Shown: positions 1 to 64,000 of the stretch, piece by piece
How positions within the stretch are numbered: position 1 is the stretch's first letter
Layout of the letters: each line of letters starts with the position of its first letter
Assembly (NCBI RefSeq): GCF_036417845.1
Contig: NC_090011.1
Coordinates: 434,001-498,000, forward strand
Source: Apteryx mantelli
Lineage: Eukaryota; Chordata; Aves; Apterygiformes; Apterygidae
Length of the DNA stretch: 64,000 nucleotides
Direction of reading: 5' to 3'
Notes under the pieces: model-generated
What the model saw: only the letters and a program-made list of their open reading frames with translations
Told to the model about the DNA's origin: nothing
The model's database searches: none
Position numbers and translations under genes: made by a program

Positions 1-3000
1 CGACAAGAGCTCATGCTGAAGAAGGTGGGACTGTATCCTATCCTTCCCCTCACCTGGGTGGTTTCAACAGTCCTGACACCCCTGTGCCATCAAGTGCCAT
101 TATTCCTCCCAGAACTACACTGCAGTTTACAAATGTGCCACAAACCAGCTTCTCCATAAATTTAGAGAAATAGTAAAGCTGACTCTAGTATGTGAAAGTG
201 TTCAACACTTGCTGGAGCTTCTTTGTTCCTTGCTCCCAGAGTGGAGAGAGCAGACTGCCTGGGCCATTTGCAAGGATTATCCCAATTATTGCACAGCCAT
301 TGGATGATATCTAGCTGAGGGGTAGAACAGACCTGTCCTCTATTTTACTTCACCACATTTTTTCTTAGAAGATGAAGAGAAGGGAGAGAAAAAGTCCAAA
401 ATATGTGGATTGTATCTTGATCTTTCCTAGGCGCCCCATCTTGCCCCTACACACATTAGGAATGACCAGGGCACAAGGCACACCCCTGCCTCCATATTCA
501 GACAGGTTCTCACTCTGTTTCTCAACCTAAAAATGCTTATCCTTCTCTTCTTTTTCTAGCCTCATGGTGTCAGAGTAACAGGACTTGGGACATTCTACAT
601 TAAAAAATGGATGTCTTTTGAAAATGGTGAAGTGCTCAATTTTCGGAGACCTATGTTTTCATTGTCCAGGACTGTTGCACAGATTTGTGAGCTGAAAGAC
701 ACTAACATGGATGTTCCTGGTAAGAAGACCAAATCAAATCTTTTTCCTCCTTAAGTATTTGGGGTTCATGGTAATTGCTGCTTACAAGTGATGGCAGACA
801 CCTCAGATTCCTTCAGAAGGCCCTGAGAACAACCTCAGTTTGAAAAAACAAACAACCCACAAAGCAGCAATGCATAAAAAAGGACCCTTTCTTTTGGTCT
901 AGTTTTTATTAATGCTGCACAAAGTTAGACTTCCTCTCCTGGACCCACTTTAACAACTGGCTTCATGCCAGTCAAATTATACACAACACAATAGACTGTT
1001 GGGATGCCTGCTAGCTGATATAAATTTGTTGGAGCTTTTTATTGTAATGCCATTCCTTACATGGCACCAGACTGTGTAGAGGGCAAGTGGCTACATTCAT
1101 GCTGACCCTTACAGCCACCTTTATCTAGGGAGGTGGGTCAAAGTCAGCTGTAGAGAGCCTTGAACCAGAGATGGAAATGCTAGCTGGTGCAACACCTATC
1201 AGTGGCCAGATTTGCTGTGATTTCTGACCATTGCAGTGGCTGCAGAGTGACATCAATGAGGCCTGTACAGCACTAAGAGTTTGGTCTTGTGTTCAGGGTG
1301 GTTCTTCTCTTTCAAATGACTCCAACTTCTCTGTAATATGAACATCTACTGGGCATCCTTTGGGGACAGGATTCTGGTACCAAAAGCAGAGACATTTGCT
1401 CCACAAGTTTGAGGGTCAATGCGAGTGTCCAGACTCTAATGGGCTGTTGTGCAGTCATTATACTTTGCTTCTTTATCATCTCTGTGTGATGTGGTACAGC
1501 TAAGTCTCCTGAAACCAGGAATGCATGGAGTGTGGACACAGTTACATGGCCTAGCACCCTCCATATTTGTCAGGGAAACTGGCTGCATTCTCCTGACCTT
1601 GTACCGCCATCCTGCACAGTATTCACACTAGATGGCTGAGATTCTTTCTTCCTGTTTCTATGCTGAAGAAATCATTGCTGTGCACTTGGCGCATCAGCTA
1701 GTAGAGTACTTTGAATTTTCTTGGAGAGAAACCTACATCAGCCATTTTAAGGAGCAATACTGTGGGGTTAGACAAAACAGCTCTATACAAACTATTGTGC
1801 TGGAAGTTGCTGGTGCTTTATAGGAGTCTGCTAAAGAGTTATGTTGTTCCTCCTGTTTTTCCAGCTGAAATGAAAAAAGTGGTAGTAAGCTGTGAGAAGA
1901 TATGCTCAGACATCCCTTATTCTCAGGAAATAGTGCAGAGCTGTATGAAGGAGACCTTGCGCTTTTTCTATCACATCATAATGAATAGACAAGACACCGA
2001 CTTTATTTTAAAGGACATTGGCATTCTTGTTATCCAAGAGAAAAAAGTGACAGTGACATTCTGCAAAGATTTTCTACTAAGTCTGAATAAGTCTAGATAT
2101 GTGGTACAACAGTTGCTCAGTGTAAGTTTGTAATTTTTCCAGTGCTACTTAGAATTGGTTTAAAATCCCATCAAAGGACTACGAAACTGAGCCCTCGTGG
2201 CCTGCTATGACCCGCCAAGCCGCTTGGACTAGACACAATCCGCAGCAATGCAAACTCTGTAGGGGTATACAGTAATCCTTTTGCTGTGCAAGGGATAGCC
2301 CTGGAAGGACCTTGCCATAGACAGGAAGAAGGCCAAAGCAGTGGCAGGAGTGGGGACGTGTCACTGGCTTGGTGTCAGTCTAGTTCTCCTCCTGACCTGA
2401 AAGAAAAGAAAGGGCCGCTTGCTGGGTTCCTCCACACTGCAGATGAAGCCACTTGGCTCTTATGAAAGACTTTGGGGAGAAAACCACCTCGGAAGCATTT
2501 GCTTGCAGTTCTGGAGCAGCCAAAGCAAGCAATCTGACTGAAATCACCAGCCAGAAAGCCAGGCTCATAATGCGCCTACCCTTGAGTTTGCCTCCGTTGA
2601 CACTTTCATGAGTAAACAACAGTCTCCTCTCTGAATCTGTTAATTCTTGTCCTTTGAGAAAGGCTGGCAATGTCATTAGCCATTAGAATTTATATGCTGT
2701 GCAGCTTGTTACAACAAGGAGCTAAAACAAGAGCTAAAGCAAGAGCACTTGGTGAGAAGGTTGCTGAGAGGCAGCTAAATTTTGAGCAGTAGAAAAGCCT
2801 CTGTAAGCACTGAGCTCATTTCCCTGGAGTCGTCTCGGATGTGTCTGTCATTGTTGCAGTGCACATGGATGAAGAATTTAATTATATCAAGGAAAGAAGA
2901 AGCTCTTTTTCTCTGATCTATTCTCGCTGTGTCCACTTGTTTCCACAGTAAGCATATTTGCTTCTGCAGCCCTTGTGTGACCAAGCGAGGATTTGCACAG

Positions 3001-6000
3001 GTCATGTTTAGCAGTGCTGTCTGCTTTTGAAAACTGTGGACTTTCACATAACTTTAAAATATTGTAACGACCCCAATACTAATGTAGGCCACAAAGAGGA
3101 TGTTGCCTTTCTGCAGACTAGTGCCTTCTTCTTTTTTCAGGCTCCAGGCTGTGACAGCACATGAAAAAACAGCTGACAAATATCCCCCAGAAGAATTTGC
3201 GAAGCCCAAAGAAGAAAAGAAGCCACAACTACAGACTGAAAGTAACCAGAAAGGAAATGAAAGTGCTGATTCCTGATAGAGGTTTGAACGCTTTCCTTTT
3301 TTTCGTTACTGGTGGGTGCTGAGAGCCCAGGTTACCATGGGATGTGTGGGATAGTAGAATGCACCTTCCATGACTCTATCTGCCCATCACCAAAAGTCTC
3401 AAGGGACTCACTTTGGAACAAGATCCCAGGAGAGCCCGGCACCACAAACTGCGGTTGATAGTGCTGAGGTAGGTTTTGCCCCTGCACTCTTTTCCCTGGA
3501 GTTTAACTCTTTCATTTCAGCAGTCTGTTTGTGCAGAAGGGAGTCAAAATTTGGGGAAGTCCATGAGCACTGGGAATAACAAACTCTGCCGGGAGTTGTG
3601 GTAGATGGGGGTGTTGACACGTCTCTTGGAATCAGTGTGTTGTAATTTGGTGAGAAAGATCACGTAGAGGACAAGTGTACAAAGGATGCCAAGCTGTGCC
3701 AAGACTTCGTTTCTCTTTTGAAGCTGGGAAGTCCAGCTCTTCTTCCTTAATCCCTCGTGAACATCATAGAAATGATGGGTTTGGGTTGAATATGCCATGA
3801 GAGCAAATTTAGGTACAAAGACATAGATACAGCTCCAAGAATTTCTTCCCCCAAAAGACTTGTCGGGCAGCAACATCTAACTCCACCCCCAAAAGCTGCT
3901 GTTCAGAGGACGGACTAGCTGAACCAGGAGAAAACTCACACCAGAGGAAATAATGCAGCACTGTGGACGGTAAGGGTTGCACAGGACCTGGTGTCAGGAA
4001 GGGCTGAAGATCTCCCAGAAAACAGGTGTCCCAGGGAATCACAACGATGCCTCAAACAGCTTGTATCATGGCAGAGCAGATCTGCACCTCCTGTTCTGAG
4101 AGGTGTTCTCATGTCATCCTTGCAGGGCATCTTCTTCACAAGTTCTGCATTTTGCGGGAGAGCCTTTCTCCTCAGAGACTAGCCAGGGCTGGGACGAAGG
4201 AAGAAGCAGAGGAGAAAACCAAGGGAAAAGAGCCTCCCACCAGGTGAGACACTTAGCGGAACAGACTAGTATGGCTCCAAGCTCTGGTGCTTGTGTAAGA
4301 TGTTTATAGGATCGTAGAATAACTTAGGTTGGAAGGGTCCTCAGGAGGTCTCTAGTCCAAGCTGCTAACTGGTAACTAAATGCTGGTCATTATCCCAGAA
4401 GCTGAGAGTCCTGCTCTCATTTCCTTTAGATTTCAGGGAGCCTGGTCTGTGTTTGGCGAGAGCAGTGTTCAGGGTCTGTGAACACTCTGTGAGAGAGAGG
4501 AAGGGTTCAGATGCTCTCTAGGAGCTTCCAGAGAGTGCAAGGGCATGCCGGAGCTGTGTTCAAGCCCCAGGCTTGTTCCTGGAGGAGCTGCCTGAGAGCT
4601 GGTTAACCACATAGGAGCTCTTTGCTTCACTGGGGAGGATGCTGCTTTATGGGGAAAGTGAAATGCGGATCACCCTGTCCCGAGGAGGCCGAGCAGCTGT
4701 TTGTTCACATTTTATTTAGTTCCCTGGGAGCCTCTTCTTTTATACTACAGCCTGTGATTGTGGCCAGCACAGAAGAAGGGCCTGAGGTAGCTAGAGTGGC
4801 GGGATTGTTCTTCTCACTAGACCGCTTTCTGTGCTTGACACTGCTCCCCACTAACAATCCATTTTCCATCGCCAAATACACAGCACTTGGGACTGCTTCA
4901 CAGTAGTCAATGTATCAGCCAGGAGGGAGATAGTGGTGTCTCCAGGCGCTTGTCCGTGCACCTGACACAGTTCCTGCTGGGTGTCCTGAGCTCTCAATAT
5001 TGTGTCCTGGTGCCACATCTGAGTGCTAGAGCGTGGTGTTATCCCTGTCTCTGTTGATGGGAAGACAAGCAGGTGAAGAGACCTCATTCTCCTGCGGAAG
5101 CACCTGCTGCTGCAAAAGCAAGCACACCCCTTTTGAGCACAGGCTGGAGAAGAAGCTCCTCCTGCACTCATACCAGCTCATCCTGGTGTGTATTTTTAGA
5201 GAGCTCCCACGATGTCCAGGCATAGAAGGAAGGGAACACAAAGAAACGCCTTTTGGGAGGCTCCAAATGCCATTCCCTGTTTCTGAAGATCATAGAAGGG
5301 CAGGACAGGTACCGGATATAAATTGAATTATTGTGTCATTTTTAATTGTAGAAAATCACATAGAGATATTGTATGAAAAATATGTACCTGAAGAATGTAT
5401 GGATATTGATTCTGAAAAGATCCCTTATTCTTTACTCATTTTGATATTAAATTGTCTGTTTCAGCTATTTAAAAAATGTAAGTTTCTTTGTATCTTCACA
5501 ATCACTTGTTCAGATCAATATTTTCATGAAACACACAAAAACTTTTTTTGTACATTATCTCAGAAAGGTACCTTTAGTTTTTTTATGAAGGATAGCCGTT
5601 TTCTCCTTAGCTCATTGATGAGTTAGTTCATTGGCCATAACAGAAGGGCTTTCTGTTTGCATCCATAAGAACTTAGGAACAAAACAGCGCTGACAGAAAC
5701 CCTCCAGACAAGGGGGAGAAGAGAGGGTGAGGAACATTATTAAAAGAAAATAATAATAAAGCAAGTGAGACTAACTGCTGCTATTGCATTTCTGTGGTCC
5801 TATAGGAAACATACCCCATGTTTAGGATGAGAGACCTACAGAAACTTCAGGCATCCATGACTAATGAGAAGGAGAAAGAAGAGAAGAGAAAAAGAGGAAG
5901 GGTTAAATTGCCAGAACTGGCAGAACAGCGAGCTAGGAGAGAAAGGGATGAGATGTGGAGGGCCCAGGTACTGAGGCACTTTAAAACATCCGGAACAGTA

Positions 6001-7500
6001 GCATTGTTCTCACTGCGGGGAGCCGAGTTGTGATGGTTTCCAGGCCACAGCAGTATTGCTACCTACAGAAAGTGGGGCAGGTAGCTGTTGTTTTCATTCT
6101 TGACGGCTCATTGCTATGGGGGAGAAATTGCCAGGGGAAACTGAGGGACAAAGGCAGCAGCCTACCACAGTGAGGGCATAAATGCGCGGTCCGTTCCTTG
6201 AAATGAGGCCTCCTTTGCCTATGCAGCTGCAGTGGAGCTTGAGCAGGAGCTCTCCTGGTCAAATGGCTTGAGCCAGCTCCACCCAACAGCCTGGAGGGGG
6301 AGGGCTCCTGGAGCAGCTTTTCTTTACTGTCTCTATATTAGCATGATCAGTAAGAGCAGTGTTCATAGGAAAACATATTTTGGCAAATCCAGCTTCTTAA
6401 CTGAAGTATTTGGACCTACTCCCAAGCACACTGGCATGAAGAATTCTTTCCATTGGCTTCAGTGGTCAGGAGATGAAGTGTTTCATGTTCCCTTTGTTGG
6501 AAAGGAAGAGTTTAGGGCTGAGCGTCCTGAGCATGGCAGTACAATCACTAGATATCTTCAAGGCTGTTGAGGGCTATTCCCACTGTTCACACTGCAAGCC
6601 AATACGCACTACAGTTCTTTTCCTTGCATAATAGGTGAAACCTTTGGTAAAAAATTTGTATCAACAAAAAGATTTTGCCTTTAATATGGGGACTGCTGAG
6701 ATGAAGAGAAAGGCTATTGAAGAGAGGAGAGAACGTTTGGTAAGACTGTGTTTTAAAAAGAAAAAGTAATTTCCACCCTGGGAACTTCTTTGTCAAAGCT
6801 CTGGCTGACGTTTCTTTCCAGAAGGGTCTAGACCAGACCAAGGAACCGCAGGAACAGTTTCTCAGTTCTGGCCAAGAGAAGACACAGTGTTATTCATTTG
6901 CCATTGCTAGGCTGTCCACTGTGGGGGAAGCAGCAAGTGGGACAGGGAGCACAGATGCCCAGAGCAAAACCTGAGCTCAGAATGGGTCAGGAGGATCATT
7001 TGGTCTGACCTGCTGAACCTCTACAGCAGGATTCATTTAATAGATCCTGCTCAGCAAATGACAATCACCTGCCCTCACTGATGCAGCTTCACTGATGATT
7101 ATTCTACCTCATTCTGAGGTAGAGGTTTCCCACTTAGTGAAACCCTGGTCAGACTTTGCCCTCACCCTGAGGGCATACTGAGGTGATACTTCTGGTTCTC
7201 TTTCCCCCATTAAGTGTCCCTGCCAGACGTACTCTGTGGTTTCTGTGTTAGGGAAACAGCCCCATATATTTGCAGCGTTGTTTGAGACGGGTCTCTCTTT
7301 TTTTGCAGAAATCTTATCTGTTACATATTAAGACTCACAGTCCTACATCAGTATATCTCCAGCGAATGAGGTACAGCAAAGAACTGAGGGAGAAAATGAA
7401 GGAGGGGCTGGAAAAGACCCCAGAGGATAATAGCTCTGGAGTGGAGGAATCTTTAGAAGATGAAGGGAAAGTTCATGACCTGGCAGTGCTTATACAAATC
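1..7500 (+). CDS. CCDC81-like HU-domain gene, copy A (5' end outside window)
   Basis: Spliced gene of the CCDC81 family: two HU (bacterial DNA-binding fold) domains, then coiled coil. Exons read: 1-24 (end of the first HU half, RQELMLKK, donor GTGGGA), 560-719 (HU1 arm, motif GVRVTGLGTF), 1865-2121 (HU2), 3141-3164 or longer, 4126-4243 (uncertain), 5806-5967 (charged coiled coil), 6635-6739 (FAFNMGTAEMKRK, matching the NAAYNLGVAEAIRN block of human CCDC81), and 7309-7500 (KSYLL...SPTSVYLQRMRYSKEL, matching the following human KSFLF...SPALNALKQEEYSRSL block). Read in phase, the 3141 exon stops at TGA 3162-3164 after a few residues, giving an HU-HU-only protein. If the 3141 and 4126 exons are skipped, all remaining junctions are phase 0 and the frame stays open to 7500. 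Family assignment is strong. Which isoform is real, and whether the gene is functional, is not settled. Confidence 0.7.
3141..3276 (+). other. Exon with shared premature stop (A), mirrored at 18270-18135 (B)
   Basis: Follows a good acceptor (cttttttcag). In phase with HU2 it reads APGCDST then TGA; APGCDST aligns with RPDTVDS just after HU2 in human CCDC81, so this is the expected frame. A second frame is open for about 45 codons (polar, Lys/Glu-rich, ending at TGA 3274-3276), but no phase 1 donor supplies it. Both arms are the same here, so the stop is shared. Confidence 0.5.
4126..4243 (+). other. Possible polar linker exon of copy A (mirror 17285-17168)
   Basis: Acceptor tcatccttgcag and donor CAG|GTGAGA bracket 118 bases. 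The frame that ends in phase 0, as the next exon needs, is open and polar (Ser/Glu/Gly-rich). An overlapping frame holds a CTSC motif recalling the Cys-x-x-Cys of CCDC81 (MCYVC), but it ends out of phase with the coil exon. Exon status is uncertain. Confidence 0.35.
4309..4380 (-). mobile_element. CR1 LINE 3'-end fragment in arm A (mirror 17031-17102)
   Basis: Starts with ggatcgtagaataacttagg and continues through ggttggaagggtcctcagg, the degenerate 3' terminus of avian CR1 elements in reverse orientation. The same fragment sits at the mirror position in arm B, so it predates the duplication or was copied by conversion. Confidence 0.75.
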
Positions 7501-10212
7501 GTAAGCATGCATAGCTTCCACTGAGGCCTTGAAATGTTTAGAGGCAGTGACCTCATTGCAAGGTTAAGGATCCTAATCCCTGAGCCACGAGGCTGCATAC
7601 AGCATGCTCCAGTTTCTCACAACATGGGAATTAACTGGGTTAGACACTGATTCCAGTCACCTCTTGGCAACCCAAAGCACATGGCTAAAACTCATCCCGA
7701 GCTGAAGGGGCTGTGGGTAGAAATGGGACCATGTGTGCAGGGGCTGGGGGAAGTCAGAGGCAGGAAGGTCTCAGCCAGAGTGTGGGAGAGTGCTGTTGTA
7801 ACTGTATGCCACAATGAGTATTCCAACTGTGGAGGAGGAGGAGAGTCCAAAGCTTGGCTGTCAAAACTGCAAAAGAGAACTGACAAGAAATTAATTGAGG
7901 AGAATCAGATTGTCCTGCAAACACGGCTGGGGCTTCCCCCTATCCTGCAGTGTCCACAGCCAGCAGTGCCTAGGGAAAGAGGGTCTTTTCCTGACACCAT
8001 TTGTGCAATAGCAGCAGGCTTTTATGCCTGACTTTGAGTCAGACATCCCCTTCATTCAAGGGGGAGTTGTTGGGAATAAGGTCTAGGAATGAGATCTAAC
8101 TATGGGATGTAAAAGTATTATGTGGATGAAGACCAAAGGAATCATCAGATGTTTGGCTCTCGATTTTCTAGCCAAAGAGTTTGTTGTTCCTCTCGAGGAA
8201 TATCTTAGTTAAGAGATTTTTGTCCTGAGGTATTTTTCAATACTTGTTTGTTCAGTCATCTCAGCCCCTGCCATACTTAGCCCCAGGCTGATTAATTGCC
8301 TAGATTACCTTGTTTGGACACAAGAGGTCCACAGAGCACCACAAATGCCACTAAATTCAGGAGCAGCTCCAATAACATATGGACTGAAATAGGCCTGCAA
8401 TATTTCTTTGCCTTTCTGCATGTATGTAAAACTTACTGCGTTTCTTTCTAATCTTTTAGCGCTGCGGAGAAAATCCACCTCTGTGACTGGAGTGAAATGC
8501 ACTCAAGGTTGCATGCTCTGCACTTGCACTGAAAATTTCATTATCGGCAACATCACACCTTCTCTGCAGATCAAAGAGAATTCACTGTCCAATTAATGTT
8601 TCAACACTCTTACTCACAATACAAACATTCTTATTAGTCCAATTACTGGAATTTTGGTGTTACAGCTCAAATCAAGCTGATGTCAGTTCAAACTCAGATA
8701 AGGCTGGGCAAGTCCTCAACCTGGTTTTGTTGATCATGGCTATAAAGCTGAGGCCTTCTGCTGTCATTCTGGATCACAGCACAGAAAAACCTTCCACTTC
8801 ATGTGTTCTGCCTTGCAAAGGAATTCATTCTTTGAATTTCTGCAGGCAGTCATACACCTCAAGATCTGTTTATCACCATTCAGCAACAATTAAGTTTTTC
8901 AGGCTTCCAAATTGGTGTGATACATTCCTTCATGTGGTGTTAAATGTGCAAATAACAATGTGTGAGCTTTGGAAGACTAGGGAAAGGACAGCTCAGAAGA
9001 CGGTTTGAGTTTCAGTCCCAATTCCAGGACGGCTTTCTCTCATGTGATGAGGGGTCTCTCCAGGGTGTGTGTATGAATGTCCTTGATGTGCTAGAGTGCT
9101 GGGCCTTTGGCTCTGTGAAGGAAAGAATGTGGATCCCAAGCGCCAGAGGTAGGATCTGGACACCAAGCTGCTTCCCTCCATCAGTGCTGGGCACTCAGAG
9201 GAGCTGAGCTGTAGGTCAGTGCATCACCTCTTGCAGGGGAGAAGCAGAGTATATCAGCTGGGACTTTGCAACTCCTGACCACTCCTGTACCCAGGCCAGC
9301 CTTGCTGGTGTATCCAGAGGTGTGCAGGCATCACCTTGTGCATAGGGAAAAACCAAATCAAACAATGCAACCTCCTCAGGTGATAGGGGAAGGAGAGTTT
9401 CGGGGGGACACTTTTGGGCTTAGGTACCATCATTCTGCCAAAGCTGTGCTCCTGACTTTTGTCACATACCTCCTGGTCAGAAATGACAGGGTGTCTTTGG
9501 GGGATGGCTGCCACTTTTTAGTACAGTCCTGAGTCTTCTCACTGAAGACTACTCATACCAGGACTGCAACTGCTCTGGCGTGAGCTCAAAGAAAAGTCAC
9601 CTGCTTCTCTGACCTGCTTGTTCTCCTCCATCCTTTGACCCAAACAAGTTTACGTGTGTCTCTGAAAAAAGTATCTCTTTCTGTGTGAAATCCATCCCAT
9701 GGGATGGCAACAGGGCCTCTGTTGATCCATAAATTCTCCAACCCTGCCCTTAATGCCCTGAGACATTCAACTTCTGTCACGTGTGACACTATATGATACT
9801 GCACTTCAGGTCATGCCCCATAGTGTCCTAGTGAGACAGACTTACAGGCCAGTGGGGAGAGCTGGATGTCCACACATGCTCCTGCCTGATCTGGAGTCAC
9901 TCACACACTGGCAGCTTTTACTCCACATGGGTTTTGAAGTGCCTCTGCAGCCAGGAAATCTTTCCCCATGCTTATTGTGCATGGGGTCTGTGGAGCCAAT
10001 CAGAGATTGTAGCTTGGATTCAAAATGTGCAAGACTAAAATCTTTCTGGCTGGAATAACAGGATCAGGGCTATGAATGGCAGGGCTCCTTCTGGTGCAGC
10101 CCTCATGTGGGAATAGATCTTACTGACTTTGGATGCTTGTTTCCCAATCCTTCAGACTAGCCCGAGCTCATCCTTCTCCTAGGAGAGTGGCAGGAGGGAA
10201 TTTCTTATCTTG
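7501..10212. other. Spacer, left part: no recognisable gene
   Basis: Short frames only. A charged stretch around 7840-7920 (reading AWLSKLQKRTDKKLIEE) looks coiled-coil-like and could be a decayed CCDC81-type exon, but has no convincing splice sites. The remainder to 10212 gives nothing I recognise. Confidence 0.4.
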
Positions 10213-12060
10213 GAATCACAGAATTGCTGAGGTTGGAAGGGATCTCTGGAGATCAGCTAGTCCAACCCCCCCTGATCAAAGCAGGGGCACATAGAACAGG
10301 TTGCTCAGTACCATGCCCAGTCAGGTTTTGATTATCTCCAAGGATGGAGACTCCACAACCTTTCTGGGCAACCTGTTCCAGTGCTCAGTCACCCTCATAG
10401 TCAAAAAGTTTTTTCTTACATTGAAGTGGAGTTTCCTGTATTTCAGATAGTGACCAATCCATCTTGTCCTGTCAGTGGATATCACTGAGAAGAGTCTGGC
10501 TCCCCCTTCTTTGCTTCTCCCCATCAGGTATTTATACACATTGGTAAGATCCCCCTTGAGCCTTCTCTTCTCCAGGCTAAACAATCCTAGCTCTTTCAGC
10601 CTCTCCTCATATGAGAGATGCTCCAGCCCCTTAACCATCTTTGTGGCCTTTTGCTGGACTTGCTTCAGTAGATCCATGTCTCCCTTGTACTGGGGAGCCC
10701 AGACCTGGACACAGCAGTCCCGATGTGGCCTGACAAGTGCTGAGTAGAGGGGAAGGGTCATCTCACCTGCCAGTGATGCTCCCCCTTATGCAGCCCAGGA
10801 TGCTGTTGGCCATCTGCCACAAGGGCACATTTGTGGCTCACATTCAGCTTGTCCATCAGGACCCTCAGGTCCTTCTCTGCAAAGCTGTTTTTTCAACCAG
10901 TCACCCCCAGTGGGTACTGGTGCATGGGGTTATTCCTCCCCAGGTGCAGGATTTTGCACTTCCCTTGATCAAACTTCATGAAGTTCCTTTCTGCCCATTT
11001 CTCCAGCCTGACAAGGTCCTTCTGAATGGCAGAGCAATCCTCTGGTGTATCAGCCACTGTTCCCAATTTTGTATCATCTGCAAACTCACTGAGGGAGCAC
11101 TCTGTCCTATCGTCCAGGTCATTAATAAAGATGTTAAACAGTATTACACAGAATCACAGAATGGTTGAGGTTGGAAGGGACCTCTGGAGATCATCTAGTC
11201 TAACCCCCCTGCTCAAGCAGGGTGACAGTGTAGTCCCCTGAAGTACGCCATTAGTGACTGGCCTACAGCTGGACTTCATGCTGCTAATCCCAGCCCCCTC
11301 TGAGCCCTGCAGCTCAGCCAGTTTTCCATTCACCTCGCTGTCCGTTTATCCAGTCTGTACTGCATCAGTCTGCCACTGAGGATGTTACCAGAGACGGTGT
11401 AAAAAGCCTTACTAAAGTCAAGGTAGACAACATCCACTGTTCTCCTCTCATGCACTGAGCTAGTGATCTTGTCATAGAAGGCTATCAGGTTGGTTGAACA
11501 CGATTTCCTCTTCCTATATCCCTGCTGACTACTCTCGATCACCTTCTTGTCCTTAGTATGTTTGAAAATAGCTTCCATGTGGATTTACTCCCTCACCATC
11601 CCATGAATCAAGGTGAGGCTGACAGGCCTGTTGTTCCCTGGATCCTCTTGCTTGCCTTTCTTAAAGACAGGAGTGACATTTGCTTTCTTCCAGTCCTCAG
11701 GAACCTCCCCTGATTGCCATGACCTTTCAAAGATAATCGAGTGGCCTCACAGTGACATCAGTCAGCTCCCTCAGCACTTGTGGGTGCATCCCATTAGATC
11801 CCATAGGCTTGTGCATGTCCAAGTTTTTGAATGTTCCCTGACCTGATCCTCCTTTACCAAGGGTAAGTCTTCCTTGCTCTGGACTTTCCCGCTGGTCTCA
11901 GGCACCTGGGATTCCTGAAGGCTGGTCTTACCAGTAAAGACTGAAGCAAAAAAGGCATACAGTACCTCAGCCTTTTCCATGTCCCCTGTCATCAGGTGCC
12001 CTATCCCATTCAGCAGTGGGCTCACATTTCCCTGTGTCTTTTGCTGCTGATATACCTATT
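10213..12060 (-). mobile_element. CR1 LINE, 5'-truncated, decayed
   Basis: The minus strand encodes pieces of the CR1 ORF2 reverse transcriptase: YLDFSKAFYTVS at about 11430-11380 and the carboxy-terminal block [19 protein letters not shown] at about 10755-10700. It ends at 10213 with the typical CR1 3' tail (tggaatcacagaattgctga). The upstream part (11771-12025) matches the pre-RT region (YAFFASVFTGKTS). Frameshifts split the ORF into at least three pieces, so the element is dead. The 5' limit is approximate. Confidence 0.88.
11147..11232 (-). mobile_element. Second CR1 3'-end nested inside the first
   Basis: The host CR1 reads ...gatgttaaacagtatt, is interrupted by cagaatcacagaatggttga through ctgctcaagcagggtgacag, then resumes at tcccctgaagtacgcc, where an intact CR1 would be continuous. 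A short, 5'-truncated second CR1 therefore inserted into the older element in the same orientation. Confidence 0.75.
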
Positions 12061-13767
12061 CTTGCTGCTGAGAAACCACCTTTGAAGGCAGTGTGTCTCT
12101 GTTGCCACTGTCTCTACAGGTTCATATTCCGCTGTCTCCAAATCTCCCATCTCCTGTGATGCCATATGTCTGATCTTCATTTGTCTGTATCCCATGTGCT
12201 CATATTCCCCTGTCCTTGTATCCCCCTTCCTCATGCCTCCGGCTTTTTGATTCTTTCAGTTTCTTTCAGGAGACAGAAGAACCCCAGGGGAGCACCAGTG
12301 ATACTGGAGTCCTGCCCCCTTGAGTGACTGTTAGTATGTCAGGATGTCTGGGTGTTCCCTCGCCAACATTAGGGAAGGCACCAGGTTCCTCCCAGATGTG
12401 GAGTGAGCTAGATGCAGGTACGATTGGAGTAACCATGGGCTTATAGTTTATTGTGCTGCTCAAGCCTTGGTGATCAGGTGCAGGGCTACTTGACTGGGAC
12501 CACCAGACAGCCCCAGGCAGAGAATCTGCTTTCCCTATATTCCATTTTTCCCCATTTTCCCTTCCCAAATCTTTATCCTTTACCACCCTCTTCCCCCCTG
12601 CCATAGTAAACAGCCCATCCCGGTTAGCCCATTCCTCACTGGTCCTGACTTTGGTAACTTCATGCCCTTATTTATTATTTGTGATATGGCTGCCCTGCTG
12701 ATTTCCACCCGGGTCAGCAGTGGTAGTAAGTCAGCCTCACCAAACCTGTTCTTTGCCATTGTGCAGAACAAGCTGTGCATTCATTCTCTTGTCCAAGCTG
12801 CCTTTAGAGGACCTTGAGCTATGTGCTGCAGCATGAGATCTATCCCTGGAATCCTCTGAGCCCAGGGACTTCAGGGCAGTGAAGCCTGACTCCCTCCCGC
12901 ATACTCCATGGCATCTTTGCCTTTTCCAGCCCAGCTGCAGCTCAGCTGGGCAGTCTTCAGCTGTGGTCTGCAGCTGCTGAGCAGCACAGACAAAAAACAT
13001 CTGCACCTAATAAAGGTCCCACTGCAGGTTTCTTCATGTGTCCAAGAGGTATGGAGAGGGTTAACTTTTTAACTTTCAGTCCTTCAGCTCACATTAGAGC
13101 AGGTTAGTGGTGTCCCTTCCCATGTCTGCAAGAAACATTAAAAACTAAAAAAAGCCCTAAGAACTGTAGGTATTGAGGCAACACAAAAACAAACCTGACA
13201 GTAATGGCAGTTTACAGGGTCCAGATGGAGCAGAGATCTAGGAAGAACAAAGACTGGCAAGTCATGAATAAAAGGTATGCTCTCCTGGCCTGTGAACTCA
13301 CCAAGCTTTGTCTGAAGGTTGCAGGATGAGGTTTTCAAAGCCCCAGAGCCTCAGCAGGGGTGCATGAGAGCCTTGCTGAGCTCAGGCCTGAAGGGCAGGG
13401 CTGAGCTCTGGAGCACACTGGTAGTGCGCTGAGCTCTTGTTGTATTAGCACATTTCTCACATTCATCAACAACTGCACTCCTGTGCCTGGCTTCTCTCCA
13501 CTAATACTACGTTTTAAAACCTCAGTCTTTCAAGTCTTTTCCATTCCCATTCAACACTTAGAAAAGCCCTCAACTAACAGAGAATTCACCTGCAAAGATT
13601 TCCATTCAAAACAAGGCCAGGGCATGAGTGCCAACACTCCCATGCCTGAGCTCTCTGGAAAACAGTAGCAGCAATCCAGATAGAGATATTATTTTATTAT
13701 GACCCTGCAAATAAGTGTGGGGTAGCATATGGGGTTTTATCAGCTCTTCTTTTCATTGTTCCTGCAG
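12061..13767. other. Spacer, middle part: nothing recognised
   Basis: Low-scoring short frames on both strands. Repeated wording around 12020-12240 (cctgctgatat, tttctttcagg) may be a further degenerate CR1 5' portion. No coding signal found. Confidence 0.35.
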
Positions 13768-13838
13768 AGAAATACATTGAAAGGCATAGGATGGTCATGC
13801 CAGCTGTGAAACCAGGAATGGGTCTTCATTTTGCATTT
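13768..13838 (+). other. Orphan exon-like element in the palindrome spacer
   Basis: A strong acceptor (tttcattgttcctgcag) and a good donor (TTT|GTAAGC) flank 71 bases, open in the frame that completes a split codon (KYIERHRMVMPAVKPGMGLH...). It starts as a phase 1 and ends as a phase 0 exon. It does not fit directly after the 7309-7500 exon of copy A, which ends in phase 0. I do not recognise the peptide. Confidence 0.35.
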
Positions 13839-14039
13839 GTAAGCGGATTTTAGTATTAGAAAGACACCCCCTGGCCTGTTGCTATCAACTCACTGCTGTA
13901 AAGGAAGCAAAGACCTCCATTTGGACCTGGAGTTGTGGCCAGGCTTTATCTCCGGTTTGTCTTTATCTCTGGGTTGTCTGGCTCTTTCTTTTTGTAGCCT
14001 CATCCCAGCTCTCTCTGATTTTCTCTCCTGAATTTGAGA

Positions 14040-17000
14040 CTATGCCGGTGTCCTAATGTAGTCTGCAAGACTGGGAATCTTATTCTTAGTGATGTAGGAT
14101 TTCTGCAAAGAAAAAGATGCCCTTCTCAAACAACGCTGCAAATATATGGGGCTGTTTCCCTAACACAGAAACCACAGAGTACGTCTGGCAGGGACACTTA
14201 ATGGGGGAAAGAGAACCAGAAGTATCACCTCAATATGCCCTCAGGGTGAGGGCAAAGTCTGACCAGGGTTTCACTAAGTGGGAAACCTCTACCTCAGAAT
14301 GAGGTAGAATAATCATCAGTGAAGCTGCATCAGTGAGGGCAGGTGATTGTCATTTGCTGAGCAGGATCTATTAAATGAATCCTGCTGTAGAGGTTCAGCA
14401 GGTCAGACCAAATGATCCTCCTGACCCATTCTGAGCTCAGGTTTTGCTCTGGGCATCTGTGCTCCCTGTCCCACTTGCTGCTTCCCCCACAGTGGACAGC
14501 CTAGCAATGGCAAATGAATAACACTGTGTCTTCTCTTGGCCAGAACTGAGAAACTGTTCCTGCGGTTCCTTGGTCTGGTCTAGACCCTTCTGGAAAGAAA
14601 CGTCAGCCAGAGCTTTGACAAAGAAGTTCCCAGGGTGGAAATTACTTTTTCTTTTTAAAACACAGTCTTACCAAACGTTCTCTCCTCTCTTCAATAGCCT
14701 TTCTCTTCATCTCAGCAGTCCCCATATTAAAGGCAAAATCTTTTTGTTGATACAAATTTTTTACCAAAGGTTTCACCTATTATGCAAGGAAAAGAACTGT
14801 AGTGCGTATTGGCTTGCAGTGTGAACAGTGGGAATAGCCCTCAACAGCCTTGAAGATATCTAGTGATTGTACTGCCATGCTCAGGACGCTCAGCCCTAAA
14901 CTCTTCCTTTCCAACAAAGGGAACATGAAACACTTCATCTCCTGACCACTGAAGCCAATGGAAAGAATTCTTCATGCCAGTGTGCTTGGGAGTAGGTCCA
15001 AATACTTCAGTTAAGAAGCTGGATTTGCCAAAATATGTTTTCCTATGAACACTGCTCTTACTGATCATGCTAATATAGAGACAGTAAAGAAAAGCTGCTC
15101 CAGGAGCCCTCCCCCTCCAGGCTGTTGGGTGGAGCTGGCTCAAGCCATTTGACCAGGAGAGCTCCTGCTCAAGCTCCACTGCAGCTGCATAGGCAAAGGA
15201 GGCCTCATTTCAAGGAACGGACCGCGCATTTATGCCCTCACTGTGGTAGGCTGCTGCCTTTGTCCCTCAGTTTCCCCTGGCAATTTCTCCCCCATAGCAA
15301 TGAGCCGTCAAGAATGAAAACAACAGCTACCTGCCCCACTTTCTGTAGGTAGCAATACTGCTGTGGCCTGGAAACCATCACAACTCGGCTCCCCGCAGTG
15401 AGAACAATGCTACTGTTCCGGATGTTTTAAAGTGCCTCAGTACCTGGGCCCTCCACATCTCATCCCTTTCTCTCCTAGCTCGCTGTTCTGCCAGTTCTGG
15501 CAATTTAACCCTTCCTCTTTTTCTCTTCTCTTCTTTCTCCTTCTCATTAGTCATGGATGCCTGAAGTTTCTGTAGGTCTCTCATCCTAAACATGGGGTAT
15601 GTTTCCTATAGGACCACAGAAATGCAATAGCAGCAGTTAGTCTCACTTGCTTTATTATTATTTTCTTTTAATAATGTTCCTCACCCTCTCTTCTCCCCCT
15701 TGTCTGGAGGGTTTCTGTCAGCGCTGTTTTGTTCCTAAGTTCTTATGGATGCAAACAGAAAGCCCTTCTGTTATGGCCAATGAACTAACTCATCAATGAG
15801 CTAAGGAGAAAACGGCTATCCTTCATAAAAAAACTAAAGGTACCTTTCTGAGATAATGTACAAAAAAAGTTTTTGTGTGTTTCATGAAAATATTGATCTG
15901 AACAAGTGATTGTGAAGATACAAAGAAACTTACATTTTTTAAATAGCTGAAACAGACAATTTAATATCAAAATGAGTAAAGAATAAGGGATCTTTTCAGA
16001 ATCAATATCCATACATTCTTCAGGTACATATTTTTCATACAATATCTCTATGTGATTTTCTACAATTAAAAATGACACAATAATTCAATTTATATCCGGT
16101 ACCTGTCCTGCCCTTCTATGATCTTCAGAAACAGGGAATGGCATTTGGAGCCTCCCAAAAGGCGTTTCTTTGTGTTCCCTTCCTTCTATGCCTGGACATC
16201 GTGGGAGCTCTCTAAAAATACACACCAGGATGAGCTGGTATGAGTGCAGAAGGAGCTTCTTCTCCAGCCTGTGCTCAAAAGGGGTGTGCTTGCTTTTGCA
16301 GCAGCAGGTGCTTCCGCAGGAGAATGAGGTCTCTTCACCTGCTTGTCTTCCCATCAACAGAGACAGGGATAACACCACGCTCTAGCACTCAGATGTGGCA
16401 CCAGGACACAATATTGAGAGCTCAGGACACCCAGCAGGAACTGTGTCAGGTGCACGGACAAGCGCCTGGAGACACCACTATCTCCCTCCTGGCTGATACA
16501 TTGACTACTGTGAAGCAGTCCCAAGTGCTGTGTATTTGGCGATGGAAAATGGATTGTTAGTGGGGAGCAGTGTCAAGCACAGAAAGCGGTCTAGTGAGAA
16601 GAACAATCCCGCCACTCTAGCTACCTCAGGCCCTTCTTCTGTGCTGGCCACAATCACAGGCTGTAGTATAAAAGAAGAGGCTCCCAGGGAACTAAATAAA
16701 ATGTGAACAAACAGCTGCTCGGCCTCCTCGGGACAGGGTGATCCGCATTTCACTTTCCCCATAAAGCAGCATCCTCCCCAGTGAAGCAAAGAGCTCCTAT
16801 GTGGTTAACCAGCTCTCAGGCAGCTCCTCCAGGAACAAGCCTGGGGCTTGAACACAGCTCCGGCATGCCCTTGCACTCTCTGGAAGCTCCTAGAGAGCAT
16901 CTGAACCCTTCCTCTCTCTCACAGAGTGTTCACAGACCCTGAACACTGCTCTCGCCAAACACAGACCAGGCTCCCTGAAATCTAAAGGAAATGAGAGCAG

Positions 17001-20000
17001 GACTCTCAGCTTCTGGGATAATGACCAGCATTTAGTTACCAGTTAGCAGCTTGGACTAGAGACCTCCTGAGGACCCTTCCAACCTAAGTTATTCTACGAT
17101 CCTATAAACATCTTACACAAGCACCAGAGCTTGGAGCCATACTAGTCTGTTCCGCTAAGTGTCTCACCTGGTGGGAGGCTCTTTTCCCTTGGTTTTCTCC
17201 TCTGCTTCTTCCTTCGTCCCAGCCCTGGCTAGTCTCTGAGGAGAAAGGCTCTCCCGCAAAATGCAGAACTTGTGAAGAAGATGCCCTGCAAGGATGACAT
17301 GAGAACACCTCTCAGAACAGGAGGTGCAGATCTGCTCTGCCATGATACAAGCTGTTTGAGGCATCGTTGTGATTCCCTGGGACACCTGTTTTCTGGGAGA
17401 TCTTCAGCCCTTCCTGACACCAGGTCCTGTGCAACCCTTACCGTCCACAGTGCTGCATTATTTCCTCTGGTGTGAGTTTTCTCCTGGTTCAGCTAGTCCG
17501 TCCTCTGAACAGCAGCTTTTGGGGGTGGAGTTAGATGTTGCTGCCCGACAAGTCTTTTGGGGGAAGAAATTCTTGGAGCTGTATCTATGTCTTTGTACCT
17601 AAATTTGCTCTCATGGCATATTCAACCCAAACCCATCATTTCTATGATGTTCACGAGGGATTAAGGAAGAAGAGCTGGACTTCCCAGCTTCAAAAGAGAA
17701 ACGAAGTCTTGGCACAGCTTGGCATCCTTTGTACACTTGTCCTCTACGTGATCTTTCTCACCAAATTACAACACACTGATTCCAAGAGACGTGTCAACAC
17801 CCCCATCTACCACAACTCCCGGCAGAGTTTGTTATTCCCAGTGCTCATGGACTTCCCCAAATTTTGACTCCCTTCTGCACAAACAGACTGCTGAAATGAA
17901 AGAGTTAAACTCCAGGGAAAAGAGTGCAGGGGCAAAACCTACCTCAGCACTATCAACCGCAGTTTGTGGTGCCGGGCTCTCCTGGGATCTTGTTCCAAAG
18001 TGAGTCCCTTGAGACTTTTGGTGATGGGCAGATAGAGTCATGGAAGGTGCATTCTACTATCCCACACATCCCATGGTAACCTGGGCTCTCAGCACCCACC
18101 AGTAACGAAAAAAAGGAAAGCGTTCAAACCTCTATCAGGAATCAGCACTTTCATTTCCTTTCTGGTTACTTTCAGTCTGTAGTTGTGGCTTCTTTTCTTC
18201 TTTGGGCTTCGCAAATTCTTCTGGGGGATATTTGTCAGCTGTTTTTTCATGTGCTGTCACAGCCTGGAGCCTGAAAAAAGAAGAAGGCACTAGTCTGCAG
18301 AAAGGCAACATCCTCTTTGTGGCCTACATTAGTATTGGGGTCGTTACAATATTTTAAAGTTATGTGAAAGTCCACAGTTTTCAAAAGCAGACAGCACTGC
18401 TAAACATGACCTGTGCAAATCCTCGCTTGGTCACACAAGGGCTGCAGAAGCAAATATGCTTACTGTGGAAACAAGTGGACACAGCGAGAATAGATCAGAG
18501 AAAAAGAGCTTCTTCTTTCCTTGATATAATTAAATTCTTCATCCATGTGCACTGCAACAATGACAGACACATCCGAGACGACTCCAGGGAAATGAGCTCA
18601 GTGCTTACAGAGGCTTTTCTACTGCTCAAAATTTAGCTGCCTCTCAGCAACCTTCTCACCAAGTGCTCTTGCTTTAGCTCTTGTTTTAGCTCCTTGTTGT
18701 AACAAGCTGCACAGCATATAAATTCTAATGGCTAATGACATTGCCAGCCTTTCTCAAAGGACAAGAATTAACAGATTCAGAGAGGAGACTGTTGTTTACT
18801 CATGAAAGTGTCAACGGAGGCAAACTCAAGGGTAGGCGCATTATGAGCCTGGCTTTCTGGCTGGTGATTTCAGTCAGATTGCTTGCTTTGGCTGCTCCAG
18901 AACTGCAAGCAAATGCTTCCGAGGTGGTTTTCTCCCCAAAGTCTTTCATAAGAGCCAAGTGGCTTCATCTGCAGTGTGGAGGAACCCAGCAAGCGGCCCT
19001 TTCTTTTCTTTCAGGTCAGGAGGAGAACTAGACTGACACCAAGCCAGTGACACGTCCCCACTCCTGCCACTGCTTTGGCCTTCTTCCTGTCTATGGCAAG
19101 GTCCTTCCAGGGCTATCCCTTGCACAGCAAAAGGATTACTGTATACCCCTACAGAGTTTGCATTGCTGCGGATTGTGTGTAGTCCAAGCGGCTTGGCGGG
19201 TCATAGCAGGCCACGAGGGCTCAGTTCCGTATTCCTTTGATGGGATTTCAGAACAGCTCTCAAGTAGCCCTGGAAAAATAATATGCTTACAGTAAGAAGA
19301 GCATCTACTAGCTTTCCAGACTTATTAAGAGATTCAAGAAATGTTTTGTAAAATTTCATTGTCACTTCTTTCCCTCGTATGTCAAGAATGCTGACGTACT
19401 TAAAAATAAAGATGGCATCAAGTCTGCTCTCTAGGGTGCTGGAGAAAACCTTCAGGGTCTCCTGTATGCACATTTGTACCAACTTCCGAGGAATGTTCAT
19501 GTCCATGGATATTTGAGCATAGTTTAATGGAGCAATTTGTGTAATACCTAGAAAACAACATTTATGGAACAAAGTAATTCACACAACAGTTGAGCAGACT
19601 CTAATAAAGGGCCAGCAGCTTCCAGGCAATGTTCTGTATAGAGCTGTGTTGCCTAACCCCTCAGTACAGCTCCTTAAAGGAACTGGTTTCTCCTCAAGTT
19701 CAAAGCACTCTATTAACTGATGTGCCAAGTGCACAGCAATGATTTCTTCAAATAGAGATAGGAAGAAAGACTATCAGCAATCTGGTATGGTTACAGTGAT
19801 GGCAGTAATGGCCAGAAATTACAGTAAATCTGTCCATCAATTTATTTTTGTACCTGCTATCATTTCCATCTCTGGTTCAAGACTCTCTGTAGCTGACTTT
19901 GACCCACTTCTCTAGATAAAGGCAGCTATAAGGGCCAGCATGAATGCAGGTATTTTCCTTTACACAGTCTGGTGCTATGTAAGTAAATGGCATTAGCTTC

Positions 20001-21482
20001 ATCTAAATGTCATTGCAATAAAAAGCTCTAGTAAATTGGCATCAGCCAGCACTGAATAAATGAGACCAGCATGAAACCAGTTGTAAAGCAGGTCACCAAG
20101 AGAGACTAACTTTGGGCAGCATTAATAAAAACTAGTCCAAATGAAAAGGTCCCTTTGGGGTTGTTTGTCTGTCAAACTGAGGTTGTTTTATTGCATGTAC
20201 ATGCAAGGCGAAATAAAGATTTTAATTGGTCTTCTTACCAGGAACTTTCACTTTTGCATATTTGAGCCCATGGACACATGCAACATTCTTGCACAGCTTG
20301 AAAACAGCTCTGTGAACAATCACAGACTCATCTTTTCCAGTGTATAGTTTTCCTTTAAAAGGAAAGAAAGTCCCCAATCCACTTATTCTAACACCCTGAA
20401 AATAGAAAAAGATAGAAGGATTATTAATAAGCATTTCTTAGCTGGAAAACCTGAGCGAGGTTTTGTCAGAACACGGGGATGGTACTTTGTGCCCTGCCCA
20501 CTTTATGGGGCACTTAGGAATGCTCAGAAGACCCACATATTCTGGACATTTTATCTTCCTTTCCTTTACTCTCTAAGAAAATATTTGGTGAAGTAAAACA
20601 GCAGATGAATCTATCCCACCCCTCAGCTAGATAACATCCAAAGTGTGTGGAACAAGTGGAATAAACCCAGGAAATGTCTTGGACTGTCTGTTGGCTTGCT
20701 CCACTCTGGGAGTGAGTAACAGAGAAGCCCCAGCAAGTGCTGAATACTTTTGCATGCTGGAGCTGGAGTTTACTATTTCTCTAAATTTATAGAGAAGCTG
20801 GTCTGTGGCACATTTGTAAATCACTGTGGACTTCTGGGATGATTTTCTTCTGTTTTAAAAGAAAGGGAAGGATAAGTGCACTTGATGACAAAGGGGTATC
20901 AGGATTACTGAAGCCATACTGGGGCAAAGAGAGGGAGAGGATGCCATCTCACCTTGTTCAGTGCCAGCTGCTGTCTAATGTACTGAAAAACTGCATCCCA
21001 AATATAAGTGATCTCTAGAAAGTGAGGGGAAGAGATGTCAAGCTCAACTTCAGCAGGCTTCCAACCATTTTGCTATACAGTCATCCACTACACTCCCACT
21101 GGAGCTGCTCCAGCTCTTGCACTCAGCTGGGAGCTCAGGTTGGGCAACCCCACTGTAAGGAAAGCATTAACCCACCTGCCAGGGACTTCTGGGTGCCCCA
21201 AGAAGGCAGAGATAGGAGCAGGACCCAGGAGCCCTGGCTGCCAGATTTACACTGTAGCTTTTGAGACAGTCAGCCTGGGCTCTCATTGCAACCACCAGCC
21301 CTGTCCAGCCATCCCCCAAGGACCCCCGGGTTTCCATGGCTATTTCTGTCATCAACATTCTCTGCAACAACACTCATGAAATAGCTCCTGAAGGCCTTAC
21401 CGAAGGAAATGAGATTTTTGAGACCTGGATACATGTCTTTGTCATGCCTCTTGAGGTCAGTGTGCTGGACTTCCGTCTTCAT
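14040..21482 (-). CDS. CCDC81-like HU-domain gene, copy B (complete 5' end)
   Basis: Inverted paralogue of copy A. Exons on the minus strand: 21482-21401 (ATG; MKTEVQHTDLKRHDKDM...), 21014-20953 (ITYIWDAVFQYIRQQLALNK, first HU helices), 20395-20239 (GVRISGLGTF, HU1 arm), 19547-19291 (HU2), then 18271-18247, where the same in-frame TGA as copy A ends the protein. These five join in clean phase (82+62+157+257+24 nt), predicting a 193-residue protein made of two HU domains only. The order agrees with human CCDC81, whose HU1 contains a comparable IWDHVS...GVQIPGLGTF stretch. Downstream coil exons lie at 15605-15444 and 14776-14672. The last exon (14102-14040) diverges from copy A and reaches TAG after 20 codons, with a one-base shift restoring partial similarity. 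The 5' part looks functional; the 3' part is decaying or untranslated. Confidence 0.72.
14124..19226 (-). repeat. Near-identical inverted repeat, arm B
   Basis: Mirror of 2185-7287. Its edges fall inside introns: one between the HU2 exon and the exon with the shared stop, the other about 20 bp before the final exon. The homogenised tract therefore carries the middle of the gene while the HU exons and the last exon stay diverged between copies. Confidence 0.93.
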
Positions 21483-24400
21483 TTCCCCTGCTCTTGGTTA
21501 GCACTGGGACTAGAGGGTGGAAAGTGTCTTTTTCCCAATTAAGAAATTCCTCTCCAGCCTCTTCCTCCTCCTGGCTGCACTTGCCCAGGTTCCGGTACTG
21601 TCCCACCACCTCCCTTCACCTCCTTCCTCTCACTGCAGAGCAGCTCCTAAAGAGAAAAGGGGAGGCAAGAACAGCAGGTAGCACCTAGGATTAGCCTTGC
21701 AGAGAAGTGTGGGGAGAACCCGGGGTGATGTGGGGAGAGGGAATTGCCATTGTGATGTGGGAGAGTCCTGTTGTGACCTTAGCGTGTGTCACAGAGGGGT
21801 GCAGGGCCCCACCTCATCCATCCCACCCCGGCCAGGTTTGCCACAAAATGGGCAGGGGGGCTGCAAGGGAGCATCATAGGGAGTTGCCCCCACCACACTG
21901 CTCACTTCCCAGGGAGAGATTTTCCTCTTACCCTGAAAACCTTTGCCCGATTCCACCACAGTTCCTGCCAAAGGATTTAAGGCAAATCCATGACAGATGT
22001 CTGCAAATGATACCACAGCCTGTAAAAACTCTGATATAGGATATCAGAAAATTCACTTTTTTTTTACCTTCTGCACTGAAACATTTCTGCTTGAGAGAAC
22101 ACTTGCTGGAATGCTGTGTTTTTGTTTTTTGTTGTTTTTTTTTAAGATACCATCAAAGCCACAGCCTACATCATGTAGAATGAAACAGAACAAAGTGTAT
22201 GCAGAGGTTATTATTAGAAAGTGAGCACCAATTTTTATGATGAGTCACTTGTTTTCTAGAGGATATGACTCTCTTGCAAGCCCACAACACTCCCAGCACC
22301 ATCAGGCCTCATGGCTTCCTGTGAGAGACCTTTAAAGCCTGACAAAACAGTGATGGAGATCTGAGCCATGCACATCAATAGTGCAAGCACATAACATATC
22401 TGGTGACTTGCAGCCCTTTCCAAGGAAACACAGCCATGAAACAGAGGAATCAATCCAGTTCAAACTAGGAAAAAGCTTGGTAAGTGCTGATTACTTATTA
22501 AGATCTTGCATGGAGGTAGAGACAAGACAATTGTACCTGGTGGGCAATGCAGCTCTGTGATTACTGACCTTTGCAATTCTTTGCCCCTTTACTATACAAA
22601 ATGACTAGAAGAGGAAGAGGTGTTAAGCAAAAATGTAGATCCTTCTTTGAGCATATCTAGGCAAATCATATTCTTTGGAGGAATCTATATAAAACAGAAG
22701 CAAAACCTCCCTTTAAAAAACAGGCTGAACAGACAGTGCCTTTATCCAATTTCCCCCTTGAGTGATTAAAAAAAAAATCCATTCCTGATTTTCATTGAGA
22801 ATATGGAGGTACTTCACTTTAAACTCAGAATAGACCCTCACCCCCAGGGGCGGATGGAGGTCTACCTGTGCACTGTGGTGATGTGATCTCCTTGGAGGAG
22901 CCCACATTTTCAGGCAGGCTTAGACCACCCTAAGCACAAACAGCAGAAGGATCCAGGAAAGGCAGTGGAAGGTGCTTCCCATTGGCTCCTCATCAGCCTT
23001 ATAGCAGCAACAACTAATCCCACTGAGAAATATCCTTTGGAGGCTTGTGTCCATGGCCTGGAGAGGCTGAAGCAGTGTCCTCCTTGAGTAAGCAAAGCCA
23101 CAGCTAAACCATGATGTTCTCCACCTCCACCCCTCCTGCTGCACCTGGGCTGCCCTGCAAAAGTCCTGTAAAGTCCATAGAGATATTTTATAATCCTGTG
23201 TTATCTCATTTCTTCCAAAAAGCACTCTGCTCTTTTCTTGGTGCCTCCAGAGCTACTCTGTGTCCTCTGGGGTTCTCATGGCACCTCAGGGGCTGTTTCA
23301 GCATCTTAAACACTGTCAGGATCTCCCCAACTTTCCTAGGCTCTCTGTTTCTGAGGGGTTTGGGGGAAGTTTCCAGGACTTCAGTTGTTTCTCTCTAGAT
23401 TGTGAGCAGTCCTTAGGGCTTTTCCCAGTGTCTCTGTGACGGGAGTCGGGAAAGTGGACCATGTCACTAAGCCAGCAGTGTCTGCTAGTTTGCAAGGAGC
23501 CTAGACCGAAGGCTTGGGATCAAACTGCTGCTCTACCTCGATGGATGCTAAGAAATGGTAACGCCAACAGACCTGGTCTGTCAGTCAGGCATTTAAGCAG
23601 CATTGTGTCCAGATTTCTGCAGTCTGTTCTCATTGCAAACTGTTCATCTTCATCTGCCTCTCACAGGCCCAGGTAAAATGTGAAGTGCTGCATCACTTTC
23701 AGACCAGGGCAGGTCATGCAAATTTTTTACCCTTTCAGTGAAGTCACTGAAGCACTGTTTCTGTCATCCTCATCATTGACATCTTCATCCTCACCACCTG
23801 CTGCATTGGAGAGAACGCACAAACAAGGCTGCTTGCCTGACACCTGTCCCTGCTCTTCCCAGCCAGTCATTGGGGAGAGTTTTTTGCCTTTCCCTTTTCT
23901 CTCTCCTTTGTTTTCTTTTTTTTTTTCCTCCTCAAGTAACTTTCAACATCAGAGTTGACGTATGCACTATCGACCCTGTTAATTTTTATTAGCGTGTAAG
24001 GCTGTCTTGGTATCCTTTGTGCAATGCATATGAAGTTAGGCATGGAAAAGGCACCCCTGGTGACTTCTGTGAGAGAGACAAACTGTGAGGCAGCTTGCCT
24101 CCAGCTGTCTGTCTTCAAGCCGTCATTGCTTCTCATGAACCACTGCCAAGAGTGCCTGTAGGGAAAACATTTCTGTAACAACTCTTGCAGCCACCATGTC
24201 CCCTGCAATTGTATCCCTGCTGTTCTTCTCCCAGCCAGAGGTTCATTCAAGTTCATCCTAAAAGAGGAATTAGGAATAATCTTGTGCCTTATGTGAATAG
24301 GAGAATTGCAGCAGGATGTGCCACAATCTGCAACAGCACAGTGTAAATCAAGACCTACACATGAAAACCGTGACATCACATCAGTGGAAAGCCAGTGTAA

Positions 24401-27400
24401 GTGGCGACATTCGTGCCCAGAGGAGATGCAGACCAGGCACTCAACTTGGTCCTGTGTCCAAGCCCTGTACCTTGGCCTGTCAAACTGAGGCAGAGTAGGA
24501 TTGCCTGTGCAAAGCCCTCTTTGACAGAGCAAGTAAGTTAAGCCTCAAAAGTCCTCTAACTTGTTGCATGCAAACTGGCTCCTTGACAGTCCTGTCTGGG
24601 AAGGAGGATGATAGAGGGATATGATACTGCTTCTGCTTCACACCTCTGCAACCGTCAGACAGTGTCGCCTCTGGGACATCTAAACAGGGCCCTTTGAGTT
24701 TTTAATGTGTCCATTGAATAGACCTGACTGTAACACATTTGATCAGATGTATGCATGTACACATTAATTCTGGACATCTCAGTGCACTGTTTTGCCAGTC
24801 ACTGACCTCCTAGTTTAGCACCGCATCCCCTGGAGTTACATGGTCCCCCTTACCATGACACTGGAGGCTGGAGATGGGAGCATTTGCCTGGTGCCCATTA
24901 AGGAGTAGCCAAATCCAGCAGACTTTGATGTGCAAGAGGTTTCTCCCATCCTAGTCTGACAGAGGCAGCTGCTGCTGTTCCCATTTGCAGATCCAACTGT
25001 TCAACCTAATAACTGATATGATTCCCAAGTGGTGGTGTTATTGCAAGATTGCACTCCACAAAATGTCCCCAACACTCTCCTCAAATTATCAGTGAAGCCT
25101 GGTTGTCTCTCACATGACTCCCTCTTAAGCATCTGTGAAATCCAGCCATTCCTCACGGTGTTCAGCTGGCTACAACCAAATGTGCCGCTGCGCAGCACAG
25201 CTGGATCAGTCTGCTGAGCTTTACTGAAACAGCTGTCATGAGCCTTTGGAAAGCCCTAGAGCTAAAGCTATATCTCCTGCATGCATTAACACGCTGTGCG
25301 CTCACCAAGGCTGTGCATCCTGTTTGCACAGTGTCTGCATGTGGCAGGAGCTTCCCAAACAAGAGTGGCCAGGCAGAACAAGTAGAAGGAGATCATGCTG
25401 TCCTTGGGCAGCCTCTAGGGCTGGGCAGCCCAGTGGGCTAAGGATCAGGCAGCTTACAGCCAGAGGGTCAAAGAGAAAAGCATGGCCAGCCCTGCTGCTC
25501 CCCACGGACAGTTCTGCTTGACAGACACAGTACCAGCCCTCTTCACTCTGCATGGTTTCACCATCAGCATTGCATTTTGTCTCCTTTTGGCTGCAGCCAC
25601 AAGCAGCTCCTGGGCATGTTCTGTGGTTGGGCAGCTGAGACACCTTTCCCAGTGGGCAGCCTGGACATGTCCAACCTGACCTGGAGGCTGGAAGTGTTCA
25701 GCTGGCTTCCAGGGGAGATAGTTTCATTTCCTAACACAGTTATAGCTGCGGTGGTGGTGCGTGGACAGTTTCCAACCCTAATCTAAGAGACAGCAGAGTA
25801 CAGGCAAAGTACTGGCCTCTTGCTCCAGCCTCAGTCCTACAGTGCCCCGCAGCGAGTTGGGAGCAGAGAGCCACAGGAGGGTGCACAGGACCACGTTCGG
25901 CTCCAGCAGCCTGCAGCTTACTTGAGCCAGGAGTCGTGTGCTGGGGTAGGATTTCACTGCTGTAACTCTAGACGTCTAAACCCCCTGGAGGCATCCAGGA
26001 GCTTTCTGTACTAGAGGGGAAGAGACAGTCACTTCACAGGGGATTCTGCAACAAGTAGCTGAATTCTTCCCGTGGCCTGTGTTTTCATTCGAAGTGGAGC
26101 CTAGGGTGACAGAAGTTTTCCTGAGCAAGAATTGCTCGTATAGCTTACAGTGCAGCCTCTCTGGCACAGCACCTGTGAGCTTGCAACGGTGCTTTCTTTA
26201 AATGAATTAATGCATTAGATAATTCATATTAGCAACAAACAGTTCATAAAAGTATTTTGTAGCACAAATACTGATCTACTGAAGTAACCTTCTAGTTGTC
26301 CATGTGAATGTGAGCCCAAAGAAAAATGATCTTCATGAGGAAATGACCTGCTGTGCTTAACTCACAGCAAGCAAGCTCGTTTCTCCAGCCTTGGCAAGTT
26401 TTCTGAGGAACATGGGATCTGCCACCCCTGGAAGCGGGGTACAATGCCAGCAAGCTCAGCATAACAGTCTCTGGGTCCAGAGTCCTTGGGCTCCCACACT
26501 GTGATTTATCAGAACTTATTTGAAGCAACTAAAGATTAAAAAATGCCCGCATACATTTGAGACACTGACGTTAGGCATTCAGAATGCCTCCTGACTGCCA
26601 GAGACCTCATCCACAGTCCATGCCCTCTACCTGTCCCCTTCTTTCCTCTCTCCTCTCAGGGATGGTGTCCCAGTCTGGCAATCTCTTTTGGCCCCTGTTC
26701 AGCAATCCCTCCCACTACCTGAGCCATGGACTGTGAGGTGTGAGCAGGGCTGAAGCCCTTCCTAGGGTTACACTTTGCTCTACCTACCCTGAGGAGAAGA
26801 GATGCAGAAAAGCACATGTGCAGGGGACTGTGAAGACTTGCAGTATGAAGACAAGATGACAAGATCCTTTTAATACTTGCTCTGCAAGCTTTATACCTAG
26901 ACAGGATTTAGAGCTAGAACAGCAGGTTCACATGGAAGCACAGATGGGATGCAGTTACAAAAAGACAAAACTACAGAAAACTTTATTAAGCTTCAGCATC
27001 TTGGCTAATTTCCACCTCTCCTTCTACTTTGCAAGAGATGGATCAGGCCTGCCTATGGTAGAGGGCAGCATCTCCCTGCCTTTTCGGGACCCCCAGACAG
27101 AGATGGGCACATGGTCCCCAGGCACAGCACCTGTGAGTGTGGAGGGGGCACCCACTGAGGCCCCAGGAGCCCAGAGGTGCAAACTGCTTGGAGGAGTGCA
27201 GGAGAGCCCAAAGAGGTGCACCCCAGGACACAGGCAGAGTTGTGCCTGCACACTGCATTATGCCAAGGTTAGGTGTCAATGCTTGCCTCTGGCTGGGATG
27301 AGGCAGTCTGCAGGGTGAAAAACGTACCTTCCCAAGCCCTGTAGGTCTCAATGTCTGGACAGCATCTGTCACACCCCCCTTTTGCCCAAGGTAGATAATA

Positions 27401-28040
27401 ACTCAGACTTCACTGTTTGCCATTTCCAAGTATTTGCAGGACAGTGGGATTCTGGACTTGTACTTGTCCTGGTTCAAAGGTCCTTCCAGCCTCTGAGTGT
27501 GATGAAGTGAAAAGCCAGCAAGGAGCTTGAGGCCACCTGGTCCTGCTGCCCTCCCCAAAAGTCCAGTGTGTTTTGGCAGGAGTTTGTCCAACCTCCAAAC
27601 TAGGAGCTCGCCCCAGAAGCTCCATTGCAGTGCAAACTGCCCAGTTAGTTTCACCACTTAAGCACATGATTTCTGTCCCGCTCGTGCTGGAGATGGAGAA
27701 TGTTTGTAGTCTTTTCAGCTTCTGATGTCTATTTTCATGTTTCCCCTCTGTCTCCTTCGTACCCAGAACCATCTCAATTTGCTCTTGCTGTCTCTCTTCA
27801 CTGTTTTACATTACTGACCCACATCCAGGTCACTGTGTGTTCTGGAAGGGTTTTTTTTTGTTTGGTTGTGTTTTTTATTGTGCAGAACCACCTCTGGCTG
27901 GTCCTTCCCCACTTGTAATTGCGCCAGTTATCCTGCCCACTGCAGATGCTTGCACTGCCCAGGCAGAGCTCAATCCCAGGTTTATCCAGTTTGCCCTTCA
28001 GTACTAGAGAACCACTAAGCCTATGCCTTGAGGGTTTGCA
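21483..28040. other. AT-rich region upstream of copy B: no gene identified
   Basis: Should hold the copy B promoter and 5' UTR just above 21482. The rest shows only short frames, apart from the open frame at 23867-24532 listed separately. I see no TATA box I would defend and no repeat family I can name. Confidence 0.4.
23867..24532 (-). other. Unexplained 221-codon open reading frame
   Basis: The longest open frame in the AT-rich half, ATG to stop without interruption. The middle is Cys/His/Trp-containing and unlike simple repeats. The end is a Lys-rich run coming from a T-homopolymer on the + strand (about 23918-23928), which is typical of noncoding DNA. No domain recognised, and no spliced neighbours or Kozak support. 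It could be chance, a decayed retrocopy or a lineage-specific gene. Confidence 0.2.
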
Positions 28041-28046
28041 TTTATT
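28041..28046 (-). terminator. Candidate poly(A) signal for the SBK gene
   Basis: AATAAA on the minus strand about 640 bases past the stop. Distance is plausible for a 3' UTR but unproven. Confidence 0.35.
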
Positions 28047-28681
28047 TCCTCAGTTCATTAACCCCAAGCAGGTTGTTTAACGTCTTTCTTAATTACAGCA
28101 GCCAGTATAATGATAACAACTTCTTTTCATGTAAGATGCAGGAAAGGAGTTCAGGTTAGACAGAATTCTAAATACCTTTGTGAGTTACTGAACAGTTTTA
28201 CCATCCACATTAGGAAGATCCTATATCAGCCTTAATGTGTTTTGTTTCTAAGTGATTGCTTTCCTCCTAACTGTTCATTGTCCTGCTGGTTGTTTTTGCC
28301 TCGGGGTTCCCTGGTCAACCTTTTGCATTTTAGAGCCTTTACCTGCACTCATTGCTTAGGTGGAGTTTTGTCTCTGGTTGTCACTATCATTCATTTTCAG
28401 GATAAGAGGTCTTGAGTCACGGGGTTAGGGTACCTGACCCTCTCCAGAGGCTTCTTTAGACATTGCTTCTCTTCCTATGTTTGTAGCACATTTCTAGCCT
28501 GGCCTGCTGCCCATGAGCCCTTATCCTGCAAGACTCCCCTCCCTGTCCCTCATGCTCTCTCCCTTCTCAGGCCCAGGACATTGTACAGGGAATAGGTTTC
28601 CACCCCAGCCCATCAGAAGACCTTGGCCCAGACGTCTGGAGAGCACCCGCTCCCAGCCTAGGGGAGGAAGAGAGATGCTGG

Positions 28682-30871
28682 CTAGTGGCACAGGGCCAGA
28701 GCATTAGCAGGGGTTGTGGGAACCCCATTCTCTCCGCTCTGGCTGCTGTTGCCCTGCTCCCTCCTGCTGGCAGTCTCCTGTCCTTCCAGCTCGGCCCCAC
28801 ATGCCCCCTGGGCAGTGGGCTGGCTCCCCTCTGAGCTGCTGGCTGAGGCACAGCCCTGGGCAAGGGGGGACTGGGAACTGCTTGATGCCAGTTCCTGTCT
28901 GTCATGGTTCGCAGGCTGAGCTCTGGTGCTCTCCGAACCCTGGCTCTGGGCCATCACCCATGGCAGGGACAGGTATTTCTGCACCTCAATGGCTGGGCTC
29001 CGGCGGTCAGGGTCGAGCGTGAGCAGGCGCCGGAACATCTCTTGCGCCCCAGAGCTGAAGGTCTGCCAGGATGATGGCACCCCCCACCCCACTGCACTGT
29101 CCTGCCAGGTGCTGAAGTCCTCGAACTGCGGGTCGGAGCTGACAGCCACAGCCCAGGGGAAGCAGCCTGTGCAGAGACAGAAGAGCAGCACGGCGAAAGC
29201 CCACACATCCAGGCTGGAGTCCAGCTCCAGCGTGTCGGAGCCCTGAAGCAGGCAGAGCTCTGGTGCAGCGTAGGGCAGCGTGCCTGACATGGCAAAGACC
29301 GCAGAGCCCTGCAGGCGCGTGAGCCCAAAGTCACCCAGCTTCACCCGGCGGCACTCACTATCGAAGAGCAGCACGTTGTCCAGCTTCACGTCCCGGTGCA
29401 CCAGGGCCCGGCTGTGCATGAAATCCAGTGCCTCGGCCACCTGGGATGCACAGCGCTTCACCAGCACCTCCGGAAGGCCCTCCTGCATGGAGGAGTGACA
29501 CTGTCACCTGCTGCACAGCCTGATCCCAGGACAGCCTGCTGCAGAGCAGCCCTGCTGTCCACACCACCTCCAGGACCTCCTGCCCACGGTGCCCTGGGTG
29601 CTGGTGCCACCACACCCAGCAGAGCCATACCACACTGGTATTGCACCCAACATTCTGCCTGGCATCTCCTACACATGCTTCATCCATCAGTTGCCCAAGG
29701 CCACATTCCTGCACTGCAAGGAGTCTCCCCAAACACACTGTGAGTGTGCACCACTGCAAAAGGTCTCCCCGCACACAGTGTAAGCGTGCACCTGCTGCAA
29801 AGGGTCTCCCCACAGAGAATGAGTGTGCATCCCACTGCAAAGGATCTCCCCATACAAAGAGTGAACATGTACCCAACTGCAAAAGGTGTCACCACACAGT
29901 ATCACTCCACCCACTGCAAAATTTCACCACATACAGAGGCATGCACATAGACACACGCTCACTGCAAGCATAACCTGCTGCAAGGATTTCTCTGCTCACA
30001 CAGTGTCACTACCCTTCCTGCAAAGCTGTCCCTGCACCCCCTCCCCACACCCTGCTGCATATCCCCACACTTCATGGCTCTCACCCCTCTTTTAACCCCC
30101 AGCTGGCCCTTCGTGTCCTAGACCCACAGCAGAGCCCCACAGCAGCACATACCCCTGGGTTGAGGAGGGCACACAGGTCCCCAGCAGGAGCAAGTTCCTG
30201 CCCAAAGGCAAAGTGTGTGGCACTCTCAAAGGCGATGGGCAGGGCACGGATGCAAGCGTCATGGCCAGAGAGGCACAAGGTGATGCAGTACTCCCGCAGG
30301 AATGCCTGCCGTTCCGTCTGTGCCTTTGCCATCAGCTTGAGGACCACTGGTGAGCCTGAGAAAGGGGACAGGTCAGCCCCATAGGGGTGGAAAGGGGGGG
30401 AGATGGGGCAGAGTTTGGGTTGGGTCAGCATGGGAAGCACTGGGCACAGATGGGGCAGGATCTGTCACAGACAGGATCTGGTACTGAAGAGGTTGGGCAG
30501 AGATGGGGATGGATGAGCTGGAAAGGGCAGGCTGGCATGGACTTTGTTGGGCAGAGATGGGGCTTGGCACCTGCAGGGCTGGCTCAGTTGTGTGTACAGG
30601 CATGGATGGGGCTGGGCACAGACACAGCTGCACACATCTGTGCACAGCTGGAGCAGGTCCCCCAGCAGCAGGCTCTCCCTGCCTCCCAGAGCCCCTCACC
30701 TCCATCCCGGGGCTCTGTGAGCACCACACGGCCATAGGACCCACTGCCCAACTCCTCCAGCACGTCATACTGTTCCTCCAGCTCCTGCAGCGGCATCTCC
30801 TGTCCCGTCCGTGCCATCAGCTGCTCCAGGAACGCCTCGTTGTCCTCCCCGTCCTCTTCTGATGCCTCCAT
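28682..30871 (-). CDS. SBK-family protein kinase (SBK2/SBK3-like by position)
   Basis: Three coding exons: 30871-30700, 30355-30153, 29482-28682, joining in phase to 391 residues (human SBK2 is about 348). Kinase landmarks: glycine loop GSGSYG (about 42-47), ATP lysine in VVLKLM (K64), catalytic HRDVKLDNVL (Asp about 156), DFG in LGDFGLT (Asp about 176) and APE as YAAPEL. All core residues are present, so it should be active on Ser/Thr. The 125-residue tail after the kinase domain is Ser/Gln/Glu-rich and low complexity. SBK genes flank SSC5D in human, so position suggests SBK2 or SBK3, but the FDSECRRVKL stretch also resembles SBK1 (FDRECRRVKL). I chose the ATG at 30871 because no ATG precedes it in frame before an acceptor-like sequence (ccgcag). 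Confidence 0.85.
29710..29960. repeat. ~40-bp minisatellite in SBK intron 2
   Basis: Five to six degenerate copies of a unit containing ctgcaaaaggtctccccaca followed by a cagtgtgagtgtgcac-like half. Confidence 0.7.
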
Positions 30872-31050
30872 GTGCCCTGCGGCCACCCAAGTACCCTATC
30901 AGATTCCTGGCTGCCTCTCAGGGCTGTCTCAGGGATCTCGGCTGCACTCAGCCCTGAGTGGGTCTCGGCTGCCTGAAGAGGCCAGGCCGGCCCTGGACAG
31001 CTGTCTGCCCCACTCCCAGGCTGCAGGACGTCCTTGAAGGGTAACAGCAG

Positions 31051-31535
31051 TACCTGCCATGGCTATCCCAGCCTAGGACAGCCCATTCTAGTGAAGCCTG
31101 ACCAGCCTGGTCCAATCCAACCCTGTCCCACCCAGTCTAGCCTGGTTCAATCCAGCCCAGTCCAACCCTGTAGACCAGTCCAGCCCAGCTCAGTCCAGTC
31201 CAGCCCAGCTCAGTCCAGTCCAGCCCTTTCCTACCCAGTCTAGCCTGGCTCAATCCAGCCCAGTCCAGCCCAGTTCAATCCAGTCCAGCCCAGCCCAGCC
31301 CAATCCAGTCCAGTGCAGTCCAGTGCAGTCCAGACCAGTCAAATCTAGCCCAAGCCCAGTCTAGTGAAGCCCAGGCCAACCTGTCCAAATCAGCCCAGTC
31401 CAACCCAGTCTAGCCCAGTCCAACCTAGCCCAAACCAATCCATGCCATCTCAATCCAGCCAGCCTAGTGCAGCCCAGTCTAGTCCAACCCAGTCCAGCCC
31501 AGCCAAGCCCAGTCCCTCCCAGTGCATCCCAGTAC
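31051..31535. repeat. cagtccagccc simple-repeat tract
   Basis: Roughly 480 bases of irregular 5-10 bp repetitions of cagtccagccc and cccagtcta, upstream of the SBK gene. Confidence 0.8.
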
Positions 31536-31548
31536 ACAGAGGTCATGG

Positions 31549-31706
31549 CTGACTCTGTCCCACCCCACATTGCCCCATGGCAGGAGTTGGGGCTGGCTCT
31601 GTCCCACCCCACACTGTCCCCATGGCAAGGGTTGCGGCTGGCTCTGTCCCACCCCACACTGTCCCCATGGCAAGGGTTGCGGCTGGCTCTGTCCCACCCC
31701 ACATGG
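31549..31706. repeat. 45-bp minisatellite, about three copies
   Basis: Unit cacactgtccccatggcaag...ggctctgtcccaccc; two copies are identical and the flanking copies diverged. Confidence 0.85.
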
Positions 31707-33665
31707 TTCCAAAGCTGGCTCTGCCCTTTGCCGTATCCCAGCTCTTTGCTCGTCCATTCCCAGCTGTGAAACAGGACCCAGGACCCTTCTGCCATCCTGC
31801 CAGTGCTGCCAGCTGCAGCCACCTGCACAGCTGCAGTAGCGTCACTGCCAGCACCGGCTCCTCCGGGCGCACATGACCAGGACCACCAGTGCCCGCTGGA
31901 CCCATGGGCCATCATGGAGCACCGGGGCTATGGCCCGTCCCCCTGTGCGCTGCTGGGGGGCTGAGCAGAGAGGGTCCTGCCGTGCCCAAAAGCTGCAAGC
32001 AAGAGGCTGGGGACCCGCGCGTGTCCATCCAGGGTGCCCAGATGGATAGGACAGACGGCCAGGCAGGCATTGCAGCAGGGATACAGGGGTGCGTGGGGAC
32101 AGCCAAGCAGCTAGGCAGTTGGGAGAGCTGCATGCCTCACCTGTGTCCCTGTGCTGGGCCTTGTGCTGTGCCCCGGTGCCGCCAGCACAGCCAGGTGCAC
32201 GCAGGGCACTGCTCCGCGTCCCTGGCCCCCGCAGCCTTCCTGGGCACCGGGAGCTGTGACTCAGACTTTCCTGCGCTCTCCGTGGCCTCCGTCCCCAGGG
32301 CAGTGCCGGCCCGCGCTAATCTCTCCCGCTCGCTCGCAGGGAACATGTGTCAGGCGCAATTCATGCCGACTTCCAAACATAGGCAGGAGGCAGGCGCTGG
32401 ACAGTCCCCGGCATCGCCCGGGCTGCTCAGGGCGGCCAGGGGGATGCATGGGCCACCCCGCCAGCCCCCGTCTTGGCAGGGGCTGCCAGCACGGCCAGAT
32501 GGACACACAGCACAGAGCATGGCCTAGGAGCCTGGCGTCGGCGCGTGAAAGGGCACAGAGAGAAGGACAGCATGGAGTGCTGCACCAGGACAGACAGACA
32601 GCGCAGAGCGTGGCATGGGGGACCAGACAGAGCACCACGTGAGGGGACAGACAGACAGGCTGGAGCGAGGCATGGAGCACAAGCAGACCATGGCATGTGA
32701 GCACAGACAAACAGCATGGGGCATGGCATGGGGAAACAGCACTGTGCATTGGGCGAATGGACAGACAGCACTGTGAGCAAGGATGGACAGACACACAGCC
32801 TGGAGCATGGCACAGGGGGACAGACAGATCATGGTGCATGGGCTGATGGATGGACAGCCCAGGGCCCTGCAGGCAGGGGCAAAGAAAGTGAGGAGCAAAG
32901 CTGTGTGGGGAGACTGGCTGGCTGGATGTCTGGAAAGACAGTTTTGAGTACAGCTTGTGCGGATGGGCAGACAGAGCATGGTGCATGGGATGTACAGCCA
33001 ACCTGCAGCGCTGTTTGGATGGGCAGATAGACAGACAGCACAGAGCACGCCCAGCAGGCATGGCCAGACGTACAGCACGGAGGGCTGCCCACCGAGAACG
33101 GGGGGCAAATGGACAGACAGGCAGCCCTTAGCACTGCCAGGGCCAGGCACCCTGCAGCCTCACTGCCCGCACGGGGCTGCATGGTGCACTGAGCCTGCTG
33201 GTCACAGTACGGCTCAGCCTGTGGCTTGCTCAGCTCTGCTGCCTGTGGCCCCTCTGCTCCATGGCCACCCCCTCTTGCCCCACTGCCCCTTGCATGAGAG
33301 GCTGCCACCAGCGCTTCTGCAGGGCCATGCCCACACCTGGTACAGTGCCTTGCTGCCTGCACTGTCCCCAGCTGCAGCAACCGGCTTTTAACTATAGGCT
33401 CAGCATTTGGTGCCCTGGAGCCGCAGCTGTCTTGCAAGAGTTGCGTCCTATTTCCACTCACGGCTCAGCCACCGCGTATGGAACCTGATGGGCCATGCAC
33501 CGTCCTGTGGAGAATGTGCACAGGCGCACAAGCGCAACGTGGGTGGACACAGACAGCACTAGCCGGCTAGCACACAGCTGGAGCTGTCGGTGCAATGCTC
33601 TGGGGCACTGCTGCAACACATGGCCCACTGGTGCTGCAGCATGGGTGCCTGGCAATGCTGTGACA
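31707..33665. other. Intergenic stretch with degenerate repeats, no gene seen
   Basis: Between about 32540 and 33130 the sequence is an irregular array of phrases such as gacagacagcatggagca and ggcatggggga. The open frames on both strands come from that array. 31.9-32.5 kb and 33.1-33.6 kb show no recognised exon. Confidence 0.5.
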
Positions 33666-33970
33666 CAGCCCAGTCACAACATGCAACCTTGGCAGTGTCA
33701 CAACACACAGCCTAGCCACAATGCACAGCTCTGGCAATGTCACACCACACAGCCCAGCCACAACACACAGCTCTGGCAATGTCACAACACGCAGCCCTAC
33801 CACAACGCACAGCCCTGGCAGTGTCACAACACACAGCCCAGCCACAACACACAGCCCTGGCAACATCATAACCCAACCCAGCCACAACACACAGCTCTGG
33901 CAATGTCACAACATGCAGCCCAGCCACAACACGCAGCCCTGGCAATGTCACAGCACACTGCCCAGCCACA
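33666..33970. repeat. 42-bp minisatellite, about seven copies
   Basis: Unit ggcaatgtcacaacacacag followed by cccagccacaacacacagctct, itself built from ~21-bp halves around cacaacacacag. Confidence 0.85.
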
Positions 33971-35079
33971 ATCATCATACCTGAAATGCTACAGCTCATC
34001 ACCAGCCACAACCACAGCCACAACCCCAGCAATGCCACAACCATAAGACACCTCCCAGGGCCGCAACCCTCAGCCCAGCTGCAATCGCACCCCACTGGTC
34101 TCCCCTTGCAACAGCCCAACAGGGACCACCACAACCCACAAACCAGCAACACCACAACCCACGGTCCACAGGGTGAAGAGCACTATAGCCTGGCCAGGGC
34201 TGCGAGGTGGGGACTGCAAGGATGCAGCACTATATGGCCACTCCTCTGTGTGCCTCAGTTTCCCCTCTCCAAGCATGATCTGTGAGGTGATCCAGAAGAT
34301 GGGGACAATGGTTTGGTCTCCCTTCATGCAATATCTCACAGGGCTCCCCCTCGAGTTTCACCTGATGTCCTGTTGCTGTGTAGACACAGGGCTGGGTTGC
34401 ATGGGGGTGTGGGGCTGGGGCAGGGGCTGGGAGCAAGCAGTGGGCCCCAACCCCCACAGTTGTGGTGCAGGACGGCCTGGGGGACAGATGTGAGAGGGTC
34501 AGGTCTGTTACTTGCCCATAGCGATCCCAGGGCCGTGGTGTCCCAGCCCCATGCCATGCACGGGGAAACATTGCTGAGTGCCCCAAGGGACCAACTGACT
34601 GTCCCCATGCTGTCCCAAATCTGCCAGTGTCTTGGGCACCCCCCAGCCCTGCCTGCCTGGCCACACGAGCCCCTGTGTCCTGCAAGCCCCTGGTCTGACT
34701 CACATCTGGGCCTCTCTGCGGGGAGATTTCCTGGGGTCTATTTTGGGATGAGGCTGGCAAAGCCCTCCTGGCGGCACACACATGCGTTGTCCTGCCAAGG
34801 AAGCAGTCCTTCTTTGAAATGTGTTGACTGGTCACTGGGGCAGGAGGAGCTGGGAGCAGGAGGTGGTGGGGCATATCCTGTGCCCAGCTCCTACTGGAGC
34901 CCAGCACAGCCAGATGCCTGGGTCCTGCTGGGGGAGGATGCAGTGATGGTGTGGATGTGGTGAGGGGTGGTCATCTCCCCAAGCACTGGGCTGGAGCAGA
35001 GCACGTGGTGGGTCAAAGTAGCCTGCTCATCCCTCTCCTTGCACCCTAGCGCCGTGCTGGCCCCTTGCCCTTCAGTTTC
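33971..35079. other. Intergenic, no gene recognised
   Basis: Short GC-rich frames without domains or credible splice structure. Confidence 0.4.
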
Positions 35080-35415
35080 CAGGCCATATCCTTCCCTTTT
35101 TCCCCAATTCCCAGGCCACATCCCCTCACTTTTTCCCCAGTTCCCAGGCTATATCCCTCCCTCTCCCCCAGCTCCTTGGATTGTGTCCTCCCTCTCCCCT
35201 AGTTCCCAGGCCACATCCCTCCCTCTCCCCCAGTTTCCAGGCCATATCCCATTCCTTTCCCCAGCTCCTGGGACTGTGCCCTCCCCCTCCCCCCAGTTCT
35301 CAGGCCATATCCCTCCCTCTCTTCCAGTTCCCAGGTTAGATGCCTCCCTCTCCCTGAGCTTCTGGGGTTGTGCCCACCGGTCCCCTGCAGTTTCCCAGAC
35401 CATGTCTCTCCTTCT
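35080..35415. repeat. ~32-bp pyrimidine-rich minisatellite
   Basis: About ten units of the type ccctctcccccagttcccag plus gccatatccct. Each unit looks like a polypyrimidine tract with CAG on the + strand, antisense to the local genes. Confidence 0.8.
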
Positions 35416-36119
35416 CCCTCAGTGTCAGCTCTGCAGTTGTTATTGCTCCCACTGCTCTCTCTCCAGCTGCTCTTTCGCCCCATCCCAGCTGCTCAGAGCT
35501 GCCCTGACCCCAGCCTGCTGGAAGATAATTAATACTTGACAGCACATTAGCAGGACCCGCTTGGCCTGCAGCCAGCCGGAAAAGGTCACGCAGCCACGTC
35601 CTAAAGACTTCCTCATGCTGCCCTTCTCAGCCTGTTTACTTGGGAGTGGAGATTGATAGCAGGGGGACACAAGGCCAGGGAGACATCCCCCAGATCTCCC
35701 CCCCCCCACCCTGGGGCAGGCATCGTGCCCTGCTCTAAGCACTGCACCCTCCTACCCCTCCAGGGTTTGGGACTGTCCCAGGGGTCCGGCCATCAGCATG
35801 CACTCAGCCCTGCCGTCTCCAGCCCCGAGGGCACGTCTCTGGCCCCGGTGGCATGTGGAGGATGTAGGCGTCTGTTCCCTGGGGAAGGGCAGTGACCTTT
35901 GTTGGCCAGCGTCCCCAGAGCGTGGGAGGGAACGTGGTGACAGGACTGCGGGGGTGGCTGGGGGTGGAGGTACAAACAGGTGCGGGGGCACTGGAAATAG
36001 CCCGCGGGCAGCTGGGCCAGGTGACGTGTGTGACATGGTACTGCTGAGCTCAGCCGCCGCTCCCTGGGCCGGAGGAAAAAACCTGACACAGCCCTGTCCT
36101 GCTACCCACTGCAGAGGGG
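35416..36119. other. Intergenic, nothing recognised
   Basis: Unique-looking GC-rich sequence between two minisatellites; no supported exon. Confidence 0.35.
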
Positions 36120-36790
36120 CCAGGGCTGTCCTGCTTCATGCTGTCCCCCCCGCTGCACCCTCCTTACTGCCCCCAGCCTTGTCCCCATCCCTTTTGTCAT
36201 CATGGATGGGACATGGCCCCCAAACCCTACTTCCTCTGCACCCACAGCCTCCAGGACCCCATGCTCTTCCCTTCTGCAGCCCTGGTCCCCCCTGCACCCA
36301 TGCCCTCTGCACCCATACACTCTGCACCCATGGCCACCAGTGTCCCGTACACTTCTCCCTCCCACCCCTAGTCCTGATCCCTCCTGAATCCCTGCTCTCT
36401 GCACCCATGGCCACCAGTGCCCCATGTCCTGCCCCTCTGTAGCCCTGTCCCTCCCTACACCCATGCTCCTTGTACCCATGTCCTCTGCTGAGGGATCCCA
36501 CTGTCCCATGCCCTTCCCCTCTACAGCTCTACTGCACCCATTCTCTTTGCACCCACATGCTTTGCACCTATGGGCCCCAGTGCCCTGTACACTTTTCCCT
36601 TCCACCCCTGGTCCTGATCCCTTGTGCACCCATGCCCTCTGCACTGACAGTCCCCAGTGCCTGTGCACTTCTGTCCCCTCTGCAGCACTGGCTCCCCCTG
36701 CACCCATGCTCCCTGCACCCATGCTCTCTGCACCCATGGCCCCCACTGTCCCATGCCCTGCCCCTCTGCAGCCCTGGTGTCCCACAAGCC
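36120..36790. repeat. Minisatellite of ctctgcacccatggcc units
   Basis: Irregular array of ctgcacccatgccctctgca and cccagtgccctgtacacttt phrases, with longer internal duplications. Produces long open frames on both strands. Confidence 0.7.
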
Positions 36791-37229
36791 ACTGCCCTGT
36801 TCCCCCTGTCTGCCCTCCCCCCATGGCCCGCAGTGCCCTCCATGCTGCCCTGCTGCCCCACCTTAGACCCTGTGGCCCTGCCTCATGCCCCATGCCTGCC
36901 CCCTGGTCGGAGCCTGGCCTCTGCCCATGCCCCGAGGGCAGGGAGCTGGAGGGCAGAGCTGCTGGCCAAGGCCCAGGGTGGCCCCATCCCCCAGGGCCCG
37001 GCACTGGGTGCTCAGGAGCTGGGGACAGGTGGCAGCCTGAGGGCCTGGTGGGGATTAGTGCTAACAAGCTATTTCATAATGGGGTCAGGGAGCAGCATGG
37101 AGGAGGAGCTGGGCTGGATGCCAGGCCGTGGCTCAGCTCTGCACCTGGGCTGCCTGGGTCAGCCGGCATCCCACCTGCTCCTGCACCCCCAGCTTGCCTG
37201 TGCTAAATCCACCACCAGCCTCCGCACAG

Positions 37230-37830
37230 CACCTCTCAGCTCCAGGACCTGGCATGGCACGGCACAGCCCTGGGGTGGCACGGCACCAGCTTGACATAGT
37301 CCTGGACAGGGCAAAGCCTAAAGCATTGCACACCTCCTTCATGGCACAATCCAAAATATGGCACAGCTCTGGGGCATCATGGCACCAGCATGGCACAGTC
37401 CTGGGAATTGCAAGGTTTGGAGCATGGCACAGCCTTGGGCAAGGTACAGTCCTGGAGCATGGCACAGCCCTGGCCAAGGTACAGTCCTGGCATGGCACAG
37501 CCCCAGCATGGCACAGACCTGGGCACAGCAGAGCCCCAGCATGCAACAGACTTGGGCATGGGATGGCATGGACCCTGTTTGGCCCAGACCTGAGTATGGC
37601 CTGGACCCTGCACAGCCCAGCCCAGGACATGGCACTGCCCTGGGCATAGCACAGATGCTTCATGGCACAGCCCTGGGCATGGTATAGCTGAGGACATGGC
37701 ACAGCCCTGGGTATGGCAAGACCTGGAGCATGGCACGGCCCAGGACATGGCACAGCCCCTGCATGGCACAGACCTGGGCTCAGCTCAGCCCCAGCACTGC
37801 ACTGGCCCCTGAAGTGCAGCACAACCCCAT
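37230..37830. repeat. catggcacagccctgggca minisatellite
   Basis: About twenty irregular ~30-bp units downstream of the two-SRCR gene. The long minus-strand frame reading through it is a repeat artefact lying past the poly(A) signal. Confidence 0.75.
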
Positions 37831-37931
37831 GGCCACAACACAGCCTTCTCCCACTGAAATATGTCACGGAGAGCCCCATCCTGCCCTGTGGGGGCTGGCT
37901 GCCTATGCACACCAACGTTGAGTACTCCATG

Positions 37932-37937
37932 TTTAAT
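37932..37937 (-). terminator. Poly(A) signal of the two-SRCR gene
   Basis: ATTAAA on the minus strand about 240 bases after the stop at 38178; marks a short 3' UTR within the last exon. Confidence 0.55.
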
Positions 37938-38177
37938 GATTTGGTAGGGGCAGAGAGGGGAGGTGGTGGTGGGTATCTGGCAGACACCGCAGTGCAAATG
38001 TTGCAAGGAGCCCCTGCTCCCTTCGCTGGCCTCCTCTGGGGGAAGCCCATCATATGCAGGGTCCTTCCTGGAGCCAGAGACTGAGGGCTGCCCTGGAGAG
38101 GCTGCAGAGGGGATGCTCTGGTGGGGGATGCGGTGGCTGCTGGGAGCAGGGTGGGCCTGGGGGTGGAGGCATGGTGC

Positions 38178-40541
38178 TCAGGCATCCTGCAAGGAGGAGA
38201 GGATGAGTGTGGCCTGATCCAGGTGTCTTGGGTCCACATCCACTCTGGGGAAGGGTCACACACCTGGCAGACCACACTGACATCCTCGGTGTGGGAGCAG
38301 TCGTGATACCCCCAGACACGGTGGGCGCAGTCCCTCAGGCTCCCCTCGTGACCTCTGCAGCGGACGTCGTCCAGCCAGATGTGCCCCTTGCCCGGAACGA
38401 AACGGGGCCAGTCCACAGGCAGCCGGGGCACGGGCTGCGCCACGCCACAGCCCAGCTCCCGGCACACCACGTCGGAGTTGACTGTGGTCCAGCCATCGTC
38501 ACACACGGTGCCCCATCTCCTGTTGTGCCACACCTCCAGGCGCCCCGCACACTGCCCGAGTCCACTCACCAGCCTCAGCCGGAAGGGTTCTGTGTAGATA
38601 GCGGGGGTCGAGCCAAGAAACTGGATGGACCCACTTGGAAAGATCCTCCCACACAGTCCCCATGCATGCTCACCATGGCACTCAACGCCTGCAAGCTGAT
38701 CTGGGGGGCAGGATTGCCCATGCCCCGGCTGGAGGATGCACTGCGCCAGGGCCGTCTCCTGCCCCATGCACTCCACCCGGCTCAGCGTTACCGGTGCCTG
38801 GCTGGGCGCGAAGGTGTGACATTGCACAGGGACCCGCCGTGGCCGCCCACAGCCCAGCTGCCGGCACAGCACACGGGCTGCCACCGTGTCCCATCCGTGG
38901 CTACACACGGTGCCCCAGTGGCCACCGTGGTAGACCTCCACATGCCCACTGCAGTGCGAGCGGCCGCCTGACAGACGGACGGATGCCTCTGCATTGGAGA
39001 AGAGACACAGGGACCTGGCTGTGTTCAAGTGTCCAAGCCGTAGGCCCGTTGCACCATGCCTTGGCACACATCCCTGCCCATTGGGATACCCTAGCCACCT
39101 CCACATGCTCAGCTCAGCCCCAGTCTGCCCAGCACAGCTCCAGTCTGCCCAGTTCAGCCCTGCTATGCCCAGCCTGCCCCACACAGCCCCAGCCTGCCCT
39201 GCGCAGCCCCAGGCTGCCCCACACAGCTCCAGGCTGCCCAGCTCAGCCCCAGTCTACCCAGCTTGGCCCCTGCCTGCCCAGCTCAGCCTCAATCTGCCCA
39301 GCTTGGCCCCAGGCTGCCCCACAAAGCTTTAGGATGCCCAGCTCAGCCGCAGTCTACCCAGCTTGGACCCCGCCCGCCCAGTTCAACCCCAGGCTGCCCA
39401 GTTTGGCTCCAGCTGCATTTGCCCATGTCCCAGCACCTGCCACATCCTGCAGCCAGTGACTCTAGGGACACCCAAGGGGCACCCTGGGGACACCCATGGG
39501 CACCCAGGGGACCCCCTACGTACCAGATCCAGCGACAGCACTGCAGCACAGAGCTGGGGGGGAGAGAGGGAAGAGCTGGGAGTGGGACTGAGACAACAGC
39601 ACCTCACCCCGCTGACAACCCGACACCCCACACCCAACACTCCACCACAAAGCCCACTGCACCCCAACACACCCCACAAACACCCTAATACACACACAGC
39701 TACCTCCCTTCCACCCACACACAGTCCTTCCTGTACAAACCCACTGCCCGTGCTTGTCAGTGACAGCTTCATGCATGAACTTCCCCATGTGCCATCGACA
39801 ACCCCATACACATGCATACACACACACACACACACAGAGCTCTGCAACCCCCCCATCTGCACACCCAGCTCTGTACCCCATGTGCCCACACACCTCTGCA
39901 ACCCCCCCCATGCACACACTCAGATCTATACCCCTAATTTGCACATCCAGCACTGTACCCTCCCATGTGCACACCCACTTTAGTACCCCCACAAGGCACA
40001 CCCAACTCTGTACCTCATTTTGCACACCCACCTCTGTAACCCTCATGTGCACACCCAGCTCTCTAATTCCCCATGTACACACATACAGCTCTGTAAACCC
40101 CTCATGCTCTGTACTCCAATTTGCACACCCATCTCTGTAACCCTTCCATATACACATCCACCTCTGTAGCCCCCATTGCACACCCACCTCTGTAACCCTT
40201 CCATATACACATCCACCTCTGTAGCCCCCATTGCACACCCACCTCTGCAACCCCTCCATATGCACACCCACCTCTGTAGCCCCCATTGCACACCCACCTC
40301 TGCAACCCCTCCATATGCACACCTACCTCTGTACCCTCATGTGCACACCAAGTTCTGTACCCCACCCATTGCACATCCCACTCTGTATCCCACCCATCAT
40401 GCACCCAGCTCTGTAACTCCCATTGCACACCCAGTTCTGTACTCCCCCCATCCCTGTCTTGCCCTGCCCCAGCCCCCTGCCCACCCTGATGACCTGCGGT
40501 CCCTCACCCAGGCACAGCCCGAGGCTGTCCAGACACCCCAT
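38178..40541 (-). CDS. Small secreted protein with two SRCR domains
   Basis: Five coding exons: 40541-40508, 39553-39524, 38988-38674, 38589-38264, 38186-38178, in phase for 237 residues. The first two encode a signal peptide (MGCLDSLGLCLALCCSAVAG). Each later large exon is one scavenger-receptor cysteine-rich domain: SRCR1 about 22-126 (HWGTVCSHGW, VLCRQLGCG) and SRCR2 about 127-235 ([33 protein letters not shown]). Both keep the eight cysteines of group B SRCR; SRCR1 has one extra (VQC). The protein ends two residues after SRCR2, with no membrane segment or mucin tail, so it should be a soluble binder. It lies just downstream of SSC5D on the same strand and may be a family duplication. I cannot match it to a named gene. 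Confidence 0.78.
39110..39415. repeat. ctgcccagctcagcccca minisatellite in two-SRCR gene intron 2
   Basis: About fifteen short units alternating ctgcccagctcagcccag and tctacccagcttggcccc. Confidence 0.75.
39640..40440. repeat. cacaccca-rich repeat with a 55-bp array (40120-40330), intron 1
   Basis: A CA-rich stretch at 39810-39835, then ctctgtaaccc...tgcacaccca phrases. From 40146 a regular 55-bp period appears, with copies beginning ccatatacac/ccatatgcac at 40146, 40201, 40256 and 40311. Confidence 0.8.
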
Positions 40542-40583
40542 GCTGCTTGCTGCCTCGGGGGGAGCACCCCTGGGCCATCCTTT

Positions 40584-40590
40584 TAAAGCT
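40584..40590 (-). promoter_or_regulatory. TATA-like element of the two-SRCR gene
   Basis: CTTTAAAAGG on the minus strand about 45 bases before the ATG at 40541 suggests a TATA-type promoter with a very short 5' UTR. Confidence 0.4.
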
Positions 40591-40591
40591 C

Positions 40592-41742
40592 CCATCCCAG
40601 CGAGGGGCAGGGCTGGGACAGCCCAGGTCCACAAGGCTAGGGACAGCTGGGGGCCCCTGGGCTGCTCACAGGGACCCAGATGGGGCCAGGGATGCAAGCA
40701 GGATGCAATGGCATGCACACCAGCCGTGGGCAAGCATCATCCTGCTCCTGCTGGCCATGAGCCCAGCATTGCCCAGCTCCTAGCTCCTCATCCCCCCCAA
40801 TTAAGGCTCAGGCCTGGGGGGCAGCTGAAGGGGGCTGGGGCAAGCCGAGGCGCCAGGGCCACCAGGGAGGAAGCGAAAGCACCCAGGGAGGAAGGGGAAC
40901 TGCTGCGCAAGCTGGATGGGCGCCATGGATCCGGGAAGAGTCCTGTGGGGAGGGCGGTCTTCAGGAAGGGGGTTCTTGTACTGGTGGCAGCCAGCCCAGT
41001 GGGGCTGTGGCTATGGAGCTGAGCAGAGGAAGCAGAGACAGGTTCCCCCAAACTGCGGAAATAGGACTCAAGGCACCAATGAGTTCACAAGCAGCAGTGC
41101 CCTGAGGTGTTTCTTGTGCTCTCTCCATGCAACATTGTCCCAGAAGGTCTTGACACCTCTGTGCACCCGAGACCACTGTGCCCTAACAGAGGCCGTGCTC
41201 AGCCTTGGGCTGCCCTGAGGGCACCAAGGTCCCAGGGGGCATCTTCTCCTGACAGTCAGATCAGGAGATCAAGGACAGCTGGAAAGACTGCCTAAAACAA
41301 GCAAGGCACAGCCCAATCCCACACTAAAGCAAGGGCCTGGGGAAAGAAAACTAAGCAGACTCCAGCCGTAGAGACAGAGGAAGATGTTAACAAGATAAGA
41401 GATGAAGATAAAGACCAGGACTGAAGCCATCCACCCAGACAAAGAGACAAAGGGCTTTGAGTCAGTCCTAGTGACTCCCAGATGTGGAAGAGTCCAGAGA
41501 GATTAAACCATCCCAATGGCTGCACAAAAGGTAGATCCTGCCACAGCCTGGGAACACCCAGGAGATCCAAGGAGGACTCGATACCCTGCATCCCTTTGCC
41601 TTCATGCCATCCCAAGCTGCTCCCTGGACTCTGGTGGTTGTCTGCTGGTATGGGAGTGGATGCAGTCGGGGGCACTTCCCCTCCTACGCAGCTGAAGCCT
41701 TATTTGCTACAGCCTCGGAGACGCTCCAGAGAACCAGCTCTG
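40592..41742. other. Spacer between two-SRCR gene and SSC5D 3' end
   Basis: Unique sequence without coding support. Should include the upstream control region of the two-SRCR gene. Confidence 0.4.
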
Positions 41743-41743
41743 T

Positions 41744-41749
41744 TTTATT
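41744..41749 (-). terminator. SSC5D poly(A) signal
   Basis: AATAAA on the minus strand about 130 bases after the stop at 41876. Confidence 0.6.
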
Positions 41750-41875
41750 TGACTTGCAGCCAGGGTTTTGCAAGGGGCCCTGGGTGCCCAGAGCCACCCA
41801 GCACCGCCTGAGCTGCCTGCCCGCGGATTCACGCTCGGGGGCCTGCCCATGGCATTGCTGAGGGGCACCTGGCCA

Positions 41876-53075
<11,200 letters not shown>

Positions 53076-53230
53076 GGTGGGCAGCGGGCGTCGGGTGAGG
53101 GGCGAGGGGCGCCGGGCGCCGGCGCTGCAGGGAGGGGAGGGCGGATGGGGCTGTGCAGCCGGCCCAGCAGCCGGGCCAAGGATGACTCAGTGCGTCCGGC
53201 TCAGCCGTTCCCGAGGAATGTGGGGACATG
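53076..53230 (-). promoter_or_regulatory. SSC5D upstream region with an AP-1-like site
   Basis: GC-rich sequence before the ATG, with TGAGTCA (minus strand, 53189-53183) about 110 bases upstream. The TSS is not defined. Confidence 0.35.
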
Positions 53231-53429
53231 GCGCTGCTCGCCCCCCGCCCCCCCATGGGGCTGGGCTGGCTGCGGGACAGGGTGCAGCACAGTCTGGGGG
53301 GGTGCACAGACTCCTGGGCACCCCCGTCACCAGAGATCCCCGGGTGCAGCATCTTCCCTCCGGCCCCAGCCTGGCCACAGCCTGGGCAGGCAAGAGTTAA
53401 GGCTGAAAGAGCTGGGCGCCACGCACAGC

Positions 53430-53990
53430 CTGACACCCCGGGGACACACGTGCACTGGCGTGCACGCGCCCACGCGCCTTGCTGTCCACATGGGCAGAGG
53501 CGCACGCCCTGCCGTTGCATGGCCACGTGCACAGATGCACCCACCCTGCTCTTGCACAGCTGCACATGCACAAACACTTCTTTCGCAGGGCCACTCATGC
53601 ACACACACCCTGCCCTTGCACAGCCACACGTGCATGAATGCACATGCACTGCTGTTGCACGGCCACACGTGCACACACACCCTGCCCTTGCACAGCCACA
53701 CGTGCATGAATGCACATGCACTGCTGTTGCACGGCCACACGTGCACACACATCCTGCCATGGCGCAGCCACACGTGCATGGTCACACGTCCTGTCATTGT
53801 ACGCACACATGCATGGAGGAACATGCATAGCCACACGTGCACACGTGTGCTTGCCCTGCTGCTGTGTGGCCAAACACACACAGCAGCACATGGCCACACA
53901 TGCCCCCCCGTTGCACGGCCACGCACAGCACGCACACAGCCATTGCACAGCCACGTGTGCACATGTGCCACCATTGCACAGCGGGGACAA
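53430..53990. repeat. 72-bp cacgtgca-rich minisatellite upstream of SSC5D
   Basis: Units such as gcacggccacacgtgcacac and gcatgaatgcacatgcactg repeat with a 72-bp period around 53590-53770 and more loosely beyond. Confidence 0.8.
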
Positions 53991-54470
53991 ACTGGCAGGA
54001 CAGCGGGGGGGTACTGGGGGAACAGTGGGTCATACTTGCAGGAGGGGCTCATAGGGCCATACTGGGGGGGGAGCAGTAGGGCTGTCCCCTGGAGTCAGCG
54101 GGGCCATACTGGAGATACCAGTGGGGTGGTAGTGGAGGACCAGGGGGGGGCCATACTGGGAATCATAGGGCCATATCAGAGGGGAAGACTGGGGATACAG
54201 TGGGGCTCACTGGGCCATACTGGGGATCACTGGGCCATACTGGAGGAGTCATTGGGTCATACTGGGGGAGTCACCAGGTCATACCTGGGGGGGGCACTGG
54301 GGGGGCACTGGGGGCATACTGGGGATCACAGGGCCATATCGGAGGGGAACAATGGGGCCATACTGGGGATCACTGGGTCATACTGGGGGAGTCATTGGGA
54401 CTTTATTGGGGGCTAAAGTGGGGCCATATTGGGGGGTCATAGGGTCACACTGGGTGGCAGCTGCACTGCC
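53991..54470. repeat. catactggggatcactgggc minisatellite
   Basis: About fifteen units of 20-35 bp between SSC5D and NAT14. Confidence 0.75.
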
Positions 54471-54568
54471 TGGTGACCCCTCGCCATCTCACAGGCTCCC
54501 CACCTTACCCAACCCGGGGTGACACAAGGAGGAGCAGGAGCCGAGGCAGATGGGTGCCAGTGGGTGGG

Positions 54569-54574
54569 TTTATT
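54569..54574 (-). terminator. NAT14 poly(A) signal
   Basis: AATAAA on the minus strand only about 37 bases after the stop, giving a very short 3' UTR. Confidence 0.7.
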
Positions 54575-54610
54575 GCTGGGTGCACGGGCGGGGGGGAGCA
54601 CCCCTGGGTG

Positions 54611-55722
54611 CTAGAGCTCCTTGCTGAACTCGTGCAGCACAGCGCAGCCCAGCCAGGCACGGGGGCCACTGCGCCGGCGGTACCCGGCACCCTCCAGCAG
54701 GCCCCGGGCGGCCGGGGCGCCAGCGGGCACCCGCAGCACCAAGCGCTCGTAGCCCTGCGCCCGGGCCCGGCCCTCGAGGAAGGCGAGGAGGCGGCGGGCG
54801 ACACCAGCGCGCCGGTGCCGGCGCCCCACGGCCAAGCGGGAGAGCTCGGCCGCCTCCTCGCCGGCGCGGGGCTCCAGGGCCGCGCAGCCGCGCACCGCCG
54901 CCTCGCCGGGGGCCACGGCCACCCAGAGCCCCACAGCGGGCAGGGGCCGCCGGTGGGGCCCGCGCCAGGCGGCTGCCTTGAGCACGGCCCCGCTCAGCGC
55001 CAGCGGCAGCAGCAGGGCGGCAGGCAGCGAGCCCAGCAGCAGGCGCAGGGCACTGCTGGCCACCGCCAGCAGCAGCAGGGCCGGGGGCCGCGTCAGCACA
55101 TGCAGGATCAGGCGGGTCTCAGCGTCCTGGAAGGCGTCCTGGGGAAAATGCAAAGGGAAACGGGGGCATCAGCGGGGGTTGAAAGGGCACCCAAGGGTGC
55201 ATCTTGAGGGCACACACCAGGGTGCACACATCGGGGCGATTGCAAGGCACCCATGGGGTGGCTGCAGGCACCCCAGGGTGCACATGTCCAGATAGTTGCA
55301 AGGCACCCATGGGTACACACATTGGGGTGGTTGCAATGCACCCCAGGGTGCGCACCTTGGGGCAGCTGCAAGGCATCCCTGGGGGCACCTTTGGGGCAGT
55401 TGCAAGGCACCCCAGGGTGCATATGTTGGGACAGTTGCAAGGCACCCCAGGGTGCATCATGAGAGCAGTTTCAAGGCATACCAGGGTGCACACATTGGGG
55501 CAATTGCAAGGCACCCATGCGGGCACCTGTGGGGCAGTTGCAGGCACCTGAGGGTGCACACCTTGGGGCAGCTGCAAGGCATCCCTGGGGGCACACGGGG
55601 GGGGCATTTGCCGGCACCCCGGGGTGCCCTGGGGCAGGGCGCACCTGGAGGAGCTGCAGGACAGCAGGGGCTTCGTCAGGCCGCATGGGGCGGATGGTGA
55701 GCGGGGCAGCGGACGCTGGCAT
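54611..55722 (-). CDS. NAT14: NAT14, membrane-associated GNAT acetyltransferase-like protein
   Basis: Two coding exons, 55722-55645 and 55138-54611, in phase for 201 residues (human about 206). Starts MPASAAPLTIRPMRPDEAPA, a typical GNAT first strand. Exon 2 has LTRPPALLLL and a hydrophobic segment at about 46-72, the two-pass membrane insertion characteristic of NAT14/NAT8-type proteins. The acetyl-CoA loop is HRRAGVARRLLAF (about 135-147), and the C-terminus HEFSKEL matches human REFSKDL. The upstream noncoding exon likely ends at the donor at 56517. Acceptor at 55139 and donor at 55644 are canonical. The substrate of NAT14 is not firmly known. Confidence 0.93.
55165..55625. repeat. ~34-bp minisatellite filling the NAT14 coding intron
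   Basis: About twelve units of ttgcaaggcaccccagggtg followed by cacacattggggcag. The array takes up nearly the whole 506-bp intron. Confidence 0.88.
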
Positions 55723-55799
55723 GGCGGAGGCGCGCTGGGCCGCCAGGGCACCGTGCCGCGGGGGGTCAGGGGGTGGCACCCCCTTCCCGGCTCCCCCAG

Positions 55800-56280
55800 G
55801 TTGTCCTGCTGTGACAGCAGCAGTGAACCCCAGTGTCCCCCCCCATACTGTCCCCAAGCCTGACCTCAGGGTCACCCAGTGTCCCCCACCCTGACCCCAC
55901 TGACCTCCCCCAGTGTCCCCTACCCTGACCCCAGGGCCCCCCCAGTCTGATCCCAGGGTCTCCCAGTGCCCCCCACCACAACTCTGGTGACCTCCCCCAG
56001 TGTCCCCCACCCTGTTCCCAGAGCCCCCCAGTCTGATCCAAGGCCCCCCCCAGTGTCCCCTATCCTGACCTCAGGGACCCCCAGCGTCCCCCCTGGAATG
56101 AACCCAGTGCACCCCAGCTTGATTCCAAGTCCCCCCCCTCCAAGGCTGATTTCAGGGCCTCCCAGTGACACCCAGTGTCCCCCACCCCATTGCCCCCCCA
56201 TTCCACCCAGCACCCAGTGTCCCCCCCCCAGCACCCCCCGGAGCCAGTGCCCCCTCCCAGTGCCCCCCCCACCCCAGGAC
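55800..56280. repeat. cccagtgtcccccaccctgac minisatellite in NAT14 5' intron
   Basis: Degenerate 20-40 bp C-rich units, noncoding. Confidence 0.7.
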
Positions 56281-56650
56281 CCCCCTCCTGGACCCCCCCC
56301 CACCGGCCCATGGCGGCGGTGGCGCAACCGGCCCCCCCCGCGCCGCCCCGCCCCGTGGTGCGGCCCGCTGCCCCCCGGCCCTCCCCGCCCCGCCCGATGG
56401 CACAGCCCGCTTCCCCCCTCCGCCCCCAGCACGTGGGGCGGCCGCGCTCTCCCCCCCCCCCCCCCCCCCCCCCCGCCCCGCCGATGGACCCGCCCAGGCC
56501 GCGCCGCGCCTCTCACCGCCGAGCCGCGGCCGGGCCGCGCCGCACCGCGCAGGCGCCGCCCTCCGGCCCGCCCCTAGCGACGGTTGCCAGGGCGCACCCC
56601 CCCACACCCGCTCCCGCTTGCGCGTGCGCACAGGGAAAGAGGAGGCGCCC
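56280..56650 (-). promoter_or_regulatory. CpG-island promoter and noncoding first exon of NAT14
   Basis: Dense CpG, NRF1-like palindromes (gcgcaggcgc near 56547, tgcgcgtgcgc near 56621) and a donor GGCG|GTGAGA that ends a first exon at 56517. No TATA. A 24-C homopolymer (56451-56474) lies just inside the intron. Confidence 0.65.
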
Positions 56651-56664
56651 GCCGGCACAGCAGC

Positions 56665-56670
56665 GTTTAT
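56665..56670 (-). terminator. ZNF628 poly(A) signal
   Basis: AATAAA on the minus strand (tcAATAAAcg), about 810 bases past the ZNF628 stop and just upstream of the NAT14 CpG island. Confidence 0.6.
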
Positions 56671-56689
56671 TGAGGCGCACTGGGAGGAC

Positions 56690-57010
56690 CTAGGTGTCCG
56701 GGGGACCCAGGCGTCCTGGGACCCGCCCCCCCCTCGCGGGTCTCCGCCCCAGTGCAGGGGGACCCAGGCGTCCTGGAGCCAGGACCTCCCAAATCACACA
56801 CTCCAGTGCAGGGGGACCCAGGTGTCCTGGAGCCAGGACCTCCCAGGTCACATGCCCCAGTGCAGGGGGACCCAGGCGTCCTCGAGCCGGGACCTCCCAA
56901 ATCACACACCCCAGTGCAGGGGGACCCAGGCATCCTGGAGTCCAGACCCTCACAGGGTCACACTGCCTTTGCAAGAGGACCCAGGTGCTCTGGAGGCCAG
57001 ACCTCCCTGT
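56690..57010. repeat. 54-bp minisatellite in ZNF628 3' UTR
   Basis: Copies of agtgcagggggacccaggcg... begin at 56751, 56805, 56859 and 56913. Related gacccaggagtcctggtgct phrases continue to 57400. Confidence 0.85.
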
Positions 57011-57480
57011 GTCACACACCCCCAGGAGTCCTGGTGCTCAGTTCCCCTTGGGGCACCTGCACAGGGGGACCCAGGAGTCCTGGTGCTAAGCTCCAATGGC
57101 TTCCACACTAGGGCACCCAACAGACCCAGGAGTCCTGGTGCTGAGCCACCTGTGGCTCCTGCACCCCAGCCCTGAGTGGACCCAAGAGTCCTGGTGCTGA
57201 GCTCCCTGTGTCTCCTTCACCCCGGCGCTGAGCTCATTACAGCTCCCATGCCCCAGCACCCAAAGGACCCAGGAGTCCTCTTGCTGAGCCCCCTGTGTCT
57301 CCTTCACTCCAGCGCTGAATAGACCCAAGAGTCCTGGTGCCGAGCTCATTACAACTCCCGCACCCCAGCACTCAAGGAACCCCAGCGTCCTGGTGCAGAG
57401 CCCCCTGTGGCTCCCGCACCCCAGGGCCCAGGGCTGGCCGTGGAAGGGACCCTGGCATCCTGCCCGGGGTTGGACCCCGC

Positions 57481-60400
57481 TCAGAAGGTGTGAACCAGCT
57501 GGACGCTGGGCACTGTCTGCACGATCTGGATGGCGGGCAGGTCCGGGGCTGGCGGGCCGGGCAGGAGCTGCACCACGGCGGGGCTGCCAGTAGGCCCTGG
57601 TGTCGCCCCGGTGCTGCCGGGTGTCCCCCGCGCCTGCGCGGAGAGCTGGCCCCCGGTCCCTGGCACATTCTCCAGCACCTGCAAGGTGGGCTCGCCGCGG
57701 ATGATGAAGAGTTTCTGCCCACCCTGGGCCTCGTCTGGCGGCAGCTCTGGCAGGTTTTCCACCTCCTGCACGCAGAGCCGCGTCTGCTCGCCGTCAGCGC
57801 CGCGCAGCACCAGCACGTTCTGCAGCCCCTCAACCGTCTGCAGCATCTCCAGGTGCACGTCGTGCACCCCAGCCAAGCTGCCCACCTCCGGTCCCGGCCC
57901 CAGCAGCTCCTCGCCCTGCCCACTCTGCACCACGATCACATCCTGCCCCTCAGGAAGCCCTGCGGCACCCCGCAGCTCAGGGCCGCCTGGAAGGCTCGGC
58001 CCCGTCACGGGCTCGGAGGGTTGGGGCAGGGCTTGGAGCTGCACCCGGGTACCCTCGGGGGTTTGGAGCTGGACATTCGTCACCTCAGGGGTCTGGAGCT
58101 GCACGTTGGTCACCTCCGGTGGCTGTGGCAAGGCTTGGAGCTGGACGCTGGCCACCTCTGAGGGTTGCGGCAAGGTTTGGAGCTGGACATTTGTCATCTC
58201 TGGGGGCTGCGGCAGGGCTTGGAGCTGAATGTTGGGCACCTCGGAGGACTGTGGCAGGGCTTGCAGCTGGACGTTTGTCACCTCAGTGGCCTGGAGCTGC
58301 ACATTAGCCACCTCAGTGGCCTGGAGCTGGACACTAGTCACCTCGGAGGTCTGTGGCAGGGCTTGCAGCTGGATGTTGGTCACCTCGGAGGGCTGCGGCA
58401 GGGCTTGCAGCTGGACGTTGGTCACCTCGGTGGCCTGGAGCTGCACATTTGTCACTTCAGCGGCCTGGAGCTGGACACTGGTCACCTCCGTGGGCTGCGG
58501 CAGCGTTTGCAGCTGGACGCTGGCCACCTCGGAGGGCTGCGGCAGGGCTTGGAGCTGGACGCTGGCCACCTCTGGCGGCGGTGGCAGAGCCTGCACCCGC
58601 AAGGTGCTCACCTCTGCTGGGGGCTGCTCGGGGACATTCTGCAGCACGATGACGCTGGCCCCGGGTGAAAGGCCCGGCGCCCGCTGTGTGCCCGCCAATG
58701 CCTGGATCTGCACGCTGGGCAGCGCTTGCGCCGCACTGGGCACCAGCAGGATGCTCTGCCCAGCCGTTGCCGGCGGGTTGGCGGGTGCCACCGCTTTCGG
58801 GCCCTTCTCCTGCCGGCGCGGGGCAGCTTTGCTGGGCGGCGCGGGCAGCAGGGTGAAGCCAGGGCCAGTAGCTTTCGGCTGCGGTGCGGGAAGGAGGATG
58901 AGCTTCTGCGGCGGGTGGGGGACGCTGGGTATGAGCTGCAAGCCCTGCGCCGTCTGCACCAGCAGGAAGGTCTGGGCACTGGGGGCAGCGGGTGGGCTGC
59001 CCACCTCCAGGCTGAGCGTGGTGGGCTGCACCTGGGGCCCGTCCCGCGCAGGCGGCACCTTGGGGGTGGTGGGTGCCTTGGGGCCAGCGGCGTGGGTGCG
59101 GAGGTGACGCTGCAGGTAGGAGGCCATGACAAAGGCCTTGGAGCAGACGGGGCACTGGTAGGGCCGGGCGCTGGAGTGGGTGCGCTGGTGGAGCTGGAGG
59201 TTGGAGGAGTGGGTGAAGGTCTTGCCGCACTGGGCGCAGGCATAGGGGCGCTCGCCGGTGTGGGTACGCTGGTGCTGCCGCAGGTTGGAGGTCTGGGTGA
59301 AGGCCTTGCCGCACACCAGGCAGGCGTAGGGGCGCTCACCTGTGTGCAGCTGCCGGTGCCGACGGAGGCAGGAGGTGTTTTTGAAGGCCTTGGGGCAGTC
59401 CGGGCAGGCGTAGGGGCGCTCGCCCGTGTGCAGCCGCAGGTGGTACTGGTAGTGCGAGGACCACTTGAAGGTGAGACCACACTCGGCGCACTTGAAGGCT
59501 CGCAGCCCCGTGTGCACCCGCTGGTGGATGGAGAGCAGTGAGGAGCGCTTGAAGGCTTTGCCACACTCGGAGCACTTGTAGGGCCGCTCGCCCGTGTGGT
59601 CCCGCATGTGGTAGCGCAGCCCGGAGGAGCCCTTGAAGGCCTTGCCACACTCAGTGCACTGGTAGGGGCGCTCGGCGGGGGCTGGGGCCAGGGCTGGGGC
59701 TGGCTCAGGCACCGTTTGGGGACACGTCACCTCAGCCTCAGCCTGGATGAGCTGCTGCTCGGCGGGGTGGCTGCGCTGGTGGCCCAGCAGGCTGGCCAGC
59801 TGCACAAAGGTCTTCTCGCAGACCGAGCACTTGAAGGGACGCTCGCCGCTGTGGCTGTGCTGGTGCCGTGCCAGCCCAGAGCCGTTCTTGAAGGCTTTGC
59901 CGCACGTGGGGCAGTTGTGCATGGCCGCGGGCGCCTCGCCGCCACCAGGGCCCGGGCCGGGCGTCCCTACCTCCAAATGGCTCCGTTGGTGGCCCAGCAG
60001 CAGCTCCTCGCTCTTGAAGGTCAGCTCGCAGTCGCCACACTTCCAGAGCATCTCCACTGTCTCCACGGCCTCGGCAGGCGCCAGGAAGAGCGGCGGCGGG
60101 GCCAAGGGGCTGCTGGGCGGGCGGGTGGCATGTGTCTGCAGGTGTTTCTGCAGGTAGGCGTCCGAGACGAAGGCCTTGGCGCAAGCCGGGCACTTATGAG
60201 CCCGGGAGCCGGCATGGGTGCGCTGGTGAAGGAGCAGGTTGGAGGAGTGGGTGAAGGTCTTGCCGCACTGGGTGCAGGCGTAGGGGCGCTCGCCGGTGTG
60301 GATGCGCTGGTGCTGCCGCAGGTTGGTGGACTGGGTGAAGGCCTTGCCGCAGGCCGTGCAGACATAGGGGCGCTCGCCTGTGTGGATGTGGCGGTGGCGG

Positions 60401-60864
60401 CGGAGGCTGGAGGAGTTCTTGAAGGCCTTGTCGCAGGCCGTGCACTTGTAGGGCCGCTCGCCCGTGTGCTGGCGCACGTGGTACTGATAGTGTGAGGACC
60501 ACTTGAAGGCCATGCCGCAGAGCGTGCACTTGAAAGCCCGCAGCCCTGTGTGGACGCTCTGGTGGATCTGCAGCAGTGAGGAGCGCTTGAAGGCCTTGCC
60601 GCACTCGGAGCATTTGTAGGGCCGCTCGCCCGTGTGGCTGCGCTGGTGATAGAGCAGCGCCGAGGAGCCCTTGAAGGCCTTGGGGCACTCGGAACACTTG
60701 TAGGGCCGCTCGCCCGTGTGCGTGCGCTGGTGGTGGATGAGGCGCGATGACCATTTGAAGACCTTGCCGCACTCCAGACACTCGTACTGGTGCTCGCTGC
60801 TGCTCGCTGCTGCCGCCGGGCCGGGCTGCATCTCAGCCAGCTCCAGCTGCTGGGCTCCCACCAT
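57481..60864 (-). CDS. ZNF628: ZNF628, C2H2 zinc-finger transcription factor
   Basis: Single coding exon of 1127 residues (human about 1059). ATG 60864 chosen: it sits in GCCATGG, is preceded by an acceptor (ctgtcccctcag), and MVG matches the human start. 18 C2H2 fingers: 1-8 at about 27-245, 9-11 at about 271-364, 12-18 at about 401-591, mostly with TGERPY linkers. Fingers 2-8 and 12-18 are parallel copies finger by finger ([39 protein letters not shown], ..YLQ.H). The tail (about 592-1127) is Pro/Ala/Gln-rich, with a [12 protein letters not shown] repeat at about 748-945 and an acidic end, suggesting an activation region. ZNF628 is a nuclear regulator reported to act in male germ cells. Position beside NAT14 agrees with human. 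Confidence 0.95.
58020..58620 (-). repeat. Coding VQLQ repeat in the ZNF628 tail
   Basis: About 18 imperfect units on the minus strand of 24 or 42 bp (EVTNVQLQ or [14 protein letters not shown]). Unit number is likely variable between individuals or species. Confidence 0.85.
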
Positions 60865-61299
60865 GGCGAGGGCCCTGAGGGGACAGGGCCGAGCTGGGCA
60901 CGAGCCTCCGGGCACCGCAGGGCTGACTGCGGCCCCGCACTGAGATCAGACGCCGGCCAGGGCACCCCACGGGGCTGGGATCAAGAGCAGGGTCTGGCCC
61001 TGGCGATGGGGGCTGACCCCAGGCTGAGGGCAGGACCTGACCATGAAGACGGAGCCCAGGGATGCTGGGGATGAGGGCAGAGCCCGGCCACAGGGACTCA
61101 CCCTGGGGAAATTGGGACTGAGGGCAGGGCCCAGTCACGGGGTCCGACCCCCAGGGAGCCGGGTCCAAGGACAGGGCCGGCCGCGAGCAGGGAGCCCGGG
61201 GGGAGTCACGGGTCAACGTGGGGTCACGGGTGGGCGGGACCAGACACAGGCTGTGGGCGGGGCCAGGCGCGGGGTCGAGGCAGGCCATGGCGGTGGGCG

Positions 61300-61900
61300 G
61301 GGCCGGCACCTGGCGGCTGCCCCCGTCGCGGGTCAGCGCAGGTCCGCGCGCCCCTCCCCCCTCCCCCCCCGCCGCGTCGGCGGACAAGAAACTCCCAGGG
61401 CACGGCGGCCGCGTGCCCTTTAAGACACCCCGCCCCCCCCCCCTCCGGCGTCCTGCGCAGGCGCCTGCGCTTTTAAGGTGGCGGCGGCCCCAAAGCCCCC
61501 CGCACCCCCACCCGAAGGCCGCCCCGCCGCCCGCCGCGGCCCCACGCGTGCTCACCTGGGCGGGGACGGGCCCCCCGCGGCCGCCGGCGCCCCGGGCCCT
61601 TCCCGCGGCGGGGGAGGGGCCGCTACGGCCTCCCGGCGTCCCCCGCCGGCAAACACCCACCCCCGGCGGCGCGCACGCCAACGGCCGCGCCGCGCAACGC
61701 CCCGCCCTGCCCCCGCCGCGCGCGCCTATTGGCCGCCGCCCGACGCGCGGCGCCGCCTGGGAGTTGGAGTCCGCGCCGCCTCCATCTTGGCGCCGGTCGG
61801 GGGGCAGTGTCGGGGGAGCAACGGGACAGCGTGCACCGGGGGGGCACCGTGCACCGGGAGGGGACATCGGGGGTGAACACTGGGAACCGGGCGGGGGGAC
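61300..61900 (-). promoter_or_regulatory. CpG-island promoter and noncoding exon 1 of ZNF628
   Basis: CCAAT on the minus strand (61732-61728), an NRF1-like palindrome (tgcgcaggcgcctgcgc, 61454-61470) and a donor CCCAG|GTGAGC ending a noncoding exon at 61556. TATA-less. The island may also drive an upstream transcript on the + strand, but no + gene is visible. Confidence 0.6.
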
Positions 61901-62230
61901 ATCGAGTGCCGGGGGGGACACCGAGAGGGATATCGGGCGCCGGGGGGGGGGGACACTGGGGTTACCCATGCACCGGGGGGACACCGGCCTCCTTCTCCGG
62001 ACACTGGGGTGTGACACTGGGGGGCCACCGAGCACTTCCTCGGGGCACCGGGGAGACATTGGCCACTGAGAGGGGACATTGGACCCTTCTCCGACCACTG
62101 GGGGGGACACCAGGAGGACACTGGGCTCTTCCTCGGACCCTGGGGAACAGCGGCCACTGGGAGGGACACTGAGCCCTTTTCTGGGCATCGGAGGGGGGAC
62201 ACCAGCGGGACACCAAGCCCTTCCCCGGAC
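61800..62230. repeat. gggggacactgggg minisatellite upstream of ZNF628
   Basis: About ten irregular 30-50 bp units (ggggacaccgag, ggacactggg). No gene. Confidence 0.7.
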
Positions 62231-62440
62231 ACGGGGGTGATGCCAGGCCCCGTCCCCAGGCATAGCCCGGGCTGTGGGGCCAGCCCCGGTCCCCAGCAGG
62301 GCCTGCAGCTCCCAGGGCAGGGACAGGATGCCAGGGGCCTCTCCAGTCAGCCATCTCCCAGGGGTGCCCTTGGGGCCCGGGGCTGTCTCTGAGGAAGGAG
62401 AAGCTGGGGAGAGCATCACACCTTTATTGTGGATATCACA

Positions 62441-63715
62441 GGATCATAGAATGGTTGAGGTTGGGAGGGACCTCTGGAGATCATCTAGTCCAACCCCCCT
62501 GCTCAAGCAGGGTCACCTGCAGCACGTTGCATGGGATCGCATCCAGGTGGCTTTTGAATATCTCCAAGGAAGGAGACTCCACAACCTTTCTGGGCAACCT
62601 GTGTCAGCTCAGTCACCCTCACAATAAAAAAATCTTTTCCTTAGATTCAGGTAAAACTTTCTGTATTTCAGTTTGTGCCCATTGCCTCTTGTCCTATCGC
62701 TGGGCACCACTGAAAAAAGTCTGGCCCCATTCTCTCTACACCCTCTCTTCAGATACTTAAACACATTGATAAGATCCCCCCTCAGTCTTCTCCAGGCTGA
62801 ACAGTCCCAGCTCTCTCAGCCTTTCCTCACAGGAGAGATGCTCCAGTCCCCTAATCATCTTTGTAGCCCTCCACTGGACTCGCTCCAGTAGCTCCATGTC
62901 TCTCTTGTATTGGGGAGCCCAGAACTGGACACAGTACTCCAGATGTGGCCTCACCAGGGCTGAGTAGAGGGGGAGGATCACCTCCCTCCACCTGCTGGCA
63001 ACACTCTTCCTCATGCACCCCAGGATACCATTGGCCTTCTTGGCCACAAGGGCACATTGCTGCGTCATGCTTAACTTGGTGTCCACCAGCACTCCCAGGT
63101 CCTTCTCCGCAGAGCTGCTTTGCAGCAGGTCAACCCCCAACCTGTACTGGTGCATGGGGTTATTCCTCCCCAGGTGCAGGACCCTGCACTTGCCTTTGTT
63201 GAACTTCAGGAGGTTCCTCCCTGCCCATCTCTCCAGCCTGTCCAAGTCTCTCTGAATGGCAGCACAGCCCTCTGGGGTATCAGCCACTTCTCCCAGTTTT
63301 GTATCATCGGCAAACTTGCTGAGGGTGCACTGTCCCTTCATCCAGGTCACTGATGAAGAAGTTGAACAAGACTGGACCCAGTATTGACCCCTGGGGGACA
63401 CCGCTATTTACTGGCCTCCAGCTAGACTTTGGGCCACTGATGACAACCCTTGGAGCTCTGCCATTCAGCCAGTTCTCAATCCACCTCACCGTCCACTCAT
63501 CTAACCCACACTTCCTGAGCTTCCCTATGTGGATGTAATGGGAGACAGTGTTGAAAGCCTTGCTGAAGTCAAGGGAGACAACATCCACTGCTCTTGCCTC
63601 ATCTACCCAGCCAGTCATTCCATCATAGGAGGTTATCAGATTGGTTAAGCATGATTTCCCCGTAGTGAATCCATGCTGACTACTCCTGATCACCTTCTTA
63701 TCCTTCACACACAGT
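62441..63715 (-). mobile_element. CR1 LINE, 5'-truncated
   Basis: 3' end at 62441 (ggatcatagaatggttgagg). The minus strand encodes reverse-transcriptase blocks [42 protein letters not shown] (the catalytic FADD box) and [19 protein letters not shown]. The ORF is broken by a frameshift between 63300 and 63400. Better preserved than the element at 10.2-12 kb. Confidence 0.92.
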
Positions 63716-63920
63716 AGTGCACATGTACTGCTTGCGCACCCTCGTATACACACACACACGCACACACCACAAACACACCTGCACCCCTGCACACCCTCCA
63801 CACATCCCCCCTACACACTCCCTTGTGCACACACACACCCCTTCACACCCCCTTGCACACACATCCCCCACTTCACACCCCCTCTGCCCACCCCAAACCC
63901 TCCCCTCTGCGACCCTGGAC
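63716..63920. repeat. CA-rich simple repeat
   Basis: cacacacacgcacacaccac-type microsatellite and cccccttgcacacac phrases abutting the CR1 5' end. Confidence 0.75.
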
Positions 63921-63958
63921 AGCTGGAGCTGGAGGGCAGCTCAGGGCCCCCCACCCAC

Positions 63959-64000
63959 CTCAGCCAGGGGGCCCGGCTCTGCGGGGGCCACCGCCGGAGC
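63959..64000 (-). other. Possible exon of the next gene, cut by the window end
   Basis: Minus strand reads a GC-rich open segment (AVAPAEPGPLAE) ending at a donor-like GAG|GTGGGT. Too short to identify, and an acceptor-like ccacctcag exists on the other strand. Confidence 0.2.

What the first reader, a model, noticed from the sequence alone, without database searches (positions are those of the whole stretch)
2185..19226. Inverted pair of CCDC81-type HU genes with a sharply bounded, homogenised 5.1-kb core
The two arms pair by x -> 21411-x over 5.1 kb with no indel and only two substitutions noticed. Beyond each edge (2184/19227 and 7288/14123) the arms are still alignable but differ in many positions, including the HU exons (GVRVTGLGTFYIKKW versus GVRISGLGTFFPFKG). 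A recent duplication would be uniform; a young core inside an old duplication points to arm-to-arm gene conversion, as in sex-chromosome palindromes.
Basis: partly seen in the sequence, partly recalled or inferred. Interest (0 to 1): 0.85.

Follow-up and report, generated by a model that had tools for sequence, protein, structure and literature searches.

The report
Two diverged genes sharing identical intron
Two old, strongly diverged neighbouring genes that face each other carry one large intron that is almost letter-for-letter identical, best explained by recent copying of that intron from one gene to the other while the protein-coding parts stayed different.

Summary
The core is the body of ONE intron (intron 3, 98% of it) of two convergent CCDC81-type HU genes. 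It begins 63/64 bp after the HU2-exon donor and ends 21 bp before the exon-4 acceptor. The exons beside it differ at 34-40% of aligned sites, introns 1 and 2 at 21-26%. In the own genome (1.504 Gb) only two full copies were found; other family loci match parts of it at about 65-75%. In the HU2 exon tree A and B do not group; in intron 2 they are sisters (100/100, path 0.30); in the core the path is 0.0005. A-B synonymous divergence is 2.7 times intron-2 divergence, the highest of 55 pairs. Recent intron-to-intron gene conversion fits best, as in primate L/M opsins. The sex-chromosome-palindrome analogy is weaker: no GC bias was found, and one recent event is not excluded. An assembly error could not be tested.

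The parts
2185..7287 (+). Core, arm A: body of intron 3 of gene A
   Evidence: 5,100 of 5,103 positions pair with arm B, no gap; exon limits
14124..19226 (-). Core, arm B: body of intron 3 of gene B
2122..2184 (+). 5' edge of intron 3, gene A; pairs with 19227-19290 of gene B
   Evidence: 12 of 63 aligned sites differ
7288..7308 (+). 3' edge of intron 3, gene A, with acceptor; pairs with 14103-14123 of gene B
   Evidence: 5 of 21 sites differ
560..719 (+). Gene A, second HU1 exon
   Evidence: HU-CCDC81_euk_1 at 20.1 bits, E 0.0007, below the cut-off of 26.1; splice sites
1865..2121 (+). Gene A, HU2 exon (first codon split with the exon before)
   Evidence: HU-CCDC81_euk_2 at 62.2 bits, cut-off 26.1; donor GTAAGT
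7309..7500 (+). Gene A, exon 4, 64 open codons, donor GTAAGC
   Evidence: only its first about 60 bp resemble gene B
20953..21015 (-). Gene B, first HU1 exon (3' part; the start is approximate)
   Evidence: donor GTGAGA; joined B peptide has HU-CCDC81_euk_1 at 40.9 bits
20239..20395 (-). Gene B, second HU1 exon
19291..19547 (-). Gene B, HU2 exon (first codon split)
   Evidence: HU-CCDC81_euk_2 at 69.7 bits; donor GTAAGC
14040..14102 (-). Gene B, exon 4: 20 codons, then a stop
7309..14102 (.). Spacer between the two introns: 3' parts of both genes and a repeat at 10215-11226
   Evidence: no long similarity between its halves; repeat pairs with 62443-63705

Best explanation
Two convergent, anciently duplicated CCDC81-type HU genes (A on +, B on -) share intron 3 because one copy was recently written over the other by ectopic gene conversion between inverted repeats on the same chromosome. 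Shown: the core is the body of one intron, sits at the homologous place in both genes, was found only twice in the genome, and is bounded on both sides by old, diverged but homologous sequence. Inferred: the copying step itself (fold-back or sister-chromatid pairing, then long-tract repair); that it ended where homology falls off towards the exons, or that tracts running into exons were removed by selection; and that introns 1 and 2 were homogenised in earlier rounds. Direction of copying and number of rounds are not known.
For: Identity 5,100 of 5,103 with steps at both edges. Homologous splice-site strips and exons outside both edges. Two full copies in the genome, although the core is the family's ordinary intron 3: in ten other family loci its alignable pieces differ at 0.32-0.35 per ungapped site from A and B alike. 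HU2 exons of A and B are as far apart (0.385) as from ten other family members (A 0.370-0.454, B 0.354-0.470), while intron 2 makes them sisters at 100/100 with path 0.30 and the core gives path 0.0005. Synonymous sites differ more than introns 1+2 (43 of 87 against 268 of 1,159, Fisher P 3e-7), and the A-B dS/K and dN/K are the highest of 55 pairs. The same signature is read as intron conversion in L/M opsins (passages).
Against: No GC-biased signature in the core (96 W>S against 126 S>W). No like case among 153 pairs of 18 family loci. The A+B exon clade is not rejected either (AU p 0.27 and 0.51), so the exon-intron tree conflict is weak. dS near saturation and mean dS/K up to 2.3 in pairs with C34c soften the claim that the exons are older than introns 1 and 2. 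No reads and no second species were available.
Confidence: 0.68

Rival explanations
1. Assembly artefact: reads of one intron were used for both loci, so that one arm holds a false copy between true flanks.
For: Near-perfect identity with abrupt edges is what such an error would give; no reads could be examined.
Against: Three differences, one in the middle and one near each edge; no N in the window; the arms lie about 7 kb apart within one contig of 2.67 Mb.
Confidence: 0.13
2. The core is kept by recurrent, long-lasting arm-to-arm conversion, as in sex-chromosome palindromes, perhaps with crossovers that invert the spacer.
For: Inverted arms at 99.94% with diverged flanks; introns 1 and 2 look younger than the exons, which suggests earlier rounds.
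Against: GC bias absent in the core, as in intron 2 of A and B; GC 46.6% against 50.1-54.3% in three paralogues. Recurrence needs other species.
Confidence: 0.25
3. A young duplication in which only the exons (and introns 1 and 2) changed very fast by diversifying selection.
For: dN/K of A-B is the highest of 55 pairs (1.79).
Against: Introns 1 and 2 and synonymous sites are diverged too, and the change at the core edges is a step inside the intron itself.
Confidence: 0.03
4. A mobile element, or separate insertions of one 5.1-kb unit, in both genes.
For: Two near-identical copies with sharp edges.
Against: Same place in both genes, no long terminal or terminal inverted repeats, only two full copies, and the core is homologous to intron 3 of other family members.
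Confidence: 0.02

Closest known systems
Catarrhine L/M (red/green) opsin genes: conversion in introns, exons kept apart (PMC3213168 and review PMC3924837; passages seen)
   Same: Neighbouring paralogues; exons, at synonymous and non-synonymous sites alike, diverge more than introns; exon and intron trees disagree.
   Different: Here the genes are in inverted, convergent order (the opsins are tandem), the contrast is far larger (0.06% against about 39%), one intron is affected to its full length, and function and population data are lacking.
Sex-chromosome palindromes (abstract starts of PMC8981503 and PMC3403216 seen in the listing)
   Same: Inverted arms over 99% identical with a spacer and sharp edges; conversion between arms is the proposed cause.
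   Different: Arms hold one intron and no recognised gene; no GC-biased signature; sex linkage not tested.
GOT1 paralogues of the copepod Tigriopus (PMC3728101; abstract start seen in the listing)
   Same: Islands of divergence that persist beside converted stretches.
   Different: Other gene and organism; the paper itself was not read.

Membership tests
CCDC81-type HU family | HU2 domain over the Pfam cut-off (26.1 bits) in both genes | tested here: met
   62.2 and 69.7 bits
CCDC81-type HU family | HU1 domain over the Pfam cut-off | tested here: inconclusive
   B met as joined exons (40.9 bits); A only as a single exon, 20.1 bits, its first exon being cut by the window start
Intron-confined conversion of the L/M opsin kind | Exons diverge more than introns, at synonymous sites too | tested here: met
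Intron-confined conversion of the L/M opsin kind | Exon and intron trees disagree | tested here: inconclusive
   A and B group in intron 2 and core, not in the HU2 exon tree, but the clade is not rejected there
Intron-confined conversion of the L/M opsin kind | Recurrence of intron homogenisation in several species | not testable with these tools
   no relatives found
Sex-chromosome palindrome with arm-to-arm conversion | Inverted arms over 99% identical, sharply bounded | tested here: met
Sex-chromosome palindrome with arm-to-arm conversion | GC-biased substitution in the arms | tested here: not met
   96 W>S, 126 S>W
Sex-chromosome palindrome with arm-to-arm conversion | Lies on a sex chromosome | not tested
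Sex-chromosome palindrome with arm-to-arm conversion | Genes within the arms | tested here: not met
   four ORFs of the core without Pfam match at E 1; no Rfam match in the window; the core is intron

The most novel reading that the evidence does not exclude
Intron 3 of this greatly expanded HU family works as an exchange platform: the identical inverted introns recombine, turn the spacer over and swap 3' halves between the two genes, making new HU proteins, while selection keeps the HU exons apart. This predicts both orientations of the spacer (7288-14123) in the population.
Probability: 0.1. Interest if true: 0.65.

Novelty: new member of a known kind. Interest (0 to 1): 0.42.

Why it matters
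It is an unusually clean natural case in which one intron is nearly identical while the exons beside it are as diverged as between distant family members, so it separates copying between genes from selection against copying. The family around it is large (150 of 198 candidate HU2 places were scored and listed, all over the cut-off), so the rule that limits exchange to introns could be tested. The last copying is so recent (3 differences in 5,103) that it may still be polymorphic.

Tried and rejected
Mobile element: in 2100-7350 only short repeats of 14-24 nt, none at both ends; same site in both genes; family-wide homology. Hidden gene or RNA in the core as a cause of conservation: four ORFs tested, 0 Pfam families at E up to 1; 0 Rfam matches in the window at gathering scores. 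A weak HU1-like frame at 4369-4518 (E 0.053) was taken as chance. More HU genes in the window: the HMMER search of stop-free frames of 20 or more residues found no further convincing HU exon. Generality: of 153 pairs of 18 family loci none has an intron-3 start much closer than its HU2 exon; the highest ratio was about 1.3 (15 best pairs printed; the A-B pair was not in that call). Patches of earlier conversion inside introns 1 and 2: divergence in 50-site windows is only mildly uneven (P 0.018 and 0.051). Direction of copying: at 5161 five of seven outgroup rows have C as in A and two have G, so T in B looks derived; 2232 (four T, three gaps) and 7178 (mixed) tell nothing. Relatives outside the genome: none confirmed in viral contigs or genome contigs. 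Papers: CCDC81 with birds (3 papers, none on gene-family expansion by title and abstract start), HU domain with CCDC81 (0 papers), the full protein name (10 of 23,451 listed, 0 occurrences of the name in those 10), CCDC81 with gene-family terms (10 of 830 listed, 0 occurrences of CCDC81 in those 10). I recall, without having seen it here, a published analysis of eukaryotic HU domains that reported a bird expansion. Two papers on bird dot chromosomes were listed; of PMC12954441 passages were seen.

Full report
OBSERVATION. The two arms pair by x -> 21411-x over 5,103 bases without a gap and with three differences, at 2232, 5161 and 7178. The comparison by feature gives 3 of 5,103 in the core, 12 of 63 in the strip outside the outer edge and 5 of 21 in the strip inside the inner edge. 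With the mismatches dealt out at random along 6,845 aligned sites, the longest identical run in 2,000 shuffles was 204; observed 2,928. The old duplication goes on outward past the window start in pieces of 63-66% identity, to about 1.4 kb before it. Inward it fades within about 60-80 bp.

GENE ANATOMY. Pfam finds the second CCDC81 HU domain in both outer flanks (62.2 and 69.7 bits, cut-off 26.1). Reading frames and splice sites give, for gene A (+), an HU1 exon 560-719, an HU2 exon ending at 2121 and exon 4 at 7309-7500. Gene B (-) has HU1 exons at about 20953-21015 and 20239-20395, an HU2 exon ending at 19291, and exon 4 from 14102. The HU2 exons are given in the parts list as 1865-2121 and 19291-19547 because their first codon is split; one search used limits two bases off. 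In B exon 4 reads 20 codons and meets a stop. The core fills 5,103 of the 5,187 bases of intron 3 in A. The genes face each other with their 3' ends inward. No transcript was seen; the models are inferred from the sequence.

AGE CONTRASTS. A against B: second HU1 exon 62 of 154 aligned sites differ, HU2 exon 100 of 255, intron 1 131 of 505, intron 2 137 of 654, exon 4 start 18 of 53, core 3 of 5,103. Over the two HU exons (136 codons) dS is 0.80, dN 0.51, dN/dS 0.64 (bootstrap 0.40-1.05). Synonymous sites differ more than sites of introns 1 and 2 (43 of 87 against 268 of 1,159, Fisher P 3e-7). Among 55 pairs of 11 family members (HU2 exon, K from intron 2) the A-B pair has the highest dS/K (2.73) and the highest dN/K (1.79; next 1.11). 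The 21 close pairs (K up to 0.18) lie at 0-1.49 for dS/K, but the ten pairs with C34c reach 1.85-2.31. The pairs are not independent, and dS is near saturation in the distant ones.

THE FAMILY. The window lies at C34:434001-498000 of a genome of 1,504,198,195 bases in 408 contigs. A search with the core gave two full copies; the other 40 matches are partial, at 65-75% (42 matches, 40 of 558 candidates scored, so a lower bound). The HU2 model matches at least 150 places (150 of 198 candidates scored), many in groups of equal score. A third HU2 exon lies on the same contig about 26 kb before that of gene A (C34:409867-410088). In ten other family loci compared, pieces of the core align with 0.32-0.35 mismatches per ungapped site, to A and B alike. 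So the core is the family's ordinary intron 3, and the A-B identity is the anomaly. Trees: HU2 exon (12 rows), A and B do not group, though their union is not rejected (AU p 0.27 on DNA, 0.51 on protein). Intron 2 (11 rows), A and B sisters at 100/100, path 0.30. Core (9 rows), sisters at 100/100, path 0.0005.

MECHANISM. Same position in both genes, homologous flanks on both sides, two copies and no element ends mean that sequence was replaced in place: gene conversion, or an equivalent copying repair, between inverted repeats. This step is inferred. The exons beside the core kept their old differences. Two readings remain: tracts stop where homology falls, or tracts that entered exons were lost by selection. 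The excess of synonymous over intron divergence suggests that introns 1 and 2 were also homogenised after the exons had parted, in earlier rounds. The gibbon opsin study draws that conclusion from the same signature (PMC3213168, passages; theory in PMC3924837, passages).

AGAINST. The GC bias expected of frequent conversion is absent. On the A/B branch of the core there are 96 W>S and 126 S>W changes where three outgroups agree; three paralogues show the reverse (101/74, 110/94, 176/88). GC at 2,696 shared columns is 46.6% against 50.1-54.3%. Intron 2 of A and B, outside the core, leans the same way (A 81/100, B 46/69), so the core is not special in this respect. A single recent event fits the core as well as continuous exchange. 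The pattern was not found in 153 other pairs of 18 loci, many of them near-identical copies. Without reads an assembly fault cannot be excluded.

IDENTITY OF THE HOST. That the genome is a bird's is my inference from its size, the GC-rich tandem-repeat landscape, CR1-like repeats (recalled; no Pfam match) and the HU expansion (recalled as a bird feature). Further along the window are a protein kinase domain, an SRCR domain and a C2H2 zinc-finger frame. I recall a similar gene order (SBK, SSC5D, zinc-finger genes) in human 19q13.42; this was not tested.

VERDICT. Observation confirmed, interpretation partly supported. A clean new member of a known kind: conversion confined to an intron between diverged paralogues.

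Noticed in passing
own genome, contigs C20, C23, C16, C32, C27, C271 and others: Very large HU-CCDC81 family: 150 of 198 candidate HU2 places scored, all listed ones over the cut-off, dozens on C20 alone; on C16 13 places with equal score lie mostly 9,459 bp apart, a tandem array.
   Followed up: partly
L053 (C34:404001-414000): A third HU gene about 26 kb upstream of gene A on the same contig, diverged from both A and B by about 0.34 per aligned site in intron 3.
   Followed up: yes
window 11200-14040: Gene B beyond its short exon 4 has no detectable similarity to the 3' part of gene A or of the third gene, while A and the third gene match there: the 3' end of B was replaced, lost or rearranged.
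   Followed up: partly
window 10215-11554 and 62443-63705: Two copies of a reverse-transcriptase-like repeat (CR1-like by recall), 72-78% alike; 80 bp of it recur at 11147-11226.
   Followed up: no
window 30000-64000: GC-rich stretch (mostly 60-73% in 2-kb windows) packed with minisatellites, with kinase, SRCR and zinc-finger frames.
   Followed up: no
window 2185-7287: Core is poorer in GC than intron 3 of three paralogues at shared columns (46.6% against 50.1-54.3%).
   Followed up: partly
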